DNA of 49,901 nucleotides from Lachnospiraceae bacterium (lineage in GTDB: Bacteria; Bacillota; Clostridia; Lachnospirales; Lachnospiraceae). Below the pieces are notes generated by a model. That model had not been told where the DNA came from, searched no databases, and saw only the letters and a list, made by a program, of their open reading frames with translations. Each line of letters opens with the position of its first letter. The first letter of the stretch is position 1. This document shows positions 1-49,901 of the stretch, piece after piece. The stretch is taken from assembly GCA_022799355.1 (NCBI GenBank), contig JAAWOG010000021.1, positions 1-49,901 on the forward strand. Direction: 5' to 3'. The position numbers and the translations under genes were made by a program.

Positions 1-1
1 G

Positions 2-145
2 TCGAAACCTATTGGTGTGAGCGAATATCATTTGTGTACAGATCTTCCGCTGGATTTGAAAAGTGCTTTACCGGATCCGGAGGAGATTAGGAGTAGGATT
101 GATATGAAAAATAAATTGTGCAGACCGTCTGCACAAATGAATTAG
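2..145 (+). CDS. PDDEXK nuclease, DUF1016/YhcG family, C-terminal fragment
   Basis: The frame from base 2 is open to a TAG at 143-145 and gives about 47 residues; the rest lies before the window. The segment KPIGVSEYHLCTDLP, then LKSALPDPEEI, resembles the conserved tail of DUF1016/YhcG proteins, where a KPIGVS-type motif is followed by a short proline-rich helix. These proteins carry a C-terminal PD-(D/E)XK nuclease-like domain and are often found near restriction or other defence genes. The last 20 or so residues are less family-like and overlap a perfect palindrome at 116-136, so the C-terminus may have been altered. The family call comes from recalled motifs, not a search. Confidence 0.6.
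   Translation, partial: SKPIGVSEYHLCTDLPLDLKSALPDPEEIRSRIDMKNKLCRPSAQMN
116..136. repeat. perfect 21-bp palindrome at the end of the nuclease gene
   Basis: TTGTGCAGAC and GTCTGCACAA flank a single C, forming a perfect 10-bp inverted repeat just before the stop codon. No T-run follows, so it is not a standard intrinsic terminator. It could be a protein-binding site or an mRNA 3' hairpin. Confidence 0.5.
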
Positions 146-474
146 AAAGAGTTTCATGATAATACCATGATAACAAAAATTCTAAAAACCTCAGATACAG
201 GGTGCATATGTGGATAACTATCTCTTACATTTTAAAAATTTTCATCATATTTTTTATGATTTCTCGTTTTGATTCATCCGGAAGGCTGAATTGTTACTAT
301 GATATTGCGGCCGTTTTCATTTTTTCTTGCATATCCGCAATATTCATGATACAATAATTCGCGGCAAAACGATAAATTTATATAGTAATTCCGGCGGGGA
401 TTGTATCTTACCGCAAGGCCTGTCGGAATGCGCGGATTCAACCGGACTTTGCAGAGAAAGGCGTGGCATTTACT
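146..474. other. intergenic region with the hom promoter and leader
   Basis: No convincing gene is present; short frames on both strands run into hom and have no ribosome site. A direct repeat of CATGATAA lies at about 158-178. The promoter at 327-355 predicts transcription from about 362 and a leader of about 110 nt. The leader contains a possible stem in which ATTCCG (about 388-393) pairs with CGGAAT (about 424-429). It matches no riboswitch I can recognise. Confidence 0.5.
327..355 (+). promoter_or_regulatory. putative sigma-A promoter of the hom operon
   Basis: TTGCAT (327-332) and TACAAT (350-355) are separated by exactly 17 bp. They lie about 120 bp before the hom start, and no competing promoter is visible. 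Confidence 0.6.
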
Positions 475-1689
475 ATGATAGAAGCGGCAATTTACGGATA
501 TGGGAACATCGGAAGCGGTGTAGCGGAAGTGATCGAAAAAAATCAGGAGCGGATCGAGAGAGCCGTAGGAGAAGGCGTGCATGTGAAATATGTACTGGAC
601 CTCAGGGAGTTTGAGGATGATCCGGTGCGGGAGGTTTTAGTGCATGATGTGGATATCATCGTGAACGATCCGGAGGTGAAGATCATCTGTGAGACTATGG
701 GCGGAAACGAGCCTGCCTACACTTTTACGAAGAAAGCGCTGATGGCGGGAAAGAGCGTCTGCACATCGAATAAGGAGCTGGTGGCAAACCACGGAGCGGA
801 GCTGATAAAGATCGCGGCGGAGCATGGATGCAATTATTTCTTTGAAGCCAGCGTGGGCGGCGGGATTCCGGTTATCCGGACGTTGAATAACGCGTTGAAA
901 CAGGAGAAGATTTTAAATATCAGCGGCATTGTAAACGGCACCACCAACTATATTCTGACAAAGATGGAGAGAGAAGGCGCCGCCTTTGAGGATGTGCTGA
1001 AAGAGGCGCAGGAACTTGGCTTTGCGGAGAGAAATCCGGAGGCGGATGTGGAAGGCTATGATGCCTGCCGCAAGATCGCTATTTTAGCATCTCTGATGAG
1101 CGGAAAGAGCGTGGATTATAAGGATATCTATACCGAAGGCATTACGAAGCTGACGGCAGAGGATTTTCTGTATGCGAAAAAGATGGGAAGGACCATAAAA
1201 CTTCTTGCCATGAGCAAGCTGACGGAGGACGGATATCTTGCGATGGTGGCGCCTGTGCTGATCGGAGAGAAGAGTCCGCTTTATCACGTGAGCGGCGTTT
1301 TCAACGGGATTTTTGTGAAGGGAAATATGCTCGGAGATTCCATGTATTATGGCAGCGGGGCAGGCAAGCTTCCCACCGCCAGCGCGGTTGTGGCGGACGT
1401 AGTGGAGGCGGGGCGTTTCCCCGGAAAGCATCTGCCGATTGACTGGAGCGAGGAAAAGGCCGCACTGGCGGATCTCTCCTTATCAAAAAGACGGTTCTTT
1501 GTGCGGTTTGACAGAAACAAAGTGCCGGAGGCAAAGGCGGCGGCTGAGTTTGGCAACGGCAGAGTGGTATTTCTGGAAGAGTGCCCGGAGGAATACGGGT
1601 ATATCACACCGGAGATGAGTGAGAAGGAATTCGCCGGGAAGTTTGAAGGTATGGACGGGGCGATCGCAAGAATCCGCATTGAGGAGTAA
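475..1689 (+). CDS. hom: homoserine dehydrogenase
   Basis: NAD(P)H-dependent reduction of aspartate semialdehyde to homoserine, the branch to threonine and methionine. The start is set at ATG 475 (MIEAAIYGYG) rather than GTG 463, because the AGAAAGG element at 455-461 almost touches the GTG and the family begins directly at the Rossmann strand. Seen: a GxGxxG loop (GYGNIGSG, residues 8-15), the catalytic-domain signature around GGIPVIRTLNNA and SGIVNGTTNYI (about 135-165), and the acid/lysine region NPEADVEGYDACRK (about 190). The last 80 residues (RRFFVRFD onward) look like an ACT regulatory domain, which suggests feedback control. It is about 404 aa, normal for the family. It is first in an operon with the ApgM-like gene 3 bp downstream and lysC. 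Confidence 0.95.
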   Translation: MIEAAIYGYGNIGSGVAEVIEKNQERIERAVGEGVHVKYVLDLREFEDDPVREVLVHDVDIIVNDPEVKIICETMGGNEPAYTFTKKALMAGKSVCTSNKELVANHGAELIKIAAEHGCNYFFEASVGGGIPVIRTLNNALKQEKILNISGIVNGTTNYILTKMEREGAAFEDVLKEAQELGFAERNPEADVEGYDACRKIAILASLMSGKSVDYKDIYTEGITKLTAEDFLYAKKMGRTIKLLAMSKLTEDGYLAMVAPVLIGEKSPLYHVSGVFNGIFVKGNMLGDSMYYGSGAGKLPTASAVVADVVEAGRFPGKHLPIDWSEEKAALADLSLSKRRFFVRFDRNKVPEAKAAAEFGNGRVVFLEECPEEYGYITPEMSEKEFAGKFEGMDGAIARIRIEE

Positions 1690-1692
1690 GAG

Positions 1693-2889
1693 ATGAAATA
1701 TATTGTAGTGTTGGGCGACGGTATGGCGGATGAACCGATTGACGGGCTGGGCGGGAAAACGCCTCTTGAGTACGCCGATACAAAGATGATGGATGAACTC
1801 AGCGCAAAGGGCGAGGTCGGTATGGTACATACCATCCCGGAGGGAATGAAGCCGGGTTCCGATACGGCGAATCTCTCGGTGCTCGGGTATGATCCGAAAC
1901 GGTATTACTCAGGACGCTCTCCTTTAGAGGCGTTGTCAATCGGGGTACCGATGAAGGATACGGATATCGCGATCCGCTGTAATATTGTAACAATTTCCGA
2001 CGATGATGTACCTTTTGAAGATAAAACCATTATCGATCACAGTGCCGATGAGATCAGCACCGAAGACTGCGCCGTACTGCTGAGGGCAGTACAGGAAGAG
2101 CTTCAGGATGAGACATATCGGTTTTATCCGGGAACAAGCTACAGACACTGCCTGATCTGGGATAAGGGGCAGGTGGTGGAACTGACGCCGCCTCATGACG
2201 TGCTGGGGCAGAAAATCGGAGAATATCTGCCGAAGGATGTTCCTCTGCGGCGGATGATGGAGAGCAGCTACCGGATTTTAAAGGACCATCCTCTGAACAT
2301 GGAGAGAAAGAAGAAGGGGCTCCATCCTGCGAACTGCTGCTGGTTCTGGGGCGCCGGAACAAAGCCGATGCTCTCCGGTTTCACGGAAAAGACCGGCAAA
2401 AAGGGACTGATGATCTCGGCGGTGGATCTGCTCAAAGGAATCGCCGTGGGAGCCGGAATGGGCGTGGCGGAGGTAGAAGGCGCGAACGGCGGCCTGCATA
2501 CCAACTATGAAGGGAAAGCCCAGGCGGCGGTGAAAGGCCTTTTGGAGCAGGGATATGATTTTGCCTATATCCATGTGGAGGCGCCGGACGAAATGGGGCA
2601 TCAGGGCAGCGTGGAAAAGAAGGTGCAGGCGATAGAATATCTGGATGAAAGGGTAATCCGTCCGGTGGTTAAGGCTATGGACGAATCGGGAGAGGATTAC
2701 AGGCTGCTTATTTTGCCGGATCATCCCACACCGATACGGGTGAGAACTCACACCGCGGATAACGTACCCTATCTTCTGTATGACAGCAGGAAGGATGCAA
2801 AGTCAGAACGCCGGTATAATGAGCGGGAAGCGGCGGAAGGTCCTTTTATGGAGAGAGGACATGAGATCATAGGGTATCTGTTTGAATAA
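1693..2889 (+). CDS. ApgM-type phosphomutase; proposed homoserine kinase
   Basis: Alkaline-phosphatase-superfamily protein of 398 aa, built like the archaeal-type cofactor-independent phosphoglycerate mutase. Seen: the N-terminal metal site LGDGMAD, the nucleophile region PGSDTANLSVLGYDP (about residues 54-68), the metal-binding HVEAPDEMGHQG and the late DHPTPIRVRTHT. The gene starts 3 bp after hom and precedes aspartokinase. A subgroup of this family (TIGR02535, as I recall it) was proposed to be the missing homoserine kinase in bacteria lacking ThrB. No GHMP-type thrB is present here, so that role fits better than glycolysis. Family membership is clear; the homoserine kinase role is inferred from context. 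Confidence 0.85.
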   Translation: MKYIVVLGDGMADEPIDGLGGKTPLEYADTKMMDELSAKGEVGMVHTIPEGMKPGSDTANLSVLGYDPKRYYSGRSPLEALSIGVPMKDTDIAIRCNIVTISDDDVPFEDKTIIDHSADEISTEDCAVLLRAVQEELQDETYRFYPGTSYRHCLIWDKGQVVELTPPHDVLGQKIGEYLPKDVPLRRMMESSYRILKDHPLNMERKKKGLHPANCCWFWGAGTKPMLSGFTEKTGKKGLMISAVDLLKGIAVGAGMGVAEVEGANGGLHTNYEGKAQAAVKGLLEQGYDFAYIHVEAPDEMGHQGSVEKKVQAIEYLDERVIRPVVKAMDESGEDYRLLILPDHPTPIRVRTHTADNVPYLLYDSRKDAKSERRYNEREAAEGPFMERGHEIIGYLFE

Positions 2890-2968
2890 AAAACAGCGGC
2901 TGAAAATCGTTTTAAGTTAAAGTGTACTGTAGATGCAGATGCGGAACTGGAATAATAGGAGTGATAAA

Positions 2969-4288
2969 GTGAAAAAAGTTGTCAAATTCGGCGGGAGTTC
3001 TCTTGCCAGTGCGGAGCAGTTTGAAAAAGTGGGAAATATTGTCTGGGCGGATGAGAGCAGGCGCTATGTGGTGCCCTCCGCACCGGGAAAGCGGGATGCC
3101 AGGGACACGAAAGTGACGGATATGCTCTACGAATGTTATGCCATGGCGGAAGCGGAGAGTGACTTCGGGGAAGAATTTGCAGCCATAAAGGCGCGGTATC
3201 AGGAGATTATCGACGGTCTTCATCTGGAACTCTCCCTGGAAAAAGAATTTGAGGAGATCAGTAAGAACTTTCGTGAGAAGGCGGGCAGAGATTATGCGGC
3301 TTCCCGGGGAGAATATCTGAACGGGATCATTATGGCAAATTATCTGAATTTTGAGTTCATTGATGCCGTCGAGGTGATCCGGTTTGACGAAAATGATGAG
3401 TTTGATGCGGAAGTGACAAACACAATTCTGGAAAAGAGGCTGCGAAAGACGGAGTATGCGGTGATTCCGGGCTTTTACGGCGCGAAGAAGGACGGGACGG
3501 TAAAGACCTTTTCCCGGGGCGGTTCCGATGTGACAGGCTCTATTGTGGCAAGGGCAGTGCAGGCGGACGCGTATGAGAACTGGACCGATGTCTCGGGTTT
3601 TTTAATTGCTGATCCCCGTATCATTTATAAGCCTGAGCGGATCGATATGATCACCTACAGGGAACTGCGGGAACTTTCCTACATGGGAGCTTCGGTGCTC
3701 CATGAGGACGCGATCTTCCCGGTAAGGAAAGAGGGGATTCCGATCAATATCCGCAATACCAATATGCCGGAGGACGAGGGCACCTGGATTGTGGGCAGTA
3801 CCTGTCAGAAATCCAAATATACGATCACCGGGATTGCCGGCAAGAAGGGTTTTTGCTCGGTTATGCTGGATAAGGATATGATGAACTCGGAGGTTGGGTT
3901 TGGGAGGAAAGTGCTGCAGGCATTTGAGGACAACCACATTTCCTTTGAGCATATGCCTTCCGGTATTGATACGATGACGATCCTGGTGCATCAGGATGAT
4001 TTTGTACACAAAGAACAGTCCGTGGTCTCCGCGATCCACAGGCTGGCGAATCCGGACCATATTGAGATCGAGGCTGATCTGGCGCTGATCGCGGTGGTGG
4101 GGAGGAGCATGAAATCTTCGAGGGGAACGGCCGGCAGGATTTTCTCCGCACTGGCGCATGCCAACGTCAACGTGAAGATGATCGATCAGGGTTCCTCTGA
4201 GCTGAATATTATTATCGGCGTGAAAAATGAGGATTTTGAGGTGGCAATCAAGGCAATCTATGACATTTTTGTGCTGGCAAGAATATAG
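2969..4288 (+). CDS. lysC: aspartate kinase
   Basis: Phosphorylates aspartate, the first step to lysine, threonine and methionine. The start is GTG 2969 (MKKVVKFGGSSL), 7 bp after GGAG; the frame extends further upstream but without a ribosome site. Seen: the kinase N-terminus KFGGSSLASAEQF, the nucleotide-binding SRGGSDVTGS (about residues 177-186), and two ACT modules in the last 140 residues (YTITGIAGKKGFCSVML and ADLALIAVVGRSM regions). It is 439 aa, typical of a monofunctional single-chain aspartokinase. It closes the hom operon and ends at a strong bidirectional terminator. The ACT pair implies allosteric control by lysine and/or threonine; which one cannot be read from sequence. Confidence 0.95.
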   Translation: MKKVVKFGGSSLASAEQFEKVGNIVWADESRRYVVPSAPGKRDARDTKVTDMLYECYAMAEAESDFGEEFAAIKARYQEIIDGLHLELSLEKEFEEISKNFREKAGRDYAASRGEYLNGIIMANYLNFEFIDAVEVIRFDENDEFDAEVTNTILEKRLRKTEYAVIPGFYGAKKDGTVKTFSRGGSDVTGSIVARAVQADAYENWTDVSGFLIADPRIIYKPERIDMITYRELRELSYMGASVLHEDAIFPVRKEGIPINIRNTNMPEDEGTWIVGSTCQKSKYTITGIAGKKGFCSVMLDKDMMNSEVGFGRKVLQAFEDNHISFEHMPSGIDTMTILVHQDDFVHKEQSVVSAIHRLANPDHIEIEADLALIAVVGRSMKSSRGTAGRIFSALAHANVNVKMIDQGSSELNIIIGVKNEDFEVAIKAIYDIFVLARI

Positions 4289-4304
4289 CCTGAAATGAAA
4301 ATAA

Positions 4305-4354
4305 ATCACCCCGGGTATACCATGAATGATATGCCCGGGGCGATTCATTTTTTG
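4305..4354. terminator. bidirectional intrinsic terminator
   Basis: CCCCGGG (4309-4315) pairs with CCCGGGG (4334-4340), extended by ATC/GAT and flanked by ATTTATTTT-type tracts on the left and CATTTTTTGG on the right. It can serve both lysC and the convergent membrane-protein gene. Confidence 0.85.
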
Positions 4355-4358
4355 GAGT

Positions 4359-6074
4359 TCACTTTTTGATATAATATCTGAAATAAGTTCCGTCTATGAT
4401 CTGTGATGCGCCGTATTCATGTTCCACCCACTGTATGATCCATGTCTCATTGTCCCAGTGAATCTCTCCGTACCAGCAGGGGATGACCATGATATCGGGA
4501 TATTTTTCGGGGTACAATTCCCAGTATTTCAGCAGGGTATCGTCATATCTTGGATCGGATATGGTGGTATAGGAGGCGATTTCGATATCGTCCCGGAACA
4601 AATAGCCGGTGGCATCGTTTTCCAGCAAAAATACCTTATCTCCTGGTTCCATAAATTCCTGCATTTCCGCATGGAGGCTTTCGTGCATCACGCACTGCAT
4701 GTATTCGGCAAGGATGCCTTTTGCCGGTCCTTCGGAGATAATCCCCCTTACCCGGGTGACATTCTGAGGCAGGTCCTGATCGCCCCGATATTCCCAGCCT
4801 TTGGTAAAAACTGCGGCAAAGCAGCTGATAAGCAGAAAAACCATGCCGTATTTTTGATATACGTCCGGAGCATGGCGCTTTGTATACAGAAGAGCGGCGG
4901 CGGTCCCCATAACGATACCGGGAAGAAGATAGCGGACGGAGGTAAAGACGGTCAGGTCCGTCAGCAGCAGGACTGCGATAAAGGTAAGCACGCTGCTGAA
5001 CATCCAGAGTTTTATGATATTGGTTTTTTCTGCCGTTTTGTTTTCGGCAATATTGTTTCCGAAGATATAGAAAAATACAAACAGAGTAAAATAAGCGGTA
5101 TGAATATAGAAGTAATCATTGTTTTTCGGAGTGAGCAGCCATATGATAAGAGGAAAGACAGTCACGATGATCAGGGTATAAAACATAAACAGGGCAAAAT
5201 TCTCCCGCCTGTTTTCCGTGATCTGCCTGCGGAATTTCATATAAAGCCATGCGGCCGCACCGCAGAGTGCGCTGATCAGAAGTGCCTGTCCGCACTGGAT
5301 AAAATATTCTCCGAACTTCTGTAAAAGTGTGATTTCGGTATGCCCGCTGTTTCCAAGCATCATGTAATGCAGGTTGTCGGAAAGCTCCGTGAGCGTCATA
5401 TAACCGAGCAGGCGCGCAAGATAGAGTGCGCCGCTTATCAGGCAGGTTCCGGTAAACAGGAGGGCGCTCTTTTTTCCGTACCCGTTTTGTTTCCACAAAT
5501 ACCATAAAAAGAAGGGAAACAAAATGGCGGCGGAGGGATAGGAGAGTACCATACCGCACATCCAGAGCCCGCAGCGCAGGGCTGTGGCCGGTTTTTTGGT
5601 CTGTTCCAGATGAAACAGATCCAAAAGGAGCAGCGTCAGAAACCATATGAGCAGATTGGAAAACTCCGGCGTCACATAACCCTTCGGCAGAAGATTAAAA
5701 TAAAGAAGGGCAAGATAAAAACTGTGTTCCCGGGAGAGAAAACGGCTCATTACGCGAAAGACACCGAAGGAGAGGCCGCCGTGGATCAGAGTGCCCCAGA
5801 TGCGGAGCCAAATCGCCACGCCCGCAGTGGTGTGAAAGAGCGATCTGTAGATCAGGATCAGAAATTCGGACACAAAAGCCGAAGTCTGATGAGGATCCCA
5901 GATATGGGTGATCATCTTATCGCCGTTGAGCATCCGGCAGGAGAGGGTTATGGCATAGCCTTCATCCATCTGGTAGCCGATAAAGATGCATTTGAGAGCG
6001 GCGAGGGCGCTGCCGATCAGCAGCAGTATGCACAGCAGGTTCCGTGTATTTTTTTTGGAAGTTTTCTGATTCAT
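4359..6074 (-). CDS. multi-pass membrane protein, GT-C glycosyltransferase-like
   Basis: A 571-aa protein starting MNQKTSKKNTRN with about a dozen hydrophobic segments, then a soluble C-terminal domain of about 150 residues. The first extracytoplasmic loop carries an acidic DEGYAI motif followed by WDPHQTSAF. An Asp-Glu pair in that loop is the hallmark of lipid-phosphate-sugar-dependent GT-C enzymes (GT39/ArnT-like), so transfer of a sugar or similar group from a polyprenyl carrier on the outer face is plausible. No known family is matched with certainty and there is no neighbouring polysaccharide locus. It is a single gene with its own promoter about 140 bp upstream and a GC-rich structured leader. 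An uncharacterised transporter or O-antigen ligase-like protein remains possible. Confidence 0.6.
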   Translation of the reverse strand: MNQKTSKKNTRNLLCILLLIGSALAALKCIFIGYQMDEGYAITLSCRMLNGDKMITHIWDPHQTSAFVSEFLILIYRSLFHTTAGVAIWLRIWGTLIHGGLSFGVFRVMSRFLSREHSFYLALLYFNLLPKGYVTPEFSNLLIWFLTLLLLDLFHLEQTKKPATALRCGLWMCGMVLSYPSAAILFPFFLWYLWKQNGYGKKSALLFTGTCLISGALYLARLLGYMTLTELSDNLHYMMLGNSGHTEITLLQKFGEYFIQCGQALLISALCGAAAWLYMKFRRQITENRRENFALFMFYTLIIVTVFPLIIWLLTPKNNDYFYIHTAYFTLFVFFYIFGNNIAENKTAEKTNIIKLWMFSSVLTFIAVLLLTDLTVFTSVRYLLPGIVMGTAAALLYTKRHAPDVYQKYGMVFLLISCFAAVFTKGWEYRGDQDLPQNVTRVRGIISEGPAKGILAEYMQCVMHESLHAEMQEFMEPGDKVFLLENDATGYLFRDDIEIASYTTISDPRYDDTLLKYWELYPEKYPDIMVIPCWYGEIHWDNETWIIQWVEHEYGASQIIDGTYFRYYIKK

Positions 6075-6075
6075 G

Positions 6076-6205
6076 ATTTATCATTCCCTATTGTCTTTTT
6101 TATTCCCGCGGGCAGCAAGCCAGGCAGCCGTGCCTGTACGGATATTTGGCGACTGCCGCGGGGTGAAATCCCCCGTAGCCTGCCGCAGGGTATTTCAGTG
6201 CTTTT
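6076..6205 (-). other. GC-rich structured leader of the GT-C-like gene
   Basis: Read on the minus strand, the stretch between promoter and start codon contains GGGGGATTTCACCCC, CCTGCGGCAGG and two GC-rich arms near GGCACGG and CTGCCCGCGGG. This gives several possible nested hairpins. It matches no riboswitch class I know. It may be a leader RNA or a dispersed palindromic intergenic repeat. Confidence 0.4.
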
Positions 6206-6211
6206 CTGCCA

Positions 6212-6240
6212 ATCATAGCATAAATCAGATGGAAATACAA
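6212..6240 (-). promoter_or_regulatory. putative sigma-A promoter of the GT-C-like gene
   Basis: On the minus strand TTGTAT (6240-6235) and TATGAT (6217-6212) are spaced by 17 bp. Confidence 0.6.
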
Positions 6241-6330
6241 CTTTAGTAGTATGGTATTTCTTCCTGATCTGTGCTAATAATGAAGCAGGATGCATCCGGA
6301 AAAAATAAAATAAAAAAGGAGAGATTGTTT

Positions 6331-6813
6331 ATGTACTTATTATCGGTGTTAGCGGTGGTTTTATGTTTTTTGCTGGTTGATATTTTTCAGCATTCGGTGA
6401 GATTCTTTGAGTTCTTTGATATGGGAAGCCTGCTCTTTTTGATAGTGCTGATTATTCCTCTGATGCTTTCGGCGGGGCTTTTAAAGGATTTGAACAATGC
6501 TTTTGGGTTTATCTTCGGAAAGAAGAAGGCGGCTACGCTGCTTATGCTGAAAAGGGCAAAGCTTGCGGTGGATACGACGATGAGGGCGGCTGTCTGGGGC
6601 AGTGTATTTGTGATGGTGCTGCAGCTTATCGTGCTGCTTCATAGTATGTCGGATCTGACCTATCTGGGCCCTGTGATATCGCAGTCGTTCCTGACATTGC
6701 TGTACGCGATGGTGATCTGCCTGCTTATGGTGCCCATCAGGGCGAAGCTGGAACAGAGGATTCTGGAATATATGCCCTCCTGTGAGGAAAAAGAGGAGGA
6801 GGAGATGGTGTGA
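6331..6813 (+). CDS. small four-TM membrane protein paired with a LuxR regulator
   Basis: A 160-aa protein starting at ATG 6331 behind AAAAAAGGAGAG; the frame extends to 6271 without a ribosome site. Hydrophobic segments lie at about residues 1-17, 29-48, 88-108 and 118-137, with a basic cytoplasmic loop (GKKKAATLLMLKRAK) between the second and third. Topology and loop resemble small proteins annotated as MotA/TolQ/ExbB-like in Clostridia, but no conserved MotA catalytic proline-threonine pattern is evident, so I do not claim proton-channel function. The stop overlaps the next gene by 4 bases, so the two are translationally coupled. Parts of the sequence resemble the membrane domain of that LuxR protein, which suggests a sensor or partner subunit. 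Confidence 0.7.
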   Translation: MYLLSVLAVVLCFLLVDIFQHSVRFFEFFDMGSLLFLIVLIIPLMLSAGLLKDLNNAFGFIFGKKKAATLLMLKRAKLAVDTTMRAAVWGSVFVMVLQLIVLLHSMSDLTYLGPVISQSFLTLLYAMVICLLMVPIRAKLEQRILEYMPSCEEKEEEEMV

Positions 6814-7481
6814 TCAAGTCCGGAAACCGGGATAAAAAATATGACGGGAAGAGAGCGGAGCTGATAAAGATATTGAAAAGAGGCGGAGCGGTCATCGGGT
6901 ATCTGCTTCTATTGTCAATCTTCTTCGGGTTTCAGATAACAAAATTGTTTGACGGTAAACAGTTTTTGCTTTTGCTGCTGGGGACGGGGATCTTAATGAT
7001 CCCATCCCTGGGGCAGGGGGCGCAGGAAGGAGGGGAGCGGATACGGCGGCATATTTCGTCCTGCGCGCTCTGGGCAAGCTTTCTGGAAAGTTTTCTGCTG
7101 TGCCTTATGGCAATGGAACATATGGGCAGGGCGGAGGAGATCATGCCGGAAATAGCGCTTTGCTTAAGGCCCATCCTGTATGGCGTCTGTATTTTCAGCA
7201 TTTTTGAGGAAGAGAAGGCGGAAGGAAGAGAGAAGGAGAGGAAGGCGGAGGGCAGTTTCAGGGAGATTACGGCATCGGAGAGTTATGCGATCTTTCAAAG
7301 CCTGGGGCTGACCGGAAGGGAGTGTGAGATAGCGGTTCTGGTCTGTCAGGGCATGAGCAACGGGGAGATAGCGGAGAATCTGTGTATTTCAGAGGCTACG
7401 GTGAAGAAACACCTCTCTAATATGTTCGGGAAGCTGGGATGTGAGAGAAGGGAGCAGGTCAGACTCAAGTTGTTTCAATAA
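6810..7481 (+). CDS. membrane-anchored LuxR-type transcriptional regulator
   Basis: A 223-aa protein starting at GTG 6810, overlapping the previous stop (GTGA) and preceded by a purine-rich GAGGAGGAGGAG. Residues about 28-130 contain about four hydrophobic segments. The C-terminal 65 residues form a GerE/LuxR helix-turn-helix (LTGRECEIAVLVCQGMSNG, then EIAENLCISEATVKKHLSNM). There is no receiver domain. A DNA-binding domain tethered directly to a membrane domain suggests a one-component regulator that senses a membrane signal, probably with the protein encoded just before it. Its targets are unknown; autoregulation or control of neighbours is possible. No terminator is visible before the next promoter. 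Confidence 0.85.
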   Translation: MIKSGNRDKKYDGKRAELIKILKRGGAVIGYLLLLSIFFGFQITKLFDGKQFLLLLLGTGILMIPSLGQGAQEGGERIRRHISSCALWASFLESFLLCLMAMEHMGRAEEIMPEIALCLRPILYGVCIFSIFEEEKAEGREKERKAEGSFREITASESYAIFQSLGLTGRECEIAVLVCQGMSNGEIAENLCISEATVKKHLSNMFGKLGCERREQVRLKLFQ

Positions 7482-7511
7482 AATATTTTTGGATGTTGGG
7501 GAAGAAAGTTG

Positions 7512-7540
7512 TTGACATAATCGAACATTTGTTCTAATAT
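7512..7540 (+). promoter_or_regulatory. sigma-A promoter containing a LexA (SOS) box
   Basis: TTGACA (7512-7517) and TAATAT (7535-7540) have 17-bp spacing. The spacer contains CGAACATTTGTTCT (7522-7535), a near-exact match to the Bacillus/Clostridium LexA consensus CGAAC-N4-GTTCG. A bound repressor would block this promoter, so the two downstream genes should be induced by DNA damage. Confidence 0.85.
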
Positions 7541-9019
7541 ATGTATATGGATACAAAAAAGTATGAATTACTATCAGAGAACAGCATAGAATCCCCGGCG
7601 GCCGGGATATCGGCAGGAGGGGATATTTCCGGGAGGGCAAGGTCAGGGAAGAATACATTGTCCGTCGGAAAAGACGGGCAGCTTTCCGTGATGGAGAAGC
7701 TGCAGATTCTGACGGACGCCGCGAAATATGATGTGGCGTGTACCAGCAGCGGCGTGGAGAGAAAGGGAAGCGGGAAGGGGATGGGAAATACGAAGCTTGC
7801 CGGTATCTGCCACAGCTTTGCGGCGGATGGGAGGTGCATTTCGCTGCTGAAGATCCTGTTTACGAATTACTGTATTTATGACTGTAAATATTGTATTAAC
7901 AGGAGCAGCAATGATGTGGAGAGGGCAGCCTTTACGCCGGAGGAAATCTGTGAGCTGACGATCAATTTTTACAGGAGAAATTATATCGAGGGATTATTTT
8001 TGAGTTCCGGGATTATCAAAGATCCCAGTTATACGATGGAGCTGATCTATACGGCGATTTGGAGGCTGCGGAATATCTATCGGTTCGAGGGTTATATTCA
8101 TGTGAAGGCGATTCCGGGTGCCGATCCGGAGATCATTTACCGGCTGGGGCTTTTGGTGGACAGGATGAGTGTGAACCTGGAACTGCCTACGGCGGAGGGG
8201 CTTCGCAATCTCGCCCCGAATAAAAACAGGACTACGATTTTAAAGCCCATGCGTCAGATCCAGAACGGAATCGCGAGCAGTAAGGAAGAGGTGGCGCTTT
8301 ACCGCCATGCGCCGCAGTTTGTGCCGGCGGGACAGTCTACCCAGATGATCATCGGCGCTACGCCGGAGAATGATTATCAGATCGTTTCGGTGGCGGAATC
8401 CCTGTACCAAAAATTTGCGCTGAAGAGGGTGTTTTACTCTGCGTTTATCCGGGTAAATGAGGATAAGATGCTGCCGGCTCTGCCCGGCGGGCCGCCTCTT
8501 CTTCGGGAACACAGGCTGTATCAGGCGGATTTTCTGCTCCGCTATTACGGTTTTGAGGCAAAGGAGCTGCTCTCTGAGGAGCGCCCTAATTTTAATGTAC
8601 TGCTGGATCCGAAATGTGACTGGGCGCTGCGGCATCTGGAACTGTTCCCGATGGAAGTGAATAAGGCTTCCTATGAAATGCTGCTGCGGGTGCCGGGGAT
8701 CGGCGTGAAATCAGCCCAGCGTATTGTCAGGGGCAGGAGGCTTGGCAGCCTGCGGTTTGAGGATCTGAAAAAGATCGGTGTGGTGCTGAAAAGGGCGCTC
8801 TATTTTATCTGCTGCAATGGGAAGATGATGTACCGTACGAAGATAGAGGAGGATTATATCACGAGAAACCTGCTGGATACGGATCAGAGGCGTCCGGCGG
8901 TGCCGGATATAATAGACGGCAGGGAGGTCACATATAAGCAGCTATCCCTTTTTGACGATGTGACGGCGGCAGGGATGGTGCCGGCGCAGAGCGGACAGAG
9001 ATACGCAGGAGCTGGGTGA
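7541..9019 (+). CDS. SOS-type radical SAM DNA modification/repair protein
   Basis: Radical SAM enzyme of the family annotated 'putative DNA modification/repair radical SAM protein' (TIGR03916 as I recall). Seen: the iron-sulfur motif CIYDCKYC (CX3CX2C, about residues 111-118 from base 7541), a preceding conserved segment GICHSFAADGRCISLLK, and a C-terminal helix-hairpin-helix DNA-binding motif (LLRVPGIGVKSAQRIV, near residue 380). The start is uncertain. The frame is open from ATG 7541, but the -10 box ends at 7540, so transcription should begin near 7547. Candidates are a leaderless ATG 7547, TTG 7658 after AGGGAAG, and ATG 7691 (MEKLQIL), where the family usually begins. It is followed 12 bp later by its usual partner. 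Confidence 0.88.
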   Translation: MYMDTKKYELLSENSIESPAAGISAGGDISGRARSGKNTLSVGKDGQLSVMEKLQILTDAAKYDVACTSSGVERKGSGKGMGNTKLAGICHSFAADGRCISLLKILFTNYCIYDCKYCINRSSNDVERAAFTPEEICELTINFYRRNYIEGLFLSSGIIKDPSYTMELIYTAIWRLRNIYRFEGYIHVKAIPGADPEIIYRLGLLVDRMSVNLELPTAEGLRNLAPNKNRTTILKPMRQIQNGIASSKEEVALYRHAPQFVPAGQSTQMIIGATPENDYQIVSVAESLYQKFALKRVFYSAFIRVNEDKMLPALPGGPPLLREHRLYQADFLLRYYGFEAKELLSEERPNFNVLLDPKCDWALRHLELFPMEVNKASYEMLLRVPGIGVKSAQRIVRGRRLGSLRFEDLKKIGVVLKRALYFICCNGKMMYRTKIEEDYITRNLLDTDQRRPAVPDIIDGREVTYKQLSLFDDVTAAGMVPAQSGQRYAGAG

Positions 9020-9037
9020 AATACGGGGGATGTGAAG

Positions 9038-9889
9038 ATGGATGTTATGGTGTTTGTCTGTGAGGACAGTATAGAAGGAATCCTTACCGGAGTGTATGAC
9101 GCCTGGGCGGAGGCGTTGTCTTCCCGCCTGGGGCACGCCCATTGCAGGCTTGCGGTTACGGGGCGGCGTATTTCAGGAGTGGATGGAAGCCGGCAGGACG
9201 GCGGCATGGGGGATGGGCAGGGAAGCTTTGAGGAGTATTTTAACCTGGAATTATTTTGTACCTATCGGGATACGCCGCCGGATGCCGGGAAGGCCGGGAA
9301 AGTGATCAGGACGCTGAGAAGGCGGCTCGGAGAGGAAGTCTATGAATGTCTCTGCTATGCCATGGCTTCCCGTGAGCCGGACAAGGCGGAGGCGGTCTAT
9401 AAGACGATCGTTGCGGGACTTTCCATGAAAGAAGGGCACCGGACGCTGGATAAAGTGACAGATCCTTATGTGGCAAGATGTTTTGACTTAAAGCGCAACG
9501 TGGGCAGTGAGATCCACCGGGAACTGGAGTTTTTACGGTTTCAGGAATTGGAGAGCGGCGTTCTTTTGGCGAAGATCCATCCGAAAAACGATGTGCTGAT
9601 GTATTTGGGACCTCATTTTTCGGACAGGCTGCCGCTGGAAAATTTTTTAATCTACGATATCAGCCGGAGAAAGGCTCTCTTTCATGAGAGGGAGAAGGAC
9701 TGGTATATGATGGATGCGCTGGAGCTGGATGGTGAGATGGCAGGGCGTATCAGTACGGAGGAGGAATACTATCAGGATCTGTTTCGGACGTTCTGCCGCA
9801 CGATAGCCATCGAGAGCCGGGAGAACAGGGCGCTGCAGAGACAGTTTCTGCCGCTTTATTTCAGAGATCTGATGCCGGAGTTTCAGTGA
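9038..9889 (+). CDS. DUF4130 / TIGR03915-family DNA metabolism protein
   Basis: A 283-aa protein starting at ATG 9038, 7 bp after GGGGGA; GTG 9032 is too close to that site. The sequence begins MDVMVFVCEDSIEGILTGVY and contains DPYVARCFDLKRNVGSE and a late KIHPKNDVLMYLGPHFSDR block typical of the family (TIGR03915/DUF4130). Homologues almost always sit next to, or are fused with, the radical SAM partner; in some bacteria a uracil-DNA-glycosylase-like domain is fused to this family, which links it to repair. The biochemical activity is, to my knowledge, unestablished. It is co-transcribed from the LexA-box promoter, so damage-inducible expression is expected. Confidence 0.85.
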   Translation: MDVMVFVCEDSIEGILTGVYDAWAEALSSRLGHAHCRLAVTGRRISGVDGSRQDGGMGDGQGSFEEYFNLELFCTYRDTPPDAGKAGKVIRTLRRRLGEEVYECLCYAMASREPDKAEAVYKTIVAGLSMKEGHRTLDKVTDPYVARCFDLKRNVGSEIHRELEFLRFQELESGVLLAKIHPKNDVLMYLGPHFSDRLPLENFLIYDISRRKALFHEREKDWYMMDALELDGEMAGRISTEEEYYQDLFRTFCRTIAIESRENRALQRQFLPLYFRDLMPEFQ

Positions 9890-9976
9890 GGAAATCACAG
9901 TCTGGTTTCGGGAGAGCAGGGGGCGGAGGGGTACCGACCGAGGTGATATAAAGTGATGAAATAATTATAAAATGTA

Positions 9977-10005
9977 TTGCAAATTTTTATATGGACTGGT
10001 ATAGT
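9977..10005 (+). promoter_or_regulatory. putative sigma-A promoter of the Rpn gene
   Basis: TTGCAA (9977-9982) and TATAGT (10000-10005), 17-bp spacer. The predicted leader of about 155 nt has no recognised element. Confidence 0.6.
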
Positions 10006-10165
10006 AATATAAAGCATGCTTCTGAATGTTCAAACACATCTTTATCATATCTGAATTTCTAGGAAATCCATGCTTAAGATTCATAAAGAAAAAAGCAGGA
10101 TTTTTGATAGGAAGAAAAAGGTATTGCCATTTCAGAAACTCCTGCGAGAGAAAGGAGAACTGAAT

Positions 10166-11101
10166 ATGGAAACTGAATGGAGGAATTATCGCAAAAAGAA
10201 CTATGAAGAACTGGAACTGAAAGATGATTTTATGTTCGGAAAAGTGATGCAGAATGAGGAACTGTGCAGAAGGACACTGGAGACTTTGCTGGAAATGCCG
10301 ATAAGAGGTATTTCCGGTCTCGAGAGGCAGAAGGGAATTGAACTGCTCGGGGACAGAAAAGGAATCCGTCTCGATATTTATGTGCGGGATGCGGATAAGA
10401 CGGTGTATGATGCGGAAATGCAGCAGCGGCATAAAAAGGAAGATGAGGAAGGACTTCCGAAACGGACACGCTATTATCAGGGGCTGATCGATCTGGATAT
10501 ACTGGAAAGCGGAGGAAAGTATCAGGAGCTGCCGGACAGTTATATTATTTTTATCTGTACATTTGATCCTTTTGGGAAAAACAGAAGCCGGTATACATTC
10601 GGAAATGTATGTCTTGAGGATACGGATATCCGGCTCCATGACGGGGCGGTAAAAATATTCTTTAATACAAAAGGCAGCAGGGAAGGCATGAATGCCGATG
10701 TCAGAATGCTCCTGGAATATCTGGACACCAAATCGGTTGCAAATAAGCTGACGGAAGATCTGGACAGAGCCGTGGAAGAAGTCAGGCGAAATGAAAAGTG
10801 GAGACTGGAATATATGAAAGAACGGTTTATTTACATAGAAGCGAGAGAAGACGGAAGGCTTGACGGGCTGGAGGAAGGACGCGAAGAGGGACGCAAAGAG
10901 GGGCTGGAGGAAGGACGCAAAGCGGCTCTTGAAGAGGCGCAGAGAGAGGCCGCATTTAATATGGCCGAAATGCTTGTGAAAAACGTTGAGGCGGCAATGC
11001 GGAATTTTCATGTTGACCTGCCCGGCGCATGTAACGGTTTGGGGATACATATTGAGGAATACGGGAAGGCAAAAGAAATGCTGGATAGTTTAAAGGAATA
11101 A
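10166..11101 (+). CDS. Rpn-family PD-(D/E)XK nuclease / putative transposase
   Basis: A 311-aa protein starting at ATG 10166, 8 bp after AAAGGAG; the frame continues upstream without a ribosome site. Seen: the opening LKDDFMFGKVMQNEELC, the nuclease core GIRLDIYVRD, then VYDAEMQQRHKKEDE (D...E-x-Q), and RTRYYQGLIDLDIL. All are hallmarks of the Rpn (recombination-promoting nuclease, PF12784) family. The C-terminal third carries imperfect EEGREEGRKEGLEEGRK repeats at about residues 232-250, a low-complexity charged helix common in these proteins. Rpn proteins are DNA endonucleases linked to horizontal transfer and, in recent work, phage defence. It is a single gene with its own promoter and a strong terminator. 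An in-frame ATG at 10814 could give a separate short C-terminal product. Confidence 0.85.
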   Translation: METEWRNYRKKNYEELELKDDFMFGKVMQNEELCRRTLETLLEMPIRGISGLERQKGIELLGDRKGIRLDIYVRDADKTVYDAEMQQRHKKEDEEGLPKRTRYYQGLIDLDILESGGKYQELPDSYIIFICTFDPFGKNRSRYTFGNVCLEDTDIRLHDGAVKIFFNTKGSREGMNADVRMLLEYLDTKSVANKLTEDLDRAVEEVRRNEKWRLEYMKERFIYIEAREDGRLDGLEEGREEGRKEGLEEGRKAALEEAQREAAFNMAEMLVKNVEAAMRNFHVDLPGACNGLGIHIEEYGKAKEMLDSLKE

Positions 11102-11126
11102 AAGAAATTTTGATAATATGGAGGGA

Positions 11127-11173
11127 AAATCCCGATGAAAGGTTAGTGTTGATCTTTCATCGGGATTTTTTTG
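11127..11173 (+). terminator. intrinsic terminator after the Rpn gene
   Basis: AATCCCGATGAAAG and CTTTCATCGGGATT form a perfect 14-bp stem with a 12-nt loop, followed by TTTTT. Confidence 0.9.
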
Positions 11174-11192
11174 TAAAGTTATTTAAAACATA

Positions 11193-11221
11193 TTGACAAA
11201 TATTATAAAAATAATTATTAT
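11193..11221 (+). promoter_or_regulatory. putative sigma-A promoter of the M24/ABC operon
   Basis: TTGACA (11193-11198) and TATTAT (11216-11221), 17-bp spacer. The very AT-rich stretch to the ribosome site could hold operator sites for the ROK regulator; no clear palindrome stands out. Confidence 0.65.
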
Positions 11222-11255
11222 AAGTATTATAATAAATAATAAAAAGGAGGAAATC

Positions 11256-12539
11256 ATGAATTTAACAGAGAGGGACTGGAAAAAAATTACAGAAATCATT
11301 CGGGCGTATGAGGGGAAAATAGATAAAAACTTTAAGATTCCCTTGCCTGAGTATGAAGAGCGGTACGAAAAAGTTTGGAAAGAACTGGAAGAGCGCAATA
11401 TTGATATGGGATTTTTCTTCTGGTACAGGGAAATGCCGGGAGATGGTATTTACCTTACAGGATATAATCCGACCATCGAGAGAGCCAGCGGGGTGATTGC
11501 TCCGGGCAGGAGGCCTCTTCTGCTTGCGGGCCCGGAGTCCGGTGTGATGGCGAAGGAGGCGGGACTCGGACTTGAGACGGCATTTGTAAATGAGTTCAGC
11601 ATTCCGGATGAATATTATGAAGGAGTCGAACGGGGAAATCTCAATGAGATTATATCAGAGTATATAGGTCACAGTATAAAAAGGATCGGATTTATGACGG
11701 CTGCGGATCTGATACCCGGACAGTTTATGGATTTTCTGAGAGAAGGCTTCGGAAATGTGGAGGTTGTGGATGCCTCTGATATTTTAGAAGAACTTCGCTA
11801 CGAAAAGTCAGAGAGTGAGATGAAATGTATGGAACAGGCGGATATGATTGCCTGTGCGGCAGTTCGGACGATGCTGGCAGTTGCGGCACCCGGGATGCGG
11901 GAGAGTGAGATCGCGGCAGTTGGCGACTTTACGGTTAAAACGCTTGGTGGAAACGGATTTGGATTTGATACTATCGTAAATTCCGCGGAGAGATGCAGAA
12001 CGGTTATCGGACCGGCGGGGAATCGTATCATTCGGGAAGGTGAGATTGTACAGGTAGGATGCAGCCCCAGTTTTGAAGGATATAAGGGCGTATGCCGCAG
12101 AGCGTTTGTCATGGGGCAGAGATCAGATATTCAGAAGCAATATTTTGAATGTATGAATGAAGCATATCGCAGGGCGGAAGCGGCAATATATAAAGTATGC
12201 GAAGAGGGACTTGCCACGAATCTGATCGATCTGGCGGCAAGAGATTATTTTGCATCCCAGGAGATAGACGGTGAGAATATGAAGCAGTTCCATATGTACA
12301 GCACCTGCCATGGAACGGGATTGACAGAATGCCTGGAGAAAATGGTGATCACACCGACAAAGGAAGAAAGGTATGGTGAAAATGTAGGACTGATGTTGGA
12401 TCTTGGGTGTTATGGACATCCGAATCCGCAGATCGCAGGGGGATGCGTGGAGGACGCTTATTTAAAGAGAGGAAGCAGGGTATATAAATGCTCGGATGTT
12501 CCTGTGGACGTACAGGAGCTTGTAGGAAAAGGAATGTGA
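11256..12539 (+). CDS. creatinase/Xaa-Pro-aminopeptidase-fold protein with degenerate active site
   Basis: A 427-aa protein starting at ATG 11256 behind AAAAAGGAGG. It has a creatinase N-terminal domain (about residues 30-165) and a pita-bread M24 domain (about 185-427). M24 peptidases bind two metals with D, D, H, E, E. Here the first two Asp positions read QVGCSPSFEGYKGVCRR, with both Asp gone; the third region keeps a His (TCHGTGLTE); the fourth is LMLDLG where IEPG is usual; only the last Glu (GGCVEDA) is normal. Loss of the Asp ligands resembles metal-free creatinase, but the position of creatinase's catalytic His appears to be Ile (RTVIGPAGNR). It is the first gene of a ribose-type ABC operon, so it probably acts on the imported compound. 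The substrate is unknown. Confidence 0.75.
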   Translation: MNLTERDWKKITEIIRAYEGKIDKNFKIPLPEYEERYEKVWKELEERNIDMGFFFWYREMPGDGIYLTGYNPTIERASGVIAPGRRPLLLAGPESGVMAKEAGLGLETAFVNEFSIPDEYYEGVERGNLNEIISEYIGHSIKRIGFMTAADLIPGQFMDFLREGFGNVEVVDASDILEELRYEKSESEMKCMEQADMIACAAVRTMLAVAAPGMRESEIAAVGDFTVKTLGGNGFGFDTIVNSAERCRTVIGPAGNRIIREGEIVQVGCSPSFEGYKGVCRRAFVMGQRSDIQKQYFECMNEAYRRAEAAIYKVCEEGLATNLIDLAARDYFASQEIDGENMKQFHMYSTCHGTGLTECLEKMVITPTKEERYGENVGLMLDLGCYGHPNPQIAGGCVEDAYLKRGSRVYKCSDVPVDVQELVGKGM

Positions 12540-12543
12540 TGGT

Positions 12544-13509
12544 ATGAAGAAAGAGAGAAGGTTAACCATAGGGAACAGGGAGGGGACGCTTCTTATCACT
12601 ATACTGGTCATCTTTGTACTCATGTGTCTGGCCAAAGGCAGCCTGTTTTATGCGAGAAGTAATATTGAAGCCATATTTTCCAATCTGGCTTATGATCTTT
12701 TGCTGGCGTGCGGTATGACATTTGTCATTATTCTGGGCGGCGTGGATTTGTCTGTGGGAGCGGTACTTGCTTTGACGGGTATTATCTGTACTCTGATGAT
12801 CCAGCAGGGAGCGGGGACGGCTTTGGCGGTCCTCTCAGGAATCCTGTTCGGTGCAGCGGTGGGCATGTTAAACGGTATTTTAGTGGCGAAGGCGAATGTT
12901 GCACCATTTGTGGCAACGCTGGGAAGCCAGTCCATATGCCGCGGAGTCTGCTATGTGCTCACCAGCGGTTATTTTGTGGCAGGATTATCCGAGGAATATA
13001 CGGCGATCGGAAGAGGAACGTTTCTGGGTATTCCAAACCGTATTTTTATATCGATACTGATCATGATGGTATTGGCATTGCTCTCGAAAAGCTTCAGGCC
13101 GCTGAAAAATATGTTTTATGTGGGCGGAAATACAAAAGCCGCTTTCATTTCCGGAATTCCTTCCGGAATGACGACTATACTGGGCTATGGAATCAGCGGG
13201 CTGATGGCAGGCATAGCGGCGGTCCTTATGACAAGCAGCCTGGGCATGGGGCATGCAGGTTATGGAATTTCTTTTGAGATGAAAGCCATATCCGCGGCGG
13301 TGATCGGAGGTGCCAACATGCATGGAGGAAGCGGAAGCTTTCTTGGCACGGCGCTTGGAGTGATACTGGTTGCGCTGGTGAATAATGTATTTATTATGTT
13401 TAACGGTTCTCCGAACTGGTCTTCGGCGATCAGTGGCGTAATGCTGCTGCTGGCGGTGGGATTTGATGTTGTCCGTGACCGCATAAGACAGAAGGGGAGG
13501 CACGGATGA
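12544..13509 (+). CDS. ABC transporter permease, RbsC/BPD_transp_2 family
   Basis: A 321-aa integral membrane protein with 8-10 hydrophobic segments. Seen: the family signature around GMTFVIILGGVDLSVGAVLA (about residues 58-77), which places it in the ribose/galactose/autoinducer-2 permease group, and the C-terminal GGANMHGGSGSFLGTALG. It starts 4 bp after the M24 gene and its last four bases overlap the ATPase start. It forms half of a heteromeric channel with the second permease. The substrate is not predictable from this protein alone. Confidence 0.92.
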   Translation: MKKERRLTIGNREGTLLITILVIFVLMCLAKGSLFYARSNIEAIFSNLAYDLLLACGMTFVIILGGVDLSVGAVLALTGIICTLMIQQGAGTALAVLSGILFGAAVGMLNGILVAKANVAPFVATLGSQSICRGVCYVLTSGYFVAGLSEEYTAIGRGTFLGIPNRIFISILIMMVLALLSKSFRPLKNMFYVGGNTKAAFISGIPSGMTTILGYGISGLMAGIAAVLMTSSLGMGHAGYGISFEMKAISAAVIGGANMHGGSGSFLGTALGVILVALVNNVFIMFNGSPNWSSAISGVMLLLAVGFDVVRDRIRQKGRHG

Positions 13510-15011
13510 GTTATCTGAAAATAGAACATATAACAAAGTCTTTTGGAAATAATAATGTGCTGACGGATATCTCCATTGATTTTGAGAAGGGAGAGATACA
13601 TTCCCTGATTGGTGAAAACGGAGCCGGAAAGTCTACATTGATGAAGATCATAGGGGGAATCTATCAGCCGGATGGCGGACAGATACTGATAGACGGGAAT
13701 CCTGTCAGAATGCATGATCCCATAGAGGCATGTGAGCTGGGGATAGGGATTGTTCATCAGGAACTCAGTATTGCCGGGAATATGACGGCGGCGCAGAACG
13801 TATTTGTTAATAATGAGCCGGTGAAATGGCTGGGATTTATCGACTGGAAAAAGCTGTATGCGGACGCGGCGGCAGAATTTGAAAAGATCGGTGCTGCTAT
13901 TGATCCGAGAGCCATTGCCGGTACATTGAGTGTCGGAATGCAGCAGATGATAGAAATATCCAAAGTGTTGTCAAAAGATGTAAATGTATTGATACTCGAT
14001 GAACCCACCAGCGCGCTGTCGGACAATGAGATTGAAAATCTTTTCAGAATCTTGCTGGAACTCAAAAAAAGAGGAAAACTGATTATCTTTATCAGCCATA
14101 AGTTAAATGAGATCATCAGAATTTCAGATAAGGTTTCCGTGCTGCGGGACGGCACATGTACGGGTACCCTGGACAAAGAGCATATGGAAGTACGGACGAT
14201 TATCCGCATGATGGTAGGACGGAATATCGACGAATTATATCCACCGAAAGCAAAGAGCAGGAGCCATGAAAAAGCGTTGTCAGTGGAACATATCAGCAGG
14301 AAAGGGAAATTTTCAGATCTGTCTTTTGATGTCTGTTACGGGGAGATTACAGGAATGTTCGGACTTGTGGGCGCGGGGCGTACGGAATGCGCATTGTCGG
14401 TGTTTGGCGCAGACAAGATGGATGAGGGATTAGTGTATCTGGAGGGAAAGCCCGTCAGATTTAAAAATCCCGCGCAGGCGATCAGGGAAGGCGTATGTTA
14501 TCTGTCTGAGGATCGGAAGGCGGTGGGGCTGTTTGTTGACATGACAGTGAAAGAGAACACGGTGGCGGCATGCCTGAAATCAATCTGCAAATACGGACAG
14601 TTCCTGGATGAGGGCAGGGCGGGAGAAATAACGGAAAACTATATAAAAGAGCTGGATATACATCCGGATCGGTGTGCGGAATATAAAGTCATGAATCTTT
14701 CAGGAGGTAACCAGCAGAAGGTGCTGTTTGCAAAATGGCTTTCGGCCGATCCCAGAATATTGATCGTGGATGAACCGACCAGGGGTGTGGATGTAGGTGC
14801 AAAGGCGATGATACATCATATCTTGAGAAAACTGGCGGATGCGGGAATGGCTGTCTGGATGATTTCCTCTGAACTTCCGGAGATTCTGGGAGTATCTGAC
14901 AGAGTGATTGTTATGCATGAAGGGCGCTGCAAAGCGATTCTGGAAAATAAGGACCTGGTGGAGGAAGACGTTATGAGGGCTGCATTTAGAGAGGAGGAGG
15001 GACATGAATAA
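13506..15011 (+). CDS. sugar-type ABC transporter ATPase, two NBDs (RbsA/MglA-like)
   Basis: A 501-aa tandem ATPase whose start overlaps the permease stop (ATGA). The first domain has an intact Walker A (GENGAGKSTLM, about residue 37) and Walker B (VLILDEPTSALSD). The second has the degenerate P-loop GLVGAGRTE usual in RbsA-type proteins, with a normal signature LSGGNQQKVLFAKWL and LIVDEPTRGVDVG. This asymmetric pattern is standard for carbohydrate-uptake CUT2 ATPases. It powers import through the two permeases encoded on either side. Confidence 0.95.
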   Translation: MSYLKIEHITKSFGNNNVLTDISIDFEKGEIHSLIGENGAGKSTLMKIIGGIYQPDGGQILIDGNPVRMHDPIEACELGIGIVHQELSIAGNMTAAQNVFVNNEPVKWLGFIDWKKLYADAAAEFEKIGAAIDPRAIAGTLSVGMQQMIEISKVLSKDVNVLILDEPTSALSDNEIENLFRILLELKKRGKLIIFISHKLNEIIRISDKVSVLRDGTCTGTLDKEHMEVRTIIRMMVGRNIDELYPPKAKSRSHEKALSVEHISRKGKFSDLSFDVCYGEITGMFGLVGAGRTECALSVFGADKMDEGLVYLEGKPVRFKNPAQAIREGVCYLSEDRKAVGLFVDMTVKENTVAACLKSICKYGQFLDEGRAGEITENYIKELDIHPDRCAEYKVMNLSGGNQQKVLFAKWLSADPRILIVDEPTRGVDVGAKAMIHHILRKLADAGMAVWMISSELPEILGVSDRVIVMHEGRCKAILENKDLVEEDVMRAAFREEEGHE

Positions 15012-15975
15012 AAGAAGAAGAATATTGTCCGTAAAACAGGTTAACCTTCATTATCTGGTGCTGACCGTGCTGATCTTGGCTGTGATAACAGTGATGGCTG
15101 TCCGCTCTCCGTATTTTTTGACATCGGGAAATCTGCAGGTGCTGATCGATACTTTTATTATGGAGGCTATCATGGCGCTCGGAATGACGATGGTGATCAT
15201 TTCGGGAGGAATCGACCTGACGATCGCGGGTATTCTGCCGTTTTCGTCTATTGTGCTGGCACTTCTCATGATAAGGGGCGTACCCTTTGCGGCGGCAGCG
15301 CTGCTGGTTCTTCTGACGGCAGCAGGGATCGGATGTGTTACCAACCGGCTGCGGCAGAGCCTGCATCTGCATCCCATGGTTGTGACAATGGCTATTGCTG
15401 CAGTTTTAAAAGGAGTGGATCTTACGGTAACAGGGGGAAGCGCAATATCAGGCCTGCCTGAGAGTTTTGTGAGGCTTGCTTCCGTTCGGATTCTCGGGAT
15501 GCCTCTGAGCTGGGTGGTATATATTTTTCTGGCGGTAATATTTTTATATTTTTCTAAGAATAACAAATGGTTTCTGCAGATATTTTTTGTGGGAGGAAAT
15601 GAGGATGCGGCAAGGCTTTCCGGAATCAAAGTAGAAGCTCTTTACAGGAATGTTTATGTCATTTCGGCCGCTCTTGCCGCTGTTGCAGGAATATTGACTG
15701 CAATTACATACAGCAGCGCAAGCTACAGCTACGGGACAAACGCAGACCTTCGGGTGATCACTACGGTGGCAATCGGCGGGACAAGTCTTACACACGGGGG
15801 TTCGGGTTCGGTGGCAGGAACACTTTTGGGAACATTGTTTATGGCTGTCATCTATAATGCGTTTGTTATGAGTGGTATTTCCACATACTATCAGGATGTG
15901 GTGACAGGCGCATTCCTGATTATGGCGGTACTTTTGAGTGAAGGGATAAAAATTCTGAAAGAGCACAAATCATAA
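15004..15975 (+). CDS. ABC transporter permease, RbsC/BPD_transp_2 family (second)
   Basis: A 323-aa protein starting inside the end of the ATPase gene (8-base overlap). It has about 8-10 hydrophobic segments and the family motif GMTMVIISGGIDLTIAGILP (about residues 60-79), plus GTSLTHGGSGSVAGTLLG near the C-terminus. It is paralogous to the permease at 12544. CUT2 importers with two different permeases are common, and the pair is expected to be a heterodimer. The gene is followed 24 bp later by the binding protein. Confidence 0.92.
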   Translation: MNKRRRILSVKQVNLHYLVLTVLILAVITVMAVRSPYFLTSGNLQVLIDTFIMEAIMALGMTMVIISGGIDLTIAGILPFSSIVLALLMIRGVPFAAAALLVLLTAAGIGCVTNRLRQSLHLHPMVVTMAIAAVLKGVDLTVTGGSAISGLPESFVRLASVRILGMPLSWVVYIFLAVIFLYFSKNNKWFLQIFFVGGNEDAARLSGIKVEALYRNVYVISAALAAVAGILTAITYSSASYSYGTNADLRVITTVAIGGTSLTHGGSGSVAGTLLGTLFMAVIYNAFVMSGISTYYQDVVTGAFLIMAVLLSEGIKILKEHKS

Positions 15976-15999
15976 AAAGATCAAAGGAGGCAGGTTCAT

Positions 16000-17025
16000 A
16001 TGAAAAGAAAACTGGTATTGGGATTAACACTGGCGGTATTGGCAGCAGGACTGGCGGGATGCGGGAACAGTGCGCCAAAGGAGGCAGGGACAGAGAGCGC
16101 GGCGAAGAGTGAAGAACTCTATTCCATGGTAGTGTTTACAAAAGGGGCGGAATATTTTAACTGGTGCTATGCGGGAGCAAAGGATGCGGCGGCTTCCATA
16201 GGCAGCCATATTACGGTGGAATTGCAGGGACCGGCAGAGTGGGATGCATCCCTGGAGGCCCGCGCGGTGGAACAGGTTACGGCAAAGAATCCTGAGGGGA
16301 TACTGGTGGCATCGGCAGATGAGACTACATTAAATGCGGCGATAGGAAAGGCGTTGGATGCGGGAATTCCGGTTATCGGTTTTGACTCTGATGCATCAGA
16401 CAGCGGAAGACTGGCCTATGTGGGCACGGATAATTATGATTTTGGAGCGACAGCGGCGAAATCCATGGCGGAAATGCTGGGAGGAGAAGGAGAGGTTGCA
16501 ATCTGCATGGTACCCGGGGCGATCGCTCAGGAAGAGAGGGCGGAAGGATTCAAAAGCTGGCTTGCGGAAAATGCGCCCGATATCAAAGTGGTATCGGAAC
16601 TGAACGATGAAGGGGACGTTGCGAAATCGGAGACGGTATGTACGGCGCTGTTACAGTCAAATCCCAATATAAAGGGGATATTCAGTACACATGGATACGG
16701 AGCGCCGGGAGCTGCGGCTGCGGCAAGAACATTGAATATGTTGGAAAATGTTGTTATAATAGGTAGTGATTACAGTTCGGCTGTGATCGAACTGCTCCAG
16801 TCGGGAGATGTGGAGGGAACGGTTGTGGATGATCCGTATCTGATTGGCTATGAGGCGTTTATGCTGGCATATGCCGCAGCCCATCCGACGGAGGTTCCGT
16901 CTGCGAATCCTCCCTTTGGCCATGTACCGCCCATTATTTATGGCGGAAGCCAGCTTCTGACAGGAGAGATGCTGAAAGATGAGGCTGTTCTGGCAAAATA
17001 CCAGAATCCGCCGGCTGTCAACTAG
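16000..17025 (+). CDS. RbsB-type substrate-binding lipoprotein
   Basis: A 341-aa protein with a clear lipoprotein signal (LAAGLAGC, lipidated Cys at residue 21), then a periplasmic-binding-protein type 1 fold. Seen: VVFTKGAEYFNWCYAGAKDA, the ARAVEQVTAKNPEGILV block, PVIGFDSDASDSGRLAYVGT and the late GTVVDDPYLIGYEAF region, the usual two-lobe pattern of ribose/galactose-type receptors. Its ligand may be a sugar or sugar-like compound. The adjacent creatinase-fold enzyme raises the possibility of an amide- or guanidino-containing ligand. It has a strong ribosome site (CAAAGGAGG) and is probably the most highly translated gene of the operon. Confidence 0.93.
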   Translation: MKRKLVLGLTLAVLAAGLAGCGNSAPKEAGTESAAKSEELYSMVVFTKGAEYFNWCYAGAKDAAASIGSHITVELQGPAEWDASLEARAVEQVTAKNPEGILVASADETTLNAAIGKALDAGIPVIGFDSDASDSGRLAYVGTDNYDFGATAAKSMAEMLGGEGEVAICMVPGAIAQEERAEGFKSWLAENAPDIKVVSELNDEGDVAKSETVCTALLQSNPNIKGIFSTHGYGAPGAAAAARTLNMLENVVIIGSDYSSAVIELLQSGDVEGTVVDDPYLIGYEAFMLAYAAAHPTEVPSANPPFGHVPPIIYGGSQLLTGEMLKDEAVLAKYQNPPAVN

Positions 17026-17047
17026 AAAAGAATGAGCAGGTAAGCAT

Positions 17048-18214
17048 ATGGAATGTCTTGACATTATGGATATCAAACAGAATAATATCAAAAGCATTAT
17101 GAAGGTCCTCAGGGAAAGTGATGCGCAGTCGGGAATGACTAAGAAGGAGATAGCGGACCGGACAGGCTTAAGTTTTGCGACGGTATCCAATCTGTGTAAC
17201 GAGTTACTGGAGAGATGTGTTGTGGAATCGGTAAAGCGGGATGCGGCTTCGGTGGGAAGGACTCCGTTTTCCGTAAGCTTTGCTTATAATCGGTTCCGCA
17301 CCATATGCCTGAATCTGCAGATGCAGGCAGTGCTGCGCATGGCGATACTGAATGCCAGGAATGAGATGATATTCTGCAGACTGTATGATATTGCGGAGTT
17401 GAGTACGCCGGGGGAGGTTATTCGGTTTGCGAAAAACAAGTTTGATGAATATGTGCAGGAAGAGGGAAATACGGATTGTACATATATCGGAGTCGGCGCA
17501 GCCGTATCAGGGATTTTTGATCTGGCCACCCAGACGCTGGTAAACTGCGCGGTAAAAATGTATGATGGTGTTCGGCTGAAAGAGATTGTGGAGCGGGAAT
17601 TCGGCCTTCCGGGATATGTGGATAATGAATCTAATCTGTGTGCGCTGAGTTTGAAGAACCGGATTCCGGATTGTAAAAATCTTGTCTATCTGCACTTTTC
17701 GGAAGGCGTCGGCGTCGGAATTATCTGCAACGGTTCACTTCTCAAAGGGCATCACGGGTATGGCGGTGAGGTATCCTATATTCCGATCGGAGATAAGAGC
17801 AGATATTGCAGGGAATGTGATACCTATGGGTGTATCGAGAATGACCTTTCGGTGCCCGGCATTGTGAGGAATTATTTCGGAGTGGAAAGAAAAGATACGC
17901 TGGAGGCATGGAAAGAATTTACGGAGGCGGCGGCAAGAGGGGAGGAGCACGCGGTTTCCCAGGTAAGTTCGATTGCAGGGTATCTGGGGGAACTGATAGC
18001 GCTGTTGATCTTTATCATGGATCCGGAATATGTATATGTAGGAGGGGAACTGGCACAGATCTATGACACGCTTTTTCCTGACATGAATAAGGTTATACAA
18101 AAGAAATGTTTTTTATATGGAAACAGAAAAGTAAATATTGTAAAGGATATCCAGAGTGATATGACGATCAATTCAGGTATCAATGAGTTTATTTATTCGC
18201 ATTGGAGAGTATGA
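17048..18214 (+). CDS. ROK-family transcriptional regulator
   Basis: A 388-aa protein with an N-terminal winged helix (MTKKEIADRTGLSFATVSN, about residues 32-50) and a C-terminal ROK domain. The ROK half has VDNESNLCALS (about 193-203) and a zinc-site-like CRECDTYGCIE (about 254-264). The usual N-terminal ATP loop DxGGT is not seen, so this is a regulator (NagC/XylR type) rather than a sugar kinase. It lies 22 bp after the binding-protein gene at the end of the operon and probably represses the 11193 promoter until the imported ligand or its product binds. The operator cannot be assigned from sequence. Confidence 0.88.
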   Translation: MECLDIMDIKQNNIKSIMKVLRESDAQSGMTKKEIADRTGLSFATVSNLCNELLERCVVESVKRDAASVGRTPFSVSFAYNRFRTICLNLQMQAVLRMAILNARNEMIFCRLYDIAELSTPGEVIRFAKNKFDEYVQEEGNTDCTYIGVGAAVSGIFDLATQTLVNCAVKMYDGVRLKEIVEREFGLPGYVDNESNLCALSLKNRIPDCKNLVYLHFSEGVGVGIICNGSLLKGHHGYGGEVSYIPIGDKSRYCRECDTYGCIENDLSVPGIVRNYFGVERKDTLEAWKEFTEAAARGEEHAVSQVSSIAGYLGELIALLIFIMDPEYVYVGGELAQIYDTLFPDMNKVIQKKCFLYGNRKVNIVKDIQSDMTINSGINEFIYSHWRV

Positions 18215-18259
18215 ATTTCTGCCGATTTTGAAATGATAAATGCATAATTCATAAAATGA

Positions 18260-18288
18260 TGTACAAATCGATTTTTTTCATGTACAAT
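18260..18288 (+). promoter_or_regulatory. putative promoter of the GGDEF gene
   Basis: TGTACA (18260-18265) and TACAAT (18283-18288), 17-bp spacer. It lies before all plausible starts of the next gene except the uppermost. Confidence 0.5.
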
Positions 18289-18390
18289 AGTGTTGTAAGA
18301 ATGAAAAAAGATCCTGTGAATCAATATATCATGCAGTTTGCGTTACACCGGAATATTGTGGCATGGATGCAGTGCGGTGGGAGAATGAGT

Positions 18391-19395
18391 ATGACGGAAA
18401 AAGAAATCGGCAGACAGAATGGTTCTCTGGAATCTATTCTGATAGAGAGTATTCATACACTCGTATATGAAAAGGATATTAATGAGGCGCTGAATTGTTT
18501 TCTTCGGACAATATGTGGGTTTTATCAGGCAGAGAGAGGCTATATTTTTGAATTGGATGAAAAACGCCAGTTTGCGGATAATACATTTGAGTGGTGTGCC
18601 GAAGGCGTTGAAACCGAAAAAAACAGACTGCAGGGAGTCCCCGTAAGCATCTTGTCCAACTGGATGAAAAGATTCAGAGAGGCAGGCGGATTTTATATAA
18701 AGGAACTGGAAGCGGATGTTCCCCAGGACAGGGCTGATTTTGAGATATTAAAAAGCCAGGGGATCAACAGCCTGATGGCAGCCCCTCTTTTGCGGGATGA
18801 TGAGATCGTGGGCTTTCTCGGTGTGGATAATCCGGCTGAGCATATAGGTGATATGGCGATGCTTCGTTCCGTGGCGGACTTTGTGACAGCGGATCTGGAG
18901 AAGCGCAGGCTGATAGAAGAACTGCGCCGGGTGGGCTGTATCGATATGCTGACAGGACTGAAAAACCGGAATGAATATATCAGACGGCTGAATGAACTGA
19001 AAAACACAAAGCTGAACGCATTGGGCATTACCTTTATCGATATTAACGGTTTGAAGCTGATCAATGATACATATGGGCATGAGTGCGGTGACGATGTGAT
19101 CCGGGAAACCGCGGAATGCATCAGAAAATTCGCGCCGGAGAGAGCTTACCGGATCGGCGGAGATGAGTTTATCATTTTCTGGGAGAACGTTGAAGAGGCG
19201 GAATTCTATGAAAAAGTAGAAAAGATGAAAACGGAATTTAAAGTGGGGCATGAATACAGTATTTCGATGGGCAATGTCTGGCAGGAAGGGAATGTTGATA
19301 TAGAACAGCAGGTAAAGAAGGCGGATACCTCGATGTATGAGGCGAAGCAGGCACATTACCAGAACGAGAACCATGACAGACGGAAACGGAGTTAA
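18391..19395 (+). CDS. GAF-GGDEF diguanylate cyclase
   Basis: A 334-aa protein starting at ATG 18391, 7 bp after GGGAG; the longer frame from 18256 would begin before the predicted transcription start. Residues about 25-170 form a GAF-like sensor (YQAERGYIFELDE, SLMAAPLLRDDEIVGFLGVD). Residues about 185-325 form a GGDEF domain with the intact motif RIGGDEFIIF (about 255) and the upstream DMLTGLKNRNEY. It should make cyclic di-GMP in response to a signal bound by GAF. No RxxD inhibitory site is obvious at the usual place. There is no membrane segment, so it is cytoplasmic. It is transcribed separately from the ABC operon and ends at a strong terminator. Confidence 0.9.
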   Translation: MTEKEIGRQNGSLESILIESIHTLVYEKDINEALNCFLRTICGFYQAERGYIFELDEKRQFADNTFEWCAEGVETEKNRLQGVPVSILSNWMKRFREAGGFYIKELEADVPQDRADFEILKSQGINSLMAAPLLRDDEIVGFLGVDNPAEHIGDMAMLRSVADFVTADLEKRRLIEELRRVGCIDMLTGLKNRNEYIRRLNELKNTKLNALGITFIDINGLKLINDTYGHECGDDVIRETAECIRKFAPERAYRIGGDEFIIFWENVEEAEFYEKVEKMKTEFKVGHEYSISMGNVWQEGNVDIEQQVKKADTSMYEAKQAHYQNENHDRRKRS

Positions 19396-19424
19396 AAAAG
19401 CGCCGCGTGTGCGGCGTTTTTTTA
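19393..19424. terminator. bidirectional intrinsic terminator
   Basis: GCGCCGC-GTGT-GCGGCGT is flanked by AAAAAA on the left and TTTTTTT on the right, so it can end both the GGDEF gene and the convergent ABC operon. Confidence 0.9.
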
Positions 19425-20261
19425 ATCCAGATTTAATTTCCGGGTGATAATATAGTGACAAATAAAATACATGGCAAAGCACATACCGGCTGTGGCAAGA
19501 AGGGAAACCGACATAAAAAGTATCCAGGTTCCGCTGCTGATGCTTTTGGTGTCATAGTACAGGTACACATCGGAGATCGGCAGGGTGATAAGCTGGCGGA
19601 ATATTCTGACCACAAAACGGAGTACGAAATAGGAAATGATGGCGCCGCCAATCTTATGTTTATGAAAAAGCTGTCCCACACAGATACAGGTATGTATAAA
19701 AAGTATATCAAACAGAAGACCGCAGATTCCCATCAGCAAGAGCCAGATCAAAATCAGCGGAAGAGGGATGATAAAATATTCCTGCATCCATTCCATAGAA
19801 ATTAATTCGGTAAACAGATCAAAAAATTCCTGAAAAAACTGCACAATACCCGTATCTGCGATATAAGCTACGGCGATGAAGGCGATTCCGAAAATACTCA
19901 GACAGATACAGATGGTGGATATCAGCCTCCAGCATGCCGCCACGAGTATTTTAGAGAGCAGAAGCTCGGAGGGTTTTACCGGCAGGGTAAACATCAGATA
20001 CCCTTCATCCGTAAAGAAATTTCTGTAAAAGCGGACTGCGGTGCATATCGTAATGCAGATGGAAACCGCCGCCAGAGTAAAGATGTAAGCCAGGATGATA
20101 AGGCCGGAAAACAGTTCGACAAAAATATTGTAGCTCTGATCCCAGAAGGATGTCATAAAAGTTGTCATAATGATTATCGTAAAGACAGCGAGCAGAATCA
20201 TGGCTATCGTAGGGGCAAGGGAAAAACTCTTAAATTCCTGTTTGAATAATTTTTTTAACAT
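19422..20261 (-). CDS. ABC-2 type transporter permease
   Basis: A 279-aa membrane protein starting MLKKLFKQEFKSF, with about six hydrophobic segments. Between TM2 and TM3 it has the loop FYRNFFTDEGYLMFTLPVKPSELLLSK (read as two stretches), typical of ABC-2 permeases of small exporters in Clostridia. The coding sequence overlaps the end of the ATPase gene by 7 bases. It forms the membrane half of an exporter or of a membrane-stress complex like YtrBCDEF/EcsAB. The substrate is unknown. Confidence 0.85.
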   Translation of the reverse strand: MLKKLFKQEFKSFSLAPTIAMILLAVFTIIIMTTFMTSFWDQSYNIFVELFSGLIILAYIFTLAAVSICITICTAVRFYRNFFTDEGYLMFTLPVKPSELLLSKILVAACWRLISTICICLSIFGIAFIAVAYIADTGIVQFFQEFFDLFTELISMEWMQEYFIIPLPLILIWLLLMGICGLLFDILFIHTCICVGQLFHKHKIGGAIISYFVLRFVVRIFRQLITLPISDVYLYYDTKSISSGTWILFMSVSLLATAGMCFAMYFICHYIITRKLNLD

Positions 20262-20965
20262 GCAAATACCTCCCGGAAATAAGCGTCTACCGTTTTGCCG
20301 TGCGCCCTGCGTACCGCTTCTGCAGGGGCGTGCATGATAGCCTGCCCATAACGGATAAAGATGACCTCGTCCAGAACCGCCTCGATATCTGTGATCAGAT
20401 GGGTGGAGAGCAGAATAGAGGACTGGTGGGTATAATTTGTCATAATCGTATGCAGGATATAGTCCCGGGCGGCGGGATCTACACCGGCGATCGGTTCATC
20501 CAGTATATAAAGCTGCGCCTGCCTGCTCATCACAAGGATAAGCTGGATTTTTTCCTTTGTGCCCTTAGAGAGCGTTTTTAACTGCGCAGCAGGCGGGATG
20601 GCCAGTATCTCCAGCATATTGTAGGCGCGTTCTATGGAAAAGTCCTGATAAAACTGCGCAAAAAAGGAAATGATATCTTTGACCTTCATACCGGGAGGCA
20701 GATAAGTGCGCTCCGGCAGATAGGAGATGACGGCCTTGGAAGCCGGTCCCGGAGGAGCTCCGTTGATCAGCACCTTTCCGCCGGTGGGGGTAAGGAGCCC
20801 GTTTATCATTTTTATCAGTGTTGTTTTTCCGCTCCCATTGGGGCCGAGAAGCCCGATGATGCGCCCTCTGGGGATGATCAGATTCATCTGATTGACGGCC
20901 AGCTTGGAGCCGTTATACACTTTCGTCAGTCCCTGAATTTCCACAAGTGGTTTTGATAGATCCAT
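20255..20965 (-). CDS. ABC transporter ATP-binding protein
   Basis: A 236-aa single nucleotide-binding domain. Seen: Walker A GPNGSGKTTL (about residue 41), signature TLSKGTKEK in place of LSGGQ, as in CcmA/YxlF-type exporters, and Walker B LYILDEPIAGVD. The start ATG 20965 is preceded by GGGGTAAAAA. It heads a two-gene operon with the permease. A promoter and a palindromic operator lie just upstream; many such operons are controlled by a GntR/YtrA-type repressor, but none is encoded alongside here. Confidence 0.92.
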   Translation of the reverse strand: MDLSKPLVEIQGLTKVYNGSKLAVNQMNLIIPRGRIIGLLGPNGSGKTTLIKMINGLLTPTGGKVLINGAPPGPASKAVISYLPERTYLPPGMKVKDIISFFAQFYQDFSIERAYNMLEILAIPPAAQLKTLSKGTKEKIQLILVMSRQAQLYILDEPIAGVDPAARDYILHTIMTNYTHQSSILLSTHLITDIEAVLDEVIFIRYGQAIMHAPAEAVRRAHGKTVDAYFREVFAC

Positions 20966-21003
20966 ATTTTTTACCCCGTGTTATATAAAATCCGTTTCCG
21001 ATC

Positions 21004-21022
21004 AATAAGTGATCGACTTATT
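21004..21022. promoter_or_regulatory. palindromic operator candidate
   Basis: AATAAGT and ACTTATT flank GATCG, a perfect 7-bp inverted repeat. It sits immediately downstream of the -10 box of the minus-strand ABC promoter, over the expected transcription start, a classic repressor position. Confidence 0.55.
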
Positions 21023-21024
21023 TC

Positions 21025-21053
21025 AGTATAACTCTTATTTGGAGTTTATACAA
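21025..21053 (-). promoter_or_regulatory. putative sigma-A promoter of the ABC exporter operon
   Basis: On the minus strand TTGTAT (21053-21048) and TATACT (21030-21025), 17-bp spacer. Confidence 0.65.
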
Positions 21054-21131
21054 TAAAAATTCAATCCTACATTCTTGGTTGCGAAAGTGAGAGCCCTGAT
21101 ATATACTTATGAACAGAGGGATGACAGAGAT

Positions 21132-24100
21132 ATGAGAGAGGTTATAGACAGAATTTCAGAAGGAAAATTTGAATATGACAGAGGCGGGCTGGAATTTTCC
21201 GAGAGCAGAATAGAGATCAGGATATCCGCGGGAGAGGACTGTGAGGGAAGTTTTACGCTGTCTGGGAAGCAGGGACATATCACAAAGGGATTTGTGTATG
21301 CTTCCGACGGCAGAATGGAATGTCTGACAAAGGAATTTTTGGGTACCTGTGAGGAGATCGGTTACAAATTTCACGGCAGGGGCATGGAAACCGGTGATGT
21401 GCTGCAGGGAAATTTTTATGTGGTCAGCAACCGGGGGGAATATGCGCTGCCTTTTGTGGTGATGGTATCCCGCCCTGCTGTTTCCGCCAGTCTGGGGGAT
21501 ATGAAAAACCTGTTTCATTTTGCGAATCTGGCAAAAAGCAACTGGGAGGAAGCGGTACAGCTTTTTTATGATCCCGGATTCGAGGTGCTCTTTGAGGGGA
21601 GCGACAGAAAGTATAAAAATCTGTATCGCGGGCTTTCGAAATATGACGGGAATGAAAGAAATGTGGAAGAGTTCCTGATTGCCATTCATAAAAAGCAGAA
21701 GATAAATTATATTATTGATGAGGATAAACTGCGGTTTGAGGATGTGGTGGACGGTATTGGACGCCATGAAGTGATCCTTACGAAGAACGGATGGGGCTAT
21801 ACCCATCTGCATGTGGAAGTAAAGGGGGCTTTTCTTTCCGTAGACAAGATACTTTTAAACGATGATGATTTTCTCGGGGACCGCTGTCTGTTTTACTACT
21901 ATGTGGATAAGGATAAGCTGCATAAAGGCATTAACTATGGCTGTCTGCGCTTTTACAACAGTTTTATGGAGACTTCCGTCCCTGTAGAAGTAAAAGTGGA
22001 GGACGAAGCGTATAAGCAGGGACAGCTTCTTCGGAAAAAGCAGGAATTGCTGGTCAGAATCATGGAGTATTACGGTGCTTTCCGGATGAAGAAGATCAGC
22101 ACAAGGACCTGGCTTTCCAAAAATTATGAGATTATGGAAAACTGGGTGGAGGCGGATGATGCCGATCCGGAGCCGAAGCTTTACAGAGCGCACCTTCTGA
22201 TCACGGAGGGCAGGGTGAATGAGGCGGGGATGGTGCTGGACCAGGCGCGGAACGCCATTATGCAGAGCAGGGATATGGATAACGCGGTGTGGTGTTATTA
22301 TCTGTATCTGAGTACATTGCGGGGAAAAGATGAACATTACGTCAATAAGATTGCGGAGGAGGTTGCCTCTTCTTATGAAAAGGAACCGGATAACTGGCGG
22401 CTTGGCTGGCTGCTTCTTTATCTTGCACCGGAATACGGCATGTCCTATGCGAAAAAATGGATGTTTATCAAAGAACAGTTCGAGCGCGGCTGCAACAGTC
22501 CGGTATTTTATATCGAAGCGCTTCTGCTGATCAAGGCGGAGCCTTCGTTGTTTATGGAACTGGGTGATTTTGAGATGCAGATGCTGCGCTATGCAGCAAA
22601 GCATGATCTGATGACAGATGAAATGATCATGCAGCTTCATTATCTTGTACCCAGAAAACAGGGCTGCGTGGAGGGGCTTTTAGCGGTGCTGAAAAAGAGC
22701 TATGAAAAGCGCCGGGATGAGGAGACGCTGCAAAATATCTGCACGCTGCTGATCAGAGGAAACAGGCGGGGAAAAGAAGAATTTCCCTGGTATGCCGCAG
22801 GGGTGGAGGCAAATTTAAGGATCACGAAATTATACGAGTATTTTATGTACAGTCTGGATATGGAAGAGCTGATCAGGCTGCCAAAAGTGATTTATATGTA
22901 CTTTGCCTACCACAATAATCTGGACTGGGAGAGAAGCGCCTATTTGTATGCTTCTTTGCTCAAAAACAGAGACGTCATGCCAGATCTGTATGAAAAGGAA
23001 TGGTACCATATTCAGGAATTTGTGGTACGGATGGTTCAAAAGGGGCTGATCGACCGTCATCTTGCCTACCTGTATAAAAAGGTGATTACGGGAGAGGTGA
23101 TGCTTGAGGAGGCGGGAGGAAAACTGGCGCCGCTGCTGTTTGCCACACAGATCAAAGTGGCGGATGAGAGGATGCGGAAGGTGATCCTGTTATATGCCCG
23201 GGAAGTGGAGGAAAAAAGCATTACCCTGACGGAAGGGCAGGCAATTGTGCCGATTTACGGAGAAGAGTACACGCTTTTGCTGGAAGATGGTGTGGGAAAC
23301 CGCTATGTGCCGGGGGAAGAGGTTTTGACAGAGCGGCTTTTTGTGGAGGATGAGCTTTTGCGGGAGGCACAGGAGCGGGATCTTGAGACCGTTTCGCTGC
23401 AGTTATATCTCTGCGGCGGGAATGCGGGGAATATTACCGATCAGAATATCAGGCGTTATGAAAGCCTTCTTGCCAGCGGGGAAGTGGCGCCGGATTATAA
23501 ACAGACCATGATTCCGGGGATGGCGCAGTTTTATTATGATAATGACAGAATGGAAGAACTGGATGCTTTTCTGGAGATGCTCTCCCCTTCCGTACTGGAT
23601 GCGGCGAGAAGAGGGGAGATGATGCGGTATCTGGTACTGCGGGAAAAGCTGGAAAAGGCGCTTGACTGGATACGGGAATACGGTGTCAACGGCGTGGAGC
23701 CGAAGATGCTTATGAGACTTTCTTCCAAAATCATACAGGCCTCTAACCAGGTGGAGGATAAAACGGTACTTTCCCTTTGTTACTACGCGTTTCAAAAGGG
23801 AAAGACGGATGTGGTAACGCTGGGATATCTGATGGAACATTATCAGGGAAATATAAAAAATCTGCGGGATATCTGGAAGGCGGCAGTCGAGAAAGGGATG
23901 GATGTACATAGTTTCAGCGAGAGAATATTGACGCAGATGTTATATTCCGGCTGTTTTGTGGGAGAGGTGGCGGAGATTTTTTCGGCGGCCATAGAACAGG
24001 ATGCGGATATTCCTCTGGAAAAAGCGTTTTTATCCCAGTGCTGTTATGATTATTTTGTCAAAGACAAGATGACGGAAGCCGTTATTTTTGAAGAACTGGA

Positions 24101-24698
24101 GCGGTTTATCCGGCTGGGTGAGCAGATGCAGAAGGTCTGTATGTTAGCGTATACCAGATACTATGCGGAAAACAGAAAGAAGCTTCACGGGGAGAGCAGG
24201 ACGATTCTGGAAAACTGTCTGTATCAGTTGGTGGAGGAAGGGGTTATGCTGCCCTATTTTCAGGAGTATATGGACATCTGTCCTTTTATGCGCCGTTTTT
24301 GTGATAAGACCGTATTAGAACACAGGACGGTTCCGGGGCGGAAATCATATCTGTATTATATGTTTGACCAGGAAGAAGGGGAAGACTATCATAAGACGGA
24401 GATGAAGGAAGTCTATGAGGGCGTATGCAGCAGTATGTTTGTGCTGTTTTTCGGGGAAAAGCTGCTTTATTATATTGTGGAAGAGTTTGAGGATGAATAT
24501 GGCTTTCATGAGGAGATCACCGGCAGCGGCAGCATTTCCCGGGGCGATATGGATGTGGATGTGCCGGGAAGCCGTTTTCATATACTGAATGATATTGTGA
24601 TAGCGGAGGCGCTGCAGGACTATAATACACTGGACAGTATGCTGCTGGAGTATGAGGAGACGGACGCCGTGCAGAGAGAGCTGTTTCGTATCAGGTGA
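21132..24698 (+). CDS. large beta-domain plus helical-repeat protein, DUF5717-like
   Basis: About 1188 aa from ATG 21132 (MREVIDRISEGKFEYD). The frame is open from TTG 21075, but the upstream 19 residues have no ribosome site. Residues about 1-310 are beta-rich and contain two similar modules: an EIRISAGEDCEGSFTLSG region followed by FHGRGMETGDVLQGNFYVVS, and a second VILTKNGWGYTHLHVEVKGAF block. They resemble Ig-like or carbohydrate-type sandwiches. The remaining ~870 residues are helical, with repeated short helix pairs of TPR/HEAT character (RAHLLITEGRVNEAGMVLDQ, and DLEEL-like pairs). There is no signal peptide, TM segment or catalytic motif. It matches my recollection of the Lachnospiraceae family DUF5717. 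It heads a four-gene cluster and is probably a scaffold. Function unknown. Confidence 0.8.
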   Translation: MREVIDRISEGKFEYDRGGLEFSESRIEIRISAGEDCEGSFTLSGKQGHITKGFVYASDGRMECLTKEFLGTCEEIGYKFHGRGMETGDVLQGNFYVVSNRGEYALPFVVMVSRPAVSASLGDMKNLFHFANLAKSNWEEAVQLFYDPGFEVLFEGSDRKYKNLYRGLSKYDGNERNVEEFLIAIHKKQKINYIIDEDKLRFEDVVDGIGRHEVILTKNGWGYTHLHVEVKGAFLSVDKILLNDDDFLGDRCLFYYYVDKDKLHKGINYGCLRFYNSFMETSVPVEVKVEDEAYKQGQLLRKKQELLVRIMEYYGAFRMKKISTRTWLSKNYEIMENWVEADDADPEPKLYRAHLLITEGRVNEAGMVLDQARNAIMQSRDMDNAVWCYYLYLSTLRGKDEHYVNKIAEEVASSYEKEPDNWRLGWLLLYLAPEYGMSYAKKWMFIKEQFERGCNSPVFYIEALLLIKAEPSLFMELGDFEMQMLRYAAKHDLMTDEMIMQLHYLVPRKQGCVEGLLAVLKKSYEKRRDEETLQNICTLLIRGNRRGKEEFPWYAAGVEANLRITKLYEYFMYSLDMEELIRLPKVIYMYFAYHNNLDWERSAYLYASLLKNRDVMPDLYEKEWYHIQEFVVRMVQKGLIDRHLAYLYKKVITGEVMLEEAGGKLAPLLFATQIKVADERMRKVILLYAREVEEKSITLTEGQAIVPIYGEEYTLLLEDGVGNRYVPGEEVLTERLFVEDELLREAQERDLETVSLQLYLCGGNAGNITDQNIRRYESLLASGEVAPDYKQTMIPGMAQFYYDNDRMEELDAFLEMLSPSVLDAARRGEMMRYLVLREKLEKALDWIREYGVNGVEPKMLMRLSSKIIQASNQVEDKTVLSLCYYAFQKGKTDVVTLGYLMEHYQGNIKNLRDIWKAAVEKGMDVHSFSERILTQMLYSGCFVGEVAEIFSAAIEQDADIPLEKAFLSQCCYDYFVKDKMTEAVIFEELERFIRLGEQMQKVCMLAYTRYYAENRKKLHGESRTILENCLYQLVEEGVMLPYFQEYMDICPFMRRFCDKTVLEHRTVPGRKSYLYYMFDQEEGEDYHKTEMKEVYEGVCSSMFVLFFGEKLLYYIVEEFEDEYGFHEEITGSGSISRGDMDVDVPGSRFHILNDIVIAEALQDYNTLDSMLLEYEETDAVQRELFRIR

Positions 24699-24752
24699 TA
24701 TGCCGGGGCGGCTGCCATGTAAAATTTAAGGGGAGAGAAGGAAAACCACAGG

Positions 24753-26087
24753 ATGCTGCTGGAAAAAAGTTTAGAGAAAAAGAACAATAAATATATGGTG
24801 GGATTTGACTTAGGGGACAGGGATGCCCAGATCAGCTATTGCAGTTTGCAACAGACAGAGGCGCAGTCCGTGCCCGCAGTTGCCGGAACCCAGCAATATA
24901 ATATTCCGACGGTACTATGGAAGCGCAGAAACATGAACCAGTGGTTTTTCGGCAGGGAAGCGCTCGGCATGGTGGATGCGGACGGCGGCCTGTTTATAGA
25001 AAATCTGTTCTCGGGGGCGGTAGAGGATAAAAAGACCATGATCGAGGGAACGGAGTATGATTATCTGACACTGCTCACGCTGTTTGTGAAGAAATGCTTT
25101 GGGTTGTTTTCGGCCATCGCGCCCCTTGATAAGATAGAAATTCTGATGTTTACCGCAGCGGAAGCTGACGATGGTGTCATTGAAGTGGTAAAAAAAATAG
25201 TGGATGCGCTGGGACTGAAAAATACAAAAGTTTTTTTTCAGAGCCATGAGGAGAGTTATTATTATTATCTTCTGCATCAGGTCCCGGAATTCAGAAAGGG
25301 AGGATCGGTCATTCTCGAGTTTGAGGAGACACTGAAATACTATCGGCTGGAATGGAACAGGCGGACAACACCGATCGTTTCCTATGTGGCAAAAGAGCGG
25401 TTTGCGGATTGTCCGCAGCCCTCCTGGGATGAGGATGCGGTCCAAAGAAGGCGGCAGATGGAAGAACTGGATCAGCAGGTGCTGGAAAAGGTGGTCAAAA
25501 TTTTTCAAAACAGAATGGTCACATCCGTTTTTCTGATCGGCAGCGGCTTTCAGATTGACTGGGCGGACAGAAGCCTGAAATATATCTGCCGCGGAAGAAG
25601 AGTGTTCAAAGGAAACAATCTTTACAGCAAGGGTGCGGCATACAGCGCCATGGAAAAGTTTTGTCCGACGAAAGAAGGAAGGGAACATATATTTCTGGGA
25701 GGAGAAAAGCTGAAAACCAACATTGGACTGCAGATCATGCGGGAGGGGCAGGAGGCCTATGTGGCGCTTTTGGATGCGGGGATAGACTGGTATGAGGGTT
25801 CCTGCGAGAAGGAATTTTACCTGGAATCCGGCAGAGGGTATCAGGTATCGCTGACGCCTCTGACCAATGTGTTTTTGGAGAAAGAGGCGGCGGGAAAGTA
25901 CCCGGTCCATTATGAGAAAGTGGAGCTTCCCGGTATGCCGGAGCGACCGGAGGGAGCGACCAGGCTGCGGATTGTTATGGAACTGAAAAGCCCGGAGATT
26001 CTGCATGTAAAAACGGTGGATCTGGGATTTGGCATGATATATCCCGCCTCGGGCAATGTCTGGGAGCAGGATATTATATTACGGTAA
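24753..26087 (+). CDS. Hsp70/actin-fold protein, DUF5716-like
   Basis: A 444-aa protein. The N-terminus has an actin/Hsp70 phosphate-1-like loop (MVGFDLGDRDAQISYC, about residues 15-30), there is a YYYYLLHQVPEFRKG helix, and about residue 257 shows an adenosine-site-like strand-loop VFLIGSGFQIDW. The phosphate-2 position (SVILEFEETLKYY) lacks the usual DxGxGT, so ATP hydrolysis may be weak or absent. The last ~110 residues form a separate beta domain (GLQIMREGQEAYVALLDAG). The Hsp70 peptide-binding domain is missing. It appears to correspond to DUF5716. It lies 54 bp after the large protein and 6 bp before the TPR gene. Possible roles are a nucleotide-dependent switch or a filament-like scaffold; neither is established. 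Confidence 0.75.
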   Translation: MLLEKSLEKKNNKYMVGFDLGDRDAQISYCSLQQTEAQSVPAVAGTQQYNIPTVLWKRRNMNQWFFGREALGMVDADGGLFIENLFSGAVEDKKTMIEGTEYDYLTLLTLFVKKCFGLFSAIAPLDKIEILMFTAAEADDGVIEVVKKIVDALGLKNTKVFFQSHEESYYYYLLHQVPEFRKGGSVILEFEETLKYYRLEWNRRTTPIVSYVAKERFADCPQPSWDEDAVQRRRQMEELDQQVLEKVVKIFQNRMVTSVFLIGSGFQIDWADRSLKYICRGRRVFKGNNLYSKGAAYSAMEKFCPTKEGREHIFLGGEKLKTNIGLQIMREGQEAYVALLDAGIDWYEGSCEKEFYLESGRGYQVSLTPLTNVFLEKEAAGKYPVHYEKVELPGMPERPEGATRLRIVMELKSPEILHVKTVDLGFGMIYPASGNVWEQDIILR

Positions 26088-26093
26088 GAGAGT

Positions 26094-26927
26094 GTGGATA
26101 TGGGCAGATTAACGGAACCGGTAGGGAGGTACGCGGAGCATCCCTACTATATAGCGCAGACGGATACATCGGTATATTGTGTGGAGGAACTCTGTTTTAC
26201 ATTGTGTCAGAATACATTTCTGCTGGACAGAGGGCTGCTTGATTTGAAGCTGGCAAAATGGCTGGATGAGGAATGCGGTCTGCGGGAGCTGGCAAGGCCC
26301 CTTTACGGTTTGATCAATCAGAATGGTTCTCCGAGTGCGTTTGTGGGGATTATTCTTGAGTATACGCATTATGGCACGGAAAAGAAAAGGCAGGAAACGG
26401 AAGAACTTTTGCGGATAGGCGCAGATATGGACGTATCCACAAGAAGGAAACATTTTGCGGATTATCTGGTCGGAAACGGGCGCTATGCACAGGCGGTCAT
26501 GGAGTATGAGAAAGTGCTCGAAGAGATTCCCTCCATGAATTATGTGATGCGTTCGGAACTGCTTCATAATAAGGGGGTGGCTCTTTGCCGGCTGTTTTCA
26601 TTTGCGGAGGCGGCGGAGGCATTTCTGCTGGCATATCAGGAAAATCCGGCCTTTGAGGAAGCCGCCCTCAGTTACCTTGCGGCGCTGCGCATGACGGTTT
26701 CGGAGGAGGAGTATATCACTTTTATAGCCGAGCATCCCATGTGGCATGAACAGTCCCTGGAAGTGGAAAAACGGCTGGAAAAAAGCAGAATAGACTATGA
26801 AAATTCCGAGGAGTATAAAAAGCTGACCGGGGTTTTGGAACGCCGGGACACGGAATATTATAAGGCGGTATCGGAAAAACTGACACAGATGCAAAGAGAT
26901 TACAGGAAGATGGTGGAACAGTCTTGA
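26094..26927 (+). CDS. TPR-containing protein of the same cluster
   Basis: A 277-aa protein from GTG 26094 or ATG 26100 (MGRLTEPVGRYAEHP). Residues about 125-215 hold two to three TPR-like helix pairs (DYLVGNGRYAQAVMEYEKVL, then GVALCRLFSFAEAAEAFLLA with NPAFEEAALSYLAAL). The C-terminal 50 residues are a charged coiled coil. The N-terminal 120 residues are not recognised. The gene overlaps the next start by 4 bases (TTGA), implying translational coupling and a fixed stoichiometry with the coiled-coil membrane protein. It is probably an adaptor between the Hsp70-like protein and the membrane component. It has no known name. Confidence 0.75.
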   Translation: MDMGRLTEPVGRYAEHPYYIAQTDTSVYCVEELCFTLCQNTFLLDRGLLDLKLAKWLDEECGLRELARPLYGLINQNGSPSAFVGIILEYTHYGTEKKRQETEELLRIGADMDVSTRRKHFADYLVGNGRYAQAVMEYEKVLEEIPSMNYVMRSELLHNKGVALCRLFSFAEAAEAFLLAYQENPAFEEAALSYLAALRMTVSEEEYITFIAEHPMWHEQSLEVEKRLEKSRIDYENSEEYKKLTGVLERRDTEYYKAVSEKLTQMQRDYRKMVEQS

Positions 26928-28147
26928 ATGTATTGAAAAGATTTTGGAACAGAATATTCGGAAGAAAAAAAACGGCGGATATCCCCTATGTGACGGATGA
27001 GGGGACGGAGCGCACCGTGCCCGTGTTTCACCGGGATCATATCAATATTCACAACAGGCAGGAGCGGGAACAGTATCTCAGAAGCGTGCTGGAGCAGATC
27101 GCGGACGCGGAGCGGGAGATACACCATCTGGAATACGAATACAATATGGTCACTTCCCATCTCACGGATATCGAAGAACTGGAGCGGCTGCCGGATATGA
27201 TGAAGATAGAGATCCGGGAGATAGCGGAAAAGCTTTATGCCCTGGAAAAGACACAGACGGGCTATCGGGAAAAGAAAAACCGGATATCGGAGGCGGATTT
27301 TTCCAGGATGGAACAGCTTGAGGAGGATGCGGAGGATGGCATCCGGAAGCTGAAAGAGGCGGAGGATTATCATAAACTGGTAAAAAGCGATATGCGCAGG
27401 TTAAACGGCGAGCGTCATGCCTATGAATACCGGCAGGAGGAACTGGAACTGGAGCTGAAAAATGCGTCCGGTATCGCGGTGATCTGTTTTATTGCGCTGG
27501 TGGCATGTTTAATCGTTTTGTTTGCACTGCAGGTGGCGCTGCGCTTTGACACGAAGCTGGGATATGTGCTTGTGATCTGTATCGCGGCGGCGGTGATCCT
27601 GAAGCTTTATCTGAAACACGGAGATGCGGGGCGGGAGATTGTCCGGGTGGAGAGAGATATCAATCGGCTGATTCTGCTGCAGAATACCGTGAAGATTCGT
27701 TATGTCAATAATAAAAACCTGCTGGATTATCTGTGCCTGAAATTCCATGTGAGAAAAGCGGCGGAACTTGAAGCGCTCTGGGAGAAGTACAAAGAGGAAA
27801 AGACGGAACGGGAGCAGATGGAACTGGCTTCTAAGGACTATGAATATTATCAGAAAGAATTTTTGAGACTGCTGCGGCAGTCCCGCATCCGGGATACCAG
27901 CGTCTGGCTTCATCAGATGGGGGCTCTTTTGCGTGAGAGAGAGATGGTGGCACTGCGCCAGGGGCTTGTGGGGCGCAGAAAGGCACTTAGGGAGCAGATG
28001 GATTATAACCGGGAACTGGCAGCGGCGGCTCAGAGGGAAGTGACGGATATCAGCGGGAAGTATCCGAAGTATAAAGGGGAGATACTGACGCTGATCTCGG
28101 AGTATGAGAAAAAGCAGAAGACGGTAGGGGCCGTCAGAAGGAGATAA
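26924..28147 (+). CDS. coiled-coil protein with a central two-TM hairpin
   Basis: A 407-aa protein starting at TTG 26924, overlapping the TPR stop. Residues about 45-180 are a long charged coiled coil (AEREIHHLEYEYNMV, then MEQLEEDAEDGIRKLKEAED). Two hydrophobic segments follow at about 183-203 (IAVICFIALVACLIVLFAL) and 211-228 (YVLVICIAAAVILKLYL), separated by only a few residues. A second coiled coil covers about 235-400. Both long arms should lie in the cytoplasm with a short external hairpin, so the protein could anchor a cytosolic assembly to the membrane. No family is recognised. It is last in the four-gene cluster; a palindrome overlaps its stop codon. Confidence 0.8.
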   Translation: MNVLKRFWNRIFGRKKTADIPYVTDEGTERTVPVFHRDHINIHNRQEREQYLRSVLEQIADAEREIHHLEYEYNMVTSHLTDIEELERLPDMMKIEIREIAEKLYALEKTQTGYREKKNRISEADFSRMEQLEEDAEDGIRKLKEAEDYHKLVKSDMRRLNGERHAYEYRQEELELELKNASGIAVICFIALVACLIVLFALQVALRFDTKLGYVLVICIAAAVILKLYLKHGDAGREIVRVERDINRLILLQNTVKIRYVNNKNLLDYLCLKFHVRKAAELEALWEKYKEEKTEREQMELASKDYEYYQKEFLRLLRQSRIRDTSVWLHQMGALLREREMVALRQGLVGRRKALREQMDYNRELAAAAQREVTDISGKYPKYKGEILTLISEYEKKQKTVGAVRRR

Positions 28148-28166
28148 ACTGTGTTGACAGTTTATC
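28143..28166. repeat. inverted repeat over the amino acid ABC promoter
   Basis: GATAAACTGT and ACAGTTTATC flank GTTG, a perfect 10-bp inverted repeat that overlaps the -35 box. A third copy of GATAAACTG occurs at 28199-28207, downstream of the -10. Together these suggest a regulator-binding array; no T-run follows, so it is not a terminator. Confidence 0.6.
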
Positions 28167-28182
28167 CGTGGTGTGATACGAT
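28154..28182 (+). promoter_or_regulatory. putative sigma-A promoter of the amino acid ABC operon
   Basis: TTGACA (28154-28159) and TACGAT (28177-28182), 17-bp spacer. The leader of about 110 nt can fold a stem between GCATGGCGG and CCGTTATGC (about 28231-28268). Confidence 0.65.
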
Positions 28183-28300
28183 AGTAACGCTTTAGTGTGA
28201 TAAACTGATAAAACGGTAAAGAACTAAAGGGCATGGCGGAAACTATGTAAATTGTCAATACCGTTATGCAAAATACGAAGAGGATATCAGGAGGAATATT

Positions 28301-29089
28301 ATGAAAAAAACAGCGGCACTTATGTTATGCGGGGCGCTTGCGGCAGGCGTTTTGACAGGCTGCGGCGGCAAGGCGGAGGAAGGAAAAACATTTACGGTCG
28401 GTTTTGATGCGGAATTTCCGCCCTACGGCTATGCGGATGAGAACGGAGAATATACGGGGTTTGACCTGGAGATGGCGCAGGCGGTCTGTGACCTGGAAGG
28501 ATGGGAACTGGTAAAGCAGCCGATTGACTGGGATGCGAAGGATATGGAATTGTCCTCAGGCGCCATCGATTGTATCTGGAATGGTTTTACGATGGACGGA
28601 AGGGAGGATGACTATACCTTCAGCGATCCTTATATCGATAACAGTCAGGTTTACGTGGTGGCGGCAGGCGCCGGTATCAGTACGCCGGCGGATCTTGCCG
28701 GTAAAGTGGTGGGGGTTCAGAAAGATTCTTCCGCACTGGCGGCTTTGGAGAGCGAGGAAAATGCGGCGCTGCTTGCAGGGTTCGGGGAACTGACGCAGTA
28801 TGCGGACTATAATACGGCGTTTATGGATCTGGAAGCGGGCGGTATCGACTGCCTTGCCATGGATATCGGCGTGGCGGCTTATCAGATCGAATTAAGGGGA
28901 GAGGGCTATGTGATGCTGGAGGAGCGTCTTGCCTCCGAAAAGTATGCCATCGGTTTTCTGAAGGGCAATACGGAACTCTGTGAAAAGGTGCAGAAGGACC
29001 TCTATAAACTTTATGAGGACGGTAAAGTACAGGAACTGGCAGATAAATACGGTCTGACGGAGTTCCTCTGCATGGAAGACTATAAGTAA
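28301..29089 (+). CDS. polar amino acid ABC transporter substrate-binding lipoprotein
   Basis: A 262-aa lipoprotein of the SBP_bac_3 family. Signal peptide with lipobox VLTGC (Cys at residue 21); then FTVGFDAEFPPYGYADENG and YTGFDLEMAQAVCD, the standard opening of polar amino acid receptors, and later FTMDGREDDYTFSDPYIDNS with the ligand-contact region. The substrate is probably a polar amino acid or cystine-like compound. It is first of a three-gene operon with its permease and ATPase, with a strong ribosome site (CAGGAGG). Expression may be set by the inverted-repeat operator upstream. Confidence 0.94.
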   Translation: MKKTAALMLCGALAAGVLTGCGGKAEEGKTFTVGFDAEFPPYGYADENGEYTGFDLEMAQAVCDLEGWELVKQPIDWDAKDMELSSGAIDCIWNGFTMDGREDDYTFSDPYIDNSQVYVVAAGAGISTPADLAGKVVGVQKDSSALAALESEENAALLAGFGELTQYADYNTAFMDLEAGGIDCLAMDIGVAAYQIELRGEGYVMLEERLASEKYAIGFLKGNTELCEKVQKDLYKLYEDGKVQELADKYGLTEFLCMEDYK

Positions 29090-29116
29090 GCGGGACGGAC
29101 AGGACGGGATGTAAGC

Positions 29117-29770
29117 ATGGATTTTGGAACAATATTATTACAATTGGGAAGCGGGCTTGTCGTCTCGGTGGAGATATTCTGCCTGACGCTGCTGTTTTCC
29201 CTTCCTCTGGGGCTTGTTGTGGCATTCGGCAGGATGTCCCGGAACGGCATATTGAGAACGGCAACAAAAGTATACATATCCATTATGCGGGGAACGCCGC
29301 TGATGCTGCAGCTTCTGGTGGTATATTTTGGCCCCTATTATCTGTTTCAGGTGCGGATCTCGGCGGCTTATCGCTTTATCGCGGTGATCATCGGATTCGC
29401 CGTAAACTATGCCGCCTATTTTGCGGAAATTTACAGGGGCGGCATAGAGTCCATGTCAAAGGGACAGTACGAGGCGGCGCAGGTGCTGGGCTACGGGAAG
29501 GCACAGACTTTTTTTCTGATTATTCTGACTCAGGTAATCAAACGTATCCTGCCCTCGGTGACCAATGAGATCATTACGCTGGTAAAGGATACTTCCCTTG
29601 CCTTTGTGATCGCGGTGGCGGAGATGTTTACAACGGCAAAGCAGATCGCGGCGGCGGAAGCTACCATTGTGCCCTTGATGATCGCCGGGGTATACTATTA
29701 TATCTTTAATCTGGCGGTTGCGGTTGCGATGGAGCGGATTGAGAAGCATTATAAGTATTATGAAGGGTGA
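29117..29770 (+). CDS. amino acid ABC transporter permease
   Basis: A 217-aa HisM/GlnP-type permease with about five hydrophobic segments. Seen: the MRGTPLMLQLLVVYFG block (about residues 58-73) and the EAA cytoplasmic loop YRGGIESMSKGQYEAAQVLG (about 115-134), which contacts the ATPase. It follows the binding protein by 27 bp and ends a few bases before the ATPase start. As the only permease in the operon it should work as a homodimer. Confidence 0.94.
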   Translation: MDFGTILLQLGSGLVVSVEIFCLTLLFSLPLGLVVAFGRMSRNGILRTATKVYISIMRGTPLMLQLLVVYFGPYYLFQVRISAAYRFIAVIIGFAVNYAAYFAEIYRGGIESMSKGQYEAAQVLGYGKAQTFFLIILTQVIKRILPSVTNEIITLVKDTSLAFVIAVAEMFTTAKQIAAAEATIVPLMIAGVYYYIFNLAVAVAMERIEKHYKYYEG

Positions 29771-29774
29771 GGAG

Positions 29775-30551
29775 ATGGAGACGGAAAATTTACTGGAAAT
29801 CAGGCATATGCGGAAAGCTTTTGACGGGCTGGGAGTATTGAAGGATATTTCACTGACGGTGAAAAAGGGGGAAGTGGTGTCGATCATCGGACCATCGGGT
29901 TCGGGGAAGTCAACACTTCTGCGGTGCGCCACCTTGCTGGAAAAGATGGATGGCGGAAGTCTCTCCTATTTAGGACAGACGGTATGCCAGGCGGAGCGGG
30001 AAGAGGGCGGCGATGCGGTTTATGTCTCTAAGGGTGAACTGAAAAAATTTCACCGTTATTTCGGACTGGTCTTTCAGAATTTCAACCTGTTCCCCCATTA
30101 CAGCGTGCTGAAAAACATAACGGACGCGCCGGTGAGAGTGGCGAAAATCCCGAGACAGGAGGCGGATACGAGGGCAAGAGAACTGCTCGCAAGGCTTGGG
30201 CTCTCCGATAAGGCTGACGCTTACCCCTGTCAGTTGTCCGGCGGACAGCAGCAGAGGGTGTCCATTGCCCGGGCGCTTGCCCTGAAACCGGAGATTTTGT
30301 TTTTCGATGAGCCCACCTCCGCCTTAGATCCGGAACTGACCGGCGAAGTCCTTAAGGTGATCCGTCAGCTTGCCAGTGAGCATATGACGATGATCATCGT
30401 TACCCATGAAATGCATTTCGCGAAAGAAGTTTCCGATCGGATTATTTTTATGGAGGACGGACTGATCCAGGAGGAGGGAACCCCGGAAGAACTGTTCCAT
30501 TCCCCGAAAGAGCGGGTACAGGAGTTTATCGGAAAACTGGCGTCGGCGTGA
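29775..30551 (+). CDS. amino acid ABC transporter ATP-binding protein
   Basis: A 258-aa HisP/GlnQ-type ATPase starting at ATG 29775 after GGGTGAGGAG; the frame also extends into the permease gene. Walker A GPSGSGKSTLLRC, Q-loop GLVFQNFNLFPH, signature QLSGGQQQRVSIARAL, Walker B ILFFDEPTSALDPE, H-loop VTHEMHFA are all intact. A short insertion (CQAEREEGGDAVYVSKGE) lies between Walker A and the Q-loop, seen in some Clostridial members. Last gene of the operon. Confidence 0.95.
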   Translation: METENLLEIRHMRKAFDGLGVLKDISLTVKKGEVVSIIGPSGSGKSTLLRCATLLEKMDGGSLSYLGQTVCQAEREEGGDAVYVSKGELKKFHRYFGLVFQNFNLFPHYSVLKNITDAPVRVAKIPRQEADTRARELLARLGLSDKADAYPCQLSGGQQQRVSIARALALKPEILFFDEPTSALDPELTGEVLKVIRQLASEHMTMIIVTHEMHFAKEVSDRIIFMEDGLIQEEGTPEELFHSPKERVQEFIGKLASA

Positions 30552-30587
30552 TAAAATATGACAGAAGAACAGCCTTGTATGAAACGG

Positions 30588-30635
30588 GGGCTGTGAGAAA
30601 TGGAACTTAGTTCAGGCCATTTTTCACAGCCCTTT
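30588..30635 (+). terminator. long hairpin, probable terminator of the amino acid ABC operon
   Basis: GGGCTGTGAGAAATGG (30588-30603) pairs with CCATTTTTCACAGCCC (30617-30632) with one wobble pair, and a nested GAAC/GTTC lies in the loop. Only TTT follows, so termination may be weak. The arms resemble the GGGGCTGTGA motif seen again at 49804. Confidence 0.55.
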
Positions 30636-30649
30636 GCGCAATATTAGTA

Positions 30650-30802
30650 TTGGTATTGGCTATTTTCGTCATAACGCCGATTGCAATAACGCCGTTCATG
30701 GGTTATGATAGGGAATGGATAACGGGAAACAGCGGGATATCAGGATGTGCTGAAGATTATCCTGCGGAACTGGAAAACAGCAGGATCTCAGGAAGCGCAT
30801 AA
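30650..30802 (+). other. short hydrophobic open frame, probably a gene remnant
   Basis: From TTG 30650 the frame encodes about 50 residues: a hydrophobic run (LVLAIFVITPIAITPF) followed by a hydrophilic tail with the internal repeat NSGISGCAE / NSRISGSA. No ribosome site is visible and the frame continues upstream only to a stop at 30608-30610. It may be a decayed gene or a small membrane peptide; I cannot decide. Confidence 0.2.
30741..30775 (+). repeat. 35-bp direct repeat, copy 1
   Basis: CAGGATGTGCTGAAG followed by ATTATCCTGCGGAACTGGAA. It matches copy 2 at 30844-30878 at 31 of 35 positions, with the differences clustered in the middle. Confidence 0.7.
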
Positions 30803-30843
30803 CTCAATTTGCAGACACAAAGTGGCTACGGATTGAGTTCAGG

Positions 30844-30878
30844 CAGAATGTGCTGAAGGAGATCCTGCGGAACTGGAA
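30844..30878 (+). repeat. 35-bp direct repeat, copy 2
   Basis: CAGAATGTGCTGAAG followed by GAGATCCTGCGGAACTGGAA, ending just before the purC ribosome site AGGAG. Confidence 0.7.
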
Positions 30879-30891
30879 TAGGAGATAATTT

Positions 30892-31596
30892 ATGGAGAAA
30901 TTGGAACAGCTTTACGAGGGGAAAGCCAAAAAGGTATTTAAGACCGAAGATGCGGACAAACTGATCGTGGATTATAAGGACGATGCCACAGCCTTTAACG
31001 GTGAGAAAAAGGGCACCATCGTCGGAAAGGGCGCGATCAACAACCGTATGACAAACCGGGTATTTCAGCTTCTGGAGAAAGAGGGCGTACCCACGCACTA
31101 TATTGAGGAGCTGAGCGATCGAGAAACCGTTGTAAAGAAGGTGGAGATCGTACCTCTTGAAGTAATCATCAGAAATGTGGCGGCAGGTTCTTTCTCGAAA
31201 AGACTGGGCGTGGAAGAAGGAACGGCGCTGAAGGTTCCTACCATAGAGTTTTCCTATAAAAATGATGAATTGGGCGATCCTCTGATCAACAGCTATTTTG
31301 CGGTGGCGCTTGAGCTGGCGACATGGGAGGAGATCGAGACGATTAAAAACTATGCGTTCAAGGTGAACGATGTGTTAAAGGCATATTTCCTGCAGGCGGA
31401 TATGAAGCTGATCGATTTTAAGATCGAGTTTGGACGTTACCATGGTGAGATTATTCTGGCGGATGAGGTGAGCCCTGATACCTGCAGGCTGTGGGATGTG
31501 CATACAAACGAAAAACTGGATAAGGATCGTTTCCGCAGGGATCTCGGGAACGTGGAAGAAGCCTATAACGAAGTATTCAACAGATTGGGATTATAA
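30892..31596 (+). CDS. purC: phosphoribosylaminoimidazole-succinocarboxamide synthase (SAICAR synthetase)
   Basis: Joins CAIR and aspartate using ATP in purine synthesis. A 234-aa protein with the family opening [12 protein letters not shown] (about residues 7-18), the nucleotide-binding [22 protein letters not shown]-type motif (read here as [15 protein letters not shown]), the acidic [10 protein letters not shown] and the metal/substrate [12 protein letters not shown]. Full length for a bacterial enzyme. It follows AGGAGATAATTT and precedes purF by 2 bp, so the two are coupled. Confidence 0.97.
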
Positions 31597-31598
31597 GG

Positions 31599-33047
31599 AT
31601 GCCGGGAGATATTTTTATTCAGGAAGAGTTAAATGATAATCTGCGGGAGGAGTGCGGCGTTTTCGGTATCTATGATTTTGACGGCGGAAACGTGGCGGAG
31701 ACGATCTATTATGGTCTTTTATCCCTGCAGCACAGAGGACAGGAGAGCTGCGGCATTGCGGTTTCCGACACAAAGGGGCCGAAAAGGAAGGTTCTCTCGA
31801 GCAGGGATATGGGGCTTGTGAATGAGTCTTTCAGCGCCAAAAAGCTTGGAAAACTGGTCGGGGATATCGGCGTGGGGCATGTCCGGTATTCGACGGCGGG
31901 TTCTTCCACAAGGGAAAACGCCCAGCCTCTTGTGTTAAATTATGTGAAAGGTACGCTGGGATTTGCCCACAACGGTAATCTGGTGAACGCGCCGGAGCTG
32001 CGCAGGGAACTGGAATATACCGGAGCGATCTTTCAGACAACCATTGATTCCGAGGTGATCGCCTACCATGTGGCAAGGGAGCGTCTGAATTCCAAAACCG
32101 TGGAGGAAGCGGTGGGGCGCGCCATGGCTAAGATAAAGGGCGCTTACGCCCTGGTGATCATGTCGCCGCGGAAACTGATCGGGGCAAGAGATCCTTTCGG
32201 GTTTAAGCCGCTCTGTATCGGAAAGCGGGACAATACTTATATTCTGGCTTCGGAAAGCTGCGCTCTCGATACGGTCGGTGCGGAGTTTGTCAGGGACGTG
32301 GAGCCGGGAGAGATCGTGACGATCAGCCCGGAGAAGGGGATTGAATCGGATAAGAGCATGTGCATCAGCCCGATAAAACACGGCAGATGTATTTTTGAGT
32401 ATATCTATTTTGCAAGGCCGGACAGCCGTATTGACGGTGTCAGCGTCTATCAGTCCAGAATACTTTCCGGGAAATATCTTGCGATGGACTCCCCGGTGGA
32501 GGCGGACCTTGTGGTGGGCGTGCCGGAATCGGGAAATGTGGCGGCGCTGGGATATTCGCTGCAGTCGGGCATTCCCTACGGACAGGCTTTTGTGAAAAAT
32601 ACGTACATCGGTAGGACCTTTATCAAGCCGGGGCAAAAGAGCCGGGAGAGCAGCGTGCAGGTAAAACTGAACGCCATCCGGGAGGCGGTGGACGGCAAGA
32701 GGATCGTGATGATAGACGATTCCATCGTCCGGGGAACTACTTCCGACAGGATTGTGCGGATGCTGCGGGACGCCGGGGCAAAAGAGGTGCATATGAGAGT
32801 CAGCGCGCCGCCGTTTTTATGGCCCTGTTATTTCGGGACGGACGTGCCGGCGAGGGAGCAGCTCATCGCCCACAACAGGAGCATCGAGGATATCCGCCGG
32901 ATCATCGGCGCGGACACCCTGGGGTATCTGCGGATCGAGCGGCTGAAGGAAATGGTTGGCGGCATCGGCATCTGTGAGGGCTGCTTTACGGGAAAATACC
33001 CGATCGATCCGCCGCAGGAGGATATCCGCGGGGATTTTGAGGCGTAA
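31599..33047 (+). CDS. purF: amidophosphoribosyltransferase
   Basis: Commits PRPP to purine synthesis by adding the amide nitrogen of glutamine. A 482-aa protein. The N-terminus MPGDIFIQEELNDNLREE precedes CGVFGIY, where Cys is the glutaminase nucleophile, so an 18-residue propeptide must be removed, as in the Bacillus enzyme. Ligands for a 4Fe-4S cluster are visible: GRCIFEY, LWPCYFGTD and GICEGCFTG. The PRPP loop is RIVMIDDSIVRGTTS. The iron-sulfur/propeptide type is oxygen-sensitive, which fits an anaerobe. Located between purC and a small unknown gene. Confidence 0.97.
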   Translation: MPGDIFIQEELNDNLREECGVFGIYDFDGGNVAETIYYGLLSLQHRGQESCGIAVSDTKGPKRKVLSSRDMGLVNESFSAKKLGKLVGDIGVGHVRYSTAGSSTRENAQPLVLNYVKGTLGFAHNGNLVNAPELRRELEYTGAIFQTTIDSEVIAYHVARERLNSKTVEEAVGRAMAKIKGAYALVIMSPRKLIGARDPFGFKPLCIGKRDNTYILASESCALDTVGAEFVRDVEPGEIVTISPEKGIESDKSMCISPIKHGRCIFEYIYFARPDSRIDGVSVYQSRILSGKYLAMDSPVEADLVVGVPESGNVAALGYSLQSGIPYGQAFVKNTYIGRTFIKPGQKSRESSVQVKLNAIREAVDGKRIVMIDDSIVRGTTSDRIVRMLRDAGAKEVHMRVSAPPFLWPCYFGTDVPAREQLIAHNRSIEDIRRIIGADTLGYLRIERLKEMVGGIGICEGCFTGKYPIDPPQEDIRGDFEA

Positions 33048-33074
33048 AATAAATTGGAACAGGAGTAAAGAACA

Positions 33075-33440
33075 ATGTCCGTATCGCTTTATTATACTGC
33101 AAGGCGGCGACAGCCAATTTCATTGCAGGAGAAAAACAGTTGTGATGAAATTGTAGCAAGTTATGATAAACAGTATCCGTTCGGGGAAATGTATGAGGGA
33201 TTTTGTATATATGATCTGAAAGCGTCAGCCGGCACAGAGGAGGAGGATGTTATTCTGGACGGTGCCACAAAGCTGCCGCCGGATGTGGATGACGAGACTT
33301 TTTTTGATATTCTCGGTTATTGGCTGGAATGTCTGGAAGAAATAGCAGGTGTGCTCACAGATGCAAAGTGGACGGTGCATCTTGATGATATGGACTTTAA
33401 ATGGTCTGAAGAAAAACATGGTTTTGTACCTGATGTATAA
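33075..33440 (+). CDS. small acidic protein of unknown function in the purine cluster
   Basis: A 121-aa protein starting MSVSLYYTARRRQP, with EMYEGFCIYDL, EDVILDGATKLPPDVD and an aromatic/acidic C-terminal half (DILGYWLECLEEIAG, WTVHLDDMDFKW). It is rich in Asp, Glu and aromatics, with no TM segment or signal. Similar small proteins, as I remember them, appear sporadically in Clostridia and resemble immunity or single-domain accessory proteins, but I cannot name a family. It is preceded by AGGAGTAAAGAAC and sits on the coding strand between purF and purB, 27 bp after purF and 21 bp before purB, so it should be co-transcribed. Its insertion into a housekeeping operon is notable. Confidence 0.7.
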   Translation: MSVSLYYTARRRQPISLQEKNSCDEIVASYDKQYPFGEMYEGFCIYDLKASAGTEEEDVILDGATKLPPDVDDETFFDILGYWLECLEEIAGVLTDAKWTVHLDDMDFKWSEEKHGFVPDV

Positions 33441-33461
33441 AGACCGGAACAGGAGATGGAG

Positions 33462-34895
33462 ATGGCAACTGACAGATACGTAAGCCCGCTTTCGGAGCGG
33501 TATGCCAGCAAGGAGATGCAGTATATTTTTTCACCGGACAAAAAGTTCCGGACCTGGAGAAAGCTGTGGATCGCCCTTGCCGAGACGGAAAAAGAGCTTG
33601 GGCTGGATATTACCCAGGAGCAGATAGACGAATTGAAAGCGAACGCGGACAATATCAACTACGATGTGGCAAAGGAGCGGGAGAAAAAGGTCCGTCATGA
33701 CGTGATGAGCCATGTGTATGCTTACGGACAGCAGTGTCCGAAGGCAAAGGGCATTATCCATCTGGGCGCGACATCCTGCTATGTGGGAGATAATACGGAT
33801 ATAATCGTGATGACGGAAGCACTGAGGCTTGTCAAGAAAAAACTGGTCAATGTGCTGGATGAACTGGCGCAGTTTGCAGATACTTATAAGGATCTTCCGA
33901 CACTTGCCTTCACCCATTTCCAGCCGGCGCAGCCCACTACGGTGGGAAAACGGGCGACACTTTGGATGCAGGAATTCTGCCTGGATCTGGAGGATCTGGA
34001 CCATGTGCTGGAGGGGATGAAGCTGCTGGGCTCTAAAGGGACTACCGGCACCCAGGCTTCGTTTATGGAACTGTTTGACGGAGACCAGAAGATTATCGAT
34101 ATGATCGATCCGATGATCGCAAAGAAGATGGGCTTTAAAGAGTGCTATCCGGTGTCTGGGCAGACTTATTCCCGGAAAGTGGATACGAGAGTCTGCAATG
34201 TACTTTCTGGCATCGCGGCTTCCGCCCATAAGATGAGCAACGATATCAGGCTTCTGCAGCATCTGAAAGAGGTGGAGGAACCCTTTGAGAAAAATCAGAT
34301 CGGTTCTTCGGCGATGGCATATAAAAGAAACCCGATGCGCAGTGAGAGGATCGCTTCCCTCTCCAGGTATGTGATGGCGGAGGCTTTGAATCCGGCGATG
34401 ACTTCGGCGGTCCAGTGGTTTGAGAGAACTCTGGATGATTCCGCGAACAAGCGGCTTTCCATTCCGGAGGCGTTTCTGGCGATCGACGGCGTGCTGGATC
34501 TGTGCCTGAACGTGGTGGATGGGCTGGTTGTGTATCCGAAGGTGATTGAAAAGCGGCTGATGAGCGAGCTGCCCTTTATGGCAACGGAGAATATTATGAT
34601 GGATGCGGTGAAGGCAGGAGGCGACAGGCAGGAGATCCATGAGAAGATCAGGCAGCTCTCCATGGAGGCAGGAAAGAATGTCAAGATCGAGGGCGGCGAA
34701 AACAATCTGCTGGAGCTGATCGCAGCGGAGGAAGCCTTCGGACTGACGAAAGAAGAGCTGGAGGAATGTATGGAGCCTTCCCGGTATATCGGCAGGGCGC
34801 CGGAGCAGGTAGATGCTTTCTTAAGCAAAGTGGTGCTGCCGATCATGGAGGAGAACAGGGAACTGCTTGGCGTAAAAGCGGAAATCACTGTTTAA
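33462..34895 (+). CDS. purB: adenylosuccinate lyase
   Basis: Cleaves SAICAR and adenylosuccinate, releasing fumarate, so it acts twice in AMP synthesis. The start is ATG 33462 (MATDRYVSPLSERY), with AGGAG 6 bp upstream; ATG 33456 is too close. About 477 aa. Seen: the family signature SSAMAYKRNPMRSERI (about residue 285), the His region GATSCYVGDNTD and TLAFTHFQPAQPTTVGKR. The YKRNP form and length match the longer type found in Clostridia and eukaryotes rather than the Bacillus type. Followed by purA at 41 bp. Confidence 0.96.
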   Translation: MATDRYVSPLSERYASKEMQYIFSPDKKFRTWRKLWIALAETEKELGLDITQEQIDELKANADNINYDVAKEREKKVRHDVMSHVYAYGQQCPKAKGIIHLGATSCYVGDNTDIIVMTEALRLVKKKLVNVLDELAQFADTYKDLPTLAFTHFQPAQPTTVGKRATLWMQEFCLDLEDLDHVLEGMKLLGSKGTTGTQASFMELFDGDQKIIDMIDPMIAKKMGFKECYPVSGQTYSRKVDTRVCNVLSGIAASAHKMSNDIRLLQHLKEVEEPFEKNQIGSSAMAYKRNPMRSERIASLSRYVMAEALNPAMTSAVQWFERTLDDSANKRLSIPEAFLAIDGVLDLCLNVVDGLVVYPKVIEKRLMSELPFMATENIMMDAVKAGGDRQEIHEKIRQLSMEAGKNVKIEGGENNLLELIAAEEAFGLTKEELEECMEPSRYIGRAPEQVDAFLSKVVLPIMEENRELLGVKAEITV

Positions 34896-34936
34896 AATAA
34901 AACAAGAAATGGCTCTGAGAAAATGGAGGAAGAAAC

Positions 34937-36235
34937 ATGGTTAAAGCGGTTGTAGGGGCAAACTGGGGAGATGAAGGAAAGGGAAAGATCACGGATATGA
35001 TGGCGGAGAATGCGGATATTATCGTCCGCTTTCAGGGCGGCGCCAACGCAGGGCATACGATCGTAAACGAATACGGCAAATTTGCACTGCATACACTGCC
35101 TTCCGGTGTATTTTACGGGCACACGACAAGCATTATCGGAAACGGCGTGGCGCTGAATATTCCCGTACTCTTTCAGGAGGTGAAGTCTATCACGGACAAG
35201 GGAGTGCCGGCGCCGAAGCTGCTTGTTTCAGACAGGGCGCAGGTTGTGATGCCTTATCATATCCTGTTTGATCAGTATGAGGAGGAGAGGCTCGGAGGGA
35301 AGTCCTTCGGCTCCACAAAGTCCGGCATTGCGCCCTTTTATTCCGATAAATACGCGAAAATCGGCATTCAGGTCAGCGATCTTTTTGATGAGGATCTGCT
35401 GCGGGATAAGCTGGAGAAGGTCTGTGAACTGAAAAATGTGACGCTGGAGCATCTGTATCATAAACCGCTGCTGCAGCCGGAAGAATTATTAGAAACGCTG
35501 CGGGAATATAAGGAGATGGTGGAGCCCTATGTCTGTGATGTGTCTCTGTATCTGCATAAGGCGCTGAAAGAGGGGAAAACGGTCCTGCTGGAAGGACAGC
35601 TCGGTACGCTGAAAGATACGGATCACGGGATTTATCCGATGGTCACAAGTTCTTCCACACTGGCGGCATACGGAGCCATCGGCGCAGGCATACCGCCCTA
35701 TGAGATCAAGCAGATCGTGACCGTATGTAAGGCATACTCTTCGGCTGTGGGCGCAGGCGCTTTTGTGTCGGAGATATTCGGGGAAGAAGCGGACGAGTTA
35801 AGACGCCGGGGCGGCGACGGCGGCGAGTACGGCGCAACGACGGGACGCCCGAGAAGAATGGGCTGGTTTGACTGTGTGGCGTCAAAATACGGCTGCCGGC
35901 TGCAGGGAACCACCGATGTGGCGTTTACGGTGCTGGATGTGCTGGGATATCTGGAGGAGATTCCTGTCTGCGTGGGATATGAGATCGACGGTGAGATGAC
36001 CACGGATTTCCCTGTCACAGGTAAACTGGAGAAGGCAAAACCGGTGCTGAAAGTGCTTCCCGGCTGGAAAAGCGATATCAGGGGCATCAGGAAATATGAG
36101 GAACTGCCGGAAAACTGCCGGAAGTATATTGAATTTATTGAACAGCAGATCGAATATCCGATCACCATGGTCAGCAACGGTCCGGGGAGAGAGGATATCA
36201 TCTACAGAGAGAGCAGCCTGAGGGTAACCGTATGA
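34937..36235 (+). CDS. purA: adenylosuccinate synthetase
   Basis: Makes adenylosuccinate from IMP and aspartate with GTP, feeding purB. A 432-aa protein with the P-loop-like start VVGANWGDEGKGKITD (catalytic Asp and Lys), QGGANAGHTIV (catalytic His), and TTGRPRRMGWFD near residue 300. Ribosome site GGAGGAAGAAAC. Its stop overlaps the start of the HAD gene (ATGA), indicating coupling. Grouping of purC, purF, purB and purA allows co-ordinate AMP synthesis. Confidence 0.97.
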   Translation: MVKAVVGANWGDEGKGKITDMMAENADIIVRFQGGANAGHTIVNEYGKFALHTLPSGVFYGHTTSIIGNGVALNIPVLFQEVKSITDKGVPAPKLLVSDRAQVVMPYHILFDQYEEERLGGKSFGSTKSGIAPFYSDKYAKIGIQVSDLFDEDLLRDKLEKVCELKNVTLEHLYHKPLLQPEELLETLREYKEMVEPYVCDVSLYLHKALKEGKTVLLEGQLGTLKDTDHGIYPMVTSSSTLAAYGAIGAGIPPYEIKQIVTVCKAYSSAVGAGAFVSEIFGEEADELRRRGGDGGEYGATTGRPRRMGWFDCVASKYGCRLQGTTDVAFTVLDVLGYLEEIPVCVGYEIDGEMTTDFPVTGKLEKAKPVLKVLPGWKSDIRGIRKYEELPENCRKYIEFIEQQIEYPITMVSNGPGREDIIYRESSLRVTV

Positions 36236-36840
36236 TCAGAAATATAATCTTTGATATCGGCAACGTACTGGCGGATTTCTGCTGGAAGGATTTCTTTATG
36301 GGATTCGGGTACGAGGGAGAGATACTTGAGAAGCTGGCGGCGGCTACGGTAAAAAGTTCCATGTGGGATGAAGTGGACCGGGGCGTCCTCAGCGATGAAG
36401 AGCTGGTGGAAGGCTTTATCAACAATGAGCCCTCCCTGGAGAAAGAACTGCGCCGGATCTTTGAAAATGTCCATGGTATGGTAGTAAAACGGGAGTATGC
36501 GATTCCCTGGATCAGGAAGTTTAAGGAAGCGGGGTATCACTGTTATTATCTCTCCAATTTCAGCCGCAAGGCGCATACGGAGTGCGCGGACGCCCTGGAT
36601 TTTCTGGAATATATGGAGGGCGGTATTTTATCCTATCGGGATAAGCTGATCAAGCCGGACAGGGCGGTCTATGAGCTGCTGCTTGACAGGTACGGGCTGA
36701 AAGCACAGGAGTGTGTTTTTCTGGATGATACCGAAAAGAATCTGCCGCCGGCGGAAGCGCTCGGCATCCATACGATCCTGTTCAGGGACAAAGCCCGGGC
36801 GGAGAAGGAACTGGAGGTGCTCGGCGTACACATGGATTGA
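36232..36840 (+). CDS. HAD-superfamily phosphatase
   Basis: A 202-aa HAD hydrolase, subfamily IA variant 3 type. Motif I FDIGNVLADF (about residues 6-15), where the usual second Asp (DxD) is replaced by DxG, as in many YihX-like phosphatases; motif II YYLSNFS; Lys in DKLIKPDRAVYELLL; motif IV FLDDTEKNLPPAEALG. It overlaps purA by 4 bases, so its substrate may be a sugar phosphate or nucleotide related to purine metabolism; this is inference. Confidence 0.9.
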   Translation: MIRNIIFDIGNVLADFCWKDFFMGFGYEGEILEKLAAATVKSSMWDEVDRGVLSDEELVEGFINNEPSLEKELRRIFENVHGMVVKREYAIPWIRKFKEAGYHCYYLSNFSRKAHTECADALDFLEYMEGGILSYRDKLIKPDRAVYELLLDRYGLKAQECVFLDDTEKNLPPAEALGIHTILFRDKARAEKELEVLGVHMD

Positions 36841-36924
36841 GGCGGCGGTCCGATTCTACCGTGAAGAGATATACATACGGCATGTATGATATAGATAAAA
36901 ATGTATAGTAAGGAGTAATGTATT

Positions 36925-37431
36925 ATGGCTTTATTAAAGAAATGGCGGGATACCGCATATTCGGAGACTGCAAACAAGGGTGACCTGCAGAGATTATGGA
37001 ACCAGTATTTTGAGGATGAGAAGGGGATCTATGCCCAGCTTCTGAAAAACCCGGATGAAGTGGTGAGAGGAACCGTGAAGGAACTGGCGGAGAAGTATGA
37101 TGTGAGCGTGATGACCATGACCGGTTTTCTGGACGGCATCAACGACAGCCTGAAAGAGCCAAATCCCATTGAGGAGATGGAGGAGGATACGGTGGTCAAT
37201 CTCGGTTTTGAGAAGGAACTGCTGTATAAGAACATGGTGGCGGCAGGCGCCGACTGGCTCTACAATTTAGAGGAGTGGGAGCCGATCTTTGATGAGGAGA
37301 AACGGAAAGAGCTCTATAAGGAGCAGAAATCTTCCACAACGATTGTGAAGGAAGATAAAGTATACCCGAATGATCCCTGTCCCTGCGGCAGCGGCAGGAA
37401 ATATAAAAAATGCTGCGGGAAAGGAAAATAA
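36925..37431 (+). CDS. SEC-C zinc-motif protein
   Basis: A 168-aa protein. The C-terminal 20 residues are a SEC-C zinc motif ([17 protein letters not shown]), the same fold as the SecA tail. The rest ([14 protein letters not shown] through [16 protein letters not shown]) is helical and acidic, similar to Clostridial SEC-C proteins of unknown role. The hairpin-like ATACAT...ATGTAT about 60 bp upstream and AT-rich sequence may mark a new promoter. It is immediately followed by the DUF4125 gene. Confidence 0.85.
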
Positions 37432-37432
37432 G

Positions 37433-38071
37433 ATGGCGGAGTTGGGGAAAAAGGAGCAGCTTGTATTTGAGATCACACAGCTTGAGTGGGATATGTTCCA
37501 GCATGTGTATAATACCGGCGGCAGGGCGTCCTGCCAGGATAATCCCGATACTTTTTTTAAGATGCGTATGAGCCAGTGGCTGGCCTATTCCGAGGAAGTG
37601 TTAGAGAGCTATAAGGCTGACTGTGTGAAGGCGATCGAGAACGGGGATAACCTGCTGTGGCAGAAGTACGCCCGCATGATGGAGACCACCTATCCGGAGG
37701 AATATGAGAACGTAAAGCAGTATCTGCCGGAGATTTCCAAAGAGAGCAAAGAGAAGATCGAGGAGATCGTGAAGATCCATATGGAGTGGGATGCTTATAT
37801 GGCAGAGCACTATCCGAATATCAGAAAGCGGGGGCGCGTGGCGACCACCGGGGAGGATGATCCGATGGCGGGTTCCTCCACGGAAAGCTATCTGCGCTGT
37901 GAACTGATGTCCTATTCTGAGAGGACAAGGGATCTGATCTTCGCGGAGACAAAGGCGGCGTATGCAGGGGGAGAGAACACCCTGAAAGAGATCATAACCA
38001 ATGAGACAAGGTTTTACGGGTATGAGAGCCTGGATGAGGCGGAGAAAAAACACGGGGAGATCAGGATCTGA
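37433..38071 (+). CDS. DUF4125 family protein
   Basis: A 212-aa protein starting at ATG 37433, one base after the SEC-C stop, behind AAAGGAAAA; the frame also extends into the previous gene without support. The opening KEQLVFEITQLEWDMFQHV and NTGGRASCQDNPDTFFKMR are the characteristic start of DUF4125, and it ends LDEAEKKHGEIRI. It is acidic and helical without membrane segments. Function is unknown. Co-transcribed with the SEC-C protein; ends at a strong terminator. Confidence 0.88.
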   Translation: MAELGKKEQLVFEITQLEWDMFQHVYNTGGRASCQDNPDTFFKMRMSQWLAYSEEVLESYKADCVKAIENGDNLLWQKYARMMETTYPEEYENVKQYLPEISKESKEKIEEIVKIHMEWDAYMAEHYPNIRKRGRVATTGEDDPMAGSSTESYLRCELMSYSERTRDLIFAETKAAYAGGENTLKEIITNETRFYGYESLDEAEKKHGEIRI

Positions 38072-38087
38072 GAGGAGAAGTAAAATC

Positions 38088-38136
38088 AAAAGACTGACAG
38101 ATGGCATGGTAAGCGCCGGCCTGTCAGTCTTTTTTA
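38088..38136 (+). terminator. intrinsic terminator after the DUF4125 gene
   Basis: AAAAGACTGACAG (38088-38100) pairs with CTGTCAGTCTTTT (38121-38133), a 20-nt loop, followed by TT. The left A-run allows function in both directions for the convergent MATE gene. Confidence 0.88.
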
Positions 38137-38144
38137 TATAGTTT

Positions 38145-39491
38145 TTATACTTGCTGTTTGCGGCCCGCATTGATATCCCTGAAATACATAAGCAGGCAGA
38201 TTACCGTTAAAAGCGCTTCCACAACGGGCTGCGCCGCGATCACGCCGTTCAGTTTCCAGAAATGATTCAGGAGAATTACGCCCGGAATAAACAGCACCGC
38301 ATTTCTCAGGATGGTAATGGAAAGTGATTTCAGCGCCTTTCCCAATGCCTGAAAATAACTTGTCATCGTATTGATTACACCGAGCAACGGAGCCGACAGG
38401 CAGAGGATTCTCAAAAAGTATCCGGTCTGTTCAATCAAAACATCTTCCGTAAGGAATATGGCGGCTAAGAGTTTTCCGAACAGTATGAAGATGGCAGTAA
38501 ATACCGCGCCGATGGCAAGCCCGTATAATACCGTATACTTTATGATATCGGACATTTTCTTTTTCTCGTTTCCTCCGTAGCAATAACCGGTCAAAGGCGC
38601 AACGCCCTGGGAGAGTCCCACTGACAGCAGGATCGGGATCATATCAAGCTTATAGGCGATTCCGTAGGAGGCTACCGCGTCGGAGCCGTAGATACTGATA
38701 TAATTGTTCAGGACGATATTGGAAACACTCATCAGTACCGTAATGAGGGCTCCCGGAATACCGATGCTGACGATATTGCGGATCATTACCGGCTTTGGCG
38801 GCAGAGGTTTCAGCGTCAGAGGAACAGGGGCTGTCTCCCCGGAACTTTCACGGATCATGCAGACCATATAGTATACTGTCGCACATACAAAACCCAGAGA
38901 AGTGGCAAGTGCGGCTCCGGCTGTTCCCCAGCCCCAGATAGCTATAAAAATATAGTCCAGTATCATGTTGATCACATTTCCAAGCACCAGCCCGACGGTG
39001 CTTTGCCTGATCATGCCGGCCGACCGGAACAGATGGACAAATCCGTTTGCCAGCATAATAAAAGGGGCTCCCGCAAATATCCATTTCAGATAGTCACAGG
39101 TGTAAGCCATATTTTCCGCATCGGCACCGGATATTTTTGCCAGCGGCTGTAAAAACAGCAGTCCCAGCACAAGGGTAAGTACACCGGCCGCTGCCATCGC
39201 ATAGACACAAAAATTCATTGCGGCGCCGGATTCTTCATTCTTTTTTTCTCCCAGTAACCGGGCAATGACACTGCTGCCTCCCATTCCGAAAATGCAGGCG
39301 ATTGACATGATAATAAGCAGGATGGGCGCGCATAAAGTTACGGCGGCGATGGTTGCGGGTTCTTTTGTGAGGGAAACAAAAAACGTGTCGGCAATATTGT
39401 AGATAAGCGTTGTAAGCTGCCCCAGCATGGCAGGCAGGCCGACTCTCATAATAGCTTTTGGAATATTCTTTTCTTCAAAAACAGATGTCAT
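38145..39491 (-). CDS. MATE-family efflux transporter
   Basis: A 448-aa membrane protein starting at ATG 39491 (MTSVFEEKNIPKAI) behind AGAAAGGAAAG; the frame continues to 39758 through the divergent gene without support. It has about 12 hydrophobic segments, and the typical opening GLPAMLGQLTTLIYNIADTFFV with a repeated arrangement in the second half (GIPGALITVLMSVSNIVLNN). It probably expels cationic drugs or metabolites by sodium or proton exchange. It is divergent from a Crp/Fnr-type regulator with an 87-bp spacer holding a palindrome, so it is probably that regulator's target. Confidence 0.94.
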   Translation of the reverse strand: MTSVFEEKNIPKAIMRVGLPAMLGQLTTLIYNIADTFFVSLTKEPATIAAVTLCAPILLIIMSIACIFGMGGSSVIARLLGEKKNEESGAAMNFCVYAMAAAGVLTLVLGLLFLQPLAKISGADAENMAYTCDYLKWIFAGAPFIMLANGFVHLFRSAGMIRQSTVGLVLGNVINMILDYIFIAIWGWGTAGAALATSLGFVCATVYYMVCMIRESSGETAPVPLTLKPLPPKPVMIRNIVSIGIPGALITVLMSVSNIVLNNYISIYGSDAVASYGIAYKLDMIPILLSVGLSQGVAPLTGYCYGGNEKKKMSDIIKYTVLYGLAIGAVFTAIFILFGKLLAAIFLTEDVLIEQTGYFLRILCLSAPLLGVINTMTSYFQALGKALKSLSITILRNAVLFIPGVILLNHFWKLNGVIAAQPVVEALLTVICLLMYFRDINAGRKQQV

Positions 39492-39550
39492 AAGTTTCTT
39501 TCCTTTCTTGCGGTTTTCCTTATTATCCGGTAAAATAAATTCAAAAACCG

Positions 39551-39562
39551 GGACATATGTCC
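39551..39562. promoter_or_regulatory. palindromic operator candidate between MATE and Crp/Fnr genes
   Basis: GGACATATGTCC is a perfect 12-bp palindrome midway between the two divergent starts, 17 bp before the regulator's ATG. It is not a canonical CRP (TGTGA-N6-TCACA) or FNR site. Confidence 0.5.
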
Positions 39563-39578
39563 TGTTTATGGGGGCTTT

Positions 39579-40199
39579 ATGGAAAGAATATATGACAAAA
39601 AGAAAATTGCGGACTGTATCGCAGGCAGTAAATATCATGATGTGCTGGAGGCATCGGATATTGATTTTTATCTGACCAGATATGAAAAAGGCGAGCTGGT
39701 GAGTTCTCCTTTTGAAAAAGAACTTTTGTTCCGGATCGTGGAGCAGGGTTCGATTCATATCTGCCTGATCCGTGATGACGGCACACGTTATTCGCTGTCA
39801 AACGGGGCTACGGACTATTTTCTCGGGGACATGGAGATCTTTTATCCCAGAAGCAACAATATATATGCCGAGGCTGCCGAAAACCTTCTCTGCATTTCCT
39901 TTTCCATTGAAAAGTATAAGGAAAAGCTGCTCTCCGATCCCCGGTTTTTGGCACTTATCTGTAAAAGCCTATCCGCCAAGATCGGGACGATGACGACAAT
40001 GGACGCAGAACCGGCTTCCCTGACGGAGAGGGTTATATCTTATATGAAATACAAATGCGGTGACGGGACCTTAAAGGGAGTTGAGAAGGCGGCATTTCAT
40101 CTTCATTGCAGCCCAAGACAGCTTCAGAGGATTTTAAATCGTATTGAGGCGGAGGGGCTTGTCAGAAAGCTTGGAAAAGGGACATATAAGCTGGTGTAG
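39579..40199 (+). CDS. Crp/Fnr-type transcriptional regulator (YeiL-like)
   Basis: A 206-aa protein with an N-terminal cyclic-nucleotide-binding beta roll (about residues 25-120: GELVSSPFEKELLFRIVEQG, FLGDMEIFY) and a C-terminal winged helix (about 150-206: ERVISYMKYK, HLHCSPRQLQRILNRIEAEG). There is no FNR-type cysteine cluster at the N-terminus. The DNA-binding helix CSPRQLQRIL departs from the CRP consensus. Genes of this type next to a MATE transporter are recurrent in Clostridia, and the palindrome between them is a plausible binding site. Confidence 0.88.
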   Translation: MERIYDKKKIADCIAGSKYHDVLEASDIDFYLTRYEKGELVSSPFEKELLFRIVEQGSIHICLIRDDGTRYSLSNGATDYFLGDMEIFYPRSNNIYAEAAENLLCISFSIEKYKEKLLSDPRFLALICKSLSAKIGTMTTMDAEPASLTERVISYMKYKCGDGTLKGVEKAAFHLHCSPRQLQRILNRIEAEGLVRKLGKGTYKLV

Positions 40200-40241
40200 G
40201 CGGCAGAGAGGGGAAAGACGATCAAAGGAGAGGTGCACCCT

Positions 40242-40946
40242 TTAAAAATGCAGCCTCCTCCTTGCCTCTTCCCGCACCCTTGGCAGCAGCAGTATCGTGA
40301 CGATGGCGATGATAAAGACCACGCAGACCGTCAAAACGATAGCGGACCAGGTAAGGCGCATCGGACTTGCCAGAAAATTTCTGCACAGCAGTTCGATACC
40401 GATGCAGGAAAAGGAGATCAGTGAAAAGATATAGAGCGTTACCGAGAAAAAGGAACGGTTTACCTTTAATAAAAACAGCAGGAATACTTCAAATAACAAG
40501 GTAAACATGGCAGTGATCGGAAGCCCTAAATAATAGAGCCAGTCTGCGGAGCCGGTCAGGCGGGAGATCAGGTACAGGTAAAAAGAGACTGCCATTCCGT
40601 CCAACAGGACGGCGAGGAAGGGGGATAGTTTTCTGTAAAAGATAAAAGGAATGCAGATCACCCAGATAATCAGGCAGAAGCCGATCACCAGAAGGGACCA
40701 GAGGTTTCTGGAAAAGACAAGCTGGTTTAACAGTCCGCAGGTAATACTGATCGTGATAAGAAGGACGCTGACGAAGATCGCAGCGTCTTTTCTGCGTGCG
40801 GGTTCCACCTTTCCCCTTCTGTCCGGATAGGGGGAAGATGTCTCAAAACAGGGGATATTGTTGGGATCAAGCACAGGAGTATTGCAAAGGGGACATTTTT
40901 TTAAAGAGGGTTCGAGTTCTACTCCGCAGTGTACACAGTATGACAT
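40242..40946 (-). CDS. DUF6320 zinc-ribbon membrane protein
   Basis: A 234-aa protein with an N-terminal zinc ribbon (YCVHCGVELEPSLKKCPLC, residues 3-21), a short linker, then about six hydrophobic segments (first ISITCGLLNQLVF, last IAIVTILLLP). It matches DUF6320 as I remember it. It starts 6 bp after the acyltransferase stop and is on the same transcript. The ribbon faces the cytoplasm. Function unknown; the constant association with the acyltransferase suggests a partner role in lipid or envelope modification. Confidence 0.78.
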   Translation of the reverse strand: MSYCVHCGVELEPSLKKCPLCNTPVLDPNNIPCFETSSPYPDRRGKVEPARRKDAAIFVSVLLITISITCGLLNQLVFSRNLWSLLVIGFCLIIWVICIPFIFYRKLSPFLAVLLDGMAVSFYLYLISRLTGSADWLYYLGLPITAMFTLLFEVFLLFLLKVNRSFFSVTLYIFSLISFSCIGIELLCRNFLASPMRLTWSAIVLTVCVVFIIAIVTILLLPRVREEARRRLHF

Positions 40947-40952
40947 AATATA

Positions 40953-42293
40953 TTACCTTTCTTTTTTGACTTTGTTGGTTCGGTCCGGCACGGCAACTTC
41001 ACGGTTGCTCTCTATGGTAACATGGATGCCGTCCTTTACGAGCCTTCGGAAAAAATAACGTTCCACATCGGCTTCTTTGATGCTGCTGGCAAAACCGATG
41101 GTCAGGGCGTCCTGGAAACTGATGATGGCGCAGTTGGTCCGGCTGGAGAAGGGCTGCCCCATGCAGATATCAAAGCGTTCGAGATAGGGCGCCATATCTT
41201 CGGGCACTTTCAGAGCGCCCATATTGGTGAGTCCGGCGGAAGAATTTTTATCCTGCACCCGGGTGTAAAAAAGCCTGACCACAAAATCCTTTAAAAACAG
41301 AGGCACAATGCGGATCAGCGGATGGCGCTGGGTGGCGGCGTTGGTGGTGATATCTCCCCGCAGGAATTTCTCGTTGATGTAATACTGCATGTAATTGTGG
41401 ACATGCAGGACGATCTCCTCAAAGCTGTACTCCCCGAGTCTGGGATCGACGGAAGGGTAGATCATCGTGATAAAGTTTCGCAGCGTTTTGGAAGGAAAAA
41501 AACGCCGCAGATTGACCGGCATGGCAATCCTGACAGGAAGGAGCCGGTGCGGATTCTCGCTCTCCTGTTTCTGCAGAAGGGCGTAGAGCAGCACGGCATT
41601 TAAATATTCCGTGATGGTCACATGGTAGGTTTTTGCCACCTTTTTGACTTCCGACGCGGAGAGAATGCCGTTGATGATATTCAGTGTATAGAAGGGTTCC
41701 TTCGTACCGCGCACCCGGTAAGTTTTTTCACTGGGACGGGGCGGGCGCACATTGGCATTGGAATAGCGCATATAGGCGTCTTCCAGTTCTCCGGGATCGG
41801 GTTTTTCCGCAATATCCAGAACAAAACCGCCGCACCTTATGGAAGCTCCCAGGAGCCTTAAATACTGGGCGGTAATCGTCTGCAGGATATACATGCCTCC
41901 GGTGCCGTCCCCGAGGGAGTGGTGAGCTTCCAGAGAGATCCTGCGGCCGTAATAGTAGATCCGTAAAAGATAACGGTTGTTTGCTTTAAAGGGCATGGGC
42001 ATACAGGGATTATAGATATCCTTCTGCACAAAGGGGCCGGGCCTGTCGTTGGGTTCCAAATACCGCCAGAACAGCCCTTTCCGGATGGCGGATTTATAGG
42101 TCGGAAAACGGGGCAGCGTCATATCCACCGCCTTTTGCAGAATTTCCGGTTTTATTTCCTCTTTCAGTAAAACGGAGAGCCGGTAAACGGAGGAAAAATC
42201 GCGGCGCTGCAGCGTAGGATAAACGATGGCTGATAAATCCAGCTTATACCAGGTGCTCCGCACCGGTTTTTTTGCGTGTTTTTTTTGTTTCAT
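40953..42293 (-). CDS. condensation-type acyltransferase (alcohol acetyltransferase-like)
   Basis: A 446-aa protein of the BAHD/condensation/wax-ester-synthase superfamily. The catalytic motif HHSLGDGTGG (about residues 128-137) is an intact HHxxxDG. The second half has the conserved VRIAMPVNLRRFFPSKTLRN and SSAGLTNMGALKVP. The basic N-terminus (MKQKKHAKKPVRSTWYKLD) has no signal peptide, so it is cytoplasmic. It should transfer an acyl group from a CoA or carrier to an alcohol or amine. It is first in a two-gene operon with DUF6320 and divergent from an HSL-type esterase. The substrate is unknown. Confidence 0.8.
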   Translation of the reverse strand: MKQKKHAKKPVRSTWYKLDLSAIVYPTLQRRDFSSVYRLSVLLKEEIKPEILQKAVDMTLPRFPTYKSAIRKGLFWRYLEPNDRPGPFVQKDIYNPCMPMPFKANNRYLLRIYYYGRRISLEAHHSLGDGTGGMYILQTITAQYLRLLGASIRCGGFVLDIAEKPDPGELEDAYMRYSNANVRPPRPSEKTYRVRGTKEPFYTLNIINGILSASEVKKVAKTYHVTITEYLNAVLLYALLQKQESENPHRLLPVRIAMPVNLRRFFPSKTLRNFITMIYPSVDPRLGEYSFEEIVLHVHNYMQYYINEKFLRGDITTNAATQRHPLIRIVPLFLKDFVVRLFYTRVQDKNSSAGLTNMGALKVPEDMAPYLERFDICMGQPFSSRTNCAIISFQDALTIGFASSIKEADVERYFFRRLVKDGIHVTIESNREVAVPDRTNKVKKER

Positions 42294-42574
42294 GCTGTTC
42301 TCCGAAGGATAAAATGCTGTTCAGGTAAGTCTGTTATTTTAGTATACCCCAAAACGTAATTTGCTGGCAATGCATTTATATAAAAACCGGCGCAGCAAAT
42401 GCCCTTTCGTTGTAAATTTTTTAGAAATTTTTTGAAAAATGTCAAAACCTATTGAAATTAGAAGAAAAATCATACATACTAAAACATGTGGCTTTAGTGT
42501 GTTGAAGGAAGAAGCTGCGGAAAAAGACAGGTGACATAAATAACACATGTTATGAATAGATTGGAATATCGGCT
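42294..42574. other. divergent intergenic region
   Basis: An AT-rich spacer of 281 bp between the acyltransferase and esterase genes. It holds a minus-strand promoter (42341-42370) and a weaker plus-strand candidate (TTGAAA at about 42453-42458 with CATACT 17 bp later). No small gene or recognised RNA. Confidence 0.5.
42341..42370 (-). promoter_or_regulatory. putative sigma-A promoter of the acyltransferase operon
   Basis: On the minus strand TTGCCA (42370-42365) and TATACT (42346-42341), 18-bp spacer. Confidence 0.55.
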
Positions 42575-43480
42575 ATGGCGATTAGTAAAAAAAATCAGGG
42601 GTTATTGAATCTTGTAAAAAGAGTACATGGCGTTGTGGAAAATGTGGATATCGAAAAGCACAGACAGTCTCAGGATCAGCTTGGCGCTCTGTTCGGGCAG
42701 AATAAGGCGGTGGTGATCAAAGAGGTGGATATCGGCGGGATGTATGGGGAGTGGCTCTGCGTGAACAGGGCGCATATGAAGAAGTATGTTATCCTGTACT
42801 GTCACGGCGGCGGCTATTCCACCGGCAGCAGCCTTTACGGGAGGACGCTGACCACCAGACTGGCTTCCTGCACTTCCATGGATGTGCTCAGCTTTGATTA
42901 CCGGCTGGCGCCGGAGCATCCTTACCCGGCAGCCATAGAAGATGCCATGAAAACCTGGAATCATCTGATGATGTACGGCTACGGCGCGAGGGACGTGATC
43001 CTGGCGGGGGATTCCGCGGGAGGCAATCTGGCACTGGCGCTGACGCACCGCCTGAAAGAAGAGGGAAGGCTTCTGCCCAGGGGGATTGTTCTGCTCTCGC
43101 CCTGGACGGATCTGACATCGTCCGGTAAATCCCATCAGGCAAAAGAGGGGATCGATCCGGTGTTAAATGCTGCCTATTTGCAGGAAGCGATCGGAAATTA
43201 TCTGGGAGAGGACTATCCTCCGGAGCTTTTGAGAGAGCCGGCGGTTTCTCCTTTGTTCGGGAATTTTGAGGGGTTTCCGCCGACTTATATCCAGGTTGGA
43301 GATCAGGAGATTTTGCAGAGCGACAGCGAACTGCTCTATAAAAAGATGAGTCAGGCGGGGGTGAACGTAACGCTTGACGTGTTCAAAGGCATGTGGCATG
43401 TGTTCCAGATGTCTCCCTTTAAGACGGCGACGGAAGCCATGGATAAAAACGCGGAGTTTATTTTCAGTATCTGCAGATAA
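42575..43480 (+). CDS. alpha/beta hydrolase, HSL/esterase family IV
   Basis: A 301-aa enzyme with the oxyanion motif HGGGYSTGSS (about residues 75-84), YRLAPEHPYPAA, the nucleophile elbow GDSAGGN (about 147-153), a catalytic Asp in QVGDQEIL and His in MWHVFQM. Together these form a complete Ser-Asp-His triad of the hormone-sensitive-lipase group. It has no signal peptide, so it acts in the cytoplasm on a short-chain or branched ester. It is divergent from the acyltransferase, suggesting it removes the ester that enzyme makes. Confidence 0.9.
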   Translation: MAISKKNQGLLNLVKRVHGVVENVDIEKHRQSQDQLGALFGQNKAVVIKEVDIGGMYGEWLCVNRAHMKKYVILYCHGGGYSTGSSLYGRTLTTRLASCTSMDVLSFDYRLAPEHPYPAAIEDAMKTWNHLMMYGYGARDVILAGDSAGGNLALALTHRLKEEGRLLPRGIVLLSPWTDLTSSGKSHQAKEGIDPVLNAAYLQEAIGNYLGEDYPPELLREPAVSPLFGNFEGFPPTYIQVGDQEILQSDSELLYKKMSQAGVNVTLDVFKGMWHVFQMSPFKTATEAMDKNAEFIFSICR

Positions 43481-43529
43481 CATAGGATAAATATGGTACA
43501 TATGATGTGGAAAACAAGAGGAGTTCAAA

Positions 43530-44558
43530 ATGGAAATGGAATTTTTACGGAAACTTCCGACTCCTTCGGAGATTAAGGAAGAATTTCCTTTACATACGGA
43601 AATCGAACGGATCAAAGCGGAAAGGGATAAAATCGTTAAGGATATATTTGAGGGAAAGGATGACAGGCTCCTGCTGATTATCGGTCCCTGCTCGGCGGAC
43701 AATGAAGACGCTGTGCTGGATTATCTCTGCAGGCTGCAAAAGGCGGCGGAGAAGGTGAAAGATAGAATTTTTGTGGTGCCCAGAATTTATACCAACAAGC
43801 CGAGAACCATCGGAGCGGGGTATAAGGGGATGCTGCATCAGCCCGATCCGGAGCAGGGGACGGATATGTTAAAGGGCATTATTGCCATCCGGGAGCTGCA
43901 TACGAGAGCGGTGAAGGAGACAGGTTTTACCTGTGCGGATGAAATGCTCTATCCGGAAAACCACCGTTATTTATCGGACCTTCTGGCTTATGTGGCGGTG
44001 GGAGCGCGTTCCGTGGAGGATCAGCAGCACAGGCTTACGGCCAGCGGCCTGGGGATTCCGGTGGGCATGAAAAACCCCACGGGGGGAGATCTTATCGTGA
44101 TGATGAATTCCATGATCGCAGCCCAGAGCGGGCATACGTTTCTCTACCGCGGCTGGGAAGTGCGGACAAAAGGCAACCCTCATGCCCATGCGATTCTGCG
44201 GGGGTATGTGGATAAGTTCGGGAGAAATATGCCCAATTATCATTATGAGGATCTGCGGCATGTACTGGAACTTTACCACGAGAGGGAGTTTGAGAATCCT
44301 GCGGTGATCATCGACACAAACCACTCCAATTCCGGTAAGGAGTATATGGAACAGATCCGGATCAGCAAGGATGTGATACATAGCTGCCGTATGTCGGGAG
44401 AGATCAGGCGGCTTGTAAAGGGGCTGATGATAGAGAGTTATATTGAGGACGGCGCACAGAAAGTAGGCGGGCATTGTTACGGAAAGTCCATAACCGATCC
44501 CTGCCTCGGCTGGGATAAGTCCGAGCGGCTGATCTATGAACTGGCGGAAGCATGGTAA
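43530..44558 (+). CDS. 3-deoxy-7-phosphoheptulonate synthase, AroG type
   Basis: First enzyme of the shikimate pathway (PEP plus erythrose 4-phosphate). A 342-aa class I DAHP synthase of the AroF/G/H type. Metal ligands are visible in IIGPCSADN (Cys), DTNHSNSGK (His), IESYIEDG (Glu) and SITDPCLGW (Asp). The PEP/substrate stretch VPRIYTNKPRT is intact. The allosteric N-terminus MEMEFLRKLPTPSEIKEE resembles that of feedback-regulated enterobacterial isozymes, so feedback by an aromatic amino acid is likely; the effector is not determined. Ribosome site AAGAGGAG. It stands alone between an esterase and an MBOAT gene, and no aro operon is in view. Confidence 0.95.
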   Translation: MEMEFLRKLPTPSEIKEEFPLHTEIERIKAERDKIVKDIFEGKDDRLLLIIGPCSADNEDAVLDYLCRLQKAAEKVKDRIFVVPRIYTNKPRTIGAGYKGMLHQPDPEQGTDMLKGIIAIRELHTRAVKETGFTCADEMLYPENHRYLSDLLAYVAVGARSVEDQQHRLTASGLGIPVGMKNPTGGDLIVMMNSMIAAQSGHTFLYRGWEVRTKGNPHAHAILRGYVDKFGRNMPNYHYEDLRHVLELYHEREFENPAVIIDTNHSNSGKEYMEQIRISKDVIHSCRMSGEIRRLVKGLMIESYIEDGAQKVGGHCYGKSITDPCLGWDKSERLIYELAEAW

Positions 44559-44626
44559 AAGAGACTTGCTGGGAATGCTGCTGTGGGACATAGATCATGC
44601 AGCAGCCGGAGAGGAGCGAAAAGGAT

Positions 44627-46039
44627 ATGGTATTCAGCAGTTTAGAATTTTTGTTCCTGTTTCTGCCGTTGTTTTTATTGGTATATTATCTGCTGCCGCT
44701 GAGAGGGAAAAATATTTTCCTGTTTTTGGGCAGCCTGGTTTTTTATGGTTTCGGGATATCCTGGAATGTTTATTATCTGGCGCTTATTGTGGCCTCCGTG
44801 TTTCTCAATTTTATGGCGGCAAAGGGAATTGAGGGCTGCAGGAGAAGAAGCAGGATAAAAAACGGAGAGGAGTTTGACGGAAAAAGGAGCGCAGGCGAGA
44901 GGGTGATCCTGATTCTGAGTCTGTGTTATAATTTCGGACTTCTTTTGTTTTTCAAATACGCGGGCTTTTTTGTGGATCAGATTATTCTGCCCATCGGGAT
45001 CAGCTTTTATACGTTCCAGATTACTTCTTATCTGATTGATGTATACAACAGAAAGACCAGGGCGGAGCAGGATGTGATCCGTCTGGGGGCTTATCTGACC
45101 ATGTTTCCGCAGTTGATCGCAGGTCCCATCGTGACCTACGGTGAAGTGCATAAACAGCTCAGAAAACGGAAGATTTCACTGATGGGCTGCAATCACGGCC
45201 TGCAGATTTTTACGCTGGGGCTTGGGTTTAAAGTACTTCTTGCAAACCAGCTCGGCAATCTCTGGGAGGATGTGCAGACGATTGGTTATGAGAGCATTTC
45301 GACGCCGCTGGCGTGGCTGGGCATCCTGGCTTACAGCCTGCAGATTTATTTTGACTTTTACGGGTATTCCCTGATGGCGGTAGGGCTGGGCAAGCTCCTC
45401 GGGTTTCGGATTCCCGATAACTTCCGCCAGCCCTATATGGCGCTCTCCATGACGGAGTTCTGGCGCCGCTGGCATATTACACTGGGGCGATGGTTTAAGG
45501 AGTATGTCTATATTCCGCTGGGAGGAAACAGAAAAGGGAAGCTGCGGCAGATGTTCAATATGCTGGCAGTCTGGCTTTTGACAGGACTCTGGCACGGGGC
45601 AAACTGGAATTTTATCGCCTGGGGACTTTTGCTGTTCCTGATACTCAGTATCGAAAAGGCGGGGCTTTTGAAGCTGCTGGAGAGATGGAAATTACTGGGG
45701 CATCTGTATATGTGCTTTCTGATTCCCGTGAGCTGGGCGCTGTTTGGGATCACGAACCCTGTGCAGCTGCGGATCTATATGCTGAAACTGTTTCCCTTTT
45801 TCTCGGGGAGCGGCGCCCATGAGGCGGTGGTCTTCCGGGGAGATTTTGAGAAATATATCGGTATGTACGGGATCGGGCTGGTCATTGGGCTGATCTGCTG
45901 TACAGGTCTTGTGGAAAAGATTTTTATCAGGTGGAGAAACAGGTTCTGGATGTCGGTTTTGCTGCTTATCGTGTTCGGGGCATCGGTATTTTGTATGTAC
46001 AGAGGACTGAATGATCCGTTTTTGTATTACAGATTTTAG
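44627..46039 (+). CDS. MBOAT-family O-acyltransferase (AlgI-like)
   Basis: A 470-aa membrane protein starting at ATG 44627 (MVFSSLEFLFLFLP), the usual AlgI/DltB-type opening. About 10-12 hydrophobic segments. Seen: the cytosolic ILPIGISFYTFQITSYLIDV and MFPQLIAGPIVTY blocks, WRRWHITLGRWFKEYVYIP, and the active-site His in LTGLWHGANWNFI (about residue 321). It probably moves an acyl (acetyl) group across the membrane for attachment to a cell-wall polymer or exopolysaccharide. The SGNH protein encoded 38 bp downstream would complete the transfer. The long overlapping frame at 44536 is not real. Confidence 0.92.
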   Translation: MVFSSLEFLFLFLPLFLLVYYLLPLRGKNIFLFLGSLVFYGFGISWNVYYLALIVASVFLNFMAAKGIEGCRRRSRIKNGEEFDGKRSAGERVILILSLCYNFGLLLFFKYAGFFVDQIILPIGISFYTFQITSYLIDVYNRKTRAEQDVIRLGAYLTMFPQLIAGPIVTYGEVHKQLRKRKISLMGCNHGLQIFTLGLGFKVLLANQLGNLWEDVQTIGYESISTPLAWLGILAYSLQIYFDFYGYSLMAVGLGKLLGFRIPDNFRQPYMALSMTEFWRRWHITLGRWFKEYVYIPLGGNRKGKLRQMFNMLAVWLLTGLWHGANWNFIAWGLLLFLILSIEKAGLLKLLERWKLLGHLYMCFLIPVSWALFGITNPVQLRIYMLKLFPFFSGSGAHEAVVFRGDFEKYIGMYGIGLVIGLICCTGLVEKIFIRWRNRFWMSVLLLIVFGASVFCMYRGLNDPFLYYRF

Positions 46040-46077
46040 AAAAGTGCGGACAGAATCGACAATAGATGGGGTTATAT

Positions 46078-46929
46078 ATGCGAAAATATCATTATCTGAT
46101 CTTGTTTATGATTGGATTTCTTGTGTTATTGCCTTTTGTGCTGCACAAGTTATATACGGAACAGGAAAAAAATACGGAAACTTTTGGGGAGGTGCCCGTG
46201 GTGGAGGCGGAAGATCCTGCCGATGAGGAGAGCCTTTCGGAAGGGGCGGATACGGTCTCGGGAAATGATACCATATCCGGAAATGACACGGTCTCGGGGA
46301 ATGATACGGTATCCGGGAATGATGCGCAGGAAGAGGCCGCGGAGGAGCCGGGGGAGGTACTGCCGCCGGAGGAGTTTTTCAGGAATACGCTGTTTATCGG
46401 GGATTCCCGTACCATGGGACTGGCGGAGTATGCAGATATCGGGGATGCGGTAGTCTTTGCCAACACGGGTATGAACATCTACCGTCTGTATTCGCTGAAA
46501 AATGCGGTGCGGGATCAGGAACTTTACCTGGAGGATATCCTTGCCGGGAATCAGTACGACAAGATTTATCTGATGCTGGGCATCAATGAACTGGGATACG
46601 ATGAGGGGCAGACCGTAAAGCGTTTTGAGGAGGAGGTCCTGAAATTACGGGAGTTGCAGCCGGATGCGGAGATTGTGCTGGAGGCAAATCTGCATGTGAC
46701 CACGCCCCGTTCGGAGCGGGATGAGATCTTCAATAATGACGGGATCAACAGGATCAATGAACATATCCGGCAGATCGCGGAGAAATATGGCTTTGGCTAT
46801 ATCGATGTGAATGAAATTTATGATGATGACACAGGCGGGCTGAATCCGAAGTACACCCACGATGAGGTACATGTGCTGGGAAAATATTATCAGCAGTGGG
46901 CGGACTGGATCAGGGAAAACAGAATTTAA
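46078..46929 (+). CDS. membrane-anchored SGNH/GDSL hydrolase-type acyltransferase partner
   Basis: A 283-aa protein starting at ATG 46078, 6 bp after GGGG; ATG 46066 lacks a ribosome site. One N-terminal TM helix (about residues 5-24) anchors the domain outside. A low-complexity linker with four DTVSGN repeats (about 58-81) leads to an SGNH domain: block I FIGDSRTMG (Ser nucleophile, about 107), block III-like LGINELG, and block V DEVHVLGKYY (Asp/His pair). The usual GxND of block III is GINE, as in several SGNH acyltransferases. Partner of the MBOAT protein for O-acetylation of a surface polymer. Confidence 0.88.
   Translation: MRKYHYLILFMIGFLVLLPFVLHKLYTEQEKNTETFGEVPVVEAEDPADEESLSEGADTVSGNDTISGNDTVSGNDTVSGNDAQEEAAEEPGEVLPPEEFFRNTLFIGDSRTMGLAEYADIGDAVVFANTGMNIYRLYSLKNAVRDQELYLEDILAGNQYDKIYLMLGINELGYDEGQTVKRFEEEVLKLRELQPDAEIVLEANLHVTTPRSERDEIFNNDGINRINEHIRQIAEKYGFGYIDVNEIYDDDTGGLNPKYTHDEVHVLGKYYQQWADWIRENRI
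46249..46320 (+). repeat. four 18-bp tandem repeats coding DTVSGN
   Basis: Four in-frame copies of an 18-bp unit (GATACGGTCTCGGGAAAT and variants). They encode (DTV/ISGN)4 in the stalk of the SGNH protein. The copies differ at silent positions, so they are not freshly duplicated. Confidence 0.85.
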
Positions 46930-46934
46930 AATTT

Positions 46935-47015
46935 AAAAAATCTTTTTGAAACTTTTTGCGGCAGGTATTGGTCTAATGGGTACGAATTCGGAAAATGTTT
47001 TAAAAAGATTTTTTT
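46935..47015 (+). terminator. inverted repeat overlapping an ECF promoter
   Basis: AAAAAATCTTTTTGAAAC (46935-46952) pairs with GTTTTAAAAAGATTTTTT (46997-47014), one wobble, and T's follow. It could terminate the MBOAT-SGNH transcript. Its left arm covers the -35 element of the ECF promoter and its loop covers the expected start, so transcripts from that promoter would lack the left arm. Confidence 0.5.
46947..46977 (+). promoter_or_regulatory. ECF-type sigma promoter before the sigma factor gene
   Basis: TGAAAC (46947-46952) followed by TTTTT, then GTCTAAT (46971-46977) after an 18-bp spacer. This matches the AAC / CGTC pattern of Firmicute ECF sigma factors and suggests autoregulation. Confidence 0.7.
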
Positions 47016-47053
47016 ATTGTTGTCAGGAATCAGTTTAGCGGCAGGAGGTTGTG

Positions 47054-47530
47054 ATGAGAAGCGGGAAGGAAGAAGCGGTGAGGAAGGTACTGCTGGAAAA
47101 TTACGAGAGGTATTACAGGCTGGCATTTTCCTATGTGCACCAGGAGGCGGATGCCATGGATATTGTGCAGGAGGGAGCCTACAGGGCAATGCTGAAAGCG
47201 GATACTCTTCGGGATGAGGCGTTTGCGGGAACCTGGGTGTACCGGATTATGATCAATGAGGCAAAGGAATATTTGAGAAAGAGCCGGAGAGAGTCCGTGG
47301 AGATAGATGAGAATCTGATGGCGGCGGGAGAGCATTACAGGGATTTGGATCTGCATGATGCCATCGGGAGACTTCCGGAGCAGGAGAAAACGTTGATTAT
47401 TCTGCGGTATTTTGAGGATAAGCAGCTCTCGGAGATTGCGGAGATTCTGGAGGAGAATTTAAGCACGATAAAGAGCAGGCTTTACAGGACGCTGGGAAAG
47501 CTGCGGGAGGAGTTATCAGTATCTGCGTAA
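47054..47530 (+). CDS. ECF RNA polymerase sigma factor, SigV-like
   Basis: A 158-aa sigma-70 group 4 factor starting at ATG 47054 with AGGAGG 5 bp upstream. Region 2 is LAFSYVHQEADAMDIVQEGA (about residues 22-41) and WVYRIMINEAKEYLRKS. Region 4 is RLPEQEKTLIILRYFEDKQL, then SEIAEILEENLSTIKSRLYR. It is followed by a gene with the RsiV architecture, so it is most probably a SigV-type factor held by that anti-sigma and released when the cell surface is attacked (lysozyme in the Bacillus/Enterococcus/Clostridioides cases). Its own promoter looks ECF-dependent. Confidence 0.9.
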   Translation: MRSGKEEAVRKVLLENYERYYRLAFSYVHQEADAMDIVQEGAYRAMLKADTLRDEAFAGTWVYRIMINEAKEYLRKSRRESVEIDENLMAAGEHYRDLDLHDAIGRLPEQEKTLIILRYFEDKQLSEIAEILEENLSTIKSRLYRTLGKLREELSVSA

Positions 47531-47687
47531 GACGAAGGGAAGCCGGGGAAAGAGATATATGGTATATGCGGCGGAAGCTGATACCTGAAGAAAAGTTCGG
47601 AACCGGCCGGCGGAAAAATCTGAAGTGAATCAATTTAAGAGGGATCGCGGGATACCTCAGAGATGGGAAGAAAGGCGGGATATCAGA

Positions 47688-48722
47688 ATGAAGGAATACG
47701 GGAACATGGAGGAAAGGCTTTCGAGAGGAAGGGAAGATTATGAGAAGATTCCGGTGCCGGAGGAGATGAGGGCGAAACTGGAAGCCGGGATCGACAGGGC
47801 GCTGGCAGAAAAGGAGGAGATGAGGATGGCAGACAGGGAAAAGAGAATATCGGAGAACAGGAAGAAGCAAAATATGGAAAAAAAGAACAGAGGAAAAATA
47901 ACCGGGTTCCGTATTGCAGTGGCCGTGGCGGCAGCGGCGGCAATGGTGGTGATCCTGCCCAATACGGGGGCGGATGTTGCCCACGCCATGGGTTCTATTC
48001 CGGTGGTGGGAAAACTGTTTCAGGCGGTGACCTTCCGGGATTATCAGTATGAGAGCGACCGGTTTGACGCCGATGTGGAAGTTCCCCAGATCGTGGTAGG
48101 GGAGTCGGAGAAAGAGGCGGGAGAACAGGAAGGGACGGGAACAAAGCACAATGCGGCGGCGGATCAAAGCGGCGGAGCGGTTTCCGATGAATTACAGCAG
48201 ACCGTGGAGCAGATTAACTTTGATATTGAAAAGGTGACGGACCAGCTTATCAACGAATTTCAGGAACTGGCGGATGCCGGGGAAAGCTATGGTTCTTTGG
48301 AAATTCATCATGAGATAGTGACGGATAATGAAGCGTATTTTACGCTGAAGCTTTTCATCTATCAGGGTGCCGGAAGCGGCTATCAGAGATATAAAATATA
48401 TACCGTTGATAAAAAGACCGGAAAGCAGGTGCAAATCGGGGATCTGTTTGCGGAAGGCAGTGATTACAACGGGGTACTCAGTGAAAATATCAGGGATCAG
48501 ATGAGAGCGCAGATGGCGGAGGATGAGAATAAAGTCTACTGGGTGGATTACGAGGATGTGCCGGAATGGAATTTTGAGAGGCTGAAAGAGGACCAGAATT
48601 TCTACTTTGACGAGGCGGGAAATCTTGTGATCGTATTTGACGAGTATGAGGTGGCGCCCGGGTATATGGGAGCGCTGGAATTTACGGTGGAAAGGGCTGT
48701 GTTTGAAGAGATGTTGAAGTAG
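47688..48722 (+). CDS. RsiV-like anti-sigma factor (DUF3298-type extracellular domain)
   Basis: A 344-aa protein starting at ATG 47688, 6 bp after AAGGCGGGA; the frame reaches back to GTG 47625 without a ribosome site. The cytosolic N-terminus (REDYEKIPVPEEMRAKLEAG) is the usual anti-sigma helix. One TM segment lies at about residues 74-92 (FRIAVAVAAAAAMVVILP). The extracellular part has a short linker, then a domain with QQTVEQINFDIEKV, YQRYKIYTVDKKTGKQVQIG, LFAEGSDYNGVLSENI and NLVIVFDEYEVAPG, the pattern of DUF4163/DUF3298 proteins such as RsiV, which binds lysozyme. Proteolysis on ligand binding would free the sigma factor. Confidence 0.85.
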   Translation: MKEYGNMEERLSRGREDYEKIPVPEEMRAKLEAGIDRALAEKEEMRMADREKRISENRKKQNMEKKNRGKITGFRIAVAVAAAAAMVVILPNTGADVAHAMGSIPVVGKLFQAVTFRDYQYESDRFDADVEVPQIVVGESEKEAGEQEGTGTKHNAAADQSGGAVSDELQQTVEQINFDIEKVTDQLINEFQELADAGESYGSLEIHHEIVTDNEAYFTLKLFIYQGAGSGYQRYKIYTVDKKTGKQVQIGDLFAEGSDYNGVLSENIRDQMRAQMAEDENKVYWVDYEDVPEWNFERLKEDQNFYFDEAGNLVIVFDEYEVAPGYMGALEFTVERAVFEEMLK

Positions 48723-48770
48723 AGGGGAGCTTTTGTACCGGTGAATGGGAGTTAATGTAAAAAAATACCT

Positions 48771-48900
48771 GGTAGTGTAAAAAAGTTTGTGTCCATAAAA
48801 AATACCTCTTTTTTGGTAAGAATCAGGATATGACAATTCTTATCGAAAAGGAGGATTTTTATGTCGACGGTAAAGGAACAGATACGACAGCAGCCCCCAA
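48771..48900 (+). pseudogene. IS256-type element stub, truncated transposase start
   Basis: A segment GTGTAAAAAAGTTTGTGTCC (about 48775-48794) resembles the terminal repeat of Clostridial IS256-family elements. A hairpin with arms GGTAAGAAT and ATTCTTATC follows, then AAGGAGG and ATG 48861 with MSTVKEQIRQ, the typical start of these transposases. After about 11 codons the frame becomes unrelated and stops by 48932. The break coincides with the 3' end of the minus-strand toxin gene, so the rest of the element is gone. Identification rests on remembered motifs. Confidence 0.55.
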
Positions 48901-48901
48901 A

Positions 48902-49396
48902 TCAGTCACTCAACTTATCCAGCAATATCTGATAATGTTTTGGACTAATATGCCTTCCGGCTTTTTGTAAACCTTCAACACACTCTTTCACTTCATCTGC
49001 TGTCAGTTCATTTTCTTCATAGGCAGCTATAAGTATACCTATTGTCCCCATTATCTTAAAACCCATTTGAAAAGACACTGCTCTTCCCTTTGCTTCATCC
49101 ATCAGCAATACATCAGCGTTCTGCTCATCAGTCAGGATAATGGCTTCGCTCTCTCCCTGGTCAAGTCCGGTTGCTCTCTTGAGTATACTGGCGGATTCCG
49201 GATTTTTTACAGCCTTAACTTTGATAAATTGCTTTCGCCTGATTTGATCTGCTTCCAGTTTAAAACGTTCATCTGCTGTCAATTCATCAAATACTGCCTG
49301 CGGTATCAGAACCTGCCCGAATAGTTTTTCAAGTAAATCTATGTGATCTATTTTGAGAAGCGATATCAATGGTGTTGTATCCGATACAACTATCAT
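48902..49396 (-). CDS. PIN-like toxin, DUF3368 family
   Basis: A 164-aa protein starting MIVVSDTTPLISLLK. Acidic residues expected of a PIN ribonuclease are present: VSDTTPL (Asp 6), FDELTADER, LDQGESEAI and LLMDEAKGR. The DxxS/T-P-L opening and GESEAI are typical of DUF3368 proteins, which pair with UPF0175 antitoxins. It overlaps the antitoxin stop by 4 bases. It probably cleaves RNA when the partner is lost. The gene ends exactly where the IS256 stub is broken. Confidence 0.88.
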   Translation of the reverse strand: MIVVSDTTPLISLLKIDHIDLLEKLFGQVLIPQAVFDELTADERFKLEADQIRRKQFIKVKAVKNPESASILKRATGLDQGESEAIILTDEQNADVLLMDEAKGRAVSFQMGFKIMGTIGILIAAYEENELTADEVKECVEGLQKAGRHISPKHYQILLDKLSD

Positions 49397-49683
49397 TTTG
49401 CGGCCTCCCTTTTTTTCAACTGCCTGAAAGTCTCCAGTTCCAAATCGAGTTCATCCATTGTCATATCCAGATAGGAATATCCTAATTTGTCATAAATATC
49501 AATCAACTTGGATTTTCTGATTCCCAAAATTTCTGCCGCACCGCCATGCGATATAGTCTTGTTTAATATATACGGATACAGCAAAAGTGCATTTCTGATG
49601 AGTTCCGTCTCTGAGTCCATAGCCATCAAATATTTTGACATTCCTACCGGCACTTTTATTGTCACAGATTCAGTTGTTACCAT
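49393..49683 (-). CDS. UPF0175 family antitoxin
   Basis: A 96-aa protein starting MVTTESVTIKVPVGMSKYL, with a helix-turn-helix-like region (ISHGGAAEILGIRKSKLIDI, about residues 44-63) and a C-terminal helix ending LKKREAAK. The family regulates its own operon and neutralises DUF3368/PIN toxins. It is first in a two-gene operon with its own promoter. Confidence 0.85.
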   Translation of the reverse strand: MVTTESVTIKVPVGMSKYLMAMDSETELIRNALLLYPYILNKTISHGGAAEILGIRKSKLIDIYDKLGYSYLDMTMDELDLELETFRQLKKREAAK

Positions 49684-49745
49684 AACATCGCATCCTCTCT
49701 ATAATTTAAAAAAATTCAATATCACGTAAAATCCGCTTTTAGATT

Positions 49746-49774
49746 ATTATATACCAAAAAGGGTTTTCCCTCAA
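49746..49774 (-). promoter_or_regulatory. putative promoter of the toxin-antitoxin operon
   Basis: On the minus strand TTGAGG (49774-49769) and TATAAT (49751-49746), 17-bp spacer. AGGGAAAACCCT between them is a small palindrome and a possible antitoxin site. Confidence 0.6.
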
Positions 49775-49802
49775 TCAAATGTTGCTGCTTATGGGAGAAA
49801 AT

Positions 49803-49901
49803 AGGGGCTGTGAAAAAAGTCCTATGAAAAAAGAACGCTTTTAGGCATCATACCTGGAAGCGTTCTTCTTTGTTTGGTATAATAATTCTGCTATGAATAA
49901 T
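49803..49901 (+). mobile_element. possible IS left end and transposase start, cut by the window edge
   Basis: AGGGGCTGTGAAAAAAGTCC resembles the terminal repeat of IS1182-like elements. A hairpin GAACGCTT...AAGCGTTC (about 49833-49865) follows, then TATAAT (49878-49883) and ATG 49893 (MNN...) at the edge. Only three codons are visible, so the element type is a guess. Confidence 0.3.

Follow-up and report, generated by a model that had tools for sequence, protein, structure and literature searches.

A four-gene cassette within the 49,901-nt stretch of Lachnospiraceae DNA analysed here (the window) appears, judging from gene content and alignments, to be the remnant of a chaperone operon that encoded four Hsp70 paralogues and a GrpE-like factor. 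The reading that we consider reasonably probable is that its products form an ATP-independent, Hsp70-derived client-holding complex, sometimes tethered to the membrane, in which client binding is what we infer. The genes all lie on the + strand, with gaps of 54 and 6 bp and then a 4-base overlap, as in an earlier interpretation made without database searches (the sequence-only reading), which took them to be one co-directional unit:

21132..24698, + strand: gene 1, the DUF5717 giant, 1188 aa (open frame with ATG; Pfam)
24753..26087, + strand: gene 2, the DUF5716 pseudo-Hsp70, 444 aa (open frame; Pfam)
26094..26927, + strand: gene 3, a TPR adaptor, 277 aa (GTG start; weak TPR in Pfam)
26924..28147, + strand: gene 4, a coiled-coil protein with two transmembrane (TM) helices, 407 aa (TTG start; hydropathy)

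An alternative, longer start of gene 1 is the TTG at 21075. A scan for promoters and terminators gave 21 and 12 sites, where shuffled sequence averages 10.4 and 5.9; no single site is decisive. In Pfam, gene 1 is matched by DUF5717_N (PF18984; residues 1-872, E 4e-289, 961.6 bits, cut-off 25) and DUF5717 (PF18983; residues 876-1185, E 5e-86, 289.1 bits, cut-off 25), and gene 2 by DUF5716_C (PF18980; E 2e-82, 276.8 bits, cut-off 34.7), which bears out the family names that the sequence-only reading had proposed. Gene 3 has weak TPR matches alone, and for gene 4 no Pfam family rose above the cut-off. Both DUF families are of unknown function in Pfam and, consistent with the earlier statement that none had been assigned, the literature searches made turned up no published function for the cassette genes; the present analysis adds the split form of the giant described below, its setting in an operon and the descent from Hsp70.

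The cassette is not a chance assembly, since 245 of the 250 genomes sampled from the same family carry DUF5717_N, mostly as a single match, and the gene order is kept in relatives. Among the better genomes retention is 200/202, and the domain is also present in two genomes of 1.5-1.6 Mb (G611 and G565). The giant followed by an Hsp70-like gene and a TPR part was seen in 68/68 short-cassette loci (TPR separate in 66, fused in 2; one TPR, that of L194, was found by six-frame search, and one locus, L077, belongs to G800, a genome of another family). Conservation of gene order, which had been proposed as a check, thus holds in all 68 loci, and other families of the order likewise have them within one operon. 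The valyl-tRNA synthetase gene valS lies within the fetched stretch in 15/68 of these loci and in 3/13 loci of other families, and the neighbourhood therefore fits vertical inheritance, at least there. No plasmid match was found for the cassette, nor any match in viral_contigs, where the search used exact peptide patterns only; 4 records labelled 'Bacteriophage sp.' do match, and the 2 inspected resemble bacterial chromosome.

The actin/Hsp70 fold that the sequence-only reading assigned to gene 2 is borne out by structural comparison. The top PDB match of its AlphaFold2 model (pLDDT 67, with residues 359-391 under 50) in Foldseek is DnaK (2v7y, E 2e-16), with other Hsp70s also at the top, at a TM of only about 0.4 over both domains; the list also includes three entries of the ribosome-associated complex RAC (6sr6, 5mb9 and 7x3k) and 7sqc_Z0, a chain of the ciliary central apparatus. 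Despite the common fold, gene 2 differs from Hsp70/DnaK (PF00012) in its Pfam profile, catalytic residues, length and lid. PF00012 gives no row for gene 2 at E up to 1, and the four PF00012 places in its own genome, one of them a full Hsp70, do not include it. Among the paralogues of the large operon, the catalytic lysine (K70) is kept in 28/28 Hsp70-1, 19/19 Hsp70-3 and 20/21 Hsp70-4 proteins; it is kept in 0/24 Hsp70-2 proteins and 0/66 short-cassette proteins, and the DxGGGTFD motif follows the same pattern. The phosphate-1 TT, E171 and the phosphate-2 T are likewise kept in Hsp70-1, -3 and -4; in the 66 short-cassette rows the two threonines of phosphate-1 stand at 0/66 and 4/66, E171 at 0/66 and the phosphate-2 T at 3/66. 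(Two of the 68 loci, whose fusion proteins exceed 480 aa, contribute no row.) Degenerate motifs are still compatible with nucleotide binding in some Hsp70s.

The second kind of loss in gene 2 is one of length. The spacing between the phosphate-2 and adenosine motifs is 143 residues in the DnaK of the same genome, 134-152 in Hsp70-2 (24 rows; 139 in G647, 134 in G758 and G835) and 59-78 in the 66 short-cassette rows, so that about 70 residues are absent from gene 2. From the alignment and what is known of DnaK we take the absent stretch to be subdomain IIB, to which GrpE binds in DnaK. The segment after the adenosine motif is of full length, 182 residues in gene 2 against 179-186 in a canonical paralogue that has a beta substrate domain, and none of the 66 rows has lost it (168-185 residues). 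This casts doubt on the earlier description of gene 2 as lacking a substrate domain; what is absent is the lid.

Other families of this order have these genes in a larger operon of 8-9 genes, arranged as A, B, Hsp70-1, GrpE-like (X), Hsp70-2, Hsp70-3, Hsp70-4 with a VWA domain, TPR, and coiled-coil/TM. The run from A/B to TPR is complete in 9/13 extended loci (G647, G650, G666, G679, G685, G723, G758, G835 and G874), the other 4 being cut or partial; Hsp70-3 of G650, G758 and G835 is known as search matches, and in G647 Hsp70-4 and TPR are each in two frames. The operon is not intact in every genome: in G648, G655 and G753, Hsp70-1 and Hsp70-2 or X are on different contigs. A GrpE domain was found in 13/13 X proteins. 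The strict metal-site pattern of the VWA domain, [DE]xSxS, was found in 0/21, the six displayed rows reading DTTGSM. Both Hsp70-3 and Hsp70-2 match PF00012 and PF18980 alike. Searches at class and phylum level for Hsp70-1 and X found none in 291 and 368 genomes; few of these are from the other families of this order, for which the result therefore carries little weight. In the searches made, the large operon was found within one order only. Outgroup Hsp70 rows were taken at >440 aa and identities to the G666 proteins above 55, 27, 45 and 50% (Hsp70-1, -2, -3 and -4); Hsp70-2 of G647, G758 and G835 was added separately, outside these limits, and the rows include identical or near-copy sets (L111 and G874; L109, L110 and G723). 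The sequence-only reading had missed this chaperone-operon context.

Gene 2 is probably the ortholog of Hsp70-2, the one degenerate paralogue of the large operon. In the tree (13 to 14 of the 66 rows plus gene 2, 14 rows; midpoint root) it falls inside Hsp70-2, and the family proteins are sister to the Hsp70-2 of G647, where the whole operon is present; the family sits on long branches, flagged as possible long-branch joins. The remaining chaperone genes were sought in the family. Hsp70-1 was found in 0/200 family genomes at 1e-130, a threshold passed in a control of 18 genomes by 13 of other families, the other five (three of the own family, G172 and G800) having DnaK-level matches only. The large GrpE-like X was likewise found in none of 200: two genomes match, with frames of ordinary GrpE size and at the C-terminus only. 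Its control found it absent in 6/15 genomes (G000, G594 and G397 of the own family; G172, G800 and G658 of other families). Within the 68 short-cassette loci there was no match to Hsp70-1 or Hsp70-4, and the Hsp70-3 matches were the pseudo-Hsp70 itself. Loss of Hsp70-3 and -4 was checked in fewer genomes than that of Hsp70-1 and X: of 11 more genomes from the family, G222, G397, G546 and G580 have Hsp70 frames beside DnaK, of 503-638 aa, and none has a frame of 690+ aa as in Hsp70-4. The 503-aa frame of G397 may be an Hsp70-3.

In relatives, the counterpart of gene 1 is often two genes, A and B, which in the own family are fused into one giant. The fold of gene 1 was predicted over residues 1-320 only, with eight A proteins in the alignment, because MAFFT put the A rows in the wrong place when gene 1 was aligned with A and B as separate proteins. 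AlphaFold2 gave pLDDT 79 and two beta blocks, and Foldseek matched ASH/PapD-like and Ig domains, its matches including chains of the ciliary central apparatus; together these place two Ig/PapD-like beta-sandwiches, with a helical segment between them, at about residues 20-290. After the beta part comes a long helical, TPR-like region that matches consensus TPR proteins, and then DUF5717_C. Gene 3 has a conserved non-TPR N-terminal segment, the motif over which its relatives align; the relative in G666 has clear TPR matches, in keeping with the TPR-type adaptor of the sequence-only reading, and natural fusions of pseudo-Hsp70 and TPR occur at L217 and L237. Hydropathy confirms in gene 4 the two hydrophobic helices that had been read, and puts their starts near 184 and 212; its letters suggest a coiled coil on either side of the pair. 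Homologs occur in 44/68 short-cassette loci and, outside the own family, in G647, G650, G758, G835 and L123; the other 24/68 loci are without the anchor. Gene 4 is thus predicted to be an optional membrane anchor, and the earlier notions of a constant membrane gene, and of a membrane machine as the core of the system, are not supported by the count.

Several other readings have to be weighed against a client-holding complex. A static scaffold, in which the Ig/TPR giant and an Hsp70-shaped spacer organise other proteins, in some genomes at the membrane, with neither chaperone action nor client holding left, is close to what the sequence-only reading proposed; the missing ATPase residues, the tandem Ig/ASH-type domains and TPR-like solenoid of the giant, the ciliary central-apparatus chains among the structural matches of both proteins and the two-TM coiled-coil gene where it occurs all suit it. 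A mere spacer would not be expected to keep a C-terminus of substrate-domain length in every row, however, and the anchor is often absent, and we regard this reading as rather unlikely. The sequence-only reading had also allowed for a filament, and a membrane-attached one of the MreB/ParM/FtsA type, serving cell shape or envelope, could draw on the actin/Hsp70 superfamily fold of gene 2 and its membrane-bound coiled-coil neighbour. Actin-like filaments known so far are nucleotide-driven, and the nucleotide-binding residues of gene 2 are gone; its best structural matches are Hsp70s and it is apparently an Hsp70-2 ortholog. We give the filament hardly any credence. As to the role in envelope organisation or secretion that the sequence-only reading suggested, nothing in the data speaks for it or against it.

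A conflict (defence) system calls for closer comparison. The GAP1-N2 GTPase-centric systems described by Kaur et al. 2020 (PMC7159879) have a second theme in which HSP70 and GrpE occur with another, reduced HSP70 and with FNIII proteins that carry a DnaJ or TPR fusion. Thus HSP70, GrpE, a reduced second HSP70 and beta-sandwich repeats with TPR are common to both, and the large operon (Hsp70s, GrpE-like factor, beta-sandwich/TPR protein, VWA) has similar parts. Sequence divergence is also fast: identity to gene 2 across the 66 rows is 22-69%, median 27, which is compatible with a scaffold as well as with a conflict system. The large operon differs in having four Hsp70s, and its nine scanned components match neither GTPase nor GAP1 nor DnaJ. 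Matches to GTPase or GAP1 were also absent from the four cassette proteins and from ten window neighbours, and PADLOC gave one noise match (E 0.15). Moreover, near-universal, mostly single-copy presence that extends to reduced genomes, together with the valS neighbourhood, points away from defence, and we consider this reading improbable. Nor does any of the four cassette proteins match DnaJ, and the nine components scanned from the operons of relatives do not either. A hidden J domain was considered and set aside: across four loci the HPD motif turned up in two frames of ValS and in one Hsp70-3 and nowhere else, which was taken as chance.

We return to the client-holding complex. It would descend from a dedicated Hsp70 chaperone machine from which Hsp70-1, the GrpE-like factor, Hsp70-3 and Hsp70-4 were lost, leaving Hsp70-2, the TPR protein and, in part, the membrane protein. 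Without an ATP cycle, gene 2 may act as a fixed clamp, unlike an active Hsp70, and the dedicated exchange factor was not found in the family (large GrpE-like gene, 0/200). Protein clients would be held or presented by the beta substrate-like domain of gene 2 together with the Ig/TPR giant, and the TPR protein would bridge the two; where the coiled-coil protein is present, it would serve as a cytosolic-side tether to the membrane. A parallel in logic may be Ssz1, a degenerate Hsp70 that is a fixed subunit of RAC, the eukaryotic ribosome-associated co-chaperone complex; this is an analogy, the partners being different and no J-domain partner having been found.

Nearly every sampled member of the Lachnospiraceae, which are major gut anaerobes, keeps the cassette, and it therefore probably does something basic and so far undescribed. 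Once traced back to an operon that encodes four Hsp70s along with a GrpE-like factor, an anonymous DUF pair becomes a concrete and testable hypothesis, and the family provides a natural example of ATPase residues vanishing together with the gene for an exchange factor and a portion of the nucleotide-binding domain. The wider proposition, which we hold to be evenly balanced, is that the whole family runs a possibly essential, ATP-free relic; that the ancestral operon of four lidless Hsp70s, in which a VWA domain would replace the lid of one Hsp70 and the GrpE-like factor would carry a large N-terminal extension, is an undescribed Hsp70 relay; and that, as it collapsed to one dead Hsp70, both the exchange factor and the subdomain presumed to bind it were lost.

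The cassette occupies four frames of the window:

21132..24698, + strand, gene 1, DUF5717 giant
24753..26087, + strand, gene 2, DUF5716 protein
26094..26927, + strand, gene 3, TPR adaptor
26924..28147, + strand, gene 4, coiled-coil protein with two TM segments

These positions, with the gaps and overlap described in the sequence-only reading, were reproduced, and Pfam bore out its naming of gene 1 as DUF5717 and gene 2 as DUF5716. Gene 3 gives weak TPR matches in Pfam; gene 4 has no Pfam family above its cut-off, and hydropathy places two hydrophobic helices in it. For the cassette proteins, NCBIfam returned nothing above its cut-offs and PADLOC one noise match. Eight of the 10 flanking genes scanned have a family assignment, all ordinary. 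Upstream are ROK, GAF-GGDEF and an ABC ATPase; downstream lie three ABC transporter components (solute-binding protein, permease and ATPase), SAICAR synthetase and a glutamine amidotransferase that reads as purF-like. Directly 3′ of gene 4, an inverted repeat (GATAAACTG..CAGTTTATC, 28143-28182) overlaps a promoter-like TTGACA-17-TACGAT upstream of the ABC transporter.

In the order's other families, the cassette genes belong to a longer operon (compared genomes are designated G, fetched loci L).

Components of the large operon, in gene order
A: ~390 aa, first third of DUF5717
B: ~900 aa, remainder of DUF5717
Hsp70-1: ~559 aa
X (GrpE-like): mostly 560-650 aa, 279 in G647
Hsp70-2: 470-545 aa
Hsp70-3: ~546 aa
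Hsp70-4: ~690 aa
TPR: ~387 aa
Coiled-coil gene: found in G647, G650, G758, G835 and L123

A and B form a single frame in G679, G758 and G835. The series from A/B to TPR is complete in 9 of 13 extended loci, a count that accepts Hsp70-3 of G650, G758 and G835 from search matches, the gene caller having missed it, and split frames in G647; G660, G675, G696 and G821 are cut or partial. Hsp70-1 lies on a different contig from Hsp70-2 or X in G648, G655 and G753. At L071, L072 and L073, unrelated frames stand between the Hsp70 paralogues, in several MAGs, as if the operon had collected insertions.

X ends in a GrpE domain in 13/13 rows, preceded by a long N-terminal extension. Hsp70-1, -2 and -3 have 170-206 residues after the adenosine motif, versus 317 in the DnaK of the window's own genome, and thus lack a lid. 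Hsp70-4 carries a C-terminal VWA domain, with a metal-site-like DTTGSM in the six rows printed; L066:4790-6862 is an Hsp70 with a VWA domain in the lid position, an architecture that merits study by itself. Among the matches listed, strong matches to Hsp70-1 (59-82%) come from L109-L126, whose records are labelled Defluviitaleaceae, Eubacteriaceae, or unclassified Clostridia or Clostridiales MAGs, and the next reach at most 35%; the scan depends on exact peptide patterns and is no census. In archaea and Bacillota, a GrpE gene (L129) or a weakly X-like one (L131, L140) lies immediately 5′ of a lone Hsp70, and L132, L135, L139 and L141 have a similar layout with a small unassigned gene before it; a third gene is often next in these sets.

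Judged by its motifs, gene 2 is a pseudo-Hsp70. Aligned with the own genome's DnaK, Hsp70-1, -3 and -4 retain GGGT, the glutamate, both kinds of phosphate-1 contact (the threonines) and the catalytic lysine (present in 28/28, 19/19 and 20/21, respectively; the one exception is consistent with the split gene of G647). Degeneration is already seen in Hsp70-2 (lysine 0/24, glutamate 4/24, phosphate-2 T 0/24), and likewise in the 66 aligned short-cassette proteins (0, 0 and 3). The interval from phosphate-2 to adenosine, which in DnaK contains subdomain IIB, a GrpE contact, is 143 residues in DnaK, 134-152 in Hsp70-2 and 59-78 in the short-cassette proteins, the last two ranges being disjoint. In the tree, the own-family proteins fall inside Hsp70-2, beside long-operon genomes (G647; G758/G835). 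Their sister, the Hsp70-2 of G647 (97 percent SH-aLRT), has an interval of 139 residues, and that genome still has the GrpE-like gene (279 aa). This nesting suggests that the long form is probably ancestral, a conclusion that is not firm given flagged long branches and a midpoint root. For the gene 2 AlphaFold2 model (pLDDT 67), the top solved structures are DnaK, and Ssz1, the inactive Hsp70 of RAC, is also among the matches.

Hsp70-1 and large X are missing together from the searched genomes of the window's family. At E 1e-130, Hsp70-1 was found in 0/200 own-family genomes and 0/291 in the class; 13 of 18 control genomes pass, all from other families, and three own-family genomes, G172 and G800 give DnaK-level matches only. 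Large X is absent from 200 own-family genomes and from 368 in the phylum. Two of the 200 do match, by the C-terminal part only (frames of 245 and 220 aa); 9 of 15 control genomes were positive, and G658, which has a single DUF5716 match, was negative. No match to Hsp70-1 or Hsp70-4 occurs in the 68 short-cassette loci, where what matches Hsp70-3 is the pseudo-Hsp70 itself. For Hsp70-3 and -4, the search covered the own genome, these loci and 11 further family genomes; the 200-genome scan covered Hsp70-1 and X. With PF00012, the own genome gives one full Hsp70, frames of 351 and 365 aa and one sub-cut-off match, and each of the 11 a DnaK-sized full match. Additional Hsp70 frames of 503-638 aa occur in four of the 11 (G222:C7; G397:C8, C12; G546:C2, with an internal stop; G580:C10, C23); none is as long as Hsp70-4, and the one of 503 aa in G397 may be an Hsp70-3. 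The same search recovers the operon's Hsp70s in G647.

The short form is nearly universal in the family, which the range of DUF5717 points to as Lachnospiraceae: DUF5717_N is present in 245/250 genomes (200/202 of better quality), mostly as a single match, and a phylum-wide sample has it in 5/398, all five of this family. DUF5716_C is wider (117/246 genomes of the order), with two matches in most listed genomes of the other families, which in fetched loci are adjacent frames of ~500-550 aa. Gene order was compared at 68 loci, 67 of the own family and one of G800. All have the giant followed by the Hsp70-like gene, and all have the TPR part, as a separate gene in 66 (65 from gene calling plus L194 by six-frame search) and fused to the Hsp70-like gene in L217 (709 aa) and L237 (723 aa). 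The coiled-coil gene is present at 44 and absent from the other 24 by six-frame search (E up to 10), where frames listed after the TPR gene read as unrelated (none is listed for L210); hence, only genes 1 to 3 make up the core, to which the membrane gene is an optional addition. Fetched stretches include valS at 15 of the 68 and 3 of the 13 extended loci.

The G800 locus, L077, is a short-form cassette resembling the own family's in a genome of family f147 that is 86% complete and 5% contaminated; the two other f147 genomes listed, G651 and G671, have no DUF5716 match, and contamination or transfer would account for it. Two records labelled ‘Bacteriophage sp.’, L243 (MT835486.1) and L244 (MT835719.1, giant cut), also carry the cassette, adjoining valS in the former and a frame reading like glutamyl-tRNA synthetase in the latter; both look like mislabelled bacterial chromosome.

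Searches of the open-access literature yielded no description of this operon and, for DUF5716/DUF5717, one unrelated paper. GAP1-N2 systems, in their HSP70/GrpE theme (PMC7159879), are the nearest published kind found, but the operon components scanned here gave no match to a GTPase, GAP1 or DnaJ. The available text on DnaK paralogues (PMC11019930) contains neither ‘Lachnospir’ nor ‘Clostridia’.

For residues 1-320 of gene 1, AlphaFold2 gives a helical segment flanked by two beta blocks (pLDDT 79), with matches to Ig, PapD-like and ASH-type domains, for example the HYDIN PapD-like domain (TMt 0.64, 105 columns). The sequence of the remainder is TPR-like: it matches consensus TPR proteins at a whole-sequence E of 1e-11 built from weak repeated stretches, and hhalign gives a 69 percent probability (E 4e-5) for its relation to the TPR adaptor. 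By the features tested, gene 2 is no active Hsp70, yet Hsp70-descended. We propose that the products of genes 1, 2 and 3 would assemble as one complex, in which the substrate-domain-like end of gene 2 may grip a client, or a segment of a partner, independently of an ATP cycle; gene 3 would be the bridge, and gene 4, where present, the tether.
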